Assembly: GCA_014762635.1 (NCBI GenBank)
Contig: JABURR010000017.1
Coordinates: 124,001-188,000 of the forward strand
Direction of reading: 5' to 3'
From: Paracoccaceae bacterium
Lineage (GTDB): Bacteria > Pseudomonadota > Alphaproteobacteria > Rhodobacterales > Rhodobacteraceae
Length of the DNA stretch: 64,000 bases
Both the position numbers and the translations under genes were made by a program. A model generated the notes under the pieces. It saw only the letters and a list, made by a program, of their open reading frames with translations. It did no database searches and was not told the DNA's origin. Below are positions 1 to 64,000 of this stretch, in pieces (positions within the stretch are counted from its first letter, which is position 1; every line of letters starts with the position of its first letter).

Positions 1-990
1 GTCGAGCCGTTCTGCCAGGGCCGCTGCCTCATGCGGGTCCGCCGTCGCCAGAAGCCGGGCACCGAGATCAGCTTGTCCGATCCGCCCACCCGCATTGACG
101 CGCGGCCCCAGGACGAAGCCGAGGTGATAGGAGGTGGGCGCGGTGTCGAGCCGCGCCACGTCGGAAAGCGCCACGAGGCCGGGACGGCCCCGGTTGGCCA
201 TGACCTTCAGCCCCTGCCGGACGAGGGCGCGGTTCACACCGATCAGCGGTGCCACATCGGCCACGGTGGCCAGTGCCACCAGATCCAGAAAATGCATCAG
301 ATCCGGGCCGGTTTCCCCGGCCTTCCGCATCCGGCGGTTCACCTCAACCAGCAACAGGAAGACGACCGCCGCGGCACAGAGATGTCCGAGGTTACCGGAT
401 TCGTCCTGCCGGTTGGGGTTCACGACCGCCGTGGCCGTGGGAAGCGTCTCGCCACCCAGGTGGTGGTCCAGGACGATTACATCGGCTGCTTTGGCTGCCG
501 CGATGGGGCCGTGGGAAAGGGTTCCGCAATCGACGCAGACGATCAGGTCATGGTCACGTGCCAGTTCCGCCATGGCGGGTTCGTTGGGGCCGTAGCCCTC
601 GTCGATGCGATCCGGCACATAGAGCGTGGCCGTGAGCCCCATGTCGCGCAGCCAGGCAATGAGCAGCGCGGCGGAAGACCCGCCGTCAACGTCGTAATCC
701 GCGAAGATGGCGATGCGCTCACCCTTGCGAACCGCGTGCAGGAACCGCTCTGCCGCTGGCGCCATGTCGCGCAGGGTCATCGGATCGGGCAGCAGGTCGC
801 GCAGGGCGGGGGAGAGGTAGCGCTCGGCCTCGTCGACCGGAACGCCTTGACGCACGAGGGTCGCGCAGACTGGGCGCGGCAGGCGGGTTGCCTGCGCCAT
901 CGCCTCGGCCAAACGGTCTTCTTCTTCGGTGGGGCCCGTCCAGCGCCGGCCGGTCAGCGAGGTCTCGACCCCGAGGAAGGCGCGGGACAT
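1..990 (-). CDS. recJ: Single-stranded-DNA-specific exonuclease RecJ (N-terminal 330 codons; runs off the window)
   Basis: RecJ is a 5'-3' single-strand DNA exonuclease of the DHH phosphoesterase superfamily, used in recombination (RecF pathway), mismatch repair and base excision repair. Reading leftward from the ATG at 990, the frame stays open to base 1. It shows DHH motif I (ADYDVDG near residue 95), a VDCG motif near residue 150 and the DHH motif (VLDHHLGGE near residue 175), where the family binds Mn2+. The C-terminal part lies outside the window. The start lies 3 nt after the glpX stop, so recJ is probably the distal gene of hom-glpX-recJ or glpX-recJ. The frame is clean, with no sign of decay. 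The long rightward open frame over this region is its antisense shadow. Confidence 0.93.
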   Translation of the reverse strand, partial: MSRAFLGVETSLTGRRWTGPTEEEDRLAEAMAQATRLPRPVCATLVRQGVPVDEAERYLSPALRDLLPDPMTLRDMAPAAERFLHAVRKGERIAIFADYDVDGGSSAALLIAWLRDMGLTATLYVPDRIDEGYGPNEPAMAELARDHDLIVCVDCGTLSHGPIAAAKAADVIVLDHHLGGETLPTATAVVNPNRQDESGNLGHLCAAAVVFLLLVEVNRRMRKAGETGPDLMHFLDLVALATVADVAPLIGVNRALVRQGLKVMANRGRPGLVALSDVARLDTAPTSYHLGFVLGPRVNAGGRIGQADLGARLLATADPHEAAALAERLD

Positions 991-993
991 GCC

Positions 994-1959
994 TCAGCGA
1001 ACGGGGTTGCGGTAGATCATCCGGCGGACCGACCCGGTCTTGGAACGCATCAGGATCGTCTCGGTCGTCAGGTAGCCCGGCTCGCGCTTGATGCCCGAGA
1101 CCACGGAGCCGTCCGTCACGCCGGTCGCGGCAAAGATCACGTCGGCGGTCACCATCTCGTCGCGCGAGTAGATCCGGTTAAGGTCCTTGATGCCCGCCTT
1201 GGCGGCGCGGCCTTTCTCGTCCTCGTTGCGGAAGACGAGGCGGCCCCACATTTGCCCGCCCATGCATTTCAGGGCCGAGGCAGCCAGGACACCCTCGGGC
1301 GCACCGCCCTGGCCCATGTACATGTCGATGCCAGTGATCGCGGCTTCGGCGCAGTGGATGACACCGGCCACGTCGCCATCGGTGATGAGGCGGATCGCGG
1401 CACCGGTGGAACGCAATTCGGCGATCATGTCCTCGTGGCGCGGGCGTTCAAGCACGCAGACAGTGATATCGGTGTTTTCGCAGCCGCGCGCCTTGGCCAA
1501 GGCCGCGACACGCTCGGCGGGGGACATCTCGAGGCTGACCACATCCGTTGGGTAGCCCGGGCCGATGGCCAGCTTGTCCATATAGACGTCGGGCGCGTGC
1601 AGCAGGGTGCCGCGCGGGGCCATGGCGATGACGGTCAGGGCGTTCGGCATGTCCTTGGCGGTCAGGGTTGTGCCTTCCAGCGGGTCGAGTGCGATGTCCA
1701 CGTCCGGGCCGGTGCCGTTGCCGACTTCCTCGCCGATATAGAGCATCGGCGCCTCGTCGCGCTCACCTTCGCCGATGACCACGACGCCCTTGATGTCGAG
1801 CAGGTTGAGCTGGTCGCGCATGGCATTCACGGCAGCCTGGTCGGCAGCCTTTTCGTCGCCGCGGCCGATCAGCTTGGCCGAGGCCATCGCTGCCGCTTCC
1901 GAGACGCGCGCCAGGCCCAGCGACAGCATGCGATCGTGAAATTCCACCGAAGAAGCCAT
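994..1959 (-). CDS. glpX: Class II fructose-1,6-bisphosphatase GlpX
   Basis: This cytosolic enzyme hydrolyses fructose 1,6-bisphosphate to fructose 6-phosphate in gluconeogenesis and the Calvin cycle. The 321-residue product has the GlpX length and its metal/phosphate motifs: GEGERDEAP at 63-71 and DPLEGTT at 92-98, both in the Li+-sensitive phosphatase fold. Its start lies 78 nt after the hom stop, and recJ begins 3 nt after its own stop. Linkage of hom, glpX and recJ on one strand is common in Rhodobacterales. The family also shows some sedoheptulose-1,7-bisphosphatase activity, so the exact in vivo substrate range is inferred. Confidence 0.95.
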   Translation of the reverse strand: MASSVEFHDRMLSLGLARVSEAAAMASAKLIGRGDEKAADQAAVNAMRDQLNLLDIKGVVVIGEGERDEAPMLYIGEEVGNGTGPDVDIALDPLEGTTLTAKDMPNALTVIAMAPRGTLLHAPDVYMDKLAIGPGYPTDVVSLEMSPAERVAALAKARGCENTDITVCVLERPRHEDMIAELRSTGAAIRLITDGDVAGVIHCAEAAITGIDMYMGQGGAPEGVLAASALKCMGGQMWGRLVFRNEDEKGRAAKAGIKDLNRIYSRDEMVTADVIFAATGVTDGSVVSGIKREPGYLTTETILMRSKTGSVRRMIYRNPVR

Positions 1960-2037
1960 GTTTCTATCCCGCTATCATGTTTTGTCTACGACAGGACTTA
2001 CCCTGTCCGGTTGTTTCTGAACAGGGCGCAAAGCGCC

Positions 2038-3324
2038 TCAAACGTCCTCGATCCGGATCGAGACCGGTTCGGATGCCAGAACGCCGGTGGCCGCCATTGC
2101 GTCGAGCGCGTCATCAAGCTCGGGCCGGGTCGTCTTGTGGGTGACGATCAGCACCGGCGCCGTGGTTGCCGTGTGGCCGTACTGGCGCATCCGGTCGATG
2201 GAAATGCCCGAGTTCCCAAGCGCCGCCGCGATCTTTGCCAGAGCACCGGGCTCGTCCAGAAGCTCCATGCGGAGGTAATAGGGGGCAGGTGTCACCGACT
2301 GAACCGCCGGAACCGCCACCAGCCCGGCCGCAGATTGGCCGAAGGTATGGACACGGGCGCCGCGCGCCAGGTCGATCACGTCGGACATGACGGCACTGGC
2401 CGTGGGGCCTTCGCCAGCACCGGCGCCGCGCAGCACGATCTGGCCCACGGCATCACCTTCGAGAACCACCATGTTGGTGGCGTTTTCCAATTGCCCGATG
2501 GGGCTGTCGGCCGGGACGAGGCAGGGGGTCATCCGTTGCTCGAGCCCTTCGCCGGTCAGGCGGGCAACGCCAAGCAGCTTGATCCGGTAGCCCATGTCGG
2601 CGGCCTGCTCGATATCCTCGATGCTGATCCGCTCGATTCCTTCAAGCTTGATGCCGTCGAAATCCACCTTGGTGCCGAAGGCGACGGCCGCCAGCAGCGC
2701 CAGCTTGTGCCCGGCGTCGATGCCGCCCACGTCCAGGGTCGGATCGGCCTCGAGGTAGCCAAGCTTGGCGGCCTCTTCGAACACCTCGTCATAGGTCAGA
2801 CCGGCATGCTCCATCCGGGTCAGGATATAGTTGCAGGTGCCGTTCATCACGCCCATGACGCGGGTGATTTCGTTGCCCGCAAGCCCCTCGGTCAGGGCCT
2901 TCACGACCGGAATGCCGCCTGCGACGGCGGCCTCGAAACGGATCACCCGGTCATTGGCCTCGGCGGCCTCGGCAAGCGCTTGGCCGTTGATGGCCAGCAT
3001 CGCCTTGTTGGCAGTGACCACGTCCTTGCCCGCAGCGATGGCAGCCTCGGTCGCGGCTTTCGCCGGGCCGTCCGATCCGCCCATCAGTTCCACCAGCACG
3101 TCCACGTCGTCGCGGCGCGCAAGGACAACCGGGTCGTCCTCCCAGGCGTAGGCATTCACGTCGAAGCCACGATCCTTGTCGCGTGTCCGGGCCGAGACGG
3201 CGGAAATCGTGATCGGGCGTCCGGCGCGGCGCTCGAGCATTTCCGCATGTTTCTCGACGATTTTCACCACACCGGAGCCAACGGTTCCGAGACCGGCGAT
3301 TCCGAGGCGCAGGGGTTCCGACAT
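2038..3324 (-). CDS. hom: Homoserine dehydrogenase
   Basis: The enzyme reduces aspartate semialdehyde to homoserine with NAD(P)H, the branch point to threonine, methionine and isoleucine. I use the ATG at 3324, which has an ACGGAG Shine-Dalgarno upstream. An in-frame extension to 3405 lacks family similarity. The resulting 428 residues open with a Rossmann motif (GLGTVG at 11-16), continue with the homoserine dehydrogenase catalytic domain, and end in an ACT domain (from about residue 345) of the kind that gives threonine feedback inhibition. It is first in the leftward hom-glpX-recJ run and divergent from the small membrane gene at 3456. Confidence 0.95.
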   Translation of the reverse strand: MSEPLRLGIAGLGTVGSGVVKIVEKHAEMLERRAGRPITISAVSARTRDKDRGFDVNAYAWEDDPVVLARRDDVDVLVELMGGSDGPAKAATEAAIAAGKDVVTANKAMLAINGQALAEAAEANDRVIRFEAAVAGGIPVVKALTEGLAGNEITRVMGVMNGTCNYILTRMEHAGLTYDEVFEEAAKLGYLEADPTLDVGGIDAGHKLALLAAVAFGTKVDFDGIKLEGIERISIEDIEQAADMGYRIKLLGVARLTGEGLEQRMTPCLVPADSPIGQLENATNMVVLEGDAVGQIVLRGAGAGEGPTASAVMSDVIDLARGARVHTFGQSAAGLVAVPAVQSVTPAPYYLRMELLDEPGALAKIAAALGNSGISIDRMRQYGHTATTAPVLIVTHKTTRPELDDALDAMAATGVLASEPVSIRIEDV

Positions 3325-3455
3325 GGAGGGCTCCGTTCCGAAAGAATATCGCGGGTCTGTTAGCGGGTTCCGCTTGTGCGTGCAATGTGCAAGGCCTCTC
3401 GCCAATCCTGGGGTTTGCAGCTAGACGAATGTCTGCCCTGATCATGGAGAGACAG

Positions 3456-3932
3456 ATGGCCGAAGAGATCGCAGCACGACTTACACCGACCGCGTTCCGG
3501 CGGGTGTTCGGAGTCGGGATGTTGGCATTGCTGGGGGCCATGCTGCTGTTCTTCGGGTTCGATGGCGAGGACATCGCATTCGGGTGGCGCATCGTGATGA
3601 TCCTGATGGGCGGCGGCGCCCTTGCCGGGGCCGAGATGATGCGCCGGGCGACCGCGAATTCCATCGAACTGACGGACGAGGAATTGCGCGATACGTCTGG
3701 TGTGGTTCTGTGCCGTCTGGACGAAATCGAAAACGTCGACCGCAGCGCGTTCGCCTTCAAGCCTTCGAACGGTTTCGTCGTTGTCCTCAAGTCCCCGGCA
3801 GACATGGCGTGGGCGCCGGGGCTTTGGTGGCGCATGGGCCGGCGGATCGGCATTGGAGGTGTGACCCCTGTAGCGCATGCGAAAGCCATGTGCGAAATTC
3901 TGACCATCAAGCTGTCAGAACGCGCGGAATAG
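3456..3932 (+). CDS. Small two-helix membrane protein of unknown function
   Basis: I do not recognise a named family. The 158-residue product starts at the ATG at 3456, which has GGAG six bases upstream; longer in-frame starts at 3387 and 3429 lack such a site. It has two hydrophobic segments (about residues 16-34 and 43-60) and then a cytosolic C-terminal domain of about 95 residues rich in beta-forming sequence. This resembles a PH-like or bacterial-PH (YdbT/DUF-type) arrangement, but I cannot assign it with confidence. It lies between divergent hom and the downstream glutamate dehydrogenase gene, with 75 nt before the latter. Composition matches its neighbours, so it is probably a real vertically inherited gene. 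Confidence 0.75.
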   Translation: MAEEIAARLTPTAFRRVFGVGMLALLGAMLLFFGFDGEDIAFGWRIVMILMGGGALAGAEMMRRATANSIELTDEELRDTSGVVLCRLDEIENVDRSAFAFKPSNGFVVVLKSPADMAWAPGLWWRMGRRIGIGGVTPVAHAKAMCEILTIKLSERAE

Positions 3933-4007
3933 CCCAAATCGGCTGTTTCAGGTTGCGGTGAAGAGTCCTAGGTTGCCCAAAAAATAAGCAATCAGGGAGA
4001 TTCGTAC

Positions 4008-5438
4008 ATGCTCGCACCCAATGAGCCGACGTTCCGACAATCCGTCGACATGATGTTCAACCGCGCTGTGGCGTTGATGGACCTGTCGCCGGGGCTCGAA
4101 GAAAAAATCCGCGTCTGCAATTCCACCTACACGGTGCGCTTCGGCGTGCGTCTCAGGGGGCATATCCAGACCTTCACCGGGTATCGCTCGGTCCATTCCG
4201 AACACATGGAACCGGTGAAGGGGGGCATCCGCTACTCGCCCGCCGTGAACCAGGACGAGGTCGAGGCGCTGGCCGCGCTGATGTCCTACAAATGCGCGCT
4301 GGTGGAGGCGCCGTTCGGCGGTTCCAAGGGTGGCCTCTGCATCGATCCGCGCCAGTATGAACCCCATGAGCTGGAACTCATCACCCGGCGCTTTGCCTAT
4401 GAGTTGATCAAGCGCGACCTGATCAACCCCTCGCAAAATGTCCCGGCGCCGGACATGGGTACCGGGGAGCGTGAGATGGCCTGGATCGCTGACCAGTACA
4501 AGCGCATGAACACCACCGATATCAACGGGAACGCCTGTGTCACGGGCAAACCGGCCCACGCGGGCGGGATCCAGGGTCGGGTCGAAGCCACCGGGCGCGG
4601 GGTGCAATATGCGCTGCGAGAGTTCTTCCGCTACCCGGAAGATGTCGCGGCGTCGGGCCTGTCCGGCAAGCTGGACGGAAAGCGTGTCGTCGTGCAGGGC
4701 CTTGGAAACGTGGGCTATCATGCGGCCAAGTTCCTCTCGGAGGAAGATGGTGCGCTGATCGTCGGGATCGTGGAGCGCGACGGTGCTCTTGTGGATGATC
4801 GTGGCCTCGACGTCGAAGCCATACGCAACTGGATCGAGCGTCATGGCGGGGTCGCGGGCTACGCGGATGGGACCTACGTCAAGGATGGTGCCACGGTCTT
4901 GGAACATGAGTGCGACATCCTGATCCCGGCGGCACTTGAAGGGGTGATCAACCTTGCGAATGCGGCCCGGATTCAGGCGCCGCTGATCATCGAGGCGGCG
5001 AACGGCCCGATCACCGCCGGCGCCGACGAGATCCTGCGCGACAAGGGTACCGTCATCATCCCTGACATGTACGCCAACGCGGGCGGCGTCACGGTCTCCT
5101 ATTTCGAATGGGTCAAGAACCTCAGCCATATCCGTTTTGGTCGGATGCAGCGCCGCCAGGAGGAAGCACGCCACCAGCTTATCGTCGACGAGCTAGAGCA
5201 GATTTCTGCAGCGATGGGCAGCACCTGGTCGCTATCGTCTGATTTCAAACAGAAATACCTGCGCGGTGCCGATGAGCTGGAACTGGTGCGTTCCGGTCTG
5301 GATGACACCATGCGGTCGGCCTACCAGTCCATGCGCGAGGTCTGGCATGGGCGAGGGGACGTGCCCGATCTGCGTGTCGCCGCCTATCTCGTGGCAATCG
5401 ATCGGGTGGCGAAAAGCTACCAGGCCAAGGGCCTCTAG
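4008..5438 (+). CDS. Glu/Leu/Phe/Val family glutamate dehydrogenase
   Basis: This is an oxidoreductase that interconverts glutamate and 2-oxoglutarate plus ammonia. The 476-residue product has the Glu/Leu/Phe/Val dehydrogenase signature around the catalytic lysine (PFGGSKGGL, K107), a KGGIRYSP substrate-binding segment at 71-78 and a C-terminal Rossmann domain with VQGLGNVG near residue 230. An AGGGAG site lies about 8 nt before the ATG. The gene is monocistronic in appearance: its 3' end overlaps the convergent histidine kinase gene by 4 nt. Specificity for glutamate over branched-chain amino acids is inferred from length and the family usual in this group. Confidence 0.92.
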   Translation: MLAPNEPTFRQSVDMMFNRAVALMDLSPGLEEKIRVCNSTYTVRFGVRLRGHIQTFTGYRSVHSEHMEPVKGGIRYSPAVNQDEVEALAALMSYKCALVEAPFGGSKGGLCIDPRQYEPHELELITRRFAYELIKRDLINPSQNVPAPDMGTGEREMAWIADQYKRMNTTDINGNACVTGKPAHAGGIQGRVEATGRGVQYALREFFRYPEDVAASGLSGKLDGKRVVVQGLGNVGYHAAKFLSEEDGALIVGIVERDGALVDDRGLDVEAIRNWIERHGGVAGYADGTYVKDGATVLEHECDILIPAALEGVINLANAARIQAPLIIEAANGPITAGADEILRDKGTVIIPDMYANAGGVTVSYFEWVKNLSHIRFGRMQRRQEEARHQLIVDELEQISAAMGSTWSLSSDFKQKYLRGADELELVRSGLDDTMRSAYQSMREVWHGRGDVPDLRVAAYLVAIDRVAKSYQAKGL

Positions 5439-6787
5439 GCTTGACCGGACTGGCGGGCGTCATGGCGTCGGCCGGGCACCCGGAAAGTCACGCAAAGACC
5501 ACCCAGGTCGTCAGATCGGTCGAGCAAGATCGACCCGCCATATGCTTCGAGAAGCTCGGCCGTGATGGCCAGGCCGATCCCGGTTCCCTTGGTCGAGGTG
5601 TCGAGCCGTGTGCCGGACTTCAGCACGTCTTCGCGGTGTTCTTCAGGGATGCCGGGGCCATCATCTTCGATCCGGATGGCGAGCATTCCGTTTTCCGTGA
5701 CGATGGAGACGCGGATCGTCGTCTTCGCCCATTTGGTCGCGTTTTCCAGCAGATTGCCCAAGCTTTCCTCCAGATCGTGCGGGTCCATGCTGGCCCGGTA
5801 CCCGGCAAGGTTCTGTATGTCGAAGCTCAGGTGAGCGTTCTCGTGCGAGCGGGACAGCAGCTTCACGATGCGGCCCACCGATGTTTCGATCGACACGCCC
5901 CCCAGCGAATAGGCCGGAACGTTGGCCGCTCTGATCCGGGCGAGTGAGCGCTTTACCTGCCGGTCGATGCGTTCCAGCGCCTCGCGTGCGGCCTCGGTAT
6001 CGACACCTTGCGCAGCGAATTTATCCAGTTCATTGCCTAAGATTGCGGAGGGCGTGCCCAGTCCGTGGGCAAGGTCGGCGGCCCGGCGGCGACCGCGTTC
6101 CACCACGAGCCGGTTCCGTTCCATCAGTTCGTTGATTTCATTGATCAGTGGCGTGACTTCCTCGGGGTATTCAGAGGCCTTCAGCTCCGCGCCACGTTCC
6201 CACCTGTTGAGAACATCGTCGGTCAATCGGCGCAACGGGCGCAGCGCGGTGTTCGTCAACATCATGATGCCACCGATGCAGAGAAATCCGATCGCCACGA
6301 AGGACAACAGCATGGTGATCAGAAGACGTCCGGCCTCGGTCCAGAATCCGCGCAGCGATACGGCCACGGCGGCGGTGGCGGTGCTTCCATCGGGCAGGGG
6401 AACTCTCTGGAAAACACCTCGAAACGGGCCGTCGGGGCCGCTCCCGGTCCAGAATTGAGGCCGCCCTGTGCCAGTGGCCGGCAGTACAAGGCTGTTCTCG
6501 ACCAGTGAGGTTGACTGGATGGTCATGCCGTTTTGCGCCTCCACCTGCCAGTAGAACCCCGAGTAGGCGTTCTTGTATTCCTGACTGCGAAGGAACCGGT
6601 TGGCTCCGCCAAGGCCGTCGCTCCGGACGGCGGACACCAGTTGCGAGTGGCGCAGGAGAAGCGCCTCGTCAAAGAAGAAGAGGTTCTGCTTCTGGATCGT
6701 CAGGTAGAGAAACGTGGCCGTGAAGGCGAGGATGGCGAAGCTCCACATGGCGCCCAGGTTGACTGCACGTGACCGGATGGATCTCAT
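5435..6787 (-). CDS. PhoQ-like sensor histidine kinase
   Basis: This inner-membrane sensor has TM1 at about 13-31, a periplasmic domain of about 120 residues, TM2 at about 155-178, and a HAMP-like linker. The H box carries the phospho-accepting H241 (ADLAHGLGTPS, the PhoQ/DLAHxLxTP type), with N-box residues N345/N349, G1 (DDGPGI) and G2 (GTGIGLA at 401-407). All kinase motifs are present. The start overlaps the stop of the upstream response regulator by 4 nt (6784-6787), so the two are translationally coupled. The periplasmic ligand is unknown. PhoQ-type Mg2+ or peptide sensing is only suggested by the H-box subfamily. Confidence 0.9.
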   Translation of the reverse strand: MRSIRSRAVNLGAMWSFAILAFTATFLYLTIQKQNLFFFDEALLLRHSQLVSAVRSDGLGGANRFLRSQEYKNAYSGFYWQVEAQNGMTIQSTSLVENSLVLPATGTGRPQFWTGSGPDGPFRGVFQRVPLPDGSTATAAVAVSLRGFWTEAGRLLITMLLSFVAIGFLCIGGIMMLTNTALRPLRRLTDDVLNRWERGAELKASEYPEEVTPLINEINELMERNRLVVERGRRRAADLAHGLGTPSAILGNELDKFAAQGVDTEAAREALERIDRQVKRSLARIRAANVPAYSLGGVSIETSVGRIVKLLSRSHENAHLSFDIQNLAGYRASMDPHDLEESLGNLLENATKWAKTTIRVSIVTENGMLAIRIEDDGPGIPEEHREDVLKSGTRLDTSTKGTGIGLAITAELLEAYGGSILLDRSDDLGGLCVTFRVPGRRHDARQSGQA

Positions 6788-7446
6788 TTTTCGGCGACGA
6801 TCATGTAGCCGCGCCCCCGTTCGGACGTGATCACGTCCGGTCCCAGCTTGCGCCGAAGGCGTCCGATGAAGACGGCGATGGTGTTGCTGTCGGGGTCGCT
6901 GTTGTAATCGTAGATATGGTCGACGATCTCGGTGCGCGTTACGTAGCGACCGCTGTTGTGCACCAGGTATCGCAGAACCGCGACCTCCTGGGCGGTTAGT
7001 TTCACCGGAAGGCCATCGACCGTCGCCGTGCCGGTGCGCAGGTCGAAGGAAAACCCGCCTTGGGAAAACACCTCCTGCATGCGCCCCTTGTTGCGCCGGA
7101 TCAGCGCCCGTGCCCGGGCCAGCAGTTCGGACATGTGGAACGGCTTGGAGAGATAGTCATCCGCCCCGGCATCCAGGCCGTCCACGCGTTCGGACCATCC
7201 ATCGCGAGCCGTCAGCAGCAAGACCGGCATGTCCAACCCCTCGGCGCGCCAGGCCTTGAGGACGGAAATTCCGTCCTGTTTGGGAAGGCCGATGTCGAGA
7301 ATGATCAGGTCGTAGGGTTCATTGGCCCCCAGGTGCGCCGCATCTTCCCCGTCATGTGCGAGGTCGACGGCGTATCCTTCGCCCTGAAAGGCGTTCTGAA
7401 TCTGCTTGCACAGAACAAGTTCGTCATCGACAACAAGGACCCTCAT
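6784..7446 (-). CDS. OmpR/PhoP-family response regulator
   Basis: This is a 220-residue DNA-binding response regulator. The receiver domain has acidic residues D7/D8, phospho-acceptor D51 (LIILDIGLP) and K101 (LSKPF). The C-terminal winged helix ends in the typical GRGYMI wing. It is encoded directly before its partner kinase, with a 4-nt overlap. It is divergent from the TadE-like gene at 7726, so the 279-nt gap between them (7447-7725) must hold both promoters; I see no convincing regulator repeat there. It probably acts as a PhoP-like activator of envelope genes. The targets cannot be read from this sequence. Confidence 0.92.
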   Translation of the reverse strand: MRVLVVDDELVLCKQIQNAFQGEGYAVDLAHDGEDAAHLGANEPYDLIILDIGLPKQDGISVLKAWRAEGLDMPVLLLTARDGWSERVDGLDAGADDYLSKPFHMSELLARARALIRRNKGRMQEVFSQGGFSFDLRTGTATVDGLPVKLTAQEVAVLRYLVHNSGRYVTRTEIVDHIYDYNSDPDSNTIAVFIGRLRRKLGPDVITSERGRGYMIVAEK

Positions 7447-7725
7447 CGTGGGGTTCCGTTCGGAAATGGCGCAAAATCTTCCATGTTATTGGCCTATGCG
7501 ACAGGGGTTGAAGGCGTCAATGGGTTTCCGATTGAGAATGGCCCGCGCGTTCGCGATGACGTGAACTGGCATGTTGGTGGCAACGGGCGCCAGACTGATC
7601 ATCCGGCATGATGAACCGAAAATGAATGCTCGGTTACGCAGGCGTTCAACAAGCCTGAGTCTAAGTTGATCGCGAGTGGTCGCATTGCGGCCACATGATT
7701 CGTACTCGTCAGGAGCTTTGGCGCC

Positions 7726-8226
7726 ATGAAAACGGCACTGCCCACGACCAAACGACAGCCTCGGACAAGGCTGCATGCCGCGCTGCGGATTCTTCCGCGC
7801 CGGTTCCGCCGTTCCGAGGATGGCAACGCGACGATCGAACTCGCGCTCTGGTTTCCCTTCGTGATCGCGGCCTTCGCGCTGGCGGCTGATGTGGCGCTGG
7901 TCTTTACTGCATATGCGGCGGCCAATCGCGTGGTGCAGGAGGCCGGTCGTCTCTATTCCGCCGGGATCTACAAGACCAAGGCCCAGGTCGAAAATCACAT
8001 CCTGACGAAGATTCAGCCGATGTCCCCCAACGTGCAGGCGTTCTGCGAAGGGGATCGAGGCTCGGTGATCACGGTGGCGGTCTTCCCGGTCGATGATGTC
8101 GATGGCGCCGGAATCTTCCCTGCACTGAAGCAGGCCACCATCGTCGTCGAGTCGCAGATCTACGTGGAATATTTCCCGGACCCGACTGAAATCGTGGCTG
8201 ACCAGAATCTGGGACCGGATTGCTGA
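7726..8226 (+). CDS. TadE-like pseudopilin-family protein
   Basis: This 166-residue protein is of the TadE/TadG type associated with Flp (tight-adherence) pili. A basic N-terminal stretch of about 32 residues precedes the conserved EDGNATIE motif, which leads into one transmembrane helix (about 40-62); the rest is predicted extracytoplasmic. AGGAG lies 10 nt upstream of the ATG. It is the first of three genes of the same class on this strand, close enough to be one operon. No tadA/B/C, cpaB or rcpA genes lie in the window, so this is a minor-pilin satellite cluster rather than a full Tad locus. Its role as a minor pseudopilin is inferred. Confidence 0.82.
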   Translation: MKTALPTTKRQPRTRLHAALRILPRRFRRSEDGNATIELALWFPFVIAAFALAADVALVFTAYAAANRVVQEAGRLYSAGIYKTKAQVENHILTKIQPMSPNVQAFCEGDRGSVITVAVFPVDDVDGAGIFPALKQATIVVESQIYVEYFPDPTEIVADQNLGPDC

Positions 8227-8261
8227 TGATGACCGCACGCAAATCCCAAGGAGCGCTGAAA

Positions 8262-8699
8262 ATGCCGCTGCAGAAGATGAAATCCGGTCTGTCCCGTTTT
8301 CGCCGTGATACGGACGGAAGCATCACGATCGAAGCGTTGTTCTGGCTGCCGCTGGTCGCCATCTCCTTCGCGATTACCGTTGATCTGTCGATGATGTTCA
8401 ACGCGAACACCCTCGCCATTCGGGTTCTGCAGGATACCAACCGCAGGCTCGCGGCGAACGGCATCTGGACCGAAGCGGATGCCGAGGCCTACGTGATGAG
8501 CCGTATTGCGGCGACGTCGCCCAACGCGCGGGTCACGACACGGGTCGACATGACGTCCGGCCTTACGACGACGATGATCGTCATGCCGACCTCCGACATC
8601 GATCTGTTTGGGCTTGTTGCGCCGCTGGCGCGGTCCGAGATCTTCGTCGTGTCCCAACTTTATATCGAATGCGCAGATCCGGGGGCGGAAACGTGCTGA
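8262..8699 (+). CDS. TadE-like pseudopilin-family protein (second copy)
   Basis: I place the start at 8262 because AAGGAG lies at 8248-8253, 8 nt before that ATG. An in-frame opening at 8220 overlaps the previous gene but lacks a ribosome site. The 145-residue product repeats the plan of its upstream neighbour: a basic head, a DGSITIEALFW motif, one membrane helix at about residues 25-45, and an extracytoplasmic tail ending in cysteines. The two proteins are clearly paralogous in architecture. It is probably co-transcribed with the genes at 7726 and 8726. Confidence 0.82.
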   Translation: MPLQKMKSGLSRFRRDTDGSITIEALFWLPLVAISFAITVDLSMMFNANTLAIRVLQDTNRRLAANGIWTEADAEAYVMSRIAATSPNARVTTRVDMTSGLTTTMIVMPTSDIDLFGLVAPLARSEIFVVSQLYIECADPGAETC

Positions 8700-8725
8700 G
8701 GAAATCTCTCCCAATGGAGGCTTCA

Positions 8726-10042
8726 ATGATGAATGGAATGATCCGCAAGTTCGCCCGCCAGGAAGACGGTGCGATGACGGTCGGAGGCCTTTTCTTCCTG
8801 ATGGCGATGGTCGCCATGGGGGGGCTGGCGGTTGACCTTTCGCACGCCATAAAGGTCAAGACCCAGATGCAGGCGGCGGCGGACGCGGCGGCCCACACGG
8901 CCCTGTTCCAGCGGGCGCGCAAGGATGTGTCTTCTTCGGTCGCCAAGCAGCGGGCGCTTGAGATCGTGGAAACGATGATGCCGGAACGGCTCAACGGAAC
9001 CTTGCTGACGGCTTCGGACATTCAGTTCGGCTACTGGAACCGGGCCACCGGAACCTTCACGGCGGACTCCAACTCGGATGACGCGGTCATGGTCGACATT
9101 TCGCGGCTGCAATCCAAGAACAACGCGGTGACGACCTTCCTGCTGAAATTCGCCGGGTTCTCGAACTTCGACATCCGCAACCGCGCGGTCTACGAGACAT
9201 ACATTCCCACTTGCATGCGCGAAGGCCTTGTCGCCAACGGTGTGATCAATATCGCGTCGAACAACGCGTTCACCACCGGGTTCTGCCTGCATTCGAACAC
9301 CCACGTAGACTTGCAGCAGGGTAACGTGTTTCAGCCCGGAACGGTCGTGTCGATGCCGGACGAAGAGAATATCGTCGTTCCCGGCGGCGACATCACTACG
9401 AACGCCGGCCTTGAACCGGCGCTGCGCGATGGCGCTTATGAAATCGAGATCCTGAACCTTGTTCCGGTCATCCTGGATGACCTTGCCTCTGGCGGGCAGG
9501 ACTGGTCGCCCTCCTACATCACGCCGAATAACGTGATCAACATCGGGTTCGGCGGGATCGACCCCTCGGACTTCACCCCGGGCCGCATCCACTATGCGCA
9601 GTGCACTACGTCGAACCAGGCGGTGCGTTTCCGGGCCAACCAGACCTATTCGAACTTTGTGCTGATCACGAACTGCAAGATGGTCTTCCCCGCTGTGACG
9701 AATTTCTACGACGTGTTCCTCGGCAGCTACGACCGGTCTGCCGATTCGGTCTCGACCGCTGCGCAGCTGACCATCGGGCGCGACGATAACTGCGCCGGTG
9801 GTGGTGGCACCACGGTCATGACCATGGGTGGCATCCAGATCGCTGCGAGCATGACCATCAACGGCAGCCGACTTGTCGCGCTTGGCGATATTTCCTTCCA
9901 GTCCGGCGTGTTCGGTATCAACGGCGCCTCGATCGTCGCGGGCGGCGATATCAACGGTACCACCGGCATGATCTTCGGCTTCTGCGGTGGTGCTGGCATG
10001 GACAACACTTTCGAGCGGGAGTTCTTCCGCCTCGCACTCTGA
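8726..10042 (+). CDS. TadG-family Flp-pilus-associated protein
   Basis: The start at 8726 follows GGAGG (8716-8720) by 5 nt; earlier in-frame starts lie inside or before that site. The 438-residue product begins with a basic segment and the EDGAMTVGG motif. One membrane helix follows, then the VDLSHAIKVKTQMQAAADAAAHTA region typical of TadG, given here as a motif near residues 35-58. The rest is a large extracytoplasmic domain of Asn/Gly-rich beta-type sequence, with cysteines that could form disulfides (the C-x-hydrophobic clusters near residues 190-210 and near 380). I do not see a von Willebrand A (MIDAS) domain, which longer TadG proteins carry. It is the last gene before the terminator at 10145. 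Confidence 0.82.
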   Translation: MMNGMIRKFARQEDGAMTVGGLFFLMAMVAMGGLAVDLSHAIKVKTQMQAAADAAAHTALFQRARKDVSSSVAKQRALEIVETMMPERLNGTLLTASDIQFGYWNRATGTFTADSNSDDAVMVDISRLQSKNNAVTTFLLKFAGFSNFDIRNRAVYETYIPTCMREGLVANGVINIASNNAFTTGFCLHSNTHVDLQQGNVFQPGTVVSMPDEENIVVPGGDITTNAGLEPALRDGAYEIEILNLVPVILDDLASGGQDWSPSYITPNNVINIGFGGIDPSDFTPGRIHYAQCTTSNQAVRFRANQTYSNFVLITNCKMVFPAVTNFYDVFLGSYDRSADSVSTAAQLTIGRDDNCAGGGGTTVMTMGGIQIAASMTINGSRLVALGDISFQSGVFGINGASIVAGGDINGTTGMIFGFCGGAGMDNTFEREFFRLAL

Positions 10043-10144
10043 TTTCAGGTATCCCTCAGACGCGGGGAGGAAGGCCACAAGCCGGATGCCCCGCGTCACC
10101 CTAGGGAAGAGTTTTCCGTTAAAAGTTTATTAGACGTTGCATCC

Positions 10145-10174
10145 AAAACCCGGCTTCGAAAGGAGCCGGGTTTT
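10145..10174 (+). terminator. Intrinsic terminator-like hairpin after the TadE/TadG genes
   Basis: An 11-bp perfect stem (AAAACCCGGCT at 10145-10155 and AGCCGGGTTTT at 10164-10174) encloses an 8-nt loop. The right arm ends in TTTT. It lies about 100 nt after the TadG-like stop and before the agmatinase promoter region. It should work in either direction because the A-rich left arm gives a U tract on the other strand. Confidence 0.8.
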
Positions 10175-10248
10175 GGCTTTCCGGGCCGACGGCCTGTGTT
10201 TCGATCTATAGAATAGGGATAGTTGCAACCGAGTCGGGAAGGGACCCC

Positions 10249-11196
10249 ATGAGCCACGGATATGAAAGCGGGCGGCTGAACCTGCCGTTTGTCGGTATCG
10301 CCACCTTCGGCAAATACCCATACCAGCCCGACTGGGACGCGATCGAAGCCGACGTGGCCATTCTTGGCGCTCCCTATGATTTCGGCACCCAATGGCGATC
10401 CGGCGCGCGCTTCGGCCCGCGTGCCATCCGAGAGGCCTCGACCCTGTTCGCTTTCGGTCACGCCGGCGCCTACGACCACGAGGATGACGTGACCTACCTT
10501 GGCGCGGGCACACGGATCGTGGACCTGGGAGATGCCGACATCATCCATACGGATACCATCGGAAGCCATGCCAGCATCGAGGCCGGCGTCCGCGCGATCC
10601 TCAAGGCCGGGGCGCTGCCGGTGGTGCTGGGCGGCGATCACTCGGTCAACATTCCCTGCATCAACGCCTTTTCCGATCACGGTGATATCCACGTGGTTCA
10701 GTTCGACGCGCATCTCGATTTCGTGGACGAACGCCACGGCGTGCGCTTCGGCCACGGCAATCCCATGCGCCGCGCGGCGGAAAAGCCCTATGTCACCGGT
10801 CTGACCCAGCTTGGCATCCGCAATGTCTCGTCCACCGCGAAAGAGGGGTATGACGACGCCCGGGCGATGGGCTCGGACATCTTGTCGGTGCGGCAGGTCC
10901 GAAAGCTGGGGGTCGAGGCCGTGGCCGAGCGTATTCCCACGGGCGTCGATCTCTACCTGACCATCGACATCGACGGCTTCGACCCCTCCATCGCGCCGGG
11001 CACCGGCACGCCCAGCCACGGCGGGTTCCAATATTACGAAGTGCTTGAGTTGATTGCCATTCTGGCGAAGCGTCAGAAGATCGTCGGCATCGATTTGGTG
11101 GAGGTTGCTCCGGATTACGACCACACCGGCACCACGGCGATCCTGGCGGCGCAGCTACTTCTGAATGTGATCGGGCGGATTCTCCATCATCGCTGA
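10249..11196 (+). CDS. speB: Ureohydrolase, agmatinase type
   Basis: The enzyme probably hydrolyses agmatine (or a related guanidino compound) to putrescine and urea. The 315-residue product has the complete binuclear Mn2+ site of the arginase/agmatinase family: H131 in GGDHS, D153, H155 and D157 in DAHLDF, and D240/D242 in DIDGFDPS. AAGGGA lies just upstream of the ATG. The gene stands alone between the TadG terminator and dnaG. Guanidinobutyrase or guanidinopropionase activity occurs in close relatives with the same motifs, so substrate assignment is provisional. Confidence 0.87.
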   Translation: MSHGYESGRLNLPFVGIATFGKYPYQPDWDAIEADVAILGAPYDFGTQWRSGARFGPRAIREASTLFAFGHAGAYDHEDDVTYLGAGTRIVDLGDADIIHTDTIGSHASIEAGVRAILKAGALPVVLGGDHSVNIPCINAFSDHGDIHVVQFDAHLDFVDERHGVRFGHGNPMRRAAEKPYVTGLTQLGIRNVSSTAKEGYDDARAMGSDILSVRQVRKLGVEAVAERIPTGVDLYLTIDIDGFDPSIAPGTGTPSHGGFQYYEVLELIAILAKRQKIVGIDLVEVAPDYDHTGTTAILAAQLLLNVIGRILHHR

Positions 11197-11255
11197 CTGG
11201 ACCCCGCGCTCACTCGCGGGTAGACTCCGGCGGCTTTCGGCCATTAGTGGACGTC

Positions 11256-13199
11256 ATGAGCCTGCCCCCCGGATTCCTTGATGAACTTCGTACCCGCACC
11301 TCGCTGTCGCAGGTGGTCGGGCGCAAGGTCATGTGGGACATGCGCAAGTCCAACCAGGGCAAGGGCGACATGTGGGCGCCATGCCCCTTTCATCATGAAA
11401 AAACTGCGTCTTTTCATGTGGATGACAAGCAGGGCTTCTACTACTGCTTCGGCTGCCATGCCAAGGGCGACGCGATTTCCTTCATCCGCGAGACCGAGAA
11501 TGTCGGCTTCATGGAGGCGGTCGAAATCCTGGCGCGCGAGTCCGGGATGCAGATGCCCGCGCGCGACCCGAAGGCGCAGGAAAAGGCCGACCGCCGCAGC
11601 CAGTTGGCCGAGGTCATGGAGCAGGCGGTGCAGTTCTACAAGCTGCAACTCAAGACCGCCGCCGCGGCCGAGGCGCGGGACTACCTCGCGCGGCGCGGGT
11701 TGGGCGCTGAGGCGCTCGACAGATGGGATATCGGATTTGCATCGGATAATCGTCGGAATGTTATCGGGCATCTGACGGGAAAGAACGTCCCCGAGCAGAC
11801 GATCATCGACGCGGGCCTTGCCGCCCGGCCCGATGACGGCGGCCCGTCCTATGACCGGTTCCGGGGACGGATCATCTTTCCCATTCGCGATGCGCAGGGC
11901 AGGGCGATTGCCCTTGGCGGGCGGGCGATGGACCCCAATGCCCGGGCGAAATACCTGAACTCGCCCGAGACGGAACTCTTCGACAAGGGGCGCAGCCTTT
12001 ACAACCAAGGACCGGCCCGGACTGCGGCAGGCAAGGGCCAGCCGCTGATCGTGGCCGAGGGCTACATGGACGTGATCGCGCTGAGCGAAGCCGGGTTCGG
12101 GGCCACGGTCGCGCCGTTGGGCACAGCGATCACCGAGGATCAGTTGCAGCTTCTGTGGCGCATTCACCCCGAGCCGATCATTGCGCTGGATGGCGACACC
12201 GCAGGTCTGCGCGCGGCGATGCGATTGATCGACCTGGCCCTGCCGATGCTTTCACCCGACCACGCGCTGAGGTTCTGCCTGCTGCCCGAGGGCAAGGACC
12301 CCGACGACCTGCTGCGCGCCGATGGGGCAGGGGCGATGCAGGCTCTGCTGGATGAGGCGAAGCCGCTGGTATCGCTTCTTTGGCAGCGCGAAACCGAAGG
12401 TAAGGTCCTCGACAGCCCCGAGCGTCGGGCGGCGCTGGACAAGTCCCTGCGCGCCGCCTTGGGGCGGATCGCGGACCAGTCGCTCCGAAGCCATTACGCC
12501 GATGAAATCCGGCGCCTCAGGTCCGAGCTTTTCAATCCGCCGCGCAAGGAGGGGCAACGCCGGGAATGGCGCAAGCAGGCCGTGGTGCCGCTGTCCGGAA
12601 CCAAGTCGTCCTTTCTTGTGGCTGGCGGGAATTCAGCGGAAGAGAGGCTGCGGGAGGCGGTCATTCTGGCGACTCTGATTACCCACCCCGCGCTGCTTCC
12701 TCAGTTCGAGGGAGAACTTGAGAGGCTGGAATTCTCGGACCCGGAATACCGAGCCATCGCGACGGCTCTGATCCGCCACGGCACGGACGCCGACGACCTT
12801 CGCGCAGTAATGGCCGAGAAGGGGCTTGGAGCTTCACTTGAAAAGCTGTTCGCTCAACGCCATGTGCGGATTGCCCCGGGGGTTCGTGACACGCAGGATG
12901 CTGAAAAGGCGACGATGTGTGTGGCCATGGAGTTGGCAAAACTGTCGGCAAGGCGAGGGTTTCAGCGCGAGGTGGCAGAGGCGATGCACGACATGGATGC
13001 GGTGGCGGACGAAGGGCTGACGTGGCGCTTGTCGCAGGCGGCCGACGCGCGCAACCGCGCGGAGCGCAGCCAGACCGAAGACCGGGCGCACTACGACCTC
13101 GGCGACAACGGGGCGCAGATCAACCGCGACGAGCGGACTGCATTCGAGCAGCTGCTGGACCGAATCGATTACAGCAAGGGGCGCCGTACCCGCCGCTAG
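11256..13199 (+). CDS. dnaG: DNA primase DnaG
   Basis: This is the replicative primase that lays RNA primers at the fork with DnaB helicase. The 647-residue product has the N-terminal CHC2 zinc site (C43, H46, C64, C67), a TOPRIM core with VAEGYMDVIAL and ALDGDTAG, and a C-terminal helicase-interaction domain. I take the ATG at 11256 instead of the GTG at 11247, because the protein then begins with the usual MSLPP-type N-terminus. It is followed 122 nt later by rpoD, as in the macromolecular-synthesis operon, but rpsU is absent here, as in other alphaproteobacteria. Confidence 0.96.
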   Translation: MSLPPGFLDELRTRTSLSQVVGRKVMWDMRKSNQGKGDMWAPCPFHHEKTASFHVDDKQGFYYCFGCHAKGDAISFIRETENVGFMEAVEILARESGMQMPARDPKAQEKADRRSQLAEVMEQAVQFYKLQLKTAAAAEARDYLARRGLGAEALDRWDIGFASDNRRNVIGHLTGKNVPEQTIIDAGLAARPDDGGPSYDRFRGRIIFPIRDAQGRAIALGGRAMDPNARAKYLNSPETELFDKGRSLYNQGPARTAAGKGQPLIVAEGYMDVIALSEAGFGATVAPLGTAITEDQLQLLWRIHPEPIIALDGDTAGLRAAMRLIDLALPMLSPDHALRFCLLPEGKDPDDLLRADGAGAMQALLDEAKPLVSLLWQRETEGKVLDSPERRAALDKSLRAALGRIADQSLRSHYADEIRRLRSELFNPPRKEGQRREWRKQAVVPLSGTKSSFLVAGGNSAEERLREAVILATLITHPALLPQFEGELERLEFSDPEYRAIATALIRHGTDADDLRAVMAEKGLGASLEKLFAQRHVRIAPGVRDTQDAEKATMCVAMELAKLSARRGFQREVAEAMHDMDAVADEGLTWRLSQAADARNRAERSQTEDRAHYDLGDNGAQINRDERTAFEQLLDRIDYSKGRRTRR

Positions 13200-13258
13200 C
13201 GGGCGCAGGATCAGGAAACAGGTAAAGAAATCTGGGCTAGTTGGGTGTTCACCGCGCC

Positions 13259-13297
13259 GATTCGCGCTACATAATTCGCGAAATCGAATCGCGAATC
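13259..13297. promoter_or_regulatory. Palindromic cluster upstream of rpoD
   Basis: Arms GATTCGCG (13259-13266) and CGCGAATC (13290-13297) form an inverted repeat. Between them is a self-complementary TTCGCGAA (13275-13282). The set ends 24 nt before the rpoD ATG. It could be a regulator site or an mRNA hairpin in the rpoD leader; the sequence alone does not decide. Confidence 0.4.
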
Positions 13298-13321
13298 ACC
13301 CGCCCTTCGAAGGAGTGCCGA

Positions 13322-15306
<1,985 letters not shown>

Positions 15307-15310
<4 letters not shown>

Positions 15311-15807
15311 GCGCGCTTGAGAAATCTGATCTCAGGACAGTTCGCGACGCGATCGCATCTACATACCCGGAGGGCTCGAAAGTTAGGCGCTCCGGGTTGA
15401 ACTGCTATGCTTTGGTCCGTGACTGCTACGTTTGCTTCAATATTCAAAACGACAAATACAAACCGACCGTAGGTTTGAAGTTCTGCGTGAATTGGGGCGT
15501 TGTTCCAGTCAAGGTTTTTGTTGCCGACCCGCATGGTTTCTTCGGAAATACTCCATCTTATCTCTATGCAGATTTTTTGAGCGGTCGAGGAAGGTTGACC
15601 AAATCTCCTTCACTAATGGACCAATGGTTTGCACCCAAAACGACAGCAGATCTCAATCAAGTTGCCGTTGAACTTCAAACACACGCAGAGCGGCTATGGG
15701 AAGACCGCCTGTTGGCAATGACTGATGCCAACTGGCATATTGAGACGTGGCAGAAAAGGTCTGCTCCGATAGCGAAGGAATACCTCGCGGCGCTGCTGGG
15801 CCACTAG
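15307..15807 (+). CDS. AT-rich orphan gene coupled to rpoD; DUF4304-like at most
   Basis: This is a 166-residue, apparently soluble protein that I cannot name. The motif order (a charged helix, '[10 protein letters not shown]', then beta strands with '[22 protein letters not shown]') recalls DUF4304-type proteins, but this is a weak impression. The GTG start overlaps the rpoD stop (GTGA), which would couple its translation to rpoD. A sampled line inside it is about 40 % GC, against more than 60 % around it, and codons are AT-rich. That marks it as a recent acquisition inserted exactly at the end of rpoD. It is followed by the structured repeat at 15838. Confidence 0.6.
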
Positions 15808-15837
15808 ATCGCGAAAGCCCTGTTCGTGGTTCAAAGG

Positions 15838-15890
15838 CCCGGGCGACCAGCCCGGGCAGCGCCCGCCCCTCCCCTCGGGAGGGCGCTTTG
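15838..15890 (+). repeat. GC-rich double-hairpin dispersed repeat, copy A
   Basis: This copy has two adjacent hairpins: CCCGGGC/GCCCGGG arms, then GCGCCC/GGGCGC arms around a C-rich loop. About 27 of 28 core bases match the reverse complement of the element at 47260-47325. It lies in the 291-nt gap between the orphan gene at 15307 and the reductase at 16099. The rest of that gap holds a second run of short C/G-rich inverted sequence near 15960-15985 and no convincing gene. Confidence 0.6.
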
Positions 15891-16098
15891 TAGCGTAGCC
15901 AACCGATCCGGCGCTCGGCGGATTTGGTGCCATAAAACGTACATACCGACCGTCATTGAACCCCCTCCCAGGGGCGGGGAGCTGCCCTTTGCGCGCCGGA
16001 ATTGCGCTTCCTGTCTTGAGGCGGAACCGATCACCCATTACCCCGATACAGGACAGGTGGCCGCAGAGCCGCCACGCGCTTCGTAGAGGTTCCGCTGG

Positions 16099-16647
16099 AT
16101 GACTCGCCCTCGTTTCACCCTCACCGTCGTCACCACCGCCGATGGCTATATCGCCCGGCACAAGGAGGACGCGCCGCAACTCTGGGCGAGCGCCGAGGAG
16201 CAGGAGATCTTTTTCCGTGACGTGGAGGCCGCCGATTGGTCGGTAATGGGCCGCCACACGCATGAGGCCGCCGACCGGCCCGACCGGCGCCGCATCGTCT
16301 TTTCCTCACAGGGCGGCGGGTGGAAGCGGCCGACGCAGCTTTGGCTGGACCCGGCGGGGCTGACGCCAACTGACCTTGCCCAGCAGGTCGCCCATATCCA
16401 CCCTCTTGAGAACGGGCTGATACTTGGTGGGACCGCCGTGCACGACTGGTTTCTGGACCATGATGCGATCGACGAGATCCACCTGACCATCGAGCCACTG
16501 ACCTTCGGTTCGGGCCTGCCGGTGCTGACCGGGCAGGGCGGGCGCGACCCGCGTGAGACTTTTTCCGAGGCGGGGTTCACCCTGACCGAAGACCTCCCCC
16601 TGAATACGACCGGCACACGCTACACGGTCTGGACCCGGGCGCGCTGA
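16099..16647 (+). CDS. RibD C-terminal / dihydrofolate-reductase-like protein
   Basis: This 182-residue protein has the DHFR-like fold used by the reductase half of RibD. It has an N-terminal TVVTTADGYIA strand-loop, a central VMGRHT segment, LILGGTAVHDWFL (NADP-binding glycine loop near 112-124) and a C-terminal LTIEPLTFGSGLPVL stretch. Such stand-alone proteins are usually annotated as dihydrofolate reductase family; true DHFR or riboflavin activity is unproven. It lies 17 nt upstream of yjbQ on the same strand. The dedicated ribD is 3 kb downstream, so this is probably a paralogue with another substrate. Confidence 0.78.
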   Translation: MTRPRFTLTVVTTADGYIARHKEDAPQLWASAEEQEIFFRDVEAADWSVMGRHTHEAADRPDRRRIVFSSQGGGWKRPTQLWLDPAGLTPTDLAQQVAHIHPLENGLILGGTAVHDWFLDHDAIDEIHLTIEPLTFGSGLPVLTGQGGRDPRETFSEAGFTLTEDLPLNTTGTRYTVWTRAR

Positions 16648-16664
16648 TCGGGTTCTCTGGCCCC

Positions 16665-17084
16665 ATGCAGACGCGTTTCACGATTCAGACCTCGGGCCCG
16701 GGGCTTTACGAATTCACGCCGCAGGTCACAGCCTGGACCAAGGGGCAGGGCGACGGGCTGCTGACGCTGTTCGTGCGGCATACCTCGTGTTCCCTGCTGA
16801 TCCAGGAGAACGCCGACCCGGACGTGCAACGCGACCTGCAGGAATTCTTTCAGCGGCTGGTGCCGCCCTCGAGCGATCCGTCCATGCGGTACCTGACCCA
16901 CACGCTGGAAGGCCCCGACGACATGCCCGCCCATATCAAGGCCGCGATGATGCCGATGAGCCTGTCGATCCCGGTCAGTGCGGGGCGCCCGGTTCTGGGG
17001 ACCTGGCAGGGGATTTACCTTTTCGAACATCGCAGCCGCCCGCATCGCCGCGAGGTGGCGGGGCTCCTTCTTCGGGCAGAATAA
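16665..17084 (+). CDS. YjbQ/UPF0047 family protein (secondary thiamine-phosphate synthase type)
   Basis: This small 139-residue protein has the UPF0047 signature: VRHTSCSLLIQENADPDV near residues 41-58 and an H-x-(~10)-E arrangement around THTLEGPDDMPAHIK. E. coli YjbQ has weak thiamine-phosphate synthase activity in vitro, but its physiological role is unsettled, so the name is a family label. It starts 17 nt after the reductase gene and is probably co-transcribed with it. It precedes the M16 peptidase by 81 nt. Confidence 0.85.
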   Translation: MQTRFTIQTSGPGLYEFTPQVTAWTKGQGDGLLTLFVRHTSCSLLIQENADPDVQRDLQEFFQRLVPPSSDPSMRYLTHTLEGPDDMPAHIKAAMMPMSLSIPVSAGRPVLGTWQGIYLFEHRSRPHRREVAGLLLRAE

Positions 17085-17165
17085 AATTTTTGAAAATCTT
17101 GCCATAGTTGTGCCGCTTTCCCGAGAAATCCTGCTTAGGGAGAATTATTCTTTGAGGGGATTTCC

Positions 17166-18476
17166 ATGCAGATCGACCGCCGTCACACGACGCTTTCGAA
17201 CGGGATTCAAGTCGTCACGGACCATGCACCACATTTCCAGAGCGTCGCGATTTCGGTGTCCTTCCGAATTGGCTCTGTACATGAGCCTGATGAGAAGTCG
17301 GGGATTTCCCATCTTCTGGAGCATTTGGTGTTTCGCGGTTCGGAGACCCGCAGCGGGGACGATATCCAGACCGCGTTTGGCCAGCTTGGCGGCTATCTGA
17401 ACGCCCAGACCGACGAAGACAGCACGACGTTCAAGGCGATCACCCTGACTGCAGATCTTGGCGAAGCGCTGAACCTGATTTCGGAGATCGTCACCAATCC
17501 GCGCCTGGACGATGCGGATCTGGCGATGGAAAAGCAGATCATCGAGCAAGAGAACTGCCGTGGTTGCTACAACTGCTCGATGCGGGATTCGATGTTCAGC
17601 GCGTCCTTCCCCGATCAGAGCATCCGCAACCCGGTGATCGGCTACGAGGATACCCTCGAGGGGCTGACACGGGATGATCTGGTCGCCTTTCACCGCGCGG
17701 CATATGTCGGACGGAACCTGACCGTTGCGATCTGCGGTGCCATTCCCCATGACGAGGTCGTGCGGTTGGTCGAAGCTTCCTTCGCCTCCTTGCCGGAGGG
17801 CACGGAGGCGGGCTTCCCGGATTTTCATTTCGAACCGGGTGAAATGCTGCTGACCTCTGGCGTCGATCGCGGGACGCTTCGTCTTGTCTATCCGCTGACC
17901 GGTCTTCCGCTGCAGCGCCAACGGGCAACGGTCTTCTTTCACGACATTCTCGGCGGGCACCCCAAGAGCCGCCTCATGGACGAATTGCGCGAGAAGCGGG
18001 GCCTGGTCTACGGGGCATGGGCCGACGAATACGACGTGGCCCGGGAAAGCATGCTGATGATCGAGGCGGCAGGCGAGGCGCGGCGCATGCCAGAGATTGC
18101 CCAGATCATGGCGAATACACTTCGTGAAACAGCCGAGACCCTGACCGAGGAAGAACTGGCCATGGCCAAGCGTCGGATGCATGCGGGCGCGCATATGTCG
18201 CTCGACAGCAACACGGGACGTGTCGAGGAAATCCGGCACCAGATATCGCAGCACGGGAAGCTCGTGGACTGGAACGCACGATACGAGGGGTACATGTCCT
18301 TGAGTGTTCAGGATGTGCGGGCGGCCGGGCAGGCCTTGCTGGACATGGCGCCGACGATCATCGCCGCCGGGCCGGTTCGCTCGGTCCCCAAGTTCAGCGT
18401 GATCCGCGACATGTTGGCGGGCACGGTGATCCAGTCGTCGGAAAAACCGAAGGGTATTTTCAATTTCGCCGTTTGA
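17166..18476 (+). CDS. M16-family zinc metallopeptidase (processing-peptidase-like)
   Basis: This 436-residue peptidase is of the insulinase/mitochondrial-processing-peptidase family. The inverted zinc motif HxxEH is intact (H49, E52, H53), followed by the usual downstream acidic ligand about 75 residues later. A second, inactive-type M16 domain makes up the C-terminal half. A GAGGGG site lies just before the ATG. No signal peptide is visible, so it is probably cytoplasmic, where family members clear peptides. Its position downstream of threonine synthase in many alphaproteobacteria is not seen here; it stands between yjbQ and nrdR. Confidence 0.9.
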   Translation: MQIDRRHTTLSNGIQVVTDHAPHFQSVAISVSFRIGSVHEPDEKSGISHLLEHLVFRGSETRSGDDIQTAFGQLGGYLNAQTDEDSTTFKAITLTADLGEALNLISEIVTNPRLDDADLAMEKQIIEQENCRGCYNCSMRDSMFSASFPDQSIRNPVIGYEDTLEGLTRDDLVAFHRAAYVGRNLTVAICGAIPHDEVVRLVEASFASLPEGTEAGFPDFHFEPGEMLLTSGVDRGTLRLVYPLTGLPLQRQRATVFFHDILGGHPKSRLMDELREKRGLVYGAWADEYDVARESMLMIEAAGEARRMPEIAQIMANTLRETAETLTEEELAMAKRRMHAGAHMSLDSNTGRVEEIRHQISQHGKLVDWNARYEGYMSLSVQDVRAAGQALLDMAPTIIAAGPVRSVPKFSVIRDMLAGTVIQSSEKPKGIFNFAV

Positions 18477-18604
18477 GAAAACTCCCCTCACAGGGTCGGA
18501 TTGACTTTTCCCATATCTAGCGTCGCAATTCCCCTCTACCCAAACTGTAGCGGCTGACCTATAGTTCCTGTGGATAAAAGGCCGGAAGGACCGAGGGAGG
18601 GGAC

Positions 18605-19072
18605 ATGCGCTGCCCGTTTTGCGGAAATGTGGACACTCAGGTGAAGGATTCGCGTCCGGCCGAGGATCACGTCGCCATCCGGCGCCGTCGATTCTGCCCG
18701 GCCTGTGGCGGGCGGTTTACCACCTACGAGCGGGTGCAGTTGCGTGACCTGGTGGTCATCAAGACCAATGGCCGCCGCGAGGACTTCGACCGCGACAAGC
18801 TGGAGCGATCGGTGCGTATCGCCATGCAGAAGCGCCCCATAGAACCGGAGCGCGTCGACCAGATGCTGTCGGGGATCGTGCGCCGCCTGGAAAGCATGGG
18901 CGACACGGACATCCCCTCCAAGACGATCGGTGAGATCGTCATGGAGACCTTAGCCCGGATCGACACCGTGGCTTACGTGCGCTTTGCCAGCGTTTACAAG
19001 AACTTCCAGGCTGCGGACGATTTCGACAAGTTCGTAAGCGAGCTGCGGCCCCCGACCAAGCCCGACGAGTGA
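18605..19072 (+). CDS. nrdR: Transcriptional repressor NrdR
   Basis: NrdR represses ribonucleotide reductase genes in response to ATP/dATP. The 155-residue product has the N-terminal zinc ribbon (CPFCG at 3-7 and [13 protein letters not shown]) and a central ATP-cone domain beginning [21 protein letters not shown] gives a very strong ribosome site. Its stop overlaps the ribD start by 4 nt, a nrdR-ribD pairing widespread in Proteobacteria. A TTGACT hexamer about 90 nt upstream may be its -35, but no good -10 follows at the standard spacing. Confidence 0.96.
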
Positions 19073-20175
19073 GCACGGCCCAGGATCAGCGGTTCATGTC
19101 GCTGGCGCTGGCGCTGGCATCGCGCGGTTTGGGGCAGGTCTGGCCAAACCCCGCCGTGGGCTGTGTCATCGTCAAGGACGGGCGTGTATTGGGCCGTGGC
19201 TGGACCCAGGCGGGCGGGCGCCCCCATGCGGAAACCGTGGCTCTTGCGCAAGCGGGAGAGGCGGCGCGCGGGGCGACGGCCTATGTCTCGTTGGAGCCCT
19301 GTGCCCATCATGGACAGACTCCACCTTGCGCCGAGGCGCTTGTCGCCGCTGGCGTAGCCCGGGTGGTGACGGCGCTTCGCGATCCTGACCCCCGGGTGGA
19401 TGGCGGCGGTCATGCCTTGCTCAGGCAATCGGGGATCGAGGTGGTCGAAGGCGTTCTTGAAGCCGAAGCACGGCAGATTCAGAGGGGCTTCCTGTCGCGG
19501 GTCACCAAGGGGCGCCCGATTGTCACCCTGAAGCTTGCCAATAGTTTCGACGGGCGGATCGCCACCGCAACGGGCGAGAGCCAGTGGATCACCGGGCCCG
19601 AGGCCCGGCGCATGGTTCATGCGATGCGCGCGCGGCACGACGCGGTGATGGTCGGCGCTGGCACTGTTCGGGCCGATGACCCTTCGCTGACGGTGCGTGG
19701 ACTCGGGGTGGCTCGGCAGCCCGTGCGCGTGGTGGTTTCACGTCGGCTCGATCTGCCGCTGGATGGACAGTTGGCGCAGACAGCGCGTGAGGTGCCGGTG
19801 TGGATCCTTCAGGGCGAAGACGCCTCGCGTGAACTGGTTGGCGCGTGGAAGGGTCTCGGCGCTCGGATGATTGCCTGCCCCGTGGGGGCCGGACGACAGG
19901 TCGACCCGGCCGCCGCCCTTGCGAAACTGGGAGAAGCCGGGCTGACCCGTGTCTTCTGCGAAGGGGGCGGGGCGCTGGCCGCTTCGTTGCTGACGGCGGG
20001 TTTGGTGGACGAACTGATCGGGTTCACCGCCGGAGTTGCGCTGGGGGCCGAAGGGCAGCCCTCTCTCGGGGCCATGGGGGTCGACCGGCTGGCCGAAGCG
20101 CCGCGCTTCCGCCTGATCGAGACGCGGGCAATCGGCGGAGATGTCATGCACCGCTGGGAGCGGGCGGAAGACTAG
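19069..20175 (+). CDS. ribD: Bifunctional riboflavin deaminase/reductase RibD
   Basis: RibD deaminates and then reduces the pyrimidine product of GTP cyclohydrolase II, the second and third steps of riboflavin synthesis. The 368-residue protein has the zinc deaminase motif (H53-A-E55, C78 and C87 in [11 protein letters not shown]) and a C-terminal NADPH reductase domain from about residue 150. The GTG start overlaps the nrdR stop. The rest of the pathway (ribE, ribBA, ribH) is 16 kb away on the same strand. Its 3' end overlaps the convergent pentapeptide-channel gene by 4 nt. No FMN riboswitch precedes it. Confidence 0.95.
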
Positions 20176-21200
20176 CTGCGCCGCGCGATCGTGTTGGCGA
20201 GGATCGCCAGCAACAAGCCAAGTGTGAAATACCCCACGATCACCTCGCTGATGACGAGGATTTCACCCAGGAGGCTGTCGGCTGTCACGTCTCCGAAGCC
20301 TAGCGTCGTGTAGGTTACGACCGAGTAATAGAACGGCGTGAACCACGTCTGGGCAGAGTTGGAATAATCCATGATCCCGAACCCGTAGACCATGTCTGCC
20401 AGGTAGAGAAATCCGTAAAGCATAGCCAAAACAAAAGCATATGCGGCGACCTTAAGAAGGCTGCGCCCGTGGTCGATCAGGCCCCAGGCTCGGAACAGCA
20501 TCAGGTCGAGCGACCGCACGAAGCCCTCCGGCTTGTCGAGGATCGCCTGGTAGAGCGTGTCGATGTAATCCTGATCGCGCGCGTCACGCACGAAAAGCGC
20601 ATTACCGTAGACCCCGTCCAGCCCGCGCACGCCGTAATAGAGGCCCGTCATGTCGCGCGGGGTGCCGTAGTGCACGTGCATGACATTGGCATCGGAAAGC
20701 TGGGCGAAGTGGAACTTGGCGCCTTCGATATTGGCTCCGGTCAGGGTCGCGCCAGTGAGGTCGGCCTGTGAGAAATCGCAGCCCCGCAGATCGGCGCCTT
20801 CGAACTTGACCCGGGCGAGGTTCGCTCCCCGGAAATCCGCGCCCCGGCAATCGGCGGCCGACAGGTCCGCACCGTTCAGATCGGCCTCCTGCAGGATCGT
20901 GCCTCGCAGATCGGCCTTGTAGAGCGCCGCTCGCGCCATCTTCGCGTGTGTGAGGTCGGCCTCGGACAGGTTGGATTTCTTGAGGTTCGTCGCCACCAGA
21001 ACGCAGCGGAAGAAATCGGACTTGTGCAAATCGAGTTCAGCCAGGTCCCGGTTCGACAGGTCGATCTCGCTGAATTCCTGGTGGGTCAGAGCGTCGGCCG
21101 GAGCCTTGGCGGCAACCGCCTTCCACTCGGCATCACCGGCTATCAGGGCCGCCTTGAAGTCGCTCTTGGGGTGTTCGGGCGCATTCATCCTTGTCGTCAC
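20172..21200 (-). CDS. Pentapeptide-repeat protein fused to a K+-channel-type pore module
   Basis: This is an unusual fusion. Residues about 46-175 form roughly 20 A(D/N)Lxx pentapeptide repeats, which fold as a right-handed square beta-helix. A linker leads to TM1 (about 250-269), a pore loop with the selectivity-filter-like TTLGFGD (298-304) and TM2 (about 312-335), the two-helix ion-channel (Ion_trans_2) plan. The standard K+ filter is T-V-G-Y/F-G; here it is TLGFG. It would sit in the inner membrane with the beta-helix in the cytosol as a possible gating or docking domain. The GTG start overlaps the stop of the receiver gene (GTGA), making it the last gene of the SLOG operon. Confidence 0.85.
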   Translation of the reverse strand: MTTRMNAPEHPKSDFKAALIAGDAEWKAVAAKAPADALTHQEFSEIDLSNRDLAELDLHKSDFFRCVLVATNLKKSNLSEADLTHAKMARAALYKADLRGTILQEADLNGADLSAADCRGADFRGANLARVKFEGADLRGCDFSQADLTGATLTGANIEGAKFHFAQLSDANVMHVHYGTPRDMTGLYYGVRGLDGVYGNALFVRDARDQDYIDTLYQAILDKPEGFVRSLDLMLFRAWGLIDHGRSLLKVAAYAFVLAMLYGFLYLADMVYGFGIMDYSNSAQTWFTPFYYSVVTYTTLGFGDVTADSLLGEILVISEVIVGYFTLGLLLAILANTIARRS

Positions 21201-21565
21201 GCCGCGCCGAGGAAGCGTTCCATCTTTTCCATGAGCCGGGCGAGGTCGACCGGCTTGGTGTCGTAGTCGTCACACCCGGCCTCGCGGGCCTTTGCCTCGT
21301 CGCCCGCCATGGCGTGCGCGGTCAACGCGATGATCGGGATGGCCTTGGTCTCGTCATTGCTTTTCAGGTGGCGGGCGGCATCCCAGCCGTCCATCACCGG
21401 CAGGCTCATGTCCAGAAGGATCAGGTCGGGGCTCACGCTGGCGGCCATGTCCACGCCCTGCTGGCCGTCGATTGCGATCAGCACCTCGAAACCTCGGCGC
21501 TTCAAGCGGCGGGACAACATGTCCCGGTTCATCTCGTTATCTTCTACCAGCAGGATCCGCGCCAT
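21197..21565 (-). CDS. Stand-alone receiver-domain response regulator
   Basis: This is a 122-residue CheY/DivK-like single-domain regulator. Acidic-pocket residues are E8/D9, the phospho-acceptor is D52 (LILLDMSLP) and the conserved lysine is K104 (DTKPVD). There is no output domain, so it must act by protein contact or as a phosphorelay carrier. GGAGAGGGAC supports the start. It lies 66 nt downstream of the HisKA-receiver-DUF4062 gene and overlaps the channel gene by 4 nt. In this operon it is the natural carrier between a kinase and either the HisKA protein or the channel. That wiring is inferred. Confidence 0.9.
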   Translation of the reverse strand: MARILLVEDNEMNRDMLSRRLKRRGFEVLIAIDGQQGVDMAASVSPDLILLDMSLPVMDGWDAARHLKSNDETKAIPIIALTAHAMAGDEAKAREAGCDDYDTKPVDLARLMEKMERFLGAA

Positions 21566-21631
21566 GTCCCTCTCCCCGCGATTTTCCCGAACTCTAGCAA
21601 CTTGTTCGTGCCGACGCCAACGGCGTTTACC

Positions 21632-23095
21632 TCACCCGGTCTCGACCATTCGCGAGACGAGTTTTCGCAGGTGCATTTCGCTCATGGTTTCGAAATCCTC
21701 CTCGCTGGCGAAGTTGTGGAAGGCCGCCACGTAAGAGCCATCCTCACCCATCAGGAAGCGGTTCACGTAATCCTGCAACCGGTCGATCTGTTCGATACGT
21801 TCGAGCACGGTGGGCTTGTCCTCAAGCGAAATCACCGGCGCGCCTGTCTTGCGATAGAGCAGCATTTCCGGATGCCCGGACTTGCGAAAGCCCGCCAGCG
21901 CATCCTCGAACTCGAACGCCGTGCCGGAATCGTAGATCGAACCGTCCGGGCGCGTGATCGAGGCGGGCAGGGGCGAGCCGATACGCGACCACAGGATGCC
22001 GACATAGATCTGCGTTTCCCGGGGCGGGTGGATCTGGGCCTGGAACGTGTCCGAGGCCAGCAGCGGTTCCTCCTCCCACAGGATCGGCACCAAAAGCGCG
22101 CGGCCCGCGAATTCCTCGTTGAGGCGCGACAGGACCCGTTTCAGGATCTGGCGTTCGGGGATCACGTCGCCGGGGGATGAGATGAAGACCTTGATCTGCC
22201 GCGCGGCGTTCCGGCGGAGGCGCCCCTTCTCCAGGCAGGTATTGATGCGCGCGGTCAGAAGCACCGGGTTGAAGGGCTTGGTGACGTAATCCTCCGCCCC
22301 GTTCAGGATGCATTGCACCATGAGCGCGGTGTCATCCGTGGCCGAGAGCATCAGTACCGGGATCGTGCGCAGCCGTGCGTCGACCTTGATCTCTTGAAGG
22401 GTCTCCAGTCCGGAGCGGCCCGGCATGTTCTGGTCCAGCAGGATCAGGTCGAACCGGCGGCTTACCAACAATTCCAGCGCCTCGTCGCCTGTAGAGACCG
22501 CGGTGGAGCTATAGCCCGACCGCGCCAGTCGTCGGGTCAGTAGTTCGCGGTTTGACGGGTCGTCGTCGACCACGAGAATTTCCCCCCCCGCGCCGACGTC
22601 CGAGCCGATGGTCTCGGGCAAGGTTGCCGCGGGTGCATCGTGCTCGGACTTCGCTGTTTCCTCGGCGGTCGGATCGGTGAGCATCCTCTCCATCGCCTCG
22701 ATCATCTCGATCACGGTGCGCTGCGCCTGGCCGATATGGTCGAGGTCGCGGGCGAGGTCGGCGTTTTCCTGCTCCAGCGCGTCCTCGCGCATGATCTCGG
22801 TGTAGCCCGCGATGTGGTTGAGCTGGAGCCTGAGTTGGAATTTCACCTCGGTAAAGTCGATCTCGTCGGCAGACGCGCGCCCTTCGCCCAGGTGCTGGTC
22901 GATCAGGGCGAGCATCTTCTGGCCGGCCGTGTGGATCGCCTGCAGGTCCGGCCCCACCAGCTTGACGGTTTCGGGTTCCTGTTCCTCTTCGATCAGTTCC
23001 GCGTAGCCGATGATCTGGCCGATGGGCGAGCGCATATCGTGCCGCAGGCTCGAGAGCCGGGATCGGAATGCCGAGGGCGCGCCCGCGTCCGACAT
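21632..23095 (-). CDS. HisKA-receiver-DUF4062 signalling protein lacking a kinase ATPase domain
   Basis: Domain order in 487 residues: a HisKA-like dimerisation helix pair with H19 (LRHDMRSPIGQIIGYAEL); a second, similar helix pair at about 85-140 in which the GY-E motif is kept (HIAGYTEI) but the histidine position is lost; a receiver domain at about 172-295 (D177/D178, phospho-acceptor D221, K273); and a C-terminal DUF4062-type domain from about 301 (IKVFISSPGDV, then a GILWSRIG core and EFEDAL). No HATPase_c motifs (N, G1, G2) exist, so H19 can only be phosphorylated from elsewhere. The start is 3 nt after the SLOG gene stop. DUF4062 is found in STAND-NTPase and conflict-type proteins. Confidence 0.82.
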   Translation of the reverse strand: MSDAGAPSAFRSRLSSLRHDMRSPIGQIIGYAELIEEEQEPETVKLVGPDLQAIHTAGQKMLALIDQHLGEGRASADEIDFTEVKFQLRLQLNHIAGYTEIMREDALEQENADLARDLDHIGQAQRTVIEMIEAMERMLTDPTAEETAKSEHDAPAATLPETIGSDVGAGGEILVVDDDPSNRELLTRRLARSGYSSTAVSTGDEALELLVSRRFDLILLDQNMPGRSGLETLQEIKVDARLRTIPVLMLSATDDTALMVQCILNGAEDYVTKPFNPVLLTARINTCLEKGRLRRNAARQIKVFISSPGDVIPERQILKRVLSRLNEEFAGRALLVPILWEEEPLLASDTFQAQIHPPRETQIYVGILWSRIGSPLPASITRPDGSIYDSGTAFEFEDALAGFRKSGHPEMLLYRKTGAPVISLEDKPTVLERIEQIDRLQDYVNRFLMGEDGSYVAAFHNFASEEDFETMSEMHLRKLVSRMVETG

Positions 23096-23098
23096 GGC

Positions 23099-24838
23099 TC
23101 AGCCCGCCGCCGGGGGTTCATGCTCGCGATGGTAACGGTGAACACTCCAGAGGTAGATCTCCACCAGGGCGCGGTCCGCCAGATCGCGGATCATGCCCTG
23201 CTTGGCCTGGGCCGACTGCGCGGCCTGGATTTCCTGCGCGGCAATGGCGAAATACCGGCGCTGGTTGGCGTATTGCCAGAGCAGTTCGCGCGTCGCCATC
23301 TTCCCCTGGTAAAGCTCCCAGATCGCGACCCAAAGCGGCAGCAGGCCCATGAAGAAGACCAGCCAAGTCTTTCCGTCAAATCCGGCGAAATCCATGTAGA
23401 GCAGCGATTTCTTGAAGAAGATGAGGGCAAGCGCCCCCAGAACCGATCCGGCCAGCAGCGCCGTCTTCACGCGTTCGAGCAATTCATGCTGGTGGTGCAG
23501 CGCATGCAGCTTTCGACCGAAATATCCGGCCTGATCCTCGATCCACAGCGCGCGGGTTGCGTCGATCGCGTCCTCGGGCGCCGAGGCGGTCCCGTAGGTC
23601 AGAGGTTCGGCGCAGCGCACGGCGTCCTGCAGCCATTCGAAGCGCTCGAAGTGATCCACGTTGATCAACCCGAGGATCCTGCGCACGCTGTAGCGTTCCC
23701 CAGCCCCTGAAAGCACCAGGAAGAACTGCACCCGGAGCGTCTCGGCATAGGCGCGGTAGGCGAGGTGGCAGCCGAGCCAATGTCTTTGAGCGCTGACCCG
23801 GAACCCGAGGTAACCCAAACCGAACAAGGCCACGTAGATGATCAGAAGGGCCTTGGCCGCCACGAGCTTTGCGTAGACCAGGAAGCTCAGGCCCATCGCC
23901 GCGGCGAAAAGCCCGAAGAGCTTGAACATGAGGTCCGAGTTCTTCTGATTGGCGCTGGCGAGTTGATCGGCGCGGAGGAACTGGCGCTCGATGGCTGTCC
24001 CGTCCGCTGAAACCTGCGCCTTGTCGGCACCGAGACCGTATTCGGGCAAATCGCGCCCCTCGTCAGAGGCGTGGGCGGCGGCGTAGGTTTCAAGCCCCTC
24101 CCACCGGCGTAGCAGGGCTTCGGGCAGTTCCGTATGAGTGCTGTAGCAATCGTAATTCGTGTTCGAGATCAGAATCTTGCAGTCGGCACCAAGATCTTGC
24201 TCCGGGTCCGACACCCGCCGCGCGGGCACCCAGATCACGGCATTTCCGCAGTTGTCCGAGGTTTCGACCTCGGCCGAGACGCTGGCCGGTGCCTCGGCGC
24301 CGCCATTGCCCAGGTAGCTCATCACCACGTCCGAGGTTCCGCCGGTCAGGCCGTTGTCGATCCCGTCCCAGACCGCCATCATCGCGTTCGAGCGCCGAAC
24401 AAGGTAATCACGCAGAAGCGCGTATTGCGCGTCGCGATTTGCCTGGCTCTCCATGTCCGCCGGGCCGCGCCCCTCGGCAAGCGGAAGTTCATGAACCGTC
24501 ACGCGTGGATCGTCATGAAGGGTTTGGAACCGCTCCAGTGCCTCTCCCTTGAAATCCGCCTCGTAGCAGGGCTTGGGCATCGGCAGCACGGCACGCACCC
24601 GCAGCCCGAGGTCCAGCGCGACTTCGGTGGCAAGCTGATCGGCCCCTTCGGCAAGGCCGGTGATCACCGTGACAGGGAGGTCGGAAAACCGGTCGCGGAT
24701 CAGGGATAGCCCGTCGCGGAGACGACCGCACACCGCCTCGAGATCGGCCTGGGCGATGTCGCGGTGACCGGTCACACCGATCACGAATTCCAGCGCCACG
24801 CTGGCGCCCTCGGCACCCGTTTCGGTGTTTCCGGTCAT
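23099..24838 (-). CDS. SLOG-domain protein with four C-terminal membrane helices (SLATT-like)
   Basis: I start at the ATG at 24838, which has AGGGAGG about 4 nt upstream, giving 579 residues. The N-terminal domain is of the SLOG (DprA/LOG-like Rossmann) type: GVTGHRD at 21-27, GLAEGADQLA at 61-70, AVWDG at 155-159 and GLTGGTSDVV at 163-172, the family's nucleotide-ligand loops. After a polar linker come membrane segments at about 305-323, 328-345, 457-476 and 491-509. The end is a helical RRYFAIAAQEIQAAQ tail that recalls SLATT proteins. SLOG and SLATT domains were proposed by comparative genomics as sensor and membrane effector of nucleotide-based conflict systems. It heads the operon, divergent from the ferritin-like gene. 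Confidence 0.8.
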   Translation of the reverse strand: MTGNTETGAEGASVALEFVIGVTGHRDIAQADLEAVCGRLRDGLSLIRDRFSDLPVTVITGLAEGADQLATEVALDLGLRVRAVLPMPKPCYEADFKGEALERFQTLHDDPRVTVHELPLAEGRGPADMESQANRDAQYALLRDYLVRRSNAMMAVWDGIDNGLTGGTSDVVMSYLGNGGAEAPASVSAEVETSDNCGNAVIWVPARRVSDPEQDLGADCKILISNTNYDCYSTHTELPEALLRRWEGLETYAAAHASDEGRDLPEYGLGADKAQVSADGTAIERQFLRADQLASANQKNSDLMFKLFGLFAAAMGLSFLVYAKLVAAKALLIIYVALFGLGYLGFRVSAQRHWLGCHLAYRAYAETLRVQFFLVLSGAGERYSVRRILGLINVDHFERFEWLQDAVRCAEPLTYGTASAPEDAIDATRALWIEDQAGYFGRKLHALHHQHELLERVKTALLAGSVLGALALIFFKKSLLYMDFAGFDGKTWLVFFMGLLPLWVAIWELYQGKMATRELLWQYANQRRYFAIAAQEIQAAQSAQAKQGMIRDLADRALVEIYLWSVHRYHREHEPPAAG

Positions 24839-24942
24839 TTGGCCTCCCTCGTGCGGGGCGTCATGCAGCACCCCTTCCGTGGCCATCATAGGAAGGGGCA
24901 AACACAACGCAAGGATTTGCCACCAGCAATATCGGTGCCCTA

Positions 24943-25030
24943 AGGGCGAGTTTGCGAAATTCTTGAAATTTCCCGAAAGAAATTTCCCCCGTTTGCAGAA
25001 TTCATGTCAGATTACTGAAAAAACGGGGAG
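24943..25030. promoter_or_regulatory. Divergent control region with three GAAAT repeats
   Basis: The roughly 200-nt gap between the SLOG gene and the ferritin-like gene is AT-rich. It holds GAAATTC at 24956-24962 and two self-complementary GAAATTTC octamers at 24965-24972 and 24979-24986 (centres 14 nt apart). These look like half-sites for one regulator serving both directions. A GGGGAG ribosome site (25025-25030) serves the rightward gene. Confidence 0.45.
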
Positions 25031-25035
25031 TGGAC

Positions 25036-26985
25036 ATGGCCGAAGAACCGAAGATCCGGATCAGGGACCGGGAAGAACTTATCTACATGCTGGCCGAGGC
25101 CGCGGCGATCGAGCACAACGTGATGTGCTGCTATCTCTACGGGATATGGAGCCTGAAACGCGGGGAACGGGATGGGCTGACGCCTGAGCAGGCCAAGGTC
25201 GTCCAGTCCTGGAAGGCGCACATGACCCAGGTCGCGGTGGAGGAGATGACCCACCTGACGCTGGTCGGCAACCTTGCGTGTGCCATCGGTGGGGCGCCGC
25301 ATCTGTCGCGCCCGAACTTCCCCATTCCCTTCGGATATCACGCTGCGGCGATCGACCTTGAACTTTTCCAGTTCAGCCATGCGCTGGTGGATCACGCGAT
25401 TTTTCTGGAGCGACCCGAGGGGGTGGAGCTTGAAGACGCCCCCGAATTCGCCCATCCCTCGGACTATCACCGCGAGGTGCAGCGCGGGGCGATCATGGCG
25501 AATGCCCAGGATTATGCCACGATCGGGCATCTTTATCGCGGCATCTTCCACGGGTTCGAGGTTCTGAGCCGCAAGCTGGGCGAGGACGTCTTGTTCTGTG
25601 GCGATGTCGAAGATCAGATCAGCCCAAAGGACGCACCCTTGCCGGGGCTTTGCGTGGTCACCGACCTGGCCAGCGCCCGCGAGGCGATCGAGACCATCGT
25701 GGAGCAGGGGGAGGGCGCCCCGGCCCATAGCGAGGATTCGCATTACCAGGCGTTCCTCGGGGTCAAGCAGCAGCTTGAAGAGATGCAGAAGGCCGACCCG
25801 TCATTCGAACCTGCCTTCCCGGTGGCGCGCAACCCTGTGCCCACCAAGCCTGCCGACCCCGAGAACCGGGTCTGGATCAACGATCCCGAGGCGGCGAAGG
25901 TGCTCGACTTGGGGAACTCGATCTACAACCTGATGCTGCGGTTCCTGTCGCAAAGCTTCGGGCGCGATCCGGGAGAGGCCTCGCACAAGCGGTTGTTCAC
26001 GACGCTGGCGCGTGAATTGATGTCGGTGCTGACGCCGGTGGGAGAACATCTGGCCTCGCTGCCCGCCAGCCCGGATCATCCGGGCGTCAACGCGGGGATC
26101 AGTTTCACCATGATCCGGGATATCGAGCGCCTACCTGCCGGGCCGGGCGAGATGATCTTCCTGTCCGAGCGTTTGGAAGAAATAGCCCGCCACGCCGAAT
26201 ACGTCTTCCCGCCGGGGCATGAGTTGGAAGGCATCGGCGGCGCCCTGCGGGGAATGAGCCGCAAGATCACCCCGCCCGAACGCGCGGCCACGGCGCCCGA
26301 GGCTCCGCCCCCGCCACCCGCGCCGCCGCATCCGACGGACTCGGCCGAGGAAGATATCGGCGTGGCCGACGGCAAGGACATGGTGCTGCATTTCGATACC
26401 AAGCGCTGCATCCACGCGCGATTCTGCGTGTTGGGCGCGCCGGAGGTCTTCCTCGCCAACGTGGAGGGGCCGTGGCTCTTCCCCGACAAGATGCCCATCT
26501 CCGAGCTGCGTGGGGTTTGTCACAACTGCCCCTCGGGAGCCATCACCTATGAGCCCAAGGGTGACATTCCCGCTGAACCCGCGCCGAACGTGAACCTGGT
26601 GAACCTGCGCGAAAACGGGCCCTATGCCTTCCGGGCGCCGCTGGAGATCGATGGCGAGAAGAAAGGGTTCCGCGCCACGCTCTGCCGTTGCGGGGCGTCC
26701 AAGAACAAGCCCTTCTGCGACAATTCTCACCGCGAGATCGGATTCGAGGCGACGGGGGAACCGGAAACCCGGCCGTCGGATGCTCTGGAGGTGCGTAACG
26801 GTCCGCTGGAGATCACGCCTCAGAAGAATGGCCCGCTCGAGATCTCGGGCAACCTCGAGATCTGCTCGGGCACGGGGCGTACCGTGGACCGGGTGCAGAC
26901 CGTGCGGTTCTGCCGCTGCGGCGGATCCAAGACCAAGCCGTTCTGCGACAACACCCATCTGAAGATCGGGTTCAAGTCGGAATAG
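25036..26985 (+). CDS. Ferritin-like / 4Fe-4S / double-CDGSH fusion protein
   Basis: The ATG at 25036 follows GGGGAG by 5 nt (a GTG at 25030 is weaker), giving 649 residues. The first ~385 residues match the ferritin-like domain of the iminophenyl-pyruvate dimer synthase (VioB-type) family, with EHN and EEMTH carboxylate/histidine motifs. A Pro/Ala-rich linker near residue 420 follows. Next is a mono-cluster Fe-S domain (CIHARFC...CHNC near 455-500), then two CDGSH-type 2Fe-2S domains near 540-580 and 610-648, with CRCGASKNKPFCDNSH and CRCGGSKTKPFCDNTH. All cluster ligands are present. It is probably cytosolic and redox or iron responsive. It precedes the PAS kinase by 26 nt, so the two are likely co-transcribed. 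Confidence 0.85.
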   Translation: MAEEPKIRIRDREELIYMLAEAAAIEHNVMCCYLYGIWSLKRGERDGLTPEQAKVVQSWKAHMTQVAVEEMTHLTLVGNLACAIGGAPHLSRPNFPIPFGYHAAAIDLELFQFSHALVDHAIFLERPEGVELEDAPEFAHPSDYHREVQRGAIMANAQDYATIGHLYRGIFHGFEVLSRKLGEDVLFCGDVEDQISPKDAPLPGLCVVTDLASAREAIETIVEQGEGAPAHSEDSHYQAFLGVKQQLEEMQKADPSFEPAFPVARNPVPTKPADPENRVWINDPEAAKVLDLGNSIYNLMLRFLSQSFGRDPGEASHKRLFTTLARELMSVLTPVGEHLASLPASPDHPGVNAGISFTMIRDIERLPAGPGEMIFLSERLEEIARHAEYVFPPGHELEGIGGALRGMSRKITPPERAATAPEAPPPPPAPPHPTDSAEEDIGVADGKDMVLHFDTKRCIHARFCVLGAPEVFLANVEGPWLFPDKMPISELRGVCHNCPSGAITYEPKGDIPAEPAPNVNLVNLRENGPYAFRAPLEIDGEKKGFRATLCRCGASKNKPFCDNSHREIGFEATGEPETRPSDALEVRNGPLEITPQKNGPLEISGNLEICSGTGRTVDRVQTVRFCRCGGSKTKPFCDNTHLKIGFKSE

Positions 26986-27011
26986 GCGCAAGCGAAAGGC
27001 AAGGCACGGCG

Positions 27012-30000
27012 ATGGCCGCAAAAGGAAAAGCCAAGACCGGGAAGGACGCGGTGGACTCCGAGTCGCTGGTAGCGATCCTCGAGGAATCGCCCTATCCGAT
27101 CCTGCGGATGGGCAAGGACGGCAGCATCATCTACGCGAACGCGGCCTCGCATCGCTACGAAGATGTGCTGGAAGACGGCGGTAGGATGGCTGGTCCCGAG
27201 GTGAAGCGCCACGCGCTGCGGGCCCTGAAAGAGGACGAGAACCTCCGGCTCGATATGCCGTTGGGTGGGATGATCTTCAACGTCATCTTCAATCCGTTTC
27301 GAAAGGGCAGCTACGTCAACGCCTATTTCCGCGATGTGACCAAGGTCAGGGCCGTCGACAAGCGGCTGGCCGACATCGCCAAGTTCCCGGAGGAAAACCC
27401 AAATCCCGTCCTCCGTGTCGAGCCGGGCGGGAAAGTCCATTTGGCCAACCAAGCCTCACGTGGGATCGAGGGGATCCTGACCAAGGGCGACAACCCGAGG
27501 CTGCACCCTAATCTTCGTTCAATCGCATCCGAGGCTGCAGACACGCGCGAGGTTCGCGAGGCCGAGATCGAGGCCGATGGCAAGACGTTCCAGCTTGTCA
27601 TGCGACCGATCGAGGGTGAGACCTACGTCAACATCTACGGGCGTGAGATCACGGCGGAAAAGATCGCCCGGAAAGGGCTCGAAGAAGCCAACGAACGCCT
27701 CGAGCGCCGCGTGGCGGAGCGCACGGCCTCGGTCCGGCTCTTGCAGAACATCGTGCTTGCCTCGAACAGCGCGTCGAGCTTCGAGACGGCTCTGCAGACC
27801 GCCCTGCACGAGATCTGCATGTTCGCAGGCTGGTCGGTCGGTCATGCCTACGTGGTTCAGGGATCGGGTGTCGCGCGCGACCTGCGGCCCACGGGGATCT
27901 GGCATATCGAGGACGGGCAGAATGCCTCGACATTGCGCAAGGCCACCGAGAGCCTGCGTTTCGAGCCGTCCAACGGCCTTCCGGGGCGGGTCCTGAAATC
28001 GGGGCAGGCAGTCTGGATCGAGGAGCTGTCTGGTAGCAAGGAAATGCGGCGCTCGAAATTCGCCCAGGAGGCCGGGCTGAAGTCGGGCATGGCCTTCCCG
28101 ATCCTTCTCAACGAGCAGGTGGCCGGGGTTCTGGAATTCTTTTCCCGGGACACGGCGCCTTCGGATGTGGAGGTGATCAAGACCCTTGGCCACGTCGGAA
28201 GCCTTCTGGGGGCCGTGGCCGAACGCAAGCGGGCCGAGGCTGAACTTGCCCAGACGCAAAAGGATGCCGAGGTCATGCATGGCCGGCTGCTGGATGCGGT
28301 GGAATCCATGGGGCAGGCGATCTGCCTGTTCGACAAGGACGACAAGATCGTTTTGTTCAACAAGCGCTACCGCGACCTGATCCGGGAGTTTACCGATGGC
28401 TACACGCCACGCTTGGGGGATCCTTTCGAGGAAATTCTGAAACACTCGTCTCTGGCACATACGCAGCACAAGACATCGGAAGAGCGCGAGGCCTGGCGCA
28501 GGAGGGTGCTGGAGGCACGGCGCGCCAATCCGGTTGCCATCTCCGAGGACATCACCCCGACTGGGCACTGGCTGCGGTCCGAGGGGTTCACCACCCGGGA
28601 CGGTGGCCGGGTTTCGGTCTTCACCGACATCACCGAGGCCAAGAACCACGAGGAGGAACTGGCAAATCTGGCGAAAGAGGCGGATCGGGCCCACGCCCGC
28701 CTCAAGGACGCGCTCGATGCAATGGCACAGGGCTTCGCGCTCTACGACAAGGACGACCGGTTGATCGCGATCAATTCGCAGGCTCTGGACCGGTTTCGTC
28801 ATGTCTCGGACACCGACCAGGAATTCCAGGTCGGCGAGACCTTCGAGGAATACCTGCGCCGTTCCTCATTGCCCTCCAAGAGCTTTGCCAATGAGGGGGA
28901 ACGGGAGGAATGGATCCAAAAGGTTCTGCGCGACCGCCGCACCAAGAAGCACCGTAGTTCGGTCGACCAGGTTCCGGACGGACGCTGGTTCCGCTCGGAA
29001 GGTTTCGAAACCAGCGAGGGCGGTATCGTCTCGGTCTTTACCGACATCACCGAGTCGAAAAAACACGAAGAGGAACTCGCCAAGTTTGCCCGCGATGCAG
29101 ACCAGGCGCATTCCCGTTTGAAGGATGCGGTTGAGGCTATGGGGCAGGCGTTCTGCCTTTATGACAAGGACGACAAGATTGTCCTGTTCAACAAGCGTTT
29201 CCGTGACCTGATCCGCGAGGGGACCGGTGGCCGCGAGCCGCATGAAGGCGATAGTTTCGAAGACCTCATGCGGCTCTCGTCCAAGATACATCCACATTAC
29301 CACACCGACGAGGAGCGCGAAGCCTGGGTCCAGCGTGTGCTTGCCGCGCGGAAGGCAAACCCGGTTGCCAAGTCCGAAGATATTTCTCCGACAGGGCGGT
29401 GGATGCGGTCCGAGGGGTTCACCACCCAAGACGGGGGGCGCGTCTCGGTATTCACGGACATCACCGAGGAAAAGAAGCACGAGGAAGAACTGGCCGAACT
29501 CGCGCGCGAGGCCGATCTTGCACACTCGCGCCTCACCGACGCGCTGGAAGTCGTGGACCAGTCCTTCGCGCTCTATGATTCCGACGACAGGCTGATCGCG
29601 TGGAACACCAAGGCCCGCGAGATGTTCCAAAAGATGGCTCCCGCCGACGATATGGTCAAGATCGGGGACACGTTCGAGAGCATGATACGGCGCTCGGAGA
29701 ACCCGAACCGGAAGTTCGACAGCGCAGAAGAACGCGAGGCCTGGATCGAGCGTGTCCTGAAGTCCCGCCGGGAGCAGAAGACCCGTCGGTCAGAGGACCT
29801 TCAGGCCGATGGCTCATGGACACGCTCCGAGGGGTTCACCACGAGCGACGGGGGGATCGTCTCGGTCTGGACCGATATCACCGAGGCCAAGAGGCACGAG
29901 GCCGAACTGGACGCGCTGATCAAGGAGCTTGGCATCGCGCGGGACGCGGCGCTGGAGGCCAATGCGGCGAAGTCGCAGTTCCTTGCCAACATGAGCCACG

Positions 30001-31448
30001 AACTGCGCACGCCGCTCAACGCGATCATCGGCTATTCGGAATTGCTGATCGACGACCTGACAGAAGAGGAACTGGGCGATTTCGTCCCGGATATCGAAAA
30101 GATCAGGACGGCTGGCAAGCATCTGCTCGGCTTGATCAATGACATCCTCGACCTGTCCAAGATCGAGGTGGGCAAGGTCGAACTCTATGTCGAGGATATC
30201 GACATTGATGCGCTCTTGTCCGAGGTCGATTCGACCATCGCGCCGATGATGGAGAAGAACTCCAACAAGCTGAAAATCAAGAAGGACAACGGCATCGAGG
30301 CAATACGAAACGATGTCACCAAGCTGCGGCAGAACCTGTACAACCTCTTGTCCAACGCATCGAAGTTCTCGGAAAATGACGAGATTGAACTTCGCGTCTC
30401 GATGTCCGATGCGGGAAAGCTCCTGAAGATCGAGGTTCAGGATCACGGGATCGGAATGTCGCCCGTTCAGGTCGAAAAGGTGTTCGAGCCGTTTACGCAG
30501 GCCGATGCCTCGACCTCGCGCAAATATGGCGGGACCGGACTGGGCCTGACCATCACGCGGGAGTTCTGCCGGATGATGGGGGGGGATCTGGGGGTCCGGA
30601 GCACGGAAGGCAAGGGAACCACCTTTACGATGACGATCTCGGCAGAAGCCGCGGCGCCCGAAGTTGCTGCGGCTCCGCGGCAGTCTCGCGGGGCCGAGAT
30701 TCCGAAGGACGCTCCGAAAGTCCTGATCATCGACGACGACGCCAATGTGCGCGACCTTCTCTCGCGCCACCTGACGGCCGACGGGTTGAACGTGCTGACC
30801 GCGTCGAGCGGCAAGGAGGGGCTGAAGCTGGCCGCCGAGGCGAAGCCCGATGTGATCACCCTCGACGTGATCATGCCGCAGGCCGATGGCTGGTCGGTGC
30901 TCTCGCAGCTCAAGGCCAATCCCGCGACCACGGACATTCCGGTGATCATGGTCACGATCATGGAGGAGAAGAAACTCGGCTTCTCGCTGGGTGCATCGGA
31001 ATACCTGACCAAGCCTGTGCAGCGGGTGGAGCTGATCGAGACGATCCGGCGCCTTGCGCGCGACCCAGCAAGCCATTCGATCCTGATGGTCGAGGACGAC
31101 GCCGACACCCGCGCCGTGCTGCGCCGGTATCTGGAAGCCGAAGGGTTCTCGGCGCGCGAGGCTGAGAATGGCAAGGTCGCGCTGGCAGCGATCCGCGAGG
31201 AGACTCCCTCGCTCATCCTGCTCGACCTGATGATGCCCGAGATGGACGGGTTCGAATTCGTCGAGGTCTATCGCGCAACGCCCGAGTGGCACGAGATCCC
31301 CATCGTCGTGCTGACCGCCAAGATCCTCACCCGCGAGGACAAGGAACGGCTCGAGGGCTGGGTTCAGGGGCTCTACAGTAAGGAAGAATGGGACGTCTCG
31401 CAGATCGTCGCGGATATTCGGCGGAAGTTGTCGGGCGTGAAGCTCTGA
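27012..31448 (+). CDS. Soluble hybrid histidine kinase with six PAS, one GAF and two receiver domains
   Basis: The 1478-residue kinase has no membrane helix. Order: PAS (~18-110), PAS (~118-215), coiled coil, GAF (~240-400), four PAS_7-type repeats of about 139 residues starting near 423, 562, 701 and 839, HisKA with H996 (MSHELRTPLNAIIGY), HATPase (NLLSNASKF, DHGIGMS, GGTGLGLT), receiver 1 (~1235-1350, LDVIMP) and receiver 2 (~1356-1475, LDLMMP). Repeats 1 and 3 share VLFNKR(Y/F)RDLIRE while 2 and 4 differ, so a pair was duplicated. There is no HPt domain, so output must pass to another histidine protein. The HisKA protein encoded at 21632 is an obvious candidate. It follows the ferritin-CDGSH gene by 26 nt. 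Confidence 0.9.
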   Translation: MAAKGKAKTGKDAVDSESLVAILEESPYPILRMGKDGSIIYANAASHRYEDVLEDGGRMAGPEVKRHALRALKEDENLRLDMPLGGMIFNVIFNPFRKGSYVNAYFRDVTKVRAVDKRLADIAKFPEENPNPVLRVEPGGKVHLANQASRGIEGILTKGDNPRLHPNLRSIASEAADTREVREAEIEADGKTFQLVMRPIEGETYVNIYGREITAEKIARKGLEEANERLERRVAERTASVRLLQNIVLASNSASSFETALQTALHEICMFAGWSVGHAYVVQGSGVARDLRPTGIWHIEDGQNASTLRKATESLRFEPSNGLPGRVLKSGQAVWIEELSGSKEMRRSKFAQEAGLKSGMAFPILLNEQVAGVLEFFSRDTAPSDVEVIKTLGHVGSLLGAVAERKRAEAELAQTQKDAEVMHGRLLDAVESMGQAICLFDKDDKIVLFNKRYRDLIREFTDGYTPRLGDPFEEILKHSSLAHTQHKTSEEREAWRRRVLEARRANPVAISEDITPTGHWLRSEGFTTRDGGRVSVFTDITEAKNHEEELANLAKEADRAHARLKDALDAMAQGFALYDKDDRLIAINSQALDRFRHVSDTDQEFQVGETFEEYLRRSSLPSKSFANEGEREEWIQKVLRDRRTKKHRSSVDQVPDGRWFRSEGFETSEGGIVSVFTDITESKKHEEELAKFARDADQAHSRLKDAVEAMGQAFCLYDKDDKIVLFNKRFRDLIREGTGGREPHEGDSFEDLMRLSSKIHPHYHTDEEREAWVQRVLAARKANPVAKSEDISPTGRWMRSEGFTTQDGGRVSVFTDITEEKKHEEELAELAREADLAHSRLTDALEVVDQSFALYDSDDRLIAWNTKAREMFQKMAPADDMVKIGDTFESMIRRSENPNRKFDSAEEREAWIERVLKSRREQKTRRSEDLQADGSWTRSEGFTTSDGGIVSVWTDITEAKRHEAELDALIKELGIARDAALEANAAKSQFLANMSHELRTPLNAIIGYSELLIDDLTEEELGDFVPDIEKIRTAGKHLLGLINDILDLSKIEVGKVELYVEDIDIDALLSEVDSTIAPMMEKNSNKLKIKKDNGIEAIRNDVTKLRQNLYNLLSNASKFSENDEIELRVSMSDAGKLLKIEVQDHGIGMSPVQVEKVFEPFTQADASTSRKYGGTGLGLTITREFCRMMGGDLGVRSTEGKGTTFTMTISAEAAAPEVAAAPRQSRGAEIPKDAPKVLIIDDDANVRDLLSRHLTADGLNVLTASSGKEGLKLAAEAKPDVITLDVIMPQADGWSVLSQLKANPATTDIPVIMVTIMEEKKLGFSLGASEYLTKPVQRVELIETIRRLARDPASHSILMVEDDADTRAVLRRYLEAEGFSAREAENGKVALAAIREETPSLILLDLMMPEMDGFEFVEVYRATPEWHEIPIVVLTAKILTREDKERLEGWVQGLYSKEEWDVSQIVADIRRKLSGVKL

Positions 31449-31458
31449 CCTGAGGGTT

Positions 31459-33501
31459 TCAGCGCCGCCAAAGCCGCTCTTGCCTGCGAAACATGTGCTG
31501 AAGCCGTGACAGGGATCTGAGCCGCCGGGCATGGGGCAGGGTGGCGCTTTCCGCCAGCCGGTCCACGATCACCTCGGGCGGGCAGGGCAGGTTGGTCACC
31601 GGGTCGTGGTAGCGCGGATAGCCGATGAGTGCCGCGTGGGCGAGCTGTGTGAGGCTTGGGCGGGCCTTACGGCGGTCCGGCACGGCCCCCAGGTCACGTG
31701 TCAGCCCCCATCCGGCATAGAACGGCGCGCCGAGGGCGGTGACCGGTTTGCCGCGCAACAAGGCCTCGAACCCCAGAAGCGAGGTCATCGTCCAGACCTC
31801 ATCGGCCAGCGCGATCGCGGTATCCGCGGCCAGTTCGTCCAGCACAACATCGGCAAGGCGATCCAGCATTTTCGGGTCGATAGCTCCCGGGCGCAGTCCC
31901 GCCTCCACGTCCGGGTGGGGCTTGTAGAGGATCACGGCGTCGGGATTCATCTCGCGCGCGGTTTCCAGAAGCGCGAGGTTGGTCCGGACCTTCGATGTTC
32001 CCAGCGTAACCGAGCGATCATCCTCCACCTGCCCGACGACGAGGAGGTGGCGACCAGGTGGCAAGGGCGGCGGTGTATCTTCACCGGTGTTGTACTTGCT
32101 CAGACCTGCCTGCGTGATCTTGCGGATCAGGGCCTCGGCCCGCGTCACGTCCGCTTTTGGCAGGTCGGTGGAGGCCGTAATCAGTCGTTCCAACCGGCTG
32201 GGGCGCGACGGGTCGTAGTAGATACCCTCCGGGTCCAAGGCGAGCGAGAGGGGCGGCATCAGCGCCGCCCCAAGCCCGCGGGAGCGCAGGAAACCGTCCT
32301 CGACCCGCACGGCGTCGGTCATCCGGGTGTCTTCCCCGCTTCCCCACACCATCAGCTTTCGACCGGTTCGCTGCGCCACGTCGGAGGCTTTGTCCGGGTC
32401 CGTGCCAAACTTCAGCAGCTTGGACCTACCGAAAAACGCATTCATATGGGCGCGTTTCCAGCGCCGCAGGCCCACGGCGACATATCCCGCACGATCCTCG
32501 CGCCACGCTCGCGCCTGGGCTTCGAGGGCCGAAATCACATCTTCCACCTCGCGAAGGCGGTCGCGGTAGGGGTCGTACCAAGTGGGGTAGAGGATCATCG
32601 CGGCGGCAAAGAGTTGCGCGGCCGTCAGGCGCCGTGCGCGGCGCGGCGGCGGTGCCTCGTCCCGTGTCAGCGACCAGCCCGCGTAGAAGGGTTGTCCGAA
32701 AACACGCGGCTCATGGCCTGCGAGGATCGCCTCGAACCCCATTTGGGACGAGACCGTGTAGACGTCGTGTGCGCCTTCCAACAATGCCCAGGGGCTGACG
32801 GGATCGGTCAGGTAGATCGCGCTTTCGGGAAGGTCCGCGGGCGCGAAATGGCCCGCGCGATACCCGGCCGTGACGTCCGGGTGCGCTTTGATGACCACAG
32901 GAACACCCGGATGTTCGCGCCGTGCTGAATCGAGCATCCGAAGGAAGGTGGCCGTGTCGGCCCCGCTCATTGTCACGGAGGCGTCGTCGCGGCTCTGGTC
33001 GATGACCAGCACGTAAGGTGCGTCCGGCAAGGGGTGATCCGGATCGAAGGCATTGTATTTGGACAGATGTGCACGTCGGATCCGTGCGATCGCGTCGTGT
33101 GCCCGACCCAGCAGTGCGGGATCGTTCAGCGGGTGGGTCAAAAGGAGCGATTCCAAATCCGACGGGGTGCGCGGGTCGAAATGCACGCCGCTCCGGTCAA
33201 GAGTGAGTCCAAGCGGCGGATCACCCGCGCGCCCGGGGTGGACCGAGCGCAGGAACGCGTCCTCGATCCTCAGAACCCGGGCCCCGCGGTTTCGCGCGAT
33301 GGCTTCGCCCCTCCGGGCTGTAGGGCTGTTTCCCCAGACTCCAACCCAGTCACCCGGCCCGGGCAGCCCAAGGCGAACATTCCATCCCGCCAGTTCCAGA
33401 ATCCGCCGAATGCGCCGGTTGGTCAGGAACCCGCCGTTGTAGACATAGAGATCACGTCTGCCGTCCGCCTCGGCCTTCAGGGGGTGGGCGGGCTCATGCA
33501 T
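31459..33501 (-). CDS. kpsC: Capsular polysaccharide Kdo-linker glycosyltransferase KpsC
   Basis: KpsC adds alternating beta-Kdo residues to the lipid anchor on which group 2 type capsules are built. The start at 33501 is 7 nt after the OPX gene stop and gives 680 residues, the usual KpsC size. Two homologous halves are visible: an N-terminal copy (RIEDAFLRSVHPG, GLTLDRSGVHFD) and a C-terminal copy (RVEDGFLRSRGLG, SLALDPEGIYYD), matching the tandem Kdo-transferase modules of KpsC. Both halves keep YVLVIDQSRDD / HLLVVGQVEDDRS type motifs and KxHPDV. It is last in the kpsS-OPX-kpsC run. Confidence 0.9.
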   Translation of the reverse strand: MHEPAHPLKAEADGRRDLYVYNGGFLTNRRIRRILELAGWNVRLGLPGPGDWVGVWGNSPTARRGEAIARNRGARVLRIEDAFLRSVHPGRAGDPPLGLTLDRSGVHFDPRTPSDLESLLLTHPLNDPALLGRAHDAIARIRRAHLSKYNAFDPDHPLPDAPYVLVIDQSRDDASVTMSGADTATFLRMLDSARREHPGVPVVIKAHPDVTAGYRAGHFAPADLPESAIYLTDPVSPWALLEGAHDVYTVSSQMGFEAILAGHEPRVFGQPFYAGWSLTRDEAPPPRRARRLTAAQLFAAAMILYPTWYDPYRDRLREVEDVISALEAQARAWREDRAGYVAVGLRRWKRAHMNAFFGRSKLLKFGTDPDKASDVAQRTGRKLMVWGSGEDTRMTDAVRVEDGFLRSRGLGAALMPPLSLALDPEGIYYDPSRPSRLERLITASTDLPKADVTRAEALIRKITQAGLSKYNTGEDTPPPLPPGRHLLVVGQVEDDRSVTLGTSKVRTNLALLETAREMNPDAVILYKPHPDVEAGLRPGAIDPKMLDRLADVVLDELAADTAIALADEVWTMTSLLGFEALLRGKPVTALGAPFYAGWGLTRDLGAVPDRRKARPSLTQLAHAALIGYPRYHDPVTNLPCPPEVIVDRLAESATLPHARRLRSLSRLQHMFRRQERLWRR

Positions 33502-33508
33502 CCTGCCC

Positions 33509-34645
33509 TCAGTTGCCCACGGTGAGCGCTTCGATCGTGTTGGCCGTGTAGAGCGAGCCGGTGATCGCACCGATGGTCTTGGTCCATTGCACGTAGGGCG
33601 CTTCGGTCACATAGATCGTGTCGCCGTCGCGGATCATGAAGTCCCGGGCCATGAAGACGCCGTTGGGCTGGGTGATGTCCATGACGTAGACGACGCGCTG
33701 CGGGCCGGAAAGGTCACCACGGCCAAGCACGGCGTTGGCGACCGCGTCGTTTTCGTCGCGGAAGACGAAGATGCCCTTGGGGTCCGCCAGCGAGGAAGAA
33801 AGCCCACCCACCTGCGCCAGCGCCTCAAGCGCCGAGACCTCGTGCTTGGTGAAGAGGACGCGCGTCTGGGTCCGGGCCGCGCCAAGTGCCGTGTAGGAGC
33901 GCGTGTCGCCCTCGACCATGATCCGGTCCCCGGCGCGGAGCGCGATGTCGTTGGCGGGATTGCGATAGAGATCCTGGTACCAGACCGAGCCGGAGCGACC
34001 GCGGCGCAGGACGCGGATCACGGCGATCTCGGAGTCGATGGTGATGCCCCCGGCCTGGGCCAGCATTTCCGTCAGGGTCCGGTTCGGGCGCTCCAGCGGA
34101 TAGATGCCCTGGCCACCCACCGAGCCGGAGACCGTGACGGTTGCCCCGTCACCGGCCACGCGGCGCACCTGGACCTGCGGATCGGGTGTCTGGGTGGAAA
34201 GTTCCTCGGTGATCGCGACGCGCAGTTGATCTGGAGTATTGCCCGAGGCGCGGATGCGCCCGGCGAAGGGCACGAAGATGAACCCGTCGCTATCGACCTG
34301 CATGTCATCGAGAACGGCGGCCCCTTGTCCTCCGGTGGGGAAAAGCCCCTGCTCGACGTTTTCCCAGATCGCGAGGCTGAGCGTGTCACCGGGGCGGATC
34401 ATGTCGGGCGAGACTCGTCCTGCCGAGAGGAATTCCCGTGAAAAGCCGAGGCTCGAGGGAAGGGCCGTCGCGCGGTTCACCTCATCGGTGACCTCGACGA
34501 TGAAGGCCTCGCCGCCCTTGGTGGTGGTGCCCGAGATGATCTCGCCCCGCGTCGGGCCGGAGCGGGGTAGTCCGCAGGCGGATAGCAGGGCAAGCCCGGT
34601 CAAAAGCATCAATGCCGAGACCCGGCGCTGGGCGGTGAAATTCAC
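33509..34645 (-). CDS. Polysaccharide export (OPX) outer-membrane lipoprotein, Wza/KpsD-like
   Basis: This is the outer-membrane export protein for capsule or exopolysaccharide. I choose the GTG at 34645 because AGGAG lies 7 nt upstream; a TTG opening at 34660 is less likely. The 378-residue product has a signal peptide with a lipobox ending in C24 (LLSAC). A poly_export domain follows (DMIRPGDTLSLAIWENVE), then two or three SLBB-type repeats (VTVSGSVGGQGIYPL, IMVEGDTRSYTALG). It lies between kpsS and kpsC. The polymerising and ABC-export parts (KpsM/T/E) are not in the window. Confidence 0.88.
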   Translation of the reverse strand: MNFTAQRRVSALMLLTGLALLSACGLPRSGPTRGEIISGTTTKGGEAFIVEVTDEVNRATALPSSLGFSREFLSAGRVSPDMIRPGDTLSLAIWENVEQGLFPTGGQGAAVLDDMQVDSDGFIFVPFAGRIRASGNTPDQLRVAITEELSTQTPDPQVQVRRVAGDGATVTVSGSVGGQGIYPLERPNRTLTEMLAQAGGITIDSEIAVIRVLRRGRSGSVWYQDLYRNPANDIALRAGDRIMVEGDTRSYTALGAARTQTRVLFTKHEVSALEALAQVGGLSSSLADPKGIFVFRDENDAVANAVLGRGDLSGPQRVVYVMDITQPNGVFMARDFMIRDGDTIYVTEAPYVQWTKTIGAITGSLYTANTIEALTVGN

Positions 34646-34711
34646 GAAACTGCTCCTCAACCCTCTAATGTTTCCTTTTTCTCAGAAATTTCTCGGAATC
34701 AAAGGTTAAAA

Positions 34712-36037
34712 TCAGCGCCCATCCTGTTTGCCGACCACATGAAAGGCCGGAGACGGTGCAGTTTTGCCGCACAGGGCTGCGTAGGGGGCCGTCTGAGCCA
34801 GTACCATGTCAGCCACCCTGCGCAGGGCTTGGTGCCGTCCCTTGGCGGTGTAGAAGCTGCCGGGAACCTGGCTGGTGGCCAGAAGGTAGGCGCGGAACAG
34901 GCGGTAGCTTGGCCCGTCGGGCGGCTGCGGATTGGCAAAGAACACGAAAAGAGGCTGCGCCGATGCCAGTTCGCGGCGCGAATAGATCGCGCGGCCAAGC
35001 GCCTTCAACGGCAGCCCGCGCCAGAGCGCCTGCTGCCCGGCGGTGGAGTTGACGGTAACGGCGCTGACCGCCGGGTCCAGAAGCGGCGCAAGCTTGCCGC
35101 CGCGCAGGAAATGCACTCGCTCGCCGATCCCGTGCAGGCGCGCGATGCGGCTGATCTCCCGCCGGAGCGGTGCGCGCCCGTCCTCCAGTGGATGGGCCTT
35201 GAAGACCAGGTGATGATGCGGCGGCGCCCCGGAGGCGAAATCCGCGATCACCCGGTCGAGGAAGGCTTCCATTGACGGGAACGGCCCGTGATCGAGGAAA
35301 CTCGCGTCATGGGCTAATTGCAGCAAGACAAGGTGATAGGGATAGCCGCCGCGCATGATCCGCCGGGTCGCGATGATCCGCTGCACGGCATGCGCGGGCA
35401 TCAGAAGAAGGCGCCGCAGGTGCAGGCGGAACTCGGTCCGGACCGGGATCCGGCGATGCGGGCGGAACCCCGGATAGGCGCGGGCCCCGGCCATGACCAG
35501 CCCGTGATAGAGCGCGCCGTAGAAGACATGCGCCCTGAGGCTGCCCCAATGGGCGGGCGCTTCCCTGTGGTCGTCGATGCGGTCACCGAGGGCGGTGCGC
35601 ATCTCGTCGAGGCTCATGGACATGAGCCGGGAGTTCCCGTTCGATCCGTCCCGCTCGTAGGTGATCCACCAGGGGCGCAGGTAGCCTTCCTCGAAGACAT
35701 GGATCGTCAGCCCCGCATCGCGGGCGATTTCGATTGCTTTGGCATGGATTGGGCGGGTGTCGCCGTAAAGTACGAGGTCGGTGATGCCGAGTTCCACGAT
35801 GAGAGCTTGAAAATGCGCGGGCCATGCCTCGGGGGCGTCTCGGAAGGGGATGTAGCCTTGCCTCGGGCGCCAGAACGCCGCGTCGCCAGCGTTGAACCCC
35901 ACGCGCCATGTCTTTGCCCCGGCAGTACGCAGCATCCGGGCAAGCTGCGAGAAGAACGGCCCGTGCGGCCCCTGCAGAAACAGGAAGCGCCGCCCATCAT
36001 GGCCTGTCGGCCTTGTCATCTCGGTCACATTGCCCAT
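34712..36037 (-). CDS. kpsS: Capsule Kdo transferase / export protein KpsS
   Basis: KpsS starts the Kdo linker on the phosphatidylglycerol anchor of group 2 capsules. The 441-residue product has the family opening FLFLQGPHGPFFSQLA, then FEEGYLRPWWIT, FKAHPLEDGR and TVNSTAGQQALWRG motifs in order. It is first in the leftward trio, with about 66 nt before the OPX gene. The promoter must lie in the 97-nt gap shared with divergent ribE. With KpsC this gives a complete Kdo-linker synthesis pair, implying a lipid-anchored capsule-like glycan. Confidence 0.88.
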   Translation of the reverse strand: MGNVTEMTRPTGHDGRRFLFLQGPHGPFFSQLARMLRTAGAKTWRVGFNAGDAAFWRPRQGYIPFRDAPEAWPAHFQALIVELGITDLVLYGDTRPIHAKAIEIARDAGLTIHVFEEGYLRPWWITYERDGSNGNSRLMSMSLDEMRTALGDRIDDHREAPAHWGSLRAHVFYGALYHGLVMAGARAYPGFRPHRRIPVRTEFRLHLRRLLLMPAHAVQRIIATRRIMRGGYPYHLVLLQLAHDASFLDHGPFPSMEAFLDRVIADFASGAPPHHHLVFKAHPLEDGRAPLRREISRIARLHGIGERVHFLRGGKLAPLLDPAVSAVTVNSTAGQQALWRGLPLKALGRAIYSRRELASAQPLFVFFANPQPPDGPSYRLFRAYLLATSQVPGSFYTAKGRHQALRRVADMVLAQTAPYAALCGKTAPSPAFHVVGKQDGR

Positions 36038-36134
36038 GAGCGTACTCTAGGCGCAAATCCCGACCCTCGCCATATCGGCGATGCTTGCCGCGACAGCCTC
36101 GTGCCGCTAGGTGAGGGGGAAACGGAGGGTCCGC

Positions 36135-36731
36135 ATGTTCACTGGCATCGTCACCGATATCGGCCGCATCATCGAACTGGAACAGCAAGGCGACCTGCGC
36201 GCGCGCATCGCCACGGGATACGACATCTCGGGCATCGACATTGGTGCCTCGATCGCCTGCGACGGGGTCTGCCTGACGGTGATCGCGCTGGGCGAGCAAC
36301 CGGAGCCCTGGTTCGACGTGCAGATCTCGGCCGAGACGGTGTCGAAGACGAACCTCGATGCGTGGAAGGTGGACAAACGCCTCAACCTCGAACGGGCGTT
36401 GAAGGTGGGCGATGAGCTTGGCGGGCATATCGTCTCGGGCCACGTGGATGGCGTGGCCGAGGTGGTCGCCGTGCGGGACGAGGGCGACAGCACCCGTGTC
36501 ACCCTGCGTGCCCCCGAGGCGCTGGCGAAGTTCATCGCGCCGAAGGGGTCCGTGGCGCTGAACGGAACCTCCCTGACCGTGAACGAGGTGGAAGGTCGCG
36601 ACTTCGGGATCAACTTCATCCCGCACACCAAAGAGGTCACCACTTGGGGCGGTGTCGCTGTGGGAGACCGGGTGAACCTCGAGATCGACACGCTGGCCCG
36701 TTACGTGGCGCGGCTGCAGGACTGGGCGTAG
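36135..36731 (+). CDS. ribE: Riboflavin synthase alpha subunit RibE
   Basis: The enzyme dismutates two 6,7-dimethyl-8-ribityllumazine molecules to riboflavin. It starts at the ATG at 36135 after GGAGG and has 198 residues, made of two lumazine-binding domains. The first opens with the canonical MFTGIVTDIG; the second has GHIVSGHVDGVAEV and SLTVNEVEG. It starts the ribE-ribBA-ribH-nusB run and is divergent from kpsS. I found no FMN riboswitch in the 97-nt upstream gap, which is too short to hold one. Confidence 0.95.
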   Translation: MFTGIVTDIGRIIELEQQGDLRARIATGYDISGIDIGASIACDGVCLTVIALGEQPEPWFDVQISAETVSKTNLDAWKVDKRLNLERALKVGDELGGHIVSGHVDGVAEVVAVRDEGDSTRVTLRAPEALAKFIAPKGSVALNGTSLTVNEVEGRDFGINFIPHTKEVTTWGGVAVGDRVNLEIDTLARYVARLQDWA

Positions 36732-36800
36732 CCGCCCGTCTTCTGGACTGGCAATCCGCAATCGACTGCGCTATCTGCGGCGCACTCAAGGTGGGATCCG

Positions 36801-37910
36801 ATGGCCGACACTCAGCAAACCGAATATTCCGACGCGATTTCCTCGGTCGAGGAGATCATCGAGGACGCGCGCAACGGGCGCATGTTCATACTCGTGGATC
36901 ACGAGGATCGCGAGAACGAGGGCGACCTCGTGATCCCGGCCCAAATGGCGACGCCCGAGGCGATCAACTTCATGGCGATGCACGGGCGCGGGCTGATCTG
37001 CCTGTCGCTGCCGGGCGAGCGGATCGATGCGCTGGGCCTGCCGCTGATGGCCTCCTACAACTCCTCGCGGCACGAGACCGCCTTCACCGTCTCGATCGAG
37101 GCGCGCGAGGGCGTGACCACCGGGATTTCCGCCCATGACCGGGCGCGGACCGTGGCCGTGGCGATCGACCCGTCCAAGACTGCCGCCGATATCGCGACGC
37201 CGGGCCATGTTTTCCCGCTGCGCGCACGCGATGGTGGTGTGCTGGTCCGCGCGGGCCATACCGAGGCCGCTGTGGATGTCGCGCGGCTTGCCGGGCTGAA
37301 CCCCTCAGGCGTGATCTGCGAGATCATGAAGGAAGACGGCTCCATGGCGCGGCTGCCCGACCTCGTGGCCTTCGCGCAGAAGCACAACCTAAAGATCGGC
37401 ACGATCAGCGACCTGATCGCCTATCGCCGTCGCCACGACAATCTGGTGAAGGTCACCGCAGAGCGCACCGTCACCTCGGCCTTTGGCGGCGACTGGACGA
37501 TGCGCGTCTATACCGACGAGACCCAGGGCGCCGAGCATATCGTCCTGATGAAGGGCGATGTTTCCGGGGCCGAGCCGGTGTTGGTTCGGATGCACGCGCT
37601 GGATCCGCTGCTGGATATCGTGGGTCTCGGCGGGGCCGAACGCTCGCACGAGTTTGCCTGCGCGATGAACCTGATCGCGGAGGAGGGGCGCGGCGTGGTC
37701 GTGCTGCTGCGTGACACCAACACCAAGATGACCAATGGCGAGGGCGTGTCGCCTCAGATCCTCCGGCAATACGGCCTCGGCGCACAGATCCTGTCGTCGC
37801 TTGGCTTGTCGAAGCTGGTTCTGGTGACCAACTCGCCGACGCCGAAAGTGGTGGGCCTCGACGGCTATGGCCTGTCGATCGAAGGCACCCGCCAGATCCC
37901 GTTGGAGTAA
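36801..37910 (+). CDS. ribB: 3,4-Dihydroxy-2-butanone-4-phosphate synthase with a degenerate GTP cyclohydrolase II domain
   Basis: The N-terminal domain (to about 208) is DHBP synthase, with the acidic active-site loop [10 protein letters not shown] at 33-42 and [10 protein letters not shown] near 150. The C-terminal 160 residues have a GTP cyclohydrolase II fold but lack the Zn-binding cysteines. Where active enzymes have a VHSECLTGD...CDC pattern, this one reads [16 protein letters not shown] (262-277), with only C287 nearby. So it probably makes only the four-carbon riboflavin precursor, and a separate RibA must exist elsewhere in the genome. Such one-sided RibBA proteins are known in alphaproteobacteria. 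It lies 69 nt after ribE and 3 nt before ribH. Confidence 0.92.
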
Positions 37911-37913
37911 GAG

Positions 37914-38456
37914 ATGGCCGGACAATCGCATTACATCCTGCCGCTGCCCGAATTCGATCGCCCGGCGAAGGTGCTGATCGTGGTGGCGCCCTATTACAAG
38001 GACATCGCCGACAACCTGATCGCGGGCGCGAAAGCCACGCTTGAGAAGGCTGGTGTCACCTATGACCTGGTGGAAGTCCCGGGCGCGCTGGAGGTTCCCG
38101 GCGCCATTGCTACCGCGCACCGGCTGTCGAATTTCGACGGCTACGTGGCACTGGGCTGCATCATCCGGGGCGAGACGACCCATTACGACACCGTCTGCAA
38201 CGACTCGAGCCGGGGGCTGATGCTGCTGGGCCTGCAGGGCGCCTGCATCGGCAACGGCATCCTGACGGTCGAGAACCACGAACAAGCCGCCGTCCGTGCC
38301 GATCCGGCCGATCAGGACAAGGGAGGAGGCGCCGCCGCGGCGGCGCTGCACCTGATCGCGCTGTCGCGGAAATGGGGCAACAAGACCAGGGGAGTGGGCT
38401 TCAGGCCCGAAAGCATTCTGATCGCAGAAAAAGGCGAAGGACCCTCCAAGGCATGA
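37914..38456 (+). CDS. ribH: 6,7-Dimethyl-8-ribityllumazine synthase RibH
   Basis: RibH condenses the RibB product with the RibD pyrimidine to give lumazine, the RibE substrate. The 180-residue product has the family motifs VPGALEVPGAIA, GCIIRGETTHYD and GILTVENHEQA, including the catalytic histidine in the second. It follows ribB by 3 nt and overlaps nusB by 4 nt (ATGA at 38453-38456), so the four genes are translationally linked. It forms hollow pentameric or icosahedral assemblies in relatives; which form here is unknown. Confidence 0.95.
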   Translation: MAGQSHYILPLPEFDRPAKVLIVVAPYYKDIADNLIAGAKATLEKAGVTYDLVEVPGALEVPGAIATAHRLSNFDGYVALGCIIRGETTHYDTVCNDSSRGLMLLGLQGACIGNGILTVENHEQAAVRADPADQDKGGGAAAAALHLIALSRKWGNKTRGVGFRPESILIAEKGEGPSKA

Positions 38457-38926
38457 CCAGTGCGACTCCCAAGGTGAACAAGCGGCAGATGAAATCGGCC
38501 GCGCGTCTTTACGCTGTGCAGGCCCTGTTCCAGATGGAGCAGTCGGGCCAGAGCGTGGACACCGTCCGCAAGGAATTCGAAACGCATCGCTTCGGCGCCA
38601 CCTACGAGGGCGACGAGATGGCTGAAGGCGACGTGGACCTGTTCCGCGAACTTATTGACAACGCCGTGAACTGGCAGGCCAAGATCGACCAGATGACCGA
38701 CCGCGCGCTGGTGGCCAAATGGCCCATCGCGCGGATTGATCCGACGCTGCGTGCACTTTTCCGCGCGGCCGGGGCCGAATTGACCGAGGGCGTGGCCCCG
38801 CCGAAGGTGGTGATCACCGAATTCGTCGATATTGCCAAGGCCTTCTTCCCCGAAGGCCGCGAGCCGAAATTCGTCAACGCCGTGCTGGACCACATGGCCC
38901 GCGAGGCTAAGCCCGAGGCGTTCTGA
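38453..38926 (+). CDS. nusB: Transcription antitermination factor NusB
   Basis: NusB binds boxA RNA with NusE (S10) and supports rRNA antitermination. The start overlaps the ribH stop, giving 157 residues with the all-helical NusB fold: ARLYAVQALFQMEQSG near the N-terminus, ALVAKWPIARIDPTLRALFRAAGAEL, and VITEFVDIAKAFFPEGREPKFVNAVLD at the end, given as separate motifs. The ribH-nusB pairing is broadly conserved. The region after its stop holds the structured stretch at 38972. Confidence 0.94.
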   Translation: MTSATPKVNKRQMKSAARLYAVQALFQMEQSGQSVDTVRKEFETHRFGATYEGDEMAEGDVDLFRELIDNAVNWQAKIDQMTDRALVAKWPIARIDPTLRALFRAAGAELTEGVAPPKVVITEFVDIAKAFFPEGREPKFVNAVLDHMAREAKPEAF

Positions 38927-38971
38927 GCCTCGGCATCGGACTTTTCGGAAAATTGGAATGCGGCGGGACCA

Positions 38972-39154
38972 CCACGACCGTGCGGGGATTTGAATTCCCG
39001 AGGACCTGCTAGCACAGGTGGGCGCCAGGTAACCGGACCAGGATCCGGACAGAGCCAGCTCCCTCGGATTGAATTAAGGCCACCGGAATTAGACCCGTTC
39101 ACGAGAGGGGCAGAACCCGCCGGTGCCACAGGTAGTGCGCCGCGCGCGTCGTGG
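38972..39154 (+). ncRNA. Unidentified structured stretch, possible small RNA
   Basis: The 278-nt gap after nusB holds no convincing gene but has three consecutive hairpins: CGGGGA/TTCCCG (38983-39000), ACCTG/CAGGT with a 6-nt loop (39004-39019) and CCGGA/TCCGG with a 6-nt loop (39033-39048). Distant arms CCACGAC (38972-38978) and GTCGTGG (39148-39154) could close the whole into a rod of about 183 nt, a size like 6S RNA. I could not match 6S, tmRNA, RNase P or SRP RNA signatures. Strand is a guess. Confidence 0.35.
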
Positions 39155-39169
39155 CAAGGGGCGATCGCC

Positions 39170-39199
39170 TTGACTTTTTGTTCACGTCTTGTTCACTAT
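39170..39199 (+). promoter_or_regulatory. mmcB promoter with LexA (SOS) box
   Basis: TTGACT (39170-39175) and CACTAT (39194-39199) form a -35/-10 pair 18 nt apart. Between and over them lies GTTC-ACGTCTT-GTTC (39180-39194), an exact GTTC-N7-GTTC direct repeat, the alphaproteobacterial LexA box. LexA bound here would block the promoter. The -10 ends 5 nt before the ATG, so the mRNA should be nearly leaderless. Confidence 0.78.
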
Positions 39200-39204
39200 T
39201 GATC

Positions 39205-39645
39205 ATGCCCGACGATCTGCAACCCGGCCAACTGCTTGCCCGTGGCGTCTGCCGCCACCTGCTGAGCCATGATTTCGTTAGCGTGGTGGAGCTTACGCCC
39301 ACGCCAGGGCTACGCGTGGACGTGATGGCCCTGGGGCCGAAGGGCGAGATCTGGGTGGTCGAGTGCAAGTCGTCCCGCGCCGATTTCACCTCGGACAGCA
39401 AGTGGCAGGGCTATCTCGACTGGTGCGACAGGTATTTCTGGGCAGTGGATGCCGAGTTCCCGACAGAGCTTCTGCCCGATGACACCGGCCTGATCATCGC
39501 GGATTCCTATGGTGCCGAGATCGTCCGCCTGGGGCCCGAGGACAAGCTGCCGCCTGCGCGGCGCAAGGTGCTGACCCGAAAATTCGCCCGGCACGCCGCC
39601 CTGCGCTGGCAGGGCGTACGCGATCCTGGGGTCACTTTTTCTTAG
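39205..39645 (+). CDS. mmcB: MmcB-family DNA-repair protein, SOS-controlled
   Basis: Members of this family contribute to mitomycin C resistance in Caulobacter and are SOS regulated. The 146-residue product has a PD-(D/E)xK-like core: D39 in RVDVMAL and E53-C54-K55 in VVECKSS, followed by WQGYLDWCDRYFWAV. That suggests a nuclease fold, although activity is not established. I start at the ATG at 39205 because the LexA box and promoter end just before it; longer in-frame starts would run through them. No Shine-Dalgarno is visible, which fits a leaderless message. The 3' end overlaps the convergent DUF6324 gene by 14 nt. Confidence 0.87.
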   Translation: MPDDLQPGQLLARGVCRHLLSHDFVSVVELTPTPGLRVDVMALGPKGEIWVVECKSSRADFTSDSKWQGYLDWCDRYFWAVDAEFPTELLPDDTGLIIADSYGAEIVRLGPEDKLPPARRKVLTRKFARHAALRWQGVRDPGVTFS

Positions 39646-39838
39646 AGCCCTTCGAACCCATCTGGCGGGCACGCGCGGCAGCCGCGCGGATCTCTTCGGC
39701 GATCTCCTCGGCCTCGTCCGGATCGAAGTCGAGAGGCAGTTCGATCCCGTTGCCCTCGATATAGATCCTCACCATGCCGAGCGTCGTCGGACCGATCTGC
39801 AGATTGGCAGCGATCTCGCTTTCCTTGTCGATGCCCAT
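39632..39838 (-). CDS. DUF6324-type small protein
   Basis: This is a 68-residue soluble protein of a family I know only from Rhodobacteraceae-type genomes (DUF6324, from memory). It opens MGIDKESEIAANLQIGPTT, has a short beta segment (MVRIYIEGNGIELPLDFD) and then an acidic helix rich in Glu/Ala, ending in a Lys-rich tail. No function is known. It overlaps mmcB tail-to-tail by 14 nt. The stretch upstream, 39839-40011, has no gene. Confidence 0.75.
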   Translation of the reverse strand: MGIDKESEIAANLQIGPTTLGMVRIYIEGNGIELPLDFDPDEAEEIAEEIRAAAARARQMGSKGSKKK

Positions 39839-39988
39839 GTCATCCTCCTGATCCGTGAGAGCGTCTGCATTATCGGTTCACTCTCCGGCTGACAAGGGCC
39901 TGCAGGGGGGCAAATCGTCCGATCCTCGGCAAGCCCCGACGGCGGATGGTTCCTTTGAAAAGACCTCAAAACTTCCGCGCCGAGGCTC

Positions 39989-40017
39989 TTGCATTTGCGG
40001 GGCGGCATAGGTAAATC
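39989..40017 (+). promoter_or_regulatory. Promoter of tRNA-His
   Basis: TTGCAT (39989-39994) and TAAATC (40012-40017) are 17 nt apart. They predict a start near 40024, four bases before the mature tRNA 5' end, so only a very short 5' leader would need RNase P cleavage. Confidence 0.5.
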
Positions 40018-40027
40018 GCCTGCACGT

Positions 40028-40104
40028 GCCGCCTTAGCTCAGTTGGTTAGAGCGCTGGATTGTGGATCCAGAGGTCCCCCGTTCAAGCCGGGGAGGCGGT
40101 ACCA
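40028..40104 (+). tRNA. tRNA-His (GTG anticodon), alphaproteobacterial type
   Basis: A full cloverleaf is visible: acceptor GCCGCCT/AGGCGGT, D arm GCTC...GAGC, anticodon stem CTGGA/TCCAG with loop TTGTGGA (GTG at 40062-40064), T arm CCCCG-TTCAAGC-CGGGG, and encoded CCA. Position -1 is T (40027) and the discriminator is A (40101). This is the known alphaproteobacterial departure from the G-1:C73 pair that marks tRNA-His elsewhere. Confidence 0.95.
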
Positions 40105-40125
40105 CTCTCCCTCAAGGTTCTCCGT

Positions 40126-41547
40126 TCAGTCTGCCAGATCCGCGTAGATCGACTTTGCCTGTTCGAGCAACGCACTGTCGAACTGCCCGGTATCGGCCCG
40201 GCGTTTCACCGGTTTGAAATGGCTCGCGAAATCCGCGCCGGCCGGGTCGAGGCCAATCTCGCGGCAGATCGCCTCGATCTCGGCGGCGCCATCGGTTTCG
40301 AGCCGTGCGTGGGTGACGATGTGCACCGTATCCTTAAGCGTCGCGATGTGCCGGTTGGCGGCGATCCAGTAGGCCAGCCAGTAATCGGGCTGCGCAGGTG
40401 TCAGGCCCTTGGTCAGGTCGCCGAACCCCTCGAAATCGATGGGCCGGTGCAGCGCGCCGAATTCCAGGTGCCCGATGTCGCGCATGTAGCGGCGGGTGAA
40501 CGGGTCTTCGGCGTGTTGCTTCAGGAAGTTTTCGTGCTGGCGATACAGCGAGGCTGCGTGCTCTGCCGGGTCGCGCAGGGGTACGACCATCTTGCAACCT
40601 GGGAACATCTTCGGCAGCAGCGTCAGCCGCGCGACATTGCCGTTGTTCTTCGAGACATAATGGCCTTCGCCATTACAGCGTAGCGCAACGATCTTGCGGA
40701 AATGGGCGCGGAAGAACTCCTGCGCCTCGTCATCCATGTCCTTGGGCGTCCACACGGGCAGGCGATCCCCCTTGAACTTGTCACGGTAGAAGGCGCGCCA
40801 GATCACCTCCTCAAAGGCCTCGGGGCTGTCATAGCCGATCTTGAGCCCATCGCCATGCGCGCGTTCTTTCAGCGTGGCATCCCGCGAGAACCCGGCACTG
40901 AGCTGCGCCCAGAGCATCGGCGCCATCACGAAGGGCATGTCGCGATAGAGATGGGTCGCCACGCCCGGCGCCTCGGCCATGGCGTTCAGCACCACCGTGG
41001 TGCCCGCGCGGGGCAGGGAGGCGATGAAGACGGGGGGCTTTTCGGCCACCGCCTCGATCCGGGCGCGGAACATCGTGTCCTCCACCCCGGCGGCGGCAAG
41101 CTGCACGTGGGGCGTGGCAAAGGCCACTCGGTGCAGCGCCTTGTCCAGCGCCGAGTAGTCGCTTGTCTTCTCGGGCATGAGCCGTGACAGGAAGCTGAGC
41201 GCGACGCCAAACACGGTCAGTCCGATCAGCACATCGATGCGCAGCAGGAAAAGGGTGACTTCTTCCACCCCGGGGCCGCCGAGAGCCGAGATCAGCCAGA
41301 CCAGCAGCATCGGGGCCGCCAGCGTCGCGGTGATGCGCCAAAGGATCGACCAGGTCGCGCCGAACATGCGCTTGGCAGCGGCCTGCACGGCGCGCTCCTT
41401 TTCCTCGTCGGACAGGGACTTGTTGCCGACCGTCTTCCCGGCTTCGCGCACGATCCCCATCGCACCGCGCCCGGCGGGCACGACCCCGAGGGCGCGGAAT
41501 GCCAGGATGAAGGCAAGGACCGCGAGGCCGGCGGATACGAAGATCAT
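40126..41547 (-). CDS. Membrane-anchored PAPS-type sulfotransferase
   Basis: This 473-residue protein has an N-terminal membrane segment (1-20), two more at about 72-90 and 100-120, and a cytosolic sulfotransferase domain. The 5'-phosphosulfate loop is SLPRAGTT at 177-184 and the 3'-phosphate loop is VVPLRDPAEHAAS near 320. It would transfer sulfate from PAPS to an acceptor at the membrane. The start overlaps the small upstream gene by 4 nt, and the ASST-like gene lies upstream of that, so three genes form one operon. The acceptor is unknown; a lipid or surface glycan is plausible given the capsule genes 6 kb away, but this is inference. Confidence 0.85.
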   Translation of the reverse strand: MIFVSAGLAVLAFILAFRALGVVPAGRGAMGIVREAGKTVGNKSLSDEEKERAVQAAAKRMFGATWSILWRITATLAAPMLLVWLISALGGPGVEEVTLFLLRIDVLIGLTVFGVALSFLSRLMPEKTSDYSALDKALHRVAFATPHVQLAAAGVEDTMFRARIEAVAEKPPVFIASLPRAGTTVVLNAMAEAPGVATHLYRDMPFVMAPMLWAQLSAGFSRDATLKERAHGDGLKIGYDSPEAFEEVIWRAFYRDKFKGDRLPVWTPKDMDDEAQEFFRAHFRKIVALRCNGEGHYVSKNNGNVARLTLLPKMFPGCKMVVPLRDPAEHAASLYRQHENFLKQHAEDPFTRRYMRDIGHLEFGALHRPIDFEGFGDLTKGLTPAQPDYWLAYWIAANRHIATLKDTVHIVTHARLETDGAAEIEAICREIGLDPAGADFASHFKPVKRRADTGQFDSALLEQAKSIYADLAD

Positions 41548-41771
41548 TCTTCGGTGTCTTTGGCGTCCGCTTCGGTCTTCGGCTTGGACTTGCCCTTGAG
41601 CATACGCTTCACCGGATACCAGACGAAGCCGACGATCATCAGGAGGATGGCGCCGATGAGGGCGATCACCGTGGCAAAGGCGCCCACGCCCGCTCCCGGT
41701 CCGATATAGGCGAGGGCCGGGGTGGCCAGCATCGTTCCGGCAAGAACTGCAAAAAGGCTGTGAAGTTTCAT
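41544..41771 (-). CDS. Small exported membrane protein (YIGPGAG motif)
   Basis: This 75-residue protein has a signal peptide (cleavage probably after A21, ...ATPALA), an AYIGPGAGVG motif at the mature N-terminus, one membrane helix at about 30-52 and a basic/acidic cytosolic tail (KGKSKPKTEADAKDTEE). I know similar YIGPGAG proteins as unnamed partners of arylsulfotransferase-like genes. It lies 33 nt after the ASST-like gene and overlaps the sulfotransferase start by 4 nt, so it is probably a subunit or chaperone of that system. Confidence 0.78.
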   Translation of the reverse strand: MKLHSLFAVLAGTMLATPALAYIGPGAGVGAFATVIALIGAILLMIVGFVWYPVKRMLKGKSKPKTEADAKDTEE

Positions 41772-41804
41772 TTCGGCGTCATTCCCTAATAACTCTGAGC
41801 GTCG

Positions 41805-43136
41805 TTACTGACAGGCAGCGACCGCATTGGAGAAGAACTCCTTGTCCATCCATTCCGGCAGGACCTGCACGTCGGCGATGATGCCTGCGTCCTCGTCGCT
41901 GACGAAGTTGTAATATTGCCAGACAAGCTGGCCGTCGGGGTCGATCTCCATCACGCGGCCCTCGTTTGGCACAGCGATCATGAGGTTGCCATTCTCCAGC
42001 AGTTGCTGCCGGCCCATGATCCATGAGTAGTAGTCCGTCTCGCCCTCACCCTGGAAATAGGTTTCCACCTCTCCGGTCCGCGCATCGATGATGGCAATCC
42101 GGCTGTAAGGATCTTCAGGGCCTTCCGAGGGCATCAGGTTGCGATTGTCGTAGACCAGGATCTTGTCGTCACCGATGAAATCGGGATCGTGCTGGCGCAA
42201 CACCCGACCGGTGGACTGGAACTTGAGATCATGTGTCTCGCCATCAAACACCAGCACCGAGTGGATGTTGCGCAGCGAGACCATGATGTCGCCGGGTTCG
42301 AAGATTTGCGAGGGCATGCCTTCGGGGTAAATCTCCACGTCGTTCATGTGAAGAATGTCGCCGTAGATTTCGGTCAGCGTGTTGTCGATCGCGAGACCGA
42401 ACACGAGGCCAAGCAGGTCGTTCTTGACCAGAAGCTCCAGAACCGAGACGTCCTCCAGGATCTTTCCATCCGCGCTGATCTTCTGGAAACGGGCCTCTTC
42501 AAGCGGCAGGCCAAGGTTCTGGAAGGGGGCCGCCGCGTCTCCACGCTCGGTCGCCCAGAGCCGGTTCGAGGTGACAAGGATGTTCCCGTCCTGCATCACC
42601 TCCAGCGAATGGTTGCCCTCGTTATCGAGTTTCCAGACCGCGTCCCCGCATGCGTTGACACGCATCGTCGAGAGGTATTCCCAGTTGAACACCAGATCGC
42701 CGTTCGGCATAACCGCAAGCCCGTGAACCGCAGCCCCCGGGTGGCTCAGGGGTCTGCGCGGGTCCGGGAAATTGCCTTCGCCCTTTTCCCAATAGTTGAA
42801 CCAGTCCAGGACCAGCTCGTGGACGACGGTGCCGTCGCGATCCAGGATCCGCACGAAGTTCATCTCGTCGGCGTTGATGCCGCCAACCATCACGAGGCCG
42901 GGCATGACCTTGTCCGGCTGGGGAACGCGCAACTGCGCGTCATCCGCCGCCGCGACGTGATACCAGGGGCGCTCGAATTGCTCGAAGACCAGCTCCACCG
43001 ACCGGACAGTGTAGGCGATGTAGTTGGCCGGGAACAGGTTCAGCATCGTAGCGAAGTAGCCATAAATGATGCCGAAGATCAAAACGACCAATGGAAACAA
43101 ACGATCCGAGATCGTTGGTTTTTTCTCGTCCGACAT
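41805..43136 (-). CDS. Arylsulfotransferase-like (ASST family) beta-propeller protein
   Basis: The ATG at 43136 follows AGGAG by 6 nt, giving 443 residues. One N-terminal membrane helix (about 13-33) anchors a large extracytoplasmic domain with repeated beta-propeller blades: HGLAVMPNGDLVFNWEY, SLEVMQDGNILVTSNR, HDPDFIGDDKILVYDNR and QLLENGNLMIAVPNEGRVMEIDPDG. These are ASST/arylsulfotransferase-family blade motifs. Whether it transfers sulfate or only binds a ligand is not settled: E. coli-type ASST needs a catalytic histidine, and a conserved HDPD motif is present here near residue 315. It is first in a three-gene operon with a PAPS-type sulfotransferase. Confidence 0.8.
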   Translation of the reverse strand: MSDEKKPTISDRLFPLVVLIFGIIYGYFATMLNLFPANYIAYTVRSVELVFEQFERPWYHVAAADDAQLRVPQPDKVMPGLVMVGGINADEMNFVRILDRDGTVVHELVLDWFNYWEKGEGNFPDPRRPLSHPGAAVHGLAVMPNGDLVFNWEYLSTMRVNACGDAVWKLDNEGNHSLEVMQDGNILVTSNRLWATERGDAAAPFQNLGLPLEEARFQKISADGKILEDVSVLELLVKNDLLGLVFGLAIDNTLTEIYGDILHMNDVEIYPEGMPSQIFEPGDIMVSLRNIHSVLVFDGETHDLKFQSTGRVLRQHDPDFIGDDKILVYDNRNLMPSEGPEDPYSRIAIIDARTGEVETYFQGEGETDYYSWIMGRQQLLENGNLMIAVPNEGRVMEIDPDGQLVWQYYNFVSDEDAGIIADVQVLPEWMDKEFFSNAVAACQ

Positions 43137-43243
43137 TCTTCGCTCCTGCCTCGCCGCGCCTTCCCCCCGTTTGGTCATACCATGGCGTAGACTCGGAGCA
43201 AGATGCTATTCCGCGCGCGATCCGGGGGAGCGGCTTTTCGGCG

Positions 43244-43549
43244 TCACTTTGCCGTGAGGATCGTAACCGATTGTATCAGCGCATGATCATCGCGGTCGAA
43301 GATCAGTATCTCGTTTCCATCGGTCACCACCGCGTACCAGCCCGGGCCGTAGGTCACGGCGATGGGCTTCGTGCCATCGGGCAGGGTGACACTGTCGGGC
43401 AGGGGGCTTGGGCCGCTGTCGGGGAAGCGGGTGACAAAGAGCACGATCAGCACTAGAAGGCCGCCAATCATCGTGGCGGTCAGCACCGTGACCAGCCGCC
43501 TGAGAAACCTGAGGCCTGCCTCTTCCGTGTTCGGAGCGTTGTCGTCCAT
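43244..43549 (-). CDS. DUF6476-type single-pass membrane protein
   Basis: This 101-residue protein has a short acidic N-terminus, one membrane helix at about 18-42 and a small extracytoplasmic beta domain (PIAVTYGPGWYAVVTDGNEILIFD). The DUF6476 label is from memory, and no function is known. Its ATG (43549-43547) shares bases with the ATG of divergent rluD (43548-43550), so the two genes touch head to head. A weak ACAGGGAC precedes it. Confidence 0.75.
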   Translation of the reverse strand: MDDNAPNTEEAGLRFLRRLVTVLTATMIGGLLVLIVLFVTRFPDSGPSPLPDSVTLPDGTKPIAVTYGPGWYAVVTDGNEILIFDRDDHALIQSVTILTAK

Positions 43550-44573
43550 GTCCCTGTCCCGCTACCGGGTTACGATTACCGCCAACCCGCCCGATCGTCT
43601 TGATAAGGCACTGGCCCGCGACGTGCCAGAGGAAGCCTCGCTCAGCCGGTCGCGGCTGGTGCGGCTGATTGCCGAGGGCGGGGTCAGTCGTGACGGAACC
43701 CCCGTGACCGACCAGAAGGCCAAGGTGACCGAAGGCGAGGTCTACGAGATCACCGTCGAAGAGGCGGTCGAGAGCCATATCGCGCCCGAAGAGATCGCGC
43801 TTGACGTGGTCCATGAGGATGACGACCTGATCGTTGTGAACAAGCCCGCTGGCATGGTGGTTCACCCGGCGCCGGGCAGCCCCTCCGGTACGCTGGTGAA
43901 CGCGCTTCTGGCCCATTGTGGCGACACGCTTTCGGGCGTGGGGGGTGAGAAACGCCCCGGAATCGTGCATCGCATCGACAAGGAGACTTCGGGTCTTCTG
44001 GTGGTCGCCAAGTCGGATCGCGCCCATCACGGCCTTGCCGCCCAGTTCGAGGCCCATACGGCCGAACGTCACTATTGTGCCGTGGTTTACGGGGTGCCGG
44101 CTGCTGCTGATCCCCGGTTGAGGGGAGTGCGTGGCGTAAGTTTCGAGCCGGGCAATATCCTCAAGATCACCACCCAGCTTGCCCGCCACAAGACAGACCG
44201 GCAGCGCCAGGCGGTGCTGTTTCAAGGCGGGCGTCACGCCGTCACCCGCGCGCAGGTGGTGGAAGGCTTCGGCACGCCCCCGGTGGCGTCGCTGCTCGAT
44301 TGCTGGCTCGAAACGGGCCGCACCCATCAAATTCGCGTACACCTTGCCCATGCGGGTCACGGGCTGATCGGCGACCCGGTCTATGGCGGGCGGCGCAAGC
44401 TGAACACCAAGTCTCTTGGTCCCGATGCACTGGAGGCGGCCGCGACGTTCCCGCGCCAGGCGCTGCACGCGGCCACATTGGGCTTCGAGCACCCCGTCAG
44501 CGGCGAGTTTCTACGCTTCGAGGCCCCGATTCCAGCCGATATGCAGGCCCTGATCGACGCGCTCCGCGGCTGA
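43548..44573 (+). CDS. rluD: RluA-family 23S rRNA pseudouridine synthase, RluD-like
   Basis: The enzyme isomerises uridines in 23S rRNA helix 69 (the RluD substrate in E. coli) or a related site. The 341-residue product has an N-terminal S4 RNA-binding domain (RLDKALAR...SRSRLVRLI), the catalytic HRIDKETSGLLVVAK motif and a C-terminal RTHQIRVHLAHAGHGLIGDPVYG motif. I start at 43548, where the S4 domain begins; this overlaps the divergent DUF6476 start codon. A GGAG lies 12 nt upstream, rather far. Assignment to RluD over RluC rests on the S4 domain and family usage. Confidence 0.9.
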   Translation: MSLSRYRVTITANPPDRLDKALARDVPEEASLSRSRLVRLIAEGGVSRDGTPVTDQKAKVTEGEVYEITVEEAVESHIAPEEIALDVVHEDDDLIVVNKPAGMVVHPAPGSPSGTLVNALLAHCGDTLSGVGGEKRPGIVHRIDKETSGLLVVAKSDRAHHGLAAQFEAHTAERHYCAVVYGVPAAADPRLRGVRGVSFEPGNILKITTQLARHKTDRQRQAVLFQGGRHAVTRAQVVEGFGTPPVASLLDCWLETGRTHQIRVHLAHAGHGLIGDPVYGGRRKLNTKSLGPDALEAAATFPRQALHAATLGFEHPVSGEFLRFEAPIPADMQALIDALRG

Positions 44574-44664
44574 CACGGCACAGCACATGCGCGTGAGTGC
44601 ACCGAAATATCCCTTTCGGCGGGCGTTCCCCCGCGTCATATTGCGTGTCCGGACGAAAGGTGAA

Positions 44665-44691
44665 CTTGAAACGGCGCGTACCACCCCCTAT
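44665..44691 (+). promoter_or_regulatory. Heat-shock (RpoH-type) promoter of rpoH
   Basis: CTTGAAA (44665-44671), 13 nt, then CCCCTAT (44685-44691) closely follows the sigma-32 pattern of CTTGAAA and CCCCAT-like boxes. A TTGAAA-N16-CTATGT reading for sigma-70 overlaps it. The -10 box ends 41 nt before the rpoH ATG. This suggests autoregulation of rpoH. Confidence 0.65.
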
Positions 44692-44732
44692 GTCATGTTA
44701 AACCTCTATACATGGAGGTCAGGAGGGACCAG

Positions 44733-45629
44733 ATGAGCAATTATACCAAACTTCCAGCACCGTCCCCGGAGCAGGGTCTCAACCGCTATATGCAGGAAAT
44801 CCGCAAGTTTCCCATGCTGGAGCCGGAAGAGGAATACATGCTGGCCAAAAGCTGGGTCGACCACCAGGACACCGAAGCGGCGCACAAGCTCGTGACATCT
44901 CACCTGCGGCTCGCGGCCAAGATCGCCATGGGTTATCGCGGCTACGGGCTGCCCCAGGCCGAGGTGATCTCGGAGGCCAACGTGGGCCTGATGCAGGCCG
45001 TGAAGCGGTTCGACCCGGAAAAGGGCTTCCGCCTCGCGACCTATGCCATGTGGTGGATCCGCGCCTCGATCCAGGAATACATCCTGCGGTCCTGGAGCTT
45101 GGTGAAACTCGGCACCACCTCGGCGCAGAAGAAGCTCTTCTTCAACCTGCGCAAGGCCAAGGCCAAGCTCGGCGCCATGGAAGAGGGTGACCTGCGCCCG
45201 GAAAACGTGGCCCAGATCGCCAAGGACCTCGGCGTGACCGAGGACGAAGTGATCTCGATGAACCGGCGCATGTCGGGGGGCGATGCCTCGCTCAACGCGA
45301 TGGTGGGCTCGGATGGCGACAGTGCGACCCAATGGCAGGACTGGCTCGAGGATGAAGGCGCCGACCAGGCCGGAGACTACGAAGAACGCGACGAACTCGA
45401 CACCCGGCGCGAGCTTCTGATCCAGGCGATGGACGTGCTCAACGACCGCGAGAAGGACATCCTCATGCAGCGCCGGCTCAAGGACCAGCCGGTCACGCTC
45501 GAGGAACTCAGCGGCCAGTACGACGTCAGCCGCGAGCGCATCCGCCAGATCGAAGTCCGCGCCTTCGAGAAGTTGCAGAAGCGCATGAAGGATCTCGCGC
45601 GCGAGAAGGGGATGCTCGCCAGGGCCTGA
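44733..45629 (+). CDS. rpoH: RNA polymerase heat-shock sigma factor RpoH
   Basis: This is the alternative sigma factor for heat-shock and, in alphaproteobacteria, oxidative-stress genes. The ATG at 44733 follows AGGAGGG at a normal distance, giving 298 residues. It has the sigma-32 layout: region 2 (KRFDPEKGFRLATYAMWWIRASIQEYILR, in parts), the RpoH box near QKKLFFNLRKAK, and region 4 with [18 protein letters not shown]. Many Rhodobacterales carry two RpoH proteins, and I cannot tell which this is. A hairpin (45644-45669) follows its stop. Confidence 0.95.
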   Translation: MSNYTKLPAPSPEQGLNRYMQEIRKFPMLEPEEEYMLAKSWVDHQDTEAAHKLVTSHLRLAAKIAMGYRGYGLPQAEVISEANVGLMQAVKRFDPEKGFRLATYAMWWIRASIQEYILRSWSLVKLGTTSAQKKLFFNLRKAKAKLGAMEEGDLRPENVAQIAKDLGVTEDEVISMNRRMSGGDASLNAMVGSDGDSATQWQDWLEDEGADQAGDYEERDELDTRRELLIQAMDVLNDREKDILMQRRLKDQPVTLEELSGQYDVSRERIRQIEVRAFEKLQKRMKDLAREKGMLARA

Positions 45630-45643
45630 TACGTCTTGGCAGA

Positions 45644-45669
45644 GGGGCGGCGCAGTGCTATGCCGCCCC
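45644..45669 (+). terminator. Strong hairpin after rpoH, without a T tract
   Basis: An 8-bp perfect GC stem (GGGGCGGC at 45644-45651, GCCGCCCC at 45662-45669) has a 10-nt loop. It lies 15 nt after the rpoH stop. No T run follows, so termination may be weak or the hairpin may protect the mRNA end. Confidence 0.5.
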
Positions 45670-45792
45670 TATGACCCGTAGCACCCTCATTACCTGCTGC
45701 ATTACCCGCTGACATCGTCAGGCGGGCCGGTCTTCTGTTTCCTCTTACAGCCGAAGTTGCTAAGCCCGCCGCGGTAGCGCGAAAGGCGAAGC

Positions 45793-47214
45793 ATGACCGA
45801 GATCAGGCTCTACAATTCGAAGACGCGTGAAGAGCAAGACTTCACTCCAATTAACCCCGATAACGTGCGGATGTATGTCTGCGGCCCCACGGTCTATGAC
45901 CGGGCGCACCTGGGCAACGCGCGGCCTGTGGTCGTGTTCGACGTGCTGAACCGGCTTCTGCGCCATGTCTACGGCGACGATCACGTCACCTACGTGCGCA
46001 ACTTCACCGACGTGGACGACAAGATCAACGCCCGCGCCGCCGAGATGAAGGCGGCGGGCGATGCGCGCACGCTGGAAGAGATCGTCCGCGCCCTGACCGA
46101 TGAGACCATCGACTGGTATCACGCCGACATGGACGCACTCGGCACCAAGCGTCCGGATCATGAGCCCCGCGCAACGGCCTATATCGGCCAGATGATCGCG
46201 ATGATCGAGGACCTGATCGCCAAGGGCCACGCCTATGCCGCCGAGGGTCACGTCCTTTTTGCGGTGGAGAGCTACAAGAACTACGGCGCTCTCTCGGGCC
46301 GGTCGGTCGATGACATGATCGCAGGCGCCCGGGTCGAGGTGGCGCCTTACAAGAAGAACCCGATGGATTTCGTACTCTGGAAGCCCTCCAGCGACGATCT
46401 GCCGGGCTGGGACAGCCCCTGGGGCCGTGGCCGCCCCGGCTGGCACATCGAATGCTCGGCCATGAGCCACGAGCTGCTGGGCGAAAGCTTCGACATCCAC
46501 GGCGGCGGCATCGACCTGCAATTTCCCCACCACGAGAACGAGATCGCCCAAAGCTGCTGCGCCCACCCCGAGGGCGGCTTCGCGAACGTCTGGATGCATA
46601 ACGAGATGCTCCAGGTCGAGGGCAAGAAGATGTCGAAATCGCTGGGCAACTTCTTCACTGTTCGCGATTTGCTGGAGCAGGGCATCCCGGGCGAGGTGAT
46701 CCGGTTTGTCCTCCTCCGGACCCATTACCGAAAGCCGATGGATTGGACTGAGACGAAGGTGCGCGAGGCTGAAGCCACGTTGCGCTCCTGGAGAAGGCTC
46801 ACACGTGGTGTAGAACCTGGAAATGTGTCAGAAACGGAAGTCGCACCTCTCTACAATGACCTTAATACGTACGGCACGATTCAACGGCTTCGGGCGATGG
46901 CGACCGCGATCGAAAAGGGAATCGACACTCCAGAAGGTCCAGTTTCTGTCGAAGACTTCCTAGCGTCTGCTCAGTTGCTCGGATTCTTGCTGCCGGAGAT
47001 GGGTGCATGGGCAGAGACACCGGACCTGCAACCTTATGCGAGCCGGTTGGCTGAATTGCGGGTGTCGGCGATGGAAACCAAGGACTTTTCTGCGGTGGAT
47101 GAAATGAAGGCCGCACTCGTTGCTGCCGGTGTGGAAGTTCGCATGTCCAAAGAGGGCGTCGAACTTGTTCCCGGCCCCGACTTCGACCCGGCCAAGCTCG
47201 AGGCCTCGAAATGA
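45793..47214 (+). CDS. cysS: Cysteinyl-tRNA synthetase
   Basis: This class I synthetase charges tRNA-Cys. The 473-residue product has zinc ligand C30, the HIGH-type motif HLGN (39-42), WHIECSAM with C and H ligands, and KMSKSLGN near 278-285. The first two thirds use the window's normal GC-rich codons. From about base 46770 to 47140 the sequence becomes clearly less GC-rich (lines of 52-57 % against about 62 %) while the frame and family sequence continue. That suggests the anticodon-binding end was replaced by recombination with a relative. Confidence 0.95.
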
Positions 47215-47259
47215 TCGCCGCTCGCCTCACCAAGGGTAGCGCCCGGTCCGCGCGGGGTG

Positions 47260-47325
47260 GGCGTGAAGCGCCCGCCCCGTGGGGGGGCGGGACGGGCGCT
47301 GCCCGGGCTGACGCCCGGGCGGGCA
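47260..47325 (-). repeat. GC-rich double-hairpin dispersed repeat, copy B
   Basis: This is the reverse complement of the element at 15838-15890. The shared core is CCCGGGCG, one or two variable bases, then CAGCCCGGGCAGCGCCCG. The outer arms (GGGGCGGG and related) differ but keep the ability to fold. It lies in the 178-nt gap between cysS and cimA. Confidence 0.6.
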
Positions 47326-47339
47326 CATCTGACAAGAAG

Positions 47340-47380
47340 TCCGATAAAAGTCCGATAGAATTCCGATGCAATTCCGATAG
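47340..47380. repeat. Four 11-bp iterons upstream of cimA
   Basis: TCCGAT occurs at 47340, 47351, 47362 and 47373, exactly 11 bp apart, within units of the form (G/T)TCCGATxxAA. The array ends 14-15 nt before the cimA ATG at 47393, with AGGGGA between. One helical turn per repeat is what a cooperatively bound regulator would need; replication slippage is the alternative. Confidence 0.6.
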
Positions 47381-47392
47381 GGGATTTTGCCC

Positions 47393-49015
47393 ATGACACG
47401 CGAGCGGCTCTACCTTTTCGACACCACGCTCCGCGACGGGCAACAGACCCAGGGTGTGCAATTCTCGACCCCCGACAAGCACCAGATAGCGGCGACGCTC
47501 GACAGCCTCGGTATCGATTATATCGAGGGCGGCTGGCCCGGCGCGAACCCCACCGACAGCGAGTTTTTCGCCGAAGCTCCCAAGACCCGCGCCACCTTTA
47601 CCGCCTTCGGCATGACCAAGCGCGCGGGCCGCTCGGCCGAGAATGACGACGTGCTGGCCGCGGTGCTGAACGCGGGGACGCCTGCCGTGTGCCTGGTGGG
47701 AAAAACTCATGATTTTCATGTGGATACGGCGCTTGGCATCACGCTGGAAGAGAACCTCGAAAACATCGCCCGCTCGGTCGAGCATTGCGTGTCGCAGGGG
47801 CGCGAGGCGCTGTTTGACGCCGAGCATTTCTTCGACGGCTACAAGGCCAATGCCGATTATGCGCTGGCCTGTCTTCGCGCCGCGTTCGAGGCCGGCGCGC
47901 GCTGGATCGTGCTGTGTGATACCAACGGCGGTGCGCTGCCCAGCGAAGTGGGCGCGATCACCCGCGCGGTGATCGAGGCGGGTATCCCGGGCGAAAACCT
48001 CGGCATCCACACCCACGACGACACCGGCAACGCGGTGGCCAATTCGCTGGCCGCCCTCGAAGCCGGCGCCCGTCAGATCCAAGGCACCCTGAACGGCCTG
48101 GGCGAGCGCTGCGGGAACGCGAATCTGACCACGATCATCCCGACGCTGCTGTTGAAGGAACCCTATAAGAGCCGTTTTGAAACAGGGATTTCCGCGGAAA
48201 ACCTGGCAAAGATCACACGCGCCTCGCGGCTGCTGGACGACATCCTGAACCGTGTGCCGAACCGCGCCGCGCCCTACGTGGGTGCTTCGGCTTTTGCGCA
48301 CAAGGCGGGGCTTCACGCGAGCGCGATCCTGAAGGATCCCACGACCTATGAGCATGTGGATCCAGCCTCGGTCGGGAACACCCGTATTGTCCCGATGTCG
48401 AACCAGGCCGGGCAGTCGAACCTGCGCTCGCGCCTTGCCGATATGGGTGTGGAAGTGGAAAAGGGTGAACCGGCGCTGGGGCGTATCCTCGAGACCGTCA
48501 AGGCGCGCGAGGCCGAGGGCTACAGCTATGACACCGCGCAGGCGAGCTTCGAACTGGTCGCGCGCCGTGAACTCGGCCAGCTGCCCAGCTTTTTCGAGGT
48601 CAAGCGCTACAAGGTCACCGTCGAGCGCCGCAAGAACAAATATGACAGGATGGTCAGCCTGTCAGAGGCCGTGGTCGTGGTGAAGATCGGCGGCGAGAAA
48701 AAACTGTCTGTCTCGGAATCCATGGATGAGACCGGCGCGGATCGCGGCCCGGTGAACGCACTGTCGAAGGCGCTGGCCAAGGACCTCGGCCCTTACCAGG
48801 AGTATATCGACGACCTGCGCCTGGTCGACTTCAAGGTGCGCATCACCCAGGGCGGCACCGAGGCCGTCACCCGCGTCATCATCGACAGCGAAGACAGCGC
48901 CGGGCACCGCTGGTCCACCGTGGGCGTGTCGCCCAATATCGTGGATGCCTCTTTCGAGGCGCTGCTGGACGCCATCACATGGAAACTTGTGCGCGACGGG
49001 GCGCCGGTGGCGTGA
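47393..49015 (+). CDS. cimA: (R)-citramalate synthase CimA
   Basis: The enzyme joins pyruvate and acetyl-CoA to (R)-citramalate, the threonine-independent entry to isoleucine. The 540-residue length and the sequence (LFDTTLRDGQQTQGVQFS at the N-terminus, HTHDDTGNAVANSL, GTLNGLGERCGNANL) fit the CimA branch of the isopropylmalate-synthase family, with the C-terminal regulatory LeuA dimer domain present. The ATG at 47393 is preferred over a TTG at 47387 because of the AGGGGA spacing. The 11-bp iterons upstream may control it. Its stop overlaps the next gene (GTGA). Confidence 0.9.
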   Translation: MTRERLYLFDTTLRDGQQTQGVQFSTPDKHQIAATLDSLGIDYIEGGWPGANPTDSEFFAEAPKTRATFTAFGMTKRAGRSAENDDVLAAVLNAGTPAVCLVGKTHDFHVDTALGITLEENLENIARSVEHCVSQGREALFDAEHFFDGYKANADYALACLRAAFEAGARWIVLCDTNGGALPSEVGAITRAVIEAGIPGENLGIHTHDDTGNAVANSLAALEAGARQIQGTLNGLGERCGNANLTTIIPTLLLKEPYKSRFETGISAENLAKITRASRLLDDILNRVPNRAAPYVGASAFAHKAGLHASAILKDPTTYEHVDPASVGNTRIVPMSNQAGQSNLRSRLADMGVEVEKGEPALGRILETVKAREAEGYSYDTAQASFELVARRELGQLPSFFEVKRYKVTVERRKNKYDRMVSLSEAVVVVKIGGEKKLSVSESMDETGADRGPVNALSKALAKDLGPYQEYIDDLRLVDFKVRITQGGTEAVTRVIIDSEDSAGHRWSTVGVSPNIVDASFEALLDAITWKLVRDGAPVA

Positions 49016-49767
49016 GCATCCAGGCCTGCGCCGAACTGGTCCAGCGGGGCGACCCCGACAGGTTCCTGGCTGCCATGGCCGTGCCCGTGGCGGCGCGGGC
49101 GGTCCTGTTCCCGATCTATGCCTTCAACCTCGAAGTGGCGCGTGCGCCCTGGGTCACGCAGGAGCCGATGATCGCAGAGATGCGCCTGCAATGGTGGCGC
49201 GACGCGCTGGAGGAGATCGCTCAGGGCGGCCCCGTGCGCAGGCATGAGGTCGCGACGCCGTTGGCCGAGGTTCTGGATGCAGAGGGTGCAGGCCTGCTGG
49301 ACGCCCTGGTCGAGGCGCGGCGTTGGGACATCGCGCGTGAGCCCTTTGCCGGGGTTCCGGCGCTGGAGGCCTACCTGGAGGCCACGTCTGGGCATCTTGC
49401 CTGGGCGGCGGCGCGGGCGCTTGGTGCTGCGGAGGGGGAGGCAGCCTTCAGGGACATGGCCTATGCGGCGGGGCTGGCGAACTGGTTGCTGGCGGCGCCG
49501 TCGCTGGCCGCAGCGGGTGTGGCGCCATTGCCGGAGGCCGCCCCCGAAGCCATCGCCGATCTGGCGTGGAACGGGTTGCGGCGTTGGCGCAAGGGGCGGG
49601 GGCTGAAACTTCCGAAACGCGCCCGACCCGCGGCACTGGCCTTCTGGCGCGCGCCTTCACTGCTGCGGCAAGCGGCGAAGGACCCGGATCGGGTTCTGGG
49701 AGCAGGGCTGGCACAATCCGAATTCGCCCGGCGCGGCGGGTTGCTGCTGCACAGCTTCCGGCTCTGA
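49012..49767 (+). CDS. Squalene/phytoene-synthase-fold protein, NDUFAF6-like
   Basis: This 251-residue protein has the trans-isoprenyl diphosphate synthase fold, but the aspartate-rich catalytic motifs are degenerate. Recognisable are VLFPIYAFNLEVAR near the N-terminus and MRLQWWRDALEEI near 59-71, typical of the NDUFAF6 (complex I assembly factor) branch found in alphaproteobacteria and mitochondria. It is thus more likely a respiratory assembly factor than a carotenoid enzyme. The GTG start overlaps the cimA stop, so they are co-transcribed. Its stop abuts the stop of the convergent MFS gene. Confidence 0.78.
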   Translation: MSIQACAELVQRGDPDRFLAAMAVPVAARAVLFPIYAFNLEVARAPWVTQEPMIAEMRLQWWRDALEEIAQGGPVRRHEVATPLAEVLDAEGAGLLDALVEARRWDIAREPFAGVPALEAYLEATSGHLAWAAARALGAAEGEAAFRDMAYAAGLANWLLAAPSLAAAGVAPLPEAAPEAIADLAWNGLRRWRKGRGLKLPKRARPAALAFWRAPSLLRQAAKDPDRVLGAGLAQSEFARRGGLLLHSFRL

Positions 49768-50994
49768 TCAGGTCTTTTTCGGCTGCATCACCAGCCAGAT
49801 CAGCGCGGCCCCGGCAAGGGTCAGCAGCGGGATCATGGCAAGGTTCACGGCGGCCCAGCCCTCTTGCGGGGTGCCGCCCGAGCAGTTCATCAGCCCGCCA
49901 GAGGACAGCGAGGCCAGCGTCACGCAGCCGAAAACGATCATGTCGTTCATGCCCTGAACCCGGCCACGCTCTTCGGGGGTGTGGGCGCTGGCGAGCATCG
50001 TCGTCGCGCCAATGAAGCCGAAGTTCCAGCCAAGTCCGAGCAGGATCAAGGCGATGAAGAAGTTTTCAAGCTCCACACCCGCAAGGCCGACCAGACCGGC
50101 GCTGGCAAGAATGGCAAGACCGATCGCGACGATCCGTTCAACGCCGAAGCGGCGGATCAGGTGACCGGTGAAGAATGAGGGCGCGAACATCGCCAGCACA
50201 TGTGCCGTCACGATGTCAGCCGCATTGCCCTTGTCGAAACCGCAACCCACCACCGCCAGAGGGGCCGAGGTCATCACCAGGTTCATCAGCGCGTAGGAGA
50301 CCATGGCGCAGATGATTGCCACCGCGATCCGGGGCGTTTTCAGCAATTCCCAGCGGCTGCGTCCTTTCGGGGCATCCTTGCTTGGCGGGGGCGGTGTTGG
50401 GATGTCGAGGAAGAAAAAGAGAAGCGAACCGGCGAGGTTCACGCCGATGACGGCCAGATAGGTGCCCAGGAACGGAACCACCATCGCATCCGCCGTCACC
50501 TTCACGATCTGCGGGCCGAGCACGGCCGAGACCAGTCCCCCGGCCAGCACGTAGCTGATCGCCTTCGGGCGATACTCCTCCGACGCGGTGTCGGCAGCGG
50601 CGAAGCGGTAAAAACCCTGCGCAGACATGTACATGCCGGTAAAGAGCGAGCCGAGTAGGAACAGCGCAAAGCTCGACTGCATCAACCCGTATGCGCCGAT
50701 CGCCGCCCCCACGGACCCGCCTAAAGCGCCGCTGAAGAAGCCCACGCGACGGCCAAAGCGCTGCATGATCGCGGCCAGCGGCGTGGCCCAAAGCATGGAC
50801 CCCAGAACGATCATCGAGATGGGCAGCGTCGCGTAGCAGATATTCGAGGCAAGCGACTGGCCTGCAAGTCCGCCGATGGTGAAGATCATCGGCATCTGTG
50901 CGCCCATGGTCGCCTGCGCGGCGAACAGGATCACCACGTTCCGTTTCGCGCGGCGGTCGTCGTGGGGCAGGCTCTGGGCGGCAAGATCAGACAT
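49768..50994 (-). CDS. Major facilitator superfamily transporter
   Basis: This 408-residue protein has about 12 hydrophobic segments in two sets of six, with the loop 2-3 motif RFGRRVGFFSGALGG and a central polar loop (PTPPPPSKDAPKGRSRWELL near 200-220, in parts). No substrate signature is visible. It lies 38 nt downstream of cobB on the same strand and may be part of the cobalamin run, but a precursor or cobalt role is only a guess from position. Confidence 0.88.
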   Translation of the reverse strand: MSDLAAQSLPHDDRRAKRNVVILFAAQATMGAQMPMIFTIGGLAGQSLASNICYATLPISMIVLGSMLWATPLAAIMQRFGRRVGFFSGALGGSVGAAIGAYGLMQSSFALFLLGSLFTGMYMSAQGFYRFAAADTASEEYRPKAISYVLAGGLVSAVLGPQIVKVTADAMVVPFLGTYLAVIGVNLAGSLLFFFLDIPTPPPPSKDAPKGRSRWELLKTPRIAVAIICAMVSYALMNLVMTSAPLAVVGCGFDKGNAADIVTAHVLAMFAPSFFTGHLIRRFGVERIVAIGLAILASAGLVGLAGVELENFFIALILLGLGWNFGFIGATTMLASAHTPEERGRVQGMNDMIVFGCVTLASLSSGGLMNCSGGTPQEGWAAVNLAMIPLLTLAGAALIWLVMQPKKT

Positions 50995-51032
50995 GCGAAT
51001 TCCGTAGCGCCAAGTCTTGCCGAAGGGAAGAA

Positions 51033-52310
51033 TTAATTGGCGGCGTCAATGATATGGGCGAAAGACCCCGAAACCCGGCCCGAGATCAGGCCCATGGGGG
51101 GCAGGGCCGTGCCCTCGGCATCTTGCGCTTCAAAGAGCGGCGCTCCTTCCGCCTTAAGGGTCGAGGCGTAGTGGAATTCATGGGCGGCGAAACGGCCACG
51201 GAATGGGCCTTCGCTGGCCGTGAGGCTTCGATAGCCAAGGTGAAGTTTCCGATTGGCAAAGCTTGTCTCCAGCGGCAACAGTCCAAGCATCTGGTGGCGC
51301 GTGCCATCGGCATCCACTAGCCCTTCGCCCAGCACCATGTAGCCGCCGCACTCACCGTAGATCTCGGTGGTTTCGGCGGCTTTTGTAAGGCCAGTCAGGA
51401 ACCGCGTGCTCGCAGCGATGCGGCCCGCGTGAAGCTCGGGATAGCCGCCGGGCAGGAAGATGAAATCCGCAGGTCCCGGAACCTCGTCCGCAAGCGGAGA
51501 GAAGAAGCTGATCTCGGCCCCCAGCGCGCGCCAGTCGGCAAGGATATGCGGGTAGGCGAAGGCGAAGGCCTCGTCCTGTGCTACGGCGATGCGCTGTGCC
51601 GGTGGGGTGAGGCCGGGGGATGAGGGCGCGGTGGAAACGGTGCCTGCGGCGGACTGGATCGCAGCAAGGTCGATATGGCTTTCCACCAGGTCGGCAGCGT
51701 GGTCAAGGAACGCCTCGAGGTCGGGGCGCTCGTGGGCCTGAACCAGACCCAGGTGCCGCGAGGGATGCGAAAGGCCGGCGTTCCGCGGAACCGCGCCCAG
51801 AACCGGCAGGACCGGCTCCAGCGCGCGGCGCAGCATTGCCTCGTGCCTTGGGGAGCCCACTCGATTAAGGATCACACCCGCGAAATGGCCCATCAGCCGC
51901 GTATCATGATCGCGAAATCCCGTGATCAGCGGCGCGACGGATTGCGCCATACGGGCTGCATCCACCACAAGGATGACGGGGGTTCCCAAGATTGCGGCTA
52001 GATCGGCAGAGGATCCCCGGCCGTCGGGCGGCGCCCCGTCGAAAAGCCCCATGGCGCCTTCGACGACAAGCAGGTCCTGCGCCCCAGCAGCCAGAGCCCG
52101 AATACGCTCAGGTGTCATCGCCCAGGCGTCGAGATTGCAGCAGGGCTGACCGCAGGCGGCCTCGTGAAAGCGCGGGTCGATGTAATCGGGGCCGGATTTC
52201 GCGCCGGTGACCTTGATCCCGTGCCGCGACAGGGCGCGCAGGAGGCCAAGCGTAATTGTGGTCTTGCCGCTGCCGGAAGCCGGGGCGGCGATCATGATGC
52301 CGCGGGTCAT
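51033..52310 (-). CDS. cobB: Cobyrinic acid a,c-diamide synthase CobB
   Basis: This ATP- and glutamine-dependent amidase of the corrin ring acts at side chains a and c (or on hydrogenobyrinate in aerobic strains). The 425-residue product has a P-loop (APASGSGKTT at 9-18), a DYIDPRFHEAA stretch near 44, and a C-terminal class I glutamine amidotransferase domain with GECGGYMVLG around the nucleophilic cysteine and EFHYAS near the end. It overlaps cobA by 4 nt. No cobalamin riboswitch lies upstream in this run. Confidence 0.92.
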   Translation of the reverse strand: MTRGIMIAAPASGSGKTTITLGLLRALSRHGIKVTGAKSGPDYIDPRFHEAACGQPCCNLDAWAMTPERIRALAAGAQDLLVVEGAMGLFDGAPPDGRGSSADLAAILGTPVILVVDAARMAQSVAPLITGFRDHDTRLMGHFAGVILNRVGSPRHEAMLRRALEPVLPVLGAVPRNAGLSHPSRHLGLVQAHERPDLEAFLDHAADLVESHIDLAAIQSAAGTVSTAPSSPGLTPPAQRIAVAQDEAFAFAYPHILADWRALGAEISFFSPLADEVPGPADFIFLPGGYPELHAGRIAASTRFLTGLTKAAETTEIYGECGGYMVLGEGLVDADGTRHQMLGLLPLETSFANRKLHLGYRSLTASEGPFRGRFAAHEFHYASTLKAEGAPLFEAQDAEGTALPPMGLISGRVSGSFAHIIDAAN

Positions 52311-53158
52311 GCGCTTTCGGCGGGACGCCCCCGGCCCAGCGGGTCGAGGTCGCGTGGGGCCTCTCCGGCGGCCAGAGCCTGCCAGTCCAGCACCTGCCGC
52401 ATCAGGGTGGAACGCCCCACGCAGATGATCGCGGGCGGTTCCAGACCGCTTTGGGCAAGGTCCTCGACCACTGTGCCCAGAGTCGTTTCGAGCACCTGCT
52501 GCGCCTTGGTCGTCGCGCTTGTCACCACCGCGACCGGCTCGGCGGCCGGGCGGCCCGCATCAAGCAGCGCACCGGCGATCCGCTCGATATGCTTCATGCC
52601 CATGTAGATCACGATCACCTGCGACCCCTTGGAGATCGCCGCCCAGTCGAGCGAAGTCGGCGTCTCACCGGTCTGGTCGTGGCCGGTCACGAAGGTAACC
52701 GCCTGGTTCACGTCGCGATGGGTCACGGGGATGCCCGCGTAGGCCAATCCGCCGATCCCGGCGCTGATGCCGGGGATGATCCGGATCGGGACGCCCTTCT
52801 GGACGAGGGTCTGCGCCTCTTCGCCGCCCCGGCCGAAGACGAACGGATCGCCGCCCTTCAGGCGCAGCACCCGCTTGCCTGCGCGCGAAAGCTCCACCAA
52901 GTGGAGGGAGATATCCCGTTGCTTCGCCGAAGGCTTGCCGCCGCGCTTGCCGGCATAGATCGCCTCGGCCTGCGGCGCCCAGTCCAGGATCGCCGTCTCC
53001 ACCAAAGCGTCGTAGACGATCACATCGGCCTGCCGCAGCGCGTTCAGCCCGTGAAGCGTCAACAGGCCCGGATCGCCCGGACCGGCGCCACAAAGCCAGA
53101 CCCAGCCGGGCTCAAGCACGGGCCAGTCGAAGGCGGGAAGGGTGGGCGAGTCGGTCAT
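52307..53158 (-). CDS. cobA: Uroporphyrinogen-III C-methyltransferase CobA
   Basis: This SAM-dependent enzyme makes precorrin-2, the entry to cobalamin. The 283-residue product has the tetrapyrrole-methylase motifs CGAGPGDPGLLTL, VIVYDALV, RLKGGDPFVFGRGGEE and PGISAGIGGLAYAGIPVTHR. It is the single-domain form without the CysG dehydrogenase/ferrochelatase half. The start at 53158 is the first good ATG with the family N-terminus; the long open frame upstream of it runs antisense to cbiD. It is first in the leftward cobA-cobB run and divergent from cbiD. Confidence 0.94.
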   Translation of the reverse strand: MTDSPTLPAFDWPVLEPGWVWLCGAGPGDPGLLTLHGLNALRQADVIVYDALVETAILDWAPQAEAIYAGKRGGKPSAKQRDISLHLVELSRAGKRVLRLKGGDPFVFGRGGEEAQTLVQKGVPIRIIPGISAGIGGLAYAGIPVTHRDVNQAVTFVTGHDQTGETPTSLDWAAISKGSQVIVIYMGMKHIERIAGALLDAGRPAAEPVAVVTSATTKAQQVLETTLGTVVEDLAQSGLEPPAIICVGRSTLMRQVLDWQALAAGEAPRDLDPLGRGRPAESA

Positions 53159-53219
53159 GGGTTGGTTATGGCAAGCGGAAGGGCGACGCGAAAGACAAAG
53201 AACGACCTCAGTTGCCCGA

Positions 53220-53248
53220 TTGGCGTCCTTCGCGCGGGTGCCTATAGT
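53220..53248 (+). promoter_or_regulatory. Promoter of cbiD, predicting a leaderless message
   Basis: TTGGCG (53220-53225) and TATAGT (53243-53248) are 17 nt apart. The -10 ends 6 nt before the cbiD ATG at 53255, so transcription should start at or next to the A of the ATG. No Shine-Dalgarno precedes the gene. Confidence 0.6.
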
Positions 53249-53254
53249 CGCCGC

Positions 53255-54301
53255 ATGAGCCGCAAACCCGAGCGAGAATTGCGCCGTGGCTGGACCACTG
53301 GCGCCTGTGCCACCGCTGCCGTCAAGGCCGCGCTGGAGCGGCTGTGGGGCGGGGCCTTTCCAGATGCGGTGACCATTACCCTGCCGCGGGGGGAGAGGCC
53401 CACATTCCCGCTGGCACAAACGGCTGCAGGGGATGGCTGGGCCGAGGTTGGTATCACCAAGGATGCGGGGGACGATCCCGATGTGACCCACGGCGCGCTG
53501 ATCATCGCACGGGTTGCAGCATCGCCGGGCGGTGTGATCTTCCGCGCTGGCGATGGCGTTGGCACCGTCACCAAGCCCGGATTGCCGATTCCGCCGGGGG
53601 AACCTGCGATCAACCCCGTGCCGCGCGAAATGATGGTCAAGGTGGTTGAACACAGCGCGGCAACCTACGGAAAAACGGCGGATATCGAGATCACCATCTC
53701 GGTCCCCGGCGGCAAGGAACTGGCGCAGAAAACCTGGAACCCGCGCCTTGGGATCGAAGGTGGCTTGTCAATCTTGGGAACCACAGGGGTGGTTCGGCCG
53801 TTTTCCTGTGCGGCCTGGATCGCTTCGATCCACCGCGGTATCGACGTGGCGCGTGCCTCTGGCCTGACCCATGTGGCCGGTTGTACCGGCGCGCAGAGCG
53901 AAAAAGCGGTTCAGACGCTTTACGATCTGCCGGACCACGCGATGCTCGACATGGGGGATTTCGTTGGTGGGCTGTTGAAATACCTTCGCGCCCACCCGGT
54001 GGACCGTGTGACCATCGGCGGCGGAATCGGCAAGATGACGAAACTGGCCCAGGGCGCCCGCGACCTGCATTCCGCACGGTCGCAGGTCGATTTTTCCGCC
54101 TTGGCCGAACTGTGTGAGGATGAGGCTTTGGCAGGCGCCGGAACTGCGCTAGAAGCATATGAAATCGCTGGGAGAAAAATGGCAGAAGCCATTGCAAAGA
54201 AAGCGTTGAAGGAGGTCGAATCGATGCTGCAGGGGGCAAACGTCACGGCTGACGTCGTGGTGGTTGATCGAGCGGGCAAGATTATCGCACGGGCAGAATG
54301 A
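53255..54301 (+). CDS. cbiD: Cobalt-precorrin-5B (C1)-methyltransferase CbiD
   Basis: CbiD methylates C-1 of the corrin ring. The 348-residue product has the family start RRGWTTGACATAAVKAAL, an NPVPREMM segment, GGLSILGTTGVVRPFS and GGGIGKMTKLAQGARDLHS. An upstream in-frame extension to 52451 is antisense to cobA and is rejected. Use of CbiD together with a CobK reductase is the mixed arrangement known in alphaproteobacteria that lack CobF. It overlaps cobK by 4 nt. Confidence 0.93.
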   Translation: MSRKPERELRRGWTTGACATAAVKAALERLWGGAFPDAVTITLPRGERPTFPLAQTAAGDGWAEVGITKDAGDDPDVTHGALIIARVAASPGGVIFRAGDGVGTVTKPGLPIPPGEPAINPVPREMMVKVVEHSAATYGKTADIEITISVPGGKELAQKTWNPRLGIEGGLSILGTTGVVRPFSCAAWIASIHRGIDVARASGLTHVAGCTGAQSEKAVQTLYDLPDHAMLDMGDFVGGLLKYLRAHPVDRVTIGGGIGKMTKLAQGARDLHSARSQVDFSALAELCEDEALAGAGTALEAYEIAGRKMAEAIAKKALKEVESMLQGANVTADVVVVDRAGKIIARAE

Positions 54302-55032
54302 TGCGGCTGTTGTTGCTTGCAGGAAGCGGTGAGGGCCGACAATTGGCCCAGGCCCTGGCGAAGGCCGAAGTTCCTTCGGTGGCGTCTCTGGCCGGGGCAA
54401 CACGCGTGCCCGAGGCGTTGCCGCTCCCGACCCGGATTGGCGGGTTTGGTGGGGCGGACGGGTTCACCTCTTACATGCGCGATGAAGGGATCACTGCGGT
54501 TCTGGATGCGACTCATCCGTTCGCGGATCAGATCAGCCAACGCAGCGCGAAGATCTGCCGTGACCTCGACATTCCCTATCTGCAGTTCCTTCGCCCAGCC
54601 TGGCGCCCGGTGGAGGGGGACCGCTGGACCTTCCTGAACTCGGAAGAAGACGCGGCAAGGTACATCCCCGAGGGGTCCACCGTCTTCATCGGGTCGGGGC
54701 GCAAGACGCTGGCGAAGTTCGCGAATCTGGAGGGGCGTAGGCTGATCGTCCGGCAGATCGACGACCCGAAAGAGCCGTTTCCCTTTGAGAACGGCGAATT
54801 CCTTGTGGGCAGGCCGCCCTTCTCGGTCACGGAGGAGGCGGACCTGTTCCTAAAGCTCGGCATTGACTGGCTGGTGGTCAAGAACGCGGGCGGCAGCACC
54901 AGCCGGTCCAAGCTGGATGCGGCGCGCGAGTTGGGGATTCCGGTGGCCATGATCCGCCGCCCCCCACAGCCCGAGGCCCCGCGCGTGGAGACCGTGACCG
55001 CCGCGATGAACTGGGTCCGGAGCCAGATGTGA
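54298..55032 (+). CDS. cobK: Precorrin-6A reductase CobK
   Basis: CobK reduces precorrin-6A with NADPH in corrin ring synthesis. The 244-residue product begins LLLLAGSGEGRQLAQAL (the glycine loop of the family) and has DATHPFADQIS near 80, FIGSGRKTL and DWLVVKNAGGSTSRSKLDAARELGIPV, in parts. The ATGATG start overlaps the cbiD stop. It also touches the DNA glycosylase gene (GTGA at 55029), so transcription probably continues to 56317. Confidence 0.92.
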   Translation: MMRLLLLAGSGEGRQLAQALAKAEVPSVASLAGATRVPEALPLPTRIGGFGGADGFTSYMRDEGITAVLDATHPFADQISQRSAKICRDLDIPYLQFLRPAWRPVEGDRWTFLNSEEDAARYIPEGSTVFIGSGRKTLAKFANLEGRRLIVRQIDDPKEPFPFENGEFLVGRPPFSVTEEADLFLKLGIDWLVVKNAGGSTSRSKLDAARELGIPVAMIRRPPQPEAPRVETVTAAMNWVRSQM

Positions 55033-55658
55033 CCGGCCGGATCATCGAAACGCCGGACTGTGTTGCGGAAGGTGCTGCCTATCTTGCGGATATCGAACCG
55101 CGGTTTGCTTTTGCACTGGAACAGACCGGGCCCTTGCCCCTGCGTCGACGCAAGGACGGGTTCGAAACATTGCTGGGTGCGATCGTCAGCCAGCAGGTCA
55201 GCGTGGCCGCCGCCGACGCAATCTGGGGGCGTTTGCGGGACGCGCGACTGACCGGGCCGCGCAAGGTCCGCTGGGCCAGTGACGAGGAGTTGCGCGCCTG
55301 CGGTCTCAGCCGCCAGAAAATCCGCTATGCCCGGGCCCTGGCCGAGGCGGGCGTTGACTACCGCCGCCTGCGGGACGTGTCGACCGAGGAGGTGGTGGCG
55401 ACCCTTGTCGAAGTGCCCGGAATCGGTCGCTGGACGGCGGAGATCTACGCCATGTTCTCGCTTGGCCGGGCGGATGTCTTCGCGCCCGGAGACCTTGCCT
55501 TGCAGGAATCGGCGCGGATTCTCTTCGACCTGCCCGAGCGGCCCACCGAGAAACGCCTGCGCGAGATGGCCGAGCCTTGGGCGCCTTGGCGGGCGGTTGC
55601 GGCGCGGGCGCTCTGGGCCTACTACCGGGTGGCGAAGGAACGGGAAGGAATACGATGA
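55029..55658 (+). CDS. DNA-3-methyladenine glycosylase II, AlkA-like
   Basis: This base-excision enzyme of the HhH-GPD superfamily removes alkylated bases. The 209-residue product has GAIVSQQVSV, the helix-hairpin-helix VPGIGRWTAEIYAMF (129-143) and catalytic D155 (FAPGDLAL). It lacks the N-terminal domain of E. coli AlkA, as short alphaproteobacterial and MAG-like versions do. The GTG start overlaps cobK, and the stop overlaps the esterase start, so it is embedded in a cobalamin-led operon without an obvious functional link. Confidence 0.88.
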   Translation: MTGRIIETPDCVAEGAAYLADIEPRFAFALEQTGPLPLRRRKDGFETLLGAIVSQQVSVAAADAIWGRLRDARLTGPRKVRWASDEELRACGLSRQKIRYARALAEAGVDYRRLRDVSTEEVVATLVEVPGIGRWTAEIYAMFSLGRADVFAPGDLALQESARILFDLPERPTEKRLREMAEPWAPWRAVAARALWAYYRVAKEREGIR

Positions 55659-56317
55659 CACGCGAGTTGAAAAGCGACCGCCGCGGCCCCGATGCGGGCG
55701 AGGCAAAATCCGCCGTCATCTTCCTGCATGGCTATGGCGCGGACGGGAATGACCTGATGGGCCTTGCCGATCCGCTGGCCCCCCACCTGCCGGAAACGGT
55801 GTTCTATGCCCCCAACGCGCCCGAGCGCTGCGTGGGCAACCCGTTCGGCTACCAGTGGTTTCCGATCCCGCGGATGGATGGCTCCTCCGAGGGGCAGATG
55901 CGGGCGAGTTTCGAGCAGTCTCAGGCGGATCTGAATGCTTTCCTCGACAAGGTGCTGGAAGATGAGGGGCTGAACGCCGACCAACTCGTGTTGCTGGGGT
56001 TCTCGCAGGGCACGATGATGAGCCTTCAGGTCGCGCCGCGCCGCGATCCCCAGATCCTTGGGGTCATCGGGTTCTCGGGGCGTCTGATCGACCCGGAGAA
56101 GTTGTCGGCAGAAGCCGTTGCCAAGCCGCCGATCCTGCTGCTGCACGGGGATGCCGACGATGTGGTTCCGCCCGCGTCCCTGCCAGAGGCGGGCAGCGCG
56201 TTGCAGGAAGCCGGGTTCGAGGTCTATGCCCACGTGATGCAGGGCACCGCCCACGGCATCGCGCCGGACGGGTTGTCGACGGCGCTGGCCTTCATGAAGC
56301 AGAAGCTGGGTCTTTAA
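55655..56317 (+). CDS. Carboxylesterase/phospholipase-family alpha/beta hydrolase
   Basis: This 220-residue hydrolase is of the acyl-protein-thioesterase/YpfH type. It has the oxyanion-region LHGYGADGNDL (24-34), nucleophile S117 in GFSQG, an aspartate in HGDADDVVP near 167 and a histidine in GTAHGIAPD near 200, a complete triad. No signal peptide is present. The start overlaps the glycosylase stop (ATGA), and the 3' end overlaps the convergent VOC gene by 4 nt. The natural ester is unknown. Confidence 0.88.
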   Translation: MTRELKSDRRGPDAGEAKSAVIFLHGYGADGNDLMGLADPLAPHLPETVFYAPNAPERCVGNPFGYQWFPIPRMDGSSEGQMRASFEQSQADLNAFLDKVLEDEGLNADQLVLLGFSQGTMMSLQVAPRRDPQILGVIGFSGRLIDPEKLSAEAVAKPPILLLHGDADDVVPPASLPEAGSALQEAGFEVYAHVMQGTAHGIAPDGLSTALAFMKQKLGL

Positions 56318-56745
56318 CCCCAGAGCCTCGGTTCCGCGATTTCGAGAGAATTGCCTGCTGGATCCCGGAAATAGATCGACCGCGCGCCGTTGGGCCAGTT
56401 GAAGTCCGCTTCGACGGGGTATCCGGCCGCTTCGAGCCTTGTTCGCCACGCCTCGATCGCGGCGTTGCTGGCCGAGAAACAGAGATGCCCCGGGCCGCGC
56501 GCGCCATGGGTGGGAACGGGCAACGCGGGGTTCGAGGATGGCACTTCGGTTTCATCCGGATTGAACAGCAGCAGGATCGTGGACCCCACGCGGAAGAACA
56601 CGTGGCGTGCGCCCGACCTGAGTACCGGTTCAAGCCCAAGGACCCCGCCGTAGAAGGCCTCGGCTGAGTCGATGTCGTCGCAATAGAGGGCAGCCTCGAG
56701 GAGGCTGTCGAAAGCTGGGGCAGGGGGCAGGGAACCGATGGTCAT
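56314..56745 (-). CDS. VOC-superfamily (glyoxalase-like) protein
   Basis: This 143-residue protein has the paired beta-alpha-beta-beta-beta modules of the vicinal-oxygen-chelate fold: EAALYCDDIDSAEAFYGGVLG at the start (in parts), GHLCFSASN in the middle, and SIYFRDPAGNSLEIAEP at the end with the usual metal-site glutamate. A metal-dependent lyase, dioxygenase or resistance role is possible. Nothing in the context decides. It overlaps the esterase gene tail to tail and is divergent from the HNH gene. Confidence 0.85.
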   Translation of the reverse strand: MTIGSLPPAPAFDSLLEAALYCDDIDSAEAFYGGVLGLEPVLRSGARHVFFRVGSTILLLFNPDETEVPSSNPALPVPTHGARGPGHLCFSASNAAIEAWRTRLEAAGYPVEADFNWPNGARSIYFRDPAGNSLEIAEPRLWG

Positions 56746-56843
56746 GACCCAAACCTAGCCTTTCCCCAGTCGGCTGTCAGCGCCTTCTCGGGTATCCTGG
56801 ATCAGGTGCACCAGCGACCAGACAGCGTGCCAAATCAAGGGGG

Positions 56844-56871
56844 TTGCCAGAATTCGACCGCGATATATAGT
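56844..56871 (+). promoter_or_regulatory. Sigma-70-type promoter of the HNH gene
   Basis: TTGCCA (56844-56849), 16 nt, then TATAGT (56866-56871, five of six consensus bases). The transcript would have a leader of about 60 nt. Confidence 0.65.
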
Positions 56872-56942
56872 CAGGGCAATCAGGGGCGGGTCGTCCCGCC
56901 TCGGCACCGGGCAGTTTCGGGCAGGGCGGAGATGTATTGACC

Positions 56943-57527
56943 ATGGACGGCGACTTCAGGACAAGTTTCGTAAGGGAACCGGGTAGCCTTAAGCATTACC
57001 CGGCGCTGGTTCTGAACGCGGATTACAGGCCACTGTCCTACTACCCGCTATCTCTCTGGCCTTGGCAGGAGGCGGTGAAGGCGGTCTTCCTCGACAGGGT
57101 GGTCACGGTGGCTGAGTATGACCATGTCGTCCGAAGCCCGTCGATGGAAATCCGGATACCGTCGGTCGTCGTTCTCAAAGATTTCGTCAAACCCCAGAAG
57201 CGCGTGGCCTTCACGCGCTTCAATCTTTTTCTGAGGGACGGTTTCTGCTGCCAGTACTGCGGCGAGAAAGGCGATCTGACCTTCGATCACGTGATCCCGC
57301 GGGCCCGTGGCGGAATCACGAGCTGGGAGAACGTGGTTGCGGCCTGTTCCCGGTGCAACCTGCGCAAGGGCTCCAAAAGCCTGCGGCAAGCCGGGATGTC
57401 ACTGCACAAGCCGCCCCGTCAGCCCGGGGCGGAGGAATTGCGCAACCTTGGACGGAGATTCCCGCCGAACCATCTGCACGAGACCTGGGTCGACTTCCTC
57501 TACTGGGATGCGGAACTGGAAGCCTAA
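56943..57527 (+). CDS. HNH endonuclease-domain protein
   Basis: This 194-residue protein has a C-terminal HNH/zinc module: CQYCGEKGDLTFDHVIPRARGG, then NVVAACSRCNLRKG, in parts, with two CxxC pairs and the D-H of the active site. The N-terminal half (ALVLNADYRPLSYYPLSLWPWQEAVKAVFLDRV, in parts) is typical of a widely conserved chromosomal HNH family with unknown role. A TTG at 56937 has better Shine-Dalgarno spacing (GGAG, 5 nt) than the ATG at 56943 (11 nt), so the start may be two codons earlier. Its 3' end overlaps the convergent radical SAM gene by 4 nt. Confidence 0.87.
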   Translation: MDGDFRTSFVREPGSLKHYPALVLNADYRPLSYYPLSLWPWQEAVKAVFLDRVVTVAEYDHVVRSPSMEIRIPSVVVLKDFVKPQKRVAFTRFNLFLRDGFCCQYCGEKGDLTFDHVIPRARGGITSWENVVAACSRCNLRKGSKSLRQAGMSLHKPPRQPGAEELRNLGRRFPPNHLHETWVDFLYWDAELEA

Positions 57528-58486
57528 GCCGAGCAACTCGCGCCACCCAGAACGCAGAACTTGGCGCAATGGGGGTGGTTGAGAAAGACCTCCCCCTCGG
57601 CCTCTTCCAGCGTGGCGCCGAGTTCGAAATCCTCGGAATAGGGCAGAAGCGTACAGGCAAGCACCGTGGGCGTCGCGGCGCCCTTGCGCTTCACCACCAT
57701 GCGGGATGAGGCGCACATCACCTGATCTGGATGCTTGCCGAGGATGTCCCAACAGGCGGTTGTGATTTCGGGCACATCGACGCGTTCGTCCATCTCGGGG
57801 AAAAGGACCGTGGTGGCTGGATCTTGCGCGTCGATCTTGAAGCCGTGTTTTTCGAAAAGGCCGGCATAGCCCTTCCGGGAATCCGCCTCGGTCTCGCCCC
57901 AGACGGTGCGGCCGGCGACGGCCATGCGGAAGCCGTTGTCCCGCAGCCAGACCATCCCTTCGAGCGTCTTGTCGAAGCTGCCCGTGCCGCGCTCCTCGTC
58001 ATGATGCGTTGCGGACCAATGATCGAGGGAGATGCGCAGGGTCAGCTTGTCGCCAAAATCTTCGCGGAGTTTCAGCAGGCCCTGCTTGACCGACTTTCGC
58101 TGCATCGGGCGCATCGCGTTGGTGAGAATCAGGACCTCGTAGCCACGCGCCAGCGCGGCCCGTGCCATGGCGTTCATCTCGGGGTTCATGAAGGGTTCGC
58201 CGCCGGTAAACCCGATCTCGCGCACGCCCCAGCGGCGGTCTTCGAGTTGGTCGAGATAGGCTTCGACCTCGGCCGCGGTGATGTAGACCAACCGATCGTT
58301 GGTCGGAGAGCTTTCGATATAGCAATTCGCACAGGTGATGTTGCACAGGGTTCCAGTGTTGAACCACAGGGTTTGCGGGTCGGAAAGGCGGACGCTGGCG
58401 CGAGTCTCTCCTTTTGCCGTGACGCGCACGTCCCGGAATTTTCCGACAGATTCGCCAAACGCGGTGTCAAAACTCGTATCTTTCAA
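57524..58486 (-). CDS. Radical SAM protein of unknown substrate
   Basis: This 320-residue radical SAM enzyme has the cluster motif CNITCANCY (CxxxCxxC near 48-56), a GGEP segment (FTGGEPFMNPEM near 94) and a Cys-rich end (CAKFCVLGGASCSA). Those terminal cysteines could hold an auxiliary Fe-S cluster of SPASM/twitch type. No peptide or cofactor gene lies next to it, so neither a RiPP nor a cofactor role can be chosen. It is divergent from zwf. Confidence 0.85.
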   Translation of the reverse strand: MKDTSFDTAFGESVGKFRDVRVTAKGETRASVRLSDPQTLWFNTGTLCNITCANCYIESSPTNDRLVYITAAEVEAYLDQLEDRRWGVREIGFTGGEPFMNPEMNAMARAALARGYEVLILTNAMRPMQRKSVKQGLLKLREDFGDKLTLRISLDHWSATHHDEERGTGSFDKTLEGMVWLRDNGFRMAVAGRTVWGETEADSRKGYAGLFEKHGFKIDAQDPATTVLFPEMDERVDVPEITTACWDILGKHPDQVMCASSRMVVKRKGAATPTVLACTLLPYSEDFELGATLEEAEGEVFLNHPHCAKFCVLGGASCSA

Positions 58487-58567
58487 AACCTGCTCTCCTC
58501 GACGATTTCATGTGACATAGAGTGTTGGTGCCAAAGGGAAAACCCCGAGTCGGTGGACCTGACGCGG

Positions 58568-58595
58568 TTGTGAAAGGTGCGTGTAGTGCTAGACT
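58568..58595 (+). promoter_or_regulatory. Promoter of the zwf operon
   Basis: TTGTGA (58568-58573) and TAGACT (58590-58595) are 16 nt apart. The predicted start near 58602 leaves a leader of about 58 nt that contains the palindrome at 58626. Confidence 0.55.
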
Positions 58596-58625
58596 TTGCT
58601 GCGGATGCTCGGTATTCAGGCGCCG

Positions 58626-58637
58626 GTTAGCGCTAAC
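58626..58637. promoter_or_regulatory. LacI-type operator in the zwf leader
   Basis: GTTAGCGCTAAC is a perfect 12-bp palindrome with the central CG of LacI-family operators. It lies about 25 nt after the predicted start site and 22 nt before the zwf ATG, so a bound repressor would block elongation. Confidence 0.65.
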
Positions 58638-58659
58638 AAGCCAATCTTGGAGGCTCGAT

Positions 58660-60114
58660 ATGGTGTCTCGCGTAATCCCGGTCGATCCGTTCGACCTGGT
58701 CATATTCGGTGGAACCGGCGATCTGGCGCGCCGGAAAATTCTGCCCGGTCTTTACCTGCGTTTCGAGGATGGCCAGATGCCGGAGGACGCGCGGATCATC
58801 GGCGCGGCCCGGGGGGAGTTCGACGACGCGGCCTATCGCGACTTCGTGCGCGCGGCGATCGATGAATTCGTGCCCAAGGCCAAGCGCCACAAGGAAAGCA
58901 TTTCGGCTTTCCTGGAACGGCTGCACTACGTGGCGATCGACGCCAAGGGCGAGGGCGGCTGGAAGGAACTGGCCAAGCTGATGCGCCCAGAGATCATCCG
59001 GGCCTTCTATTTCTCGGTGGCGCCCAGCCTGTTCGGCGACCTGGCCGAGCGTCTGCACCTGCACAAGATCGCGCATCGCAAATCCAGAATCGTGGTGGAA
59101 AAACCTTTCGGGCACGATCTGAAGACCGCGCAGGCGCTCAATGAAACGCTGGCCAAGCATTTCAAGGAAGACCAGATCTACCGGATCGACCACTATTTGG
59201 GCAAGGAAACCGTCCAGAACCTGATGGCACTGCGGTTCGGAAATATCCTGTTCGAGCCGCTTTGGAATGCCCAGTTCGTGGATCACATCCAGATCACCGT
59301 GGCCGAGTCGGTCGGTGTCGGCGGGCGCGGGGGCTATTACGACAAGTCCGGCGCCATGAGGGACATGGTGCAGAACCACCTGATGCAGCTTCTGTGCCTG
59401 ACGGCGATGGAGCCGCCCTCCAAGTTCGATCCGGACGCGGTGCGTGATGAGAAGCTCAAGGTGATCCGGGCGCTCGATATCCCGGGGCCGGATGCGATCG
59501 TGCGGGGGCAGTATCGCAAAACGAAGTCCTCGCCCAGTTACCGGGAAGACGCGGAGAATCCCGACAGCCTCACCGAAAGCTTCATCGCCATGCGGCTGCA
59601 CATCTCGAACTGGCGCTGGAACGGGACACCCTTCTACCTGCGGACCGGCAAGAAGCTGAAGTCACGGGTGTCCGAAATTGTCGTGCGCTTCAAGGAACCG
59701 CCGCATCATATCTTCGGGGAAGAAACCGGCACCCACGCGAACGCTCTGACGATCCGGCTTCAGCCGAACGAGGGGATGGACCTTCGGGTGACCATCAAGG
59801 AGCCGGGGCCGGGGGGCATGCGCCTGATCGATGCGCCGCTGGATATGACTTTCGCCGATGCGCTGGGGAAAGAGGCAAGTGACGTGCCGGATGCCTATGA
59901 ACGGCTTATCATGGACGTTATCCGCGGCAACCAGACGCTTTTCATGCGGGGCGACGAAGTCGAGGCCGCCTGGGCCTGGACCGATCCGATCATCGCGGAT
60001 TGGGAAGCCCGCGCCGACAAGCCGGTTGAATACGAGCCGGGGTCGACCGGGCCGGAAGAGGCGGCGATCCTCATGCACAAGGATGGCCGCCGCTGGCGGG
60101 AGATCAGCGAATGA
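58660..60114 (+). CDS. zwf: Glucose-6-phosphate 1-dehydrogenase
   Basis: Zwf oxidises glucose 6-phosphate to 6-phosphogluconolactone, the entry to the Entner-Doudoroff pathway in this group. The ATG at 58660 follows GGAGG by 6 nt and gives 484 residues. It has the cofactor loop GGTGDLARRK (17-26), VEKPFGHD near 145 and the active-site RIDHYLGKE near 178. An in-frame extension to 58522 crosses the promoter and operator and is rejected. It overlaps pgl by 4 nt. Confidence 0.96.
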   Translation: MVSRVIPVDPFDLVIFGGTGDLARRKILPGLYLRFEDGQMPEDARIIGAARGEFDDAAYRDFVRAAIDEFVPKAKRHKESISAFLERLHYVAIDAKGEGGWKELAKLMRPEIIRAFYFSVAPSLFGDLAERLHLHKIAHRKSRIVVEKPFGHDLKTAQALNETLAKHFKEDQIYRIDHYLGKETVQNLMALRFGNILFEPLWNAQFVDHIQITVAESVGVGGRGGYYDKSGAMRDMVQNHLMQLLCLTAMEPPSKFDPDAVRDEKLKVIRALDIPGPDAIVRGQYRKTKSSPSYREDAENPDSLTESFIAMRLHISNWRWNGTPFYLRTGKKLKSRVSEIVVRFKEPPHHIFGEETGTHANALTIRLQPNEGMDLRVTIKEPGPGGMRLIDAPLDMTFADALGKEASDVPDAYERLIMDVIRGNQTLFMRGDEVEAAWAWTDPIIADWEARADKPVEYEPGSTGPEEAAILMHKDGRRWREISE

Positions 60115-60785
60115 AACTCGAGGTATACCCTGACCGCGACATCTTGATGCTCGACCTGGCGGATGTCATCGCCAGCGAACTGCGCAGCGCGCTGGATCAC
60201 GAAGACACCGTGACACTGGCGGTTCCGGGTGGCACCACGCCGGGGCCGATCTTCGACGCGCTCTCGGCCGTTCACATGGATTGGGGGCGGGTCAACGTCG
60301 TGCTCACGGATGAACGTTGGGTGCCGGAGACGTCCGAGCGCTCGAACACGCGGCTGATCAGGGAGCGGTTGCTGACGGGCCAAGCCGCCCCAGCCCGTTA
60401 CATCCCGCTCTATGCCGATACGCCCGAGCCGGAAGCCTCGATGGACGCACTGTCAGAACAGGTTCGGCAGGTTCTTCCGATCAACGTCCTGCTGCTGGGC
60501 ATGGGGGCCGATATGCATACGGCCTCGCTTTTTCCGGGGGCCGACCGGCTGGAAGAGGCCTTGGCCAATGATGCGCCAGCTCTGATGCCGATGCGCGCCC
60601 CGGGTGCGCCGGAGCCGCGTATCACCCTGACGGCACCGGTCCTGAAAGGGGCGCTCTCGACCCATGTGCTGATCACCGGCGCGGACAAGCGCAACGCCGT
60701 CGAAAAGGCACATTCCCTGCATGACCCGCTGAAGGCGCCGATCTCGGTTATCCTTGGCGAAGCAACCGTTCACTGGGCGGAGTAG
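60111..60785 (+). CDS. pgl: 6-Phosphogluconolactonase
   Basis: Pgl hydrolyses the Zwf product to 6-phosphogluconate. The 224-residue product has [15 protein letters not shown] near 37, LTDERWVPE near 64 and [18 protein letters not shown] near 125, the family's phosphate-binding and catalytic loops (others read GPDGHTASLFP). It overlaps zwf by 4 nt and is 5 nt before pgi, so the three are one operon. Confidence 0.95.
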
Positions 60786-60790
60786 AGACA

Positions 60791-62401
60791 ATGTGGAACA
60801 AACTGAAAACCCATCACGAAAAGACCGCCGACCGGCATATCCTCGAGCTTTTCAATGCGACCCGGGCCGGGGATTTCTCGATCCGCGAGGACGGTCTGCT
60901 GTTCGATTTCTCGAAGACCAACATCGACACCAAGGCCCTTGCCCTGCTGATCGGACTGGTGGAACAGGCCAAGCTGGCCGAACGCCGCGAAGCCATGTTC
61001 ACCGGCGAGAAGATCAACGACACCGAGGGGCGTCCGGTGTTGCATACGGCGCTGCGCAACCTTGATGGCGGCCCGGTCATGGTGGACGGCAAGGACGTGA
61101 TGCCGGGGGTCAAGAAGACGCTTGATCGGATGGAGGCCTTTGCCAAGAAGCTGCGTTCGGGCAAGTACAAGGCGCCGTCGGGCGAGCGCTTCACCGATGT
61201 GGTGAATATCGGGATCGGCGGCTCGGACCTGGGCCCCGCGATGGCGATGCAGGCGCTTGCGCCCTATGCGGACGGGCCACGCTGCCATTTCGTGTCGAAC
61301 GTCGATGGCGCCCATATCCATGATGTTCTTGCGGGGCTGGACCCCACATCGACTCTGGTTATCGTGGCGTCCAAGACCTTCACCACCATCGAGACCATGA
61401 CCAACGCCGAAACCGCGCGCGACTGGCTCGCGGCCAAGGTGGACAAAGCAAAGCTCGGCGACCATTTCGTGGCCTTGTCGACGGCGGCGGACAAGACCAA
61501 GGCCTTCGGCATCGACCCCGATCGCGTGTTCGGGTTCGAGGATTGGGTCGGCGGTCGATACTCCATGTGGGGGCCGATTGGCCTGTCGCTGATGATCGCC
61601 ATCGGCCCGGAGCGTTTCCGCGACTTCCTGCGCGGCAGCCAGGCCATGGACAACCATTTCCGCACCGCCGAGTGGGAGCACAACATGCCGGTCATGTTGG
61701 CGCTTGTCGGGCTCTGGCATAATCAGGTCTGCGGCTACCCGACCCGTGTCGTGCTGCCCTATGAACAGCGCCTTGCGCGGCTTCCGGCCTACCTCCAGCA
61801 GCTTGAAATGGAGAGTAACGGCAAGCGCGTCGACATGGCGGGCAACACGCTGCCCGTGCCCTCAGGCCCCGTTGTCTGGGGCGAGCCCGGCACCAACGGG
61901 CAACACGCGTTCTACCAGCTTATCCATCAGGGCACCTCGGTCATCCCGTGCGAGTTCATGGTGGGCGTCGAGGGGCATGAAGACGACCTGGCCCATCAGC
62001 ACCGCCTGCTGGCCGCCAACTGCCTTGCCCAGTCCGAGGCGCTGCTGCGCGGCCGCTCCATGGACGAGGCGCGGGCGCTGATGGTCAAGGCCGGGTTCGA
62101 GGGCAAGGAACTGGAACGCCAGGCCAGCCACCGCGTCTTCCCGGGAAACCGCCCGTCGACCACGCTCGTTTACCCCAAGCTGACGCCCTACGTCCTTGGC
62201 CAGATCGTGGCGCTCTACGAACACCGGGTCTTCGTCGAGGGCGTGGTGCTGGGCATCAACAGCTTCGACCAATGGGGCGTGGAGCTTGGCAAGGAACTGG
62301 CCAAAGCCCTTGAACCGGTGCTGGCAGGCAAGGCCGACGCCGAGGACAAGGATGGCTCCACCCGAATGTTGGTGCGCCATTTGCGGGAGAACATCCGTTA
62401 G
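60791..62401 (+). CDS. pgi: Glucose-6-phosphate isomerase
   Basis: Pgi interconverts glucose 6-phosphate and fructose 6-phosphate, feeding carbon from gluconeogenesis back to Zwf. The 536-residue product has [14 protein letters not shown] near 138, the signature [16 protein letters not shown] near 370 and the C-terminal KELAK region. It is the last gene of zwf-pgl-pgi; edd and eda, often next in relatives, are not here. The sequence after it is the ABC-transporter remnant on the other strand. Confidence 0.96.
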
Positions 62402-62443
62402 CCTGGGCTCTCCGACCCCCGCAGGCTGGCCGGAATCAGGGTG

Positions 62444-62737
62444 TCAGTCCGGTTTGTCCTCTTCGAAAAGCGTCTGGAATTCCGGGTTGTGTTCGAGCAG
62501 CCGATCCGGCGTGTCGAAGGGAACCAGTCGGCCGTCCTGCAGCACGATTACGCGGTCCACGTAGGGCAAGGTCGACGCCCGGTGCGTCACGAAAAAGATT
62601 GTCTTGTCTTTGAGTTCTTCTTCAAGCGCCTGCATGATCTGGCGCTCGTTGTGACTGTCGAGAGAGCCTGTCGCTTCGTCGAAAATGTACATGCGTGCGC
62701 GTTTTACCAAGGCACGTGCTATGCCTAAGCCTATCAA
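62444..62737 (-). pseudogene. 3' remnant of an ABC-transporter ATPase gene
   Basis: The 97 readable residues are the end of an exporter-type ABC ATPase: GIARALVKRA after the signature loop, Walker B MYIFDEATGSLDS, H-loop VTHR and a normal C-terminus (DRLLEHNPEFQTLFEE). Walker A, the signature motif and all membrane helices are missing. The frame begins with TTG inside the decayed transposase region, where the two sequences join near 62730-62745. So this is a truncated, non-functional gene whose 5' part was deleted when or after an insertion sequence arrived. Confidence 0.82.
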
Positions 62738-62998
62738 GCGTCAGGTCCGATACGGCTATCCCCAGCCGTTCGTTTTCTTTCTGCGGCCATTTGGGTTCCT
62801 AAAGTTGGTCCGCTTCCATCTCACCAAAATTCATGTGCCAGCGACAGAAGATCTGCTCCGTGATGCGAACTTCGCGGATCGTGTCCACCCGTGCCATACC
62901 CTAACCGACTACACCTAAATCTGCCGCAGCTTCGTAACAATTTCTTCGGGCATGTGGTTGTTTCCTTGCCATTCTGATCCTCCGTTTTCCCAAACATG
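62738..62998 (-). mobile_element. Decayed IS3-family orfA fragment
   Basis: Reading leftward from the ATG at 62972, IS3/IS407-type OrfA can be followed with breaks: PEEIVTKLRQI, an in-frame stop, a frame change to MARVDTIREVRITEQIF-RW, FGEMEADQL, another stop, then ENERLGIAVSDLTLDRL. This is the normal order of that protein's HTH and leucine-zipper parts. Both stops and the frame change make it dead. No orfB or right end is present. The left end may reach about 62998. The stretch 62999-63074 has no gene. Confidence 0.75.
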
Positions 62999-63074
62999 AC
63001 AGCGGAGCACGTCAATGAGGGATAATCAGGTGAGTTGGCGATGCAAGAATCGCATCCCCTCAAGCTATACCCGC

Positions 63075-64000
63075 CTAGGGAATTTCTTTAACATCCACCC
63101 GGTCGTGGATCAGCGGTTCGTCGGAGTCGGTGGGGGCATCCAGTTCGCGGGCGTATTTGTGGCCCGCGTAGGTGGCGGCCGCGATGATCGCGGGGGCATC
63201 GCAATCGCCGATCCGCTTCAGGGAAAACGGGAGATCTTGGATCTCCCCACCCGCGACGGCCAGAAGGTCATGGTAGAGCCCGTCATTCGGGCGCCGCTGG
63301 GTGACCATCACCACTGACCGGACGGAAAGCGGTTTCTCCCGACCGGAATAGCGGCAGGCCAGGGTCGCGGTCTGGCCGTCGAAGCGCTCCAGCCCATGCG
63401 AGACGATCGTGTCGATTCCGAGCTTCATCAGGTGGCTGCGGATCCGCCACCGCTCACCTGTCTTGCCGGCCCAGTCCGAGATATTGTCGGCGGGAGTCGC
63501 GATGGCGACCTCAAGGCCCTTTTGGCGCAGGTGCTCCGCGATCACGCCGCCCAGGTAGTAGCTGTCCTCGTCATAGACGAGCACCGGCCCTTCGGGCACG
63601 ACCCCCGCCATGATATCGTCCGGCGTCAAGATTTCGGGCGAGGTGCCGTCCACCGCGACGGACACATAGGCCTCCCCGTTGAACCGCTCCGCGCGCCAGG
63701 AGGCACCGGTGGCGAGGGCGACATGGTCGGCCGCGAAGGTCATGACATCCTCGGCGGTCAGAGGGCTTTCGCGGTAGATTTCCACATTCGCCATCTCGCG
63801 CAGTTCCTGTTCGCGGTAATTGCGCACACGAATGTATTCGCTCATCCCCGGCAGGGTCGCCTCGCGGCGCACACGGCCGCCCAGTTCACGAGATGCCTCG
63901 GCCAGCGTGACCCGGTAGCCGCGCGCGCCCAGGGCCCGGGCGGCCTCGAGGCCCGCGGGGCCGGACCCGACGATCAGGACCGAGTTCTCAGAGCCCTTCG
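63075..64000 (-). CDS. C-terminal part of a trimethylamine-dehydrogenase-like flavoprotein (runs off the window)
   Basis: Reading leftward from base 64000 the frame is open and enters at an ADP-binding loop (VLIVGSGPAGLEAARALG), then GGRVRREATLPG, VALATGASWR near the middle, and VLVYDEDSYYLGGVIAEHL, a second nucleotide-binding strand. This is the C-terminal half of NADH:flavin-oxidoreductase/trimethylamine or dimethylamine dehydrogenase type enzymes; the FMN/4Fe-4S barrel would lie beyond the window. A methylated-amine substrate such as trimethylamine, dimethylamine or an N-methylated betaine is possible. The last codons are intact. Confidence 0.75.
   Translation of the reverse strand, partial: KGSENSVLIVGSGPAGLEAARALGARGYRVTLAEASRELGGRVRREATLPGMSEYIRVRNYREQELREMANVEIYRESPLTAEDVMTFAADHVALATGASWRAERFNGEAYVSVAVDGTSPEILTPDDIMAGVVPEGPVLVYDEDSYYLGGVIAEHLRQKGLEVAIATPADNISDWAGKTGERWRIRSHLMKLGIDTIVSHGLERFDGQTATLACRYSGREKPLSVRSVVMVTQRRPNDGLYHDLLAVAGGEIQDLPFSLKRIGDCDAPAIIAAATYAGHKYARELDAPTDSDEPLIHDRVDVKEIP

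What the first reader, a model, noticed from the sequence alone, without database searches (positions are those of the whole stretch)
21632..23095. Phospho-histidine domain with no kinase: a trans-phosphorylated HisKA-REC-DUF4062 protein
H19 lies in an intact H box, and the receiver has all its acidic residues, but no HATPase N/G1/G2 motif exists anywhere in the 487 residues. A second HisKA-like helix pair has lost its histidine. The protein should therefore act as a phosphotransfer hub with a DUF4062 output. The soluble hybrid kinase at 27012, which lacks an HPt, could be its phosphate source.
Basis: partly seen in the sequence, partly recalled or inferred. Interest (0 to 1): 0.6.

Follow-up and report, generated by a model that had tools for sequence, protein, structure and literature searches.

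The report
Phosphorelay-controlled predicted NAD-cleaving enzyme
A bacterial protein that has the phosphate-accepting part of a sensor kinase but no kinase engine sits in a conserved gene set that most likely relays phosphate from a separate sensor kinase to an attached enzyme predicted to cut NAD, next to a predicted nucleotide-sensing membrane protein and an ion channel.

Summary
The protein (minus strand, 487 aa) has an intact H box (H19), a second helix pair homologous to the first but without its His, a complete receiver and a C-terminal DUF4062 domain, and no ATPase domain. All of this holds in 18 full-length orthologs from Alpha- and Gammaproteobacteria. The suggested partner is well supported: a 27012-type hybrid kinase (HisKA-HATPase-REC-REC) lies within 10 kb of every ortholog whose contig is long enough (16/16), four times directly as kinase-REC-this protein. 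The protein belongs to a wider chassis, kinase + lone REC + [two DHp pairs-REC-X], where X can be a cyclase, GGDEF-EAL or a kinase; here it is DUF4062. Usually one pair keeps its His, but which one differs between subgroups; I read this as a single-chain DHp pseudo-dimer working as an HPt. DUF4062 was recently reported as a TIR-like NADase (preprint), and the predicted catalytic Glu (E395) is invariant here. The next gene is a SLOG + 4-TM protein whose distant relatives often sit near TIR or DUF4062 genes. Best model: a phosphorelay-gated NAD-cleaving switch acting on a membrane effector. Phosphotransfer and NADase activity remain untested.

The parts
21632..23095 (-). Focal protein, 487 aa: tandem DHp helix pairs - REC - DUF4062 (HRD)
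22892..23071 (-). DHp helix pair 1 (residues 9-68), intact H box, H19 at 23039-23041
   Evidence: Pfam HisKA; invariant in 19/19; helices 9-38 and 41-68 in the model
22676..22855 (-). DHp helix pair 2 (residues 81-140), His lost
   Evidence: hhalign to pair 1, probability 97.8; helices 81-108 and 112-140
22226..22582 (-). Receiver domain (residues 172-290), phospho-acceptor D221 at 22433-22435
   Evidence: Pfam Response_reg 100 bits
21635..22204 (-). DUF4062 / TIR-like domain (residues 298-487), predicted catalytic E395 at 21911-21913
   Evidence: Pfam 18.7 bits, subthreshold; PADLOC PDC-S60 9e-8; 49% identity to the N-terminus of a nSTAND1-WD40 protein; E395 aligned in other DUF4062s
21197..21565 (-). 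Stand-alone receiver protein, 122 aa, probable relay intermediate
   Evidence: Pfam Response_reg; 70-81% identical across modules
23099..24907 (-). SLOG + 4-TM membrane protein (start codon uncertain; conservation begins near 24800)
   Evidence: model pLDDT 83, best PDB fold match YpsA; homolog L143 over the DUF4231 cutoff and weak to SLATT_3; hydropathy
20172..21200 (-). Pentapeptide-repeat protein with ion-channel domain, last gene of the operon
   Evidence: Pfam Pentapeptide, Ion_trans_2
27012..31448 (+). Soluble hybrid kinase PAS/GAF-HisKA-HATPase-REC-REC, no HPt; proposed phosphate source
   Evidence: conserved neighbour in 16/16 assessable orthologs; no TM peak
25030..26985 (+). Ferritin-like / 4Fe-4S / CDGSH protein upstream of the kinase; part of the module in a subset of loci
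   Evidence: L033, L042, L043, L045, L046

Best explanation
HRD is the phosphotransfer-and-output component of a multistep His-Asp phosphorelay. Proposed flow (inferred): the 27012-type hybrid kinase autophosphorylates; the phosphoryl group passes through its receivers and/or the stand-alone receiver at 21197; it then reaches H19 of HRD, whose two DHp pairs form a single-chain pseudo-dimer acting as an HPt; finally it reaches D221 of HRD's own receiver, which switches the C-terminal DUF4062 domain. DUF4062 is predicted to be a TIR-like NAD-cleaving enzyme using E395. Its product, or the fall in NAD, is probably read by the co-encoded SLOG + 4-TM protein and affects membrane permeability together with the ion channel. 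Shown by sequence: architecture, invariance of H19, D221 and E395, conserved gene neighbourhood, interchangeable outputs on the same chassis. Inferred: phosphotransfer direction, pseudo-dimer structure, NADase activity, nature of the signal.
For: H19 and the receiver residues are invariant in 19 sequences down to 45% identity. A hybrid kinase lies within about 10 kb in 16/16 assessable ortholog loci, with HisKA-HATPase-REC-REC and varying sensors in the five examined; kinase-REC-HRD are consecutive in L048-L051. The chassis recurs with cyclase, GGDEF-EAL or kinase outputs. The His is kept in pair 1 in DUF4062 and Sorangium forms, in pair 2 in cyclase and GGDEF-EAL forms, and in both in the kinase-output forms. 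Where the output protein lacks the DHp pairs, the adjacent kinase lacks receivers in 3 of 4 loci (L192, L193, L199; exception L187). DUF4062 NADase activity is reported in PMC13174449, and E395 is conserved with STAND-fused DUF4062s. SLOG-TM accompanies HRD in 17/18 loci; its distant homologs have a TIR or DUF4062 gene nearby in 6 of 12 loci.
Against: No biochemistry. The window's DUF4062 score is below Pfam's cutoff, and the NADase report is a preprint on other subgroups. The AF2 model is modest (pLDDT 69, pTM 0.39, active-site loops below 50), so a four-helix intramolecular bundle is not demonstrated. The genome also has three Hpt matches and one ChpT-type match that could serve the kinase. 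The signal read by SLOG-TM is unknown.
Confidence: 0.6

Rival explanations
1. The DHp pairs act mainly as a phosphatase or dimerisation module for HRD's own receiver, and D221 is charged directly by the kinase; H19 is not an HPt relay site.
For: Orthologs carry HDLRTP-type H boxes with the Thr position used in HisKA phosphatase activity (the role of that position is from general knowledge); in L187, L192, L193, L199 receiver-output proteins do without DHp pairs.
Against: His is retained at one of two sites across subgroups. Kinases partnering DHp-containing proteins carry receivers, whereas those partnering DHp-less proteins mostly do not; that pattern fits a His-Asp-His-Asp relay.
Confidence: 0.2
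2. DUF4062 here is a non-enzymatic nucleotide-binding or oligomerisation output rather than an NADase.
For: The window's Pfam score is below cutoff; of four human DUF4062 proteins assayed, the paper's headings and figure titles name TEP1 as the active one.
Against: The catalytic Glu and surrounding motifs are invariant. The other outputs seen on the chassis are mostly enzymes. The partner SLOG-TM family lies near TIR, SIR2 and DUF4062 genes.
Confidence: 0.3
3. The module is an anti-phage abortive-infection system of the Swarozyc or Thoeris type in which the phosphorelay is the infection sensor.
For: DUF4062 in defence (PMC13174449); SLOG/SLATT-type partner; patchy distribution: a full HRD in 3 of 296 family genomes besides the window's.
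Against: Sensors are of metabolite or stress type (PAS, GAF, Cache, SBP). Neighbours include Amt transporters, ion channels and ferritin-like proteins. The window's flanks hold nrdR/ribD-like and capsule-export-like genes, judged by eye, not a defence island. No full PADLOC system hit.
Confidence: 0.2
4. H19 is phosphorylated directly by the ATPase domain of the 27012 kinase in a mixed DHp assembly, not via receivers.
For: Pair 1 is very close to the kinase's own HisKA (hhalign probability 99.5, 36% identity).
Against: HRD carries its own second helix pair, which would fill the dimer partner's place; kinases partnering DHp-containing proteins carry receivers as intermediates.
Confidence: 0.1

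Closest known systems
ChpT / Spo0B / PhyT histidine phosphotransferases (degenerate histidine kinases)
   Same: HisKA-type DHp used as a phosphotransferase between receivers; single-domain REC as a relay partner (Spo0F, SdrG; CpdR as acceptor; PMC9981736, PMC5898713)
   Different: Those keep a degenerate ATPase domain and ChpT/Spo0B are two-chain dimers; HRD has no ATPase domain, two DHp pairs in one chain, and its own REC and output domain
Swarozyc (DUF4062 TIR-like NADase; PMC13174449)
   Same: DUF4062 domain with the predicted catalytic Glu
   Different: Swarozyc is portal-activated through a C-terminal auxiliary domain; here DUF4062 is C-terminal to a DHp-REC unit with a dedicated hybrid kinase and a membrane partner
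Thoeris (ThsB TIR + ThsA SLOG effector)
   Same: TIR-superfamily enzyme paired with a SLOG-domain protein
   Different: No SIR2 or Macro effector; SLOG is fused to a 4-TM region and the enzyme is wired to a phosphorelay; no cADPR signal shown
nSTAND1-WD40 / TEP1-like DUF4062 proteins (L036)
   Same: DUF4062 domain 49% identical over 186 aa
   Different: NTPase + WD40 sensing instead of a His-Asp phosphorelay
Receiver-cyclase and receiver-GGDEF-EAL proteins on the same chassis (L053, L057, L185, L191, L194, L197)
   Same: Same tandem DHp - REC N-terminus, same kind of lone REC and (where adjacent) hybrid kinase
   Different: Outputs act on cAMP/cGMP or c-di-GMP; active His is in pair 2, not pair 1

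Membership tests
HPt-like DHp phosphotransferase | Phospho-accepting His in an intact H box | tested here: met
   H19, 19/19
HPt-like DHp phosphotransferase | No functional ATPase domain | tested here: met
   No HATPase hit in 12/12
HPt-like DHp phosphotransferase | Four-helix bundle with accessible His | tested here: inconclusive
   Four long helices predicted; packing not resolved
HPt-like DHp phosphotransferase | Transfers phosphate between receivers | not testable with these tools
   needs biochemistry
Classical Hpt domain (PF01627) or ChpT type (PF10090) | Matches the family model | tested here: not met
   Neither model listed for HRD at E<1, and neither whole-genome search hits it
DUF4062 (PF13271) | Score over the curated cutoff | tested here: not met
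   18.7 vs 24.7 bits in the window; 9/12 members hit at E<0.01, best 1.3e-4
DUF4062 (PF13271) | Conserved catalytic Glu at the start of alphaC | tested here: met
   E395 invariant in HRD and aligned in STAND-fused DUF4062s; start of helix 394-406
Swarozyc | C-terminal auxiliary (portal-binding) domain after DUF4062 | tested here: not met
   The protein ends with DUF4062
Swarozyc | NADase activity and phage defence | not testable with these tools
   needs biochemistry
Thoeris | ThsB TIR plus SIR2-SLOG or Macro ThsA | tested here: not met
   No ThsB or ThsA model hit in HRD or SLOG-TM
SLOG / SLATT-type membrane protein (neighbour gene) | SLOG fold plus TM effector region | tested here: met
   YpsA, DprA, ShosA fold matches; 4 hydrophobic peaks; homolog L143 over the DUF4231 cutoff, SLATT_3 weak; no Pfam hit over cutoff in the window protein itself
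Hybrid kinase partner | HisKA-HATPase-REC without own HPt | tested here: met
   five partner kinases

The most novel reading that the evidence does not exclude
A complete NAD-derived second-messenger circuit run by a bacterial phosphorelay: the sensor kinase, through a single-chain DHp pseudo-dimer, turns on a TIR-like enzyme whose ADP-ribose-type product gates a SLOG 4-TM membrane effector and an ion channel. This would make NAD-based signalling a regulated output of two-component systems, parallel to cAMP and c-di-GMP outputs on the same chassis.
Probability: 0.33. Interest if true: 0.86.

Novelty: new variant of a known kind. Interest (0 to 1): 0.68.

Why it matters
TIR-superfamily NAD enzymes in bacteria are known mainly as immune executioners set off by sensing of infection. 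A conserved module that places such an enzyme at the end of a His-Asp phosphorelay, in the slot otherwise held by cyclases or GGDEF-EAL, would connect two-component signalling to NAD and ADP-ribose signalling. The tandem DHp with His kept at one of two sites, and at a different one in different subgroups, also suggests a separate route to an HPt-like phosphotransferase that one crystal structure could test. I found neither described in the searched literature, which holds open-licence papers only.

Tried and rejected
Degenerate ATPase hidden in HRD: rejected; every segment except a 30-residue linker is assigned and 12/12 members lack a HATPase hit. A one-off fusion or pseudogene: rejected; 18 orthologs. 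Orphan hub without kinase: rejected; kinase nearby in 16/16 assessable loci. Foldseek of the HRD model against PDB returned receiver-domain entries in its visible rows and did not help with DHp or DUF4062. Foldseek of SLOG-TM gave YpsA/DprA/ShosA; TRPM channels were listed with low probability and are not used as evidence. Plasmid search with the DUF4062 domain: only distant hits up to 33% identity, so no plasmid link. Of the REC-X proteins without DHp, L193 and L187 were domain-scanned; L192 and L199 were assigned by BLAST only.

Full report
OBSERVATION. The ORF at 21632-23095 reads on the minus strand and gives 487 aa. Pfam finds HisKA at 14-68, Response_reg at 173-284 and a subthreshold DUF4062 at 302-397, and no HATPase. 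H19 lies in LSSLRHDMRSP, D221 in DLILLDQNMPG. PADLOC's PDC-S60 matches 300-484. The protein is unique in its genome; other genome hits cover almost only the receiver.

ORTHOLOGS. Searches of the same family and order and of the genome collection gave 18 full-length orthologs: Rhodobacteraceae and relatives at 58-67% identity, and four gammaproteobacterial sequences (three Colwellia, one MAG) at about 45%. In all 19 sequences the H box is intact, the second helix pair has no His at the equivalent place, receiver acidic residues are kept, and the DUF4062 blocks FISSPGDVIPER, TFQAQIHP and SG..[FY]E[FY]EDA are nearly unchanged. Scanned singly, 12 of 12 have HisKA and REC, 9 of 12 hit DUF4062, none hits HATPase. 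Distribution is patchy: of 296 family genomes, four including the window's carry a full HRD.

SECOND HELIX PAIR. Profile alignment of pair 1 with pair 2 gives probability 97.8 (E 1e-12); both align to the HisKA of the partner kinases (99.5 and 98.4). The AF2 model has four long helices, 9-38, 41-68, 81-108 and 112-140, but overall confidence is modest (pLDDT 69, pTM 0.39).

PARTNERS. In the window, SLOG-TM (23099-24907), HRD, a stand-alone REC (21197-21565) and a pentapeptide-ion-channel protein (20172-21200) run in one direction with small or no gaps; a ferritin-like protein and the hybrid kinase (27012-31448) run divergently. In the ortholog loci, a hybrid kinase lies within about 10 kb in 16 of 16 assessable cases (L039 and L041 are cut by contig ends), SLOG-TM in 17 of 18, the stand-alone REC in 17 of 18. 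In L048-L051 kinase, REC and HRD are consecutive. Five partner kinases examined have HisKA-HATPase-REC-REC with different sensors: PAS/GAF, HAMP, dCache, SBP_bac_3. Ion channels recur in different forms: pentapeptide-K-type, Ion_trans in L048 and L051, MscS with a cyclic-nucleotide domain in L047.

GENERAL CHASSIS. Two alphaproteobacterial MAGs (L053, L057) carry kinase-REC-[helix pair, DHp, REC, PAS-GGDEF-EAL]; Sorangium L054 carries REC-[DHp-REC]-kinase without output domain. Searching 299 genomes of the phylum with the lone REC and reading 16 neighbourhoods gave tandem-DHp-REC proteins ending in guanylate cyclase (L185, L191, L194, L197, scanned; L200 a close relative of L197), in PAS-HisKA(-HATPase-REC) (L188, L189, L190), or in a long region masked as N (L186). 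REC-X proteins without the DHp pairs also occur: L187 (SpoIIE), L193 (cyclase), L192 and L199. Kinases next to DHp-containing proteins carry receivers; next to the four DHp-less ones, three carry none. This small correlation fits a His-Asp-His-Asp relay in which the DHp takes phosphate from a receiver.

WHICH HIS IS KEPT. In DUF4062 and Sorangium forms the His is in pair 1. In cyclase, GGDEF-EAL and L186 forms it is in pair 2, and pair 1 mostly has Gln at that place. In L188-L190 both are kept. I read the tandem as a single-chain equivalent of a DHp dimer in which one His is enough. This is inference.

OUTPUT. A May 2026 preprint reports DUF4062 as a TIR-like NADase family with a catalytic Glu, acting in bacterial defence (Swarozyc) and in TEP1 (PMC13174449). 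HRD's E395 aligns with that position in STAND-fused DUF4062s; one of these, L036, is 49% identical over the domain and is nSTAND1-WD40. The neighbour SLOG-TM has a YpsA-like SLOG and four hydrophobic segments; its homolog L143 passes the DUF4231 cutoff. Reading neighbourhoods of 12 distant SLOG-TM homologs, six have a TIR or DUF4062 gene close by: L143, L145, L146, L148, L151, L154; L152 and L153 have patatin, L150 TrkA-RyR. These neighbours were chosen by position and were not compared with a random-gene control. Earlier papers predict YpsA-like SLOG domains as sensors of cADPR-type molecules and SLATT as nucleotide-responsive membrane effectors (PMC9503650, PMC7159879).

MECHANISM AND LIMITS. 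The most likely reading is kinase His to receiver(s) to H19 to D221 to DUF4062, with an effect on NAD or an NAD product read at the membrane. Known parallels: SdrG-PhyT-PhyR, Spo0F-Spo0B, CckA-ChpT (PMC5898713, PMC9981736). Not shown: any phosphotransfer, any NADase activity, the signal read by SLOG-TM, the physiological role. The genome also holds three Hpt matches and a ChpT-type match, so other routes for the kinase exist. The literature search covered open-licence PMC papers only, so 'not described' is limited to that library.

Noticed in passing
L054:10493-14143: Sorangium hybrid kinase: a long permease-like multi-TM N-terminal part is followed by HisKA-HATPase-REC-REC (read from the ORF translation, not domain-scanned).
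   Followed up: no
L034:10130-13708, L038:6713-7966: Ammonium transporter genes (two in L034) and, in L034, a PilJ-domain protein sit between the lone REC and the kinase in one clade of modules.
   Followed up: partly
L186:8111-16001: A chassis protein whose open frame runs to the end of the fetched stretch (2630 aa), with a long stretch masked as N, so the output domain could not be read.
   Followed up: no
window 25030-26985: Ferritin-like (VioB-related) protein with a mono-4Fe-4S domain and two CDGSH zinc fingers, upstream of the kinase in several modules.
   Followed up: partly
L150:4995-7130: TrkA_N-RyR protein near a distant SLOG-TM homolog.
   Followed up: no
L047:5307-7262: MscS channel with a cyclic-nucleotide-binding domain next to SLOG-TM and HRD in Shimia.
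   Followed up: partly
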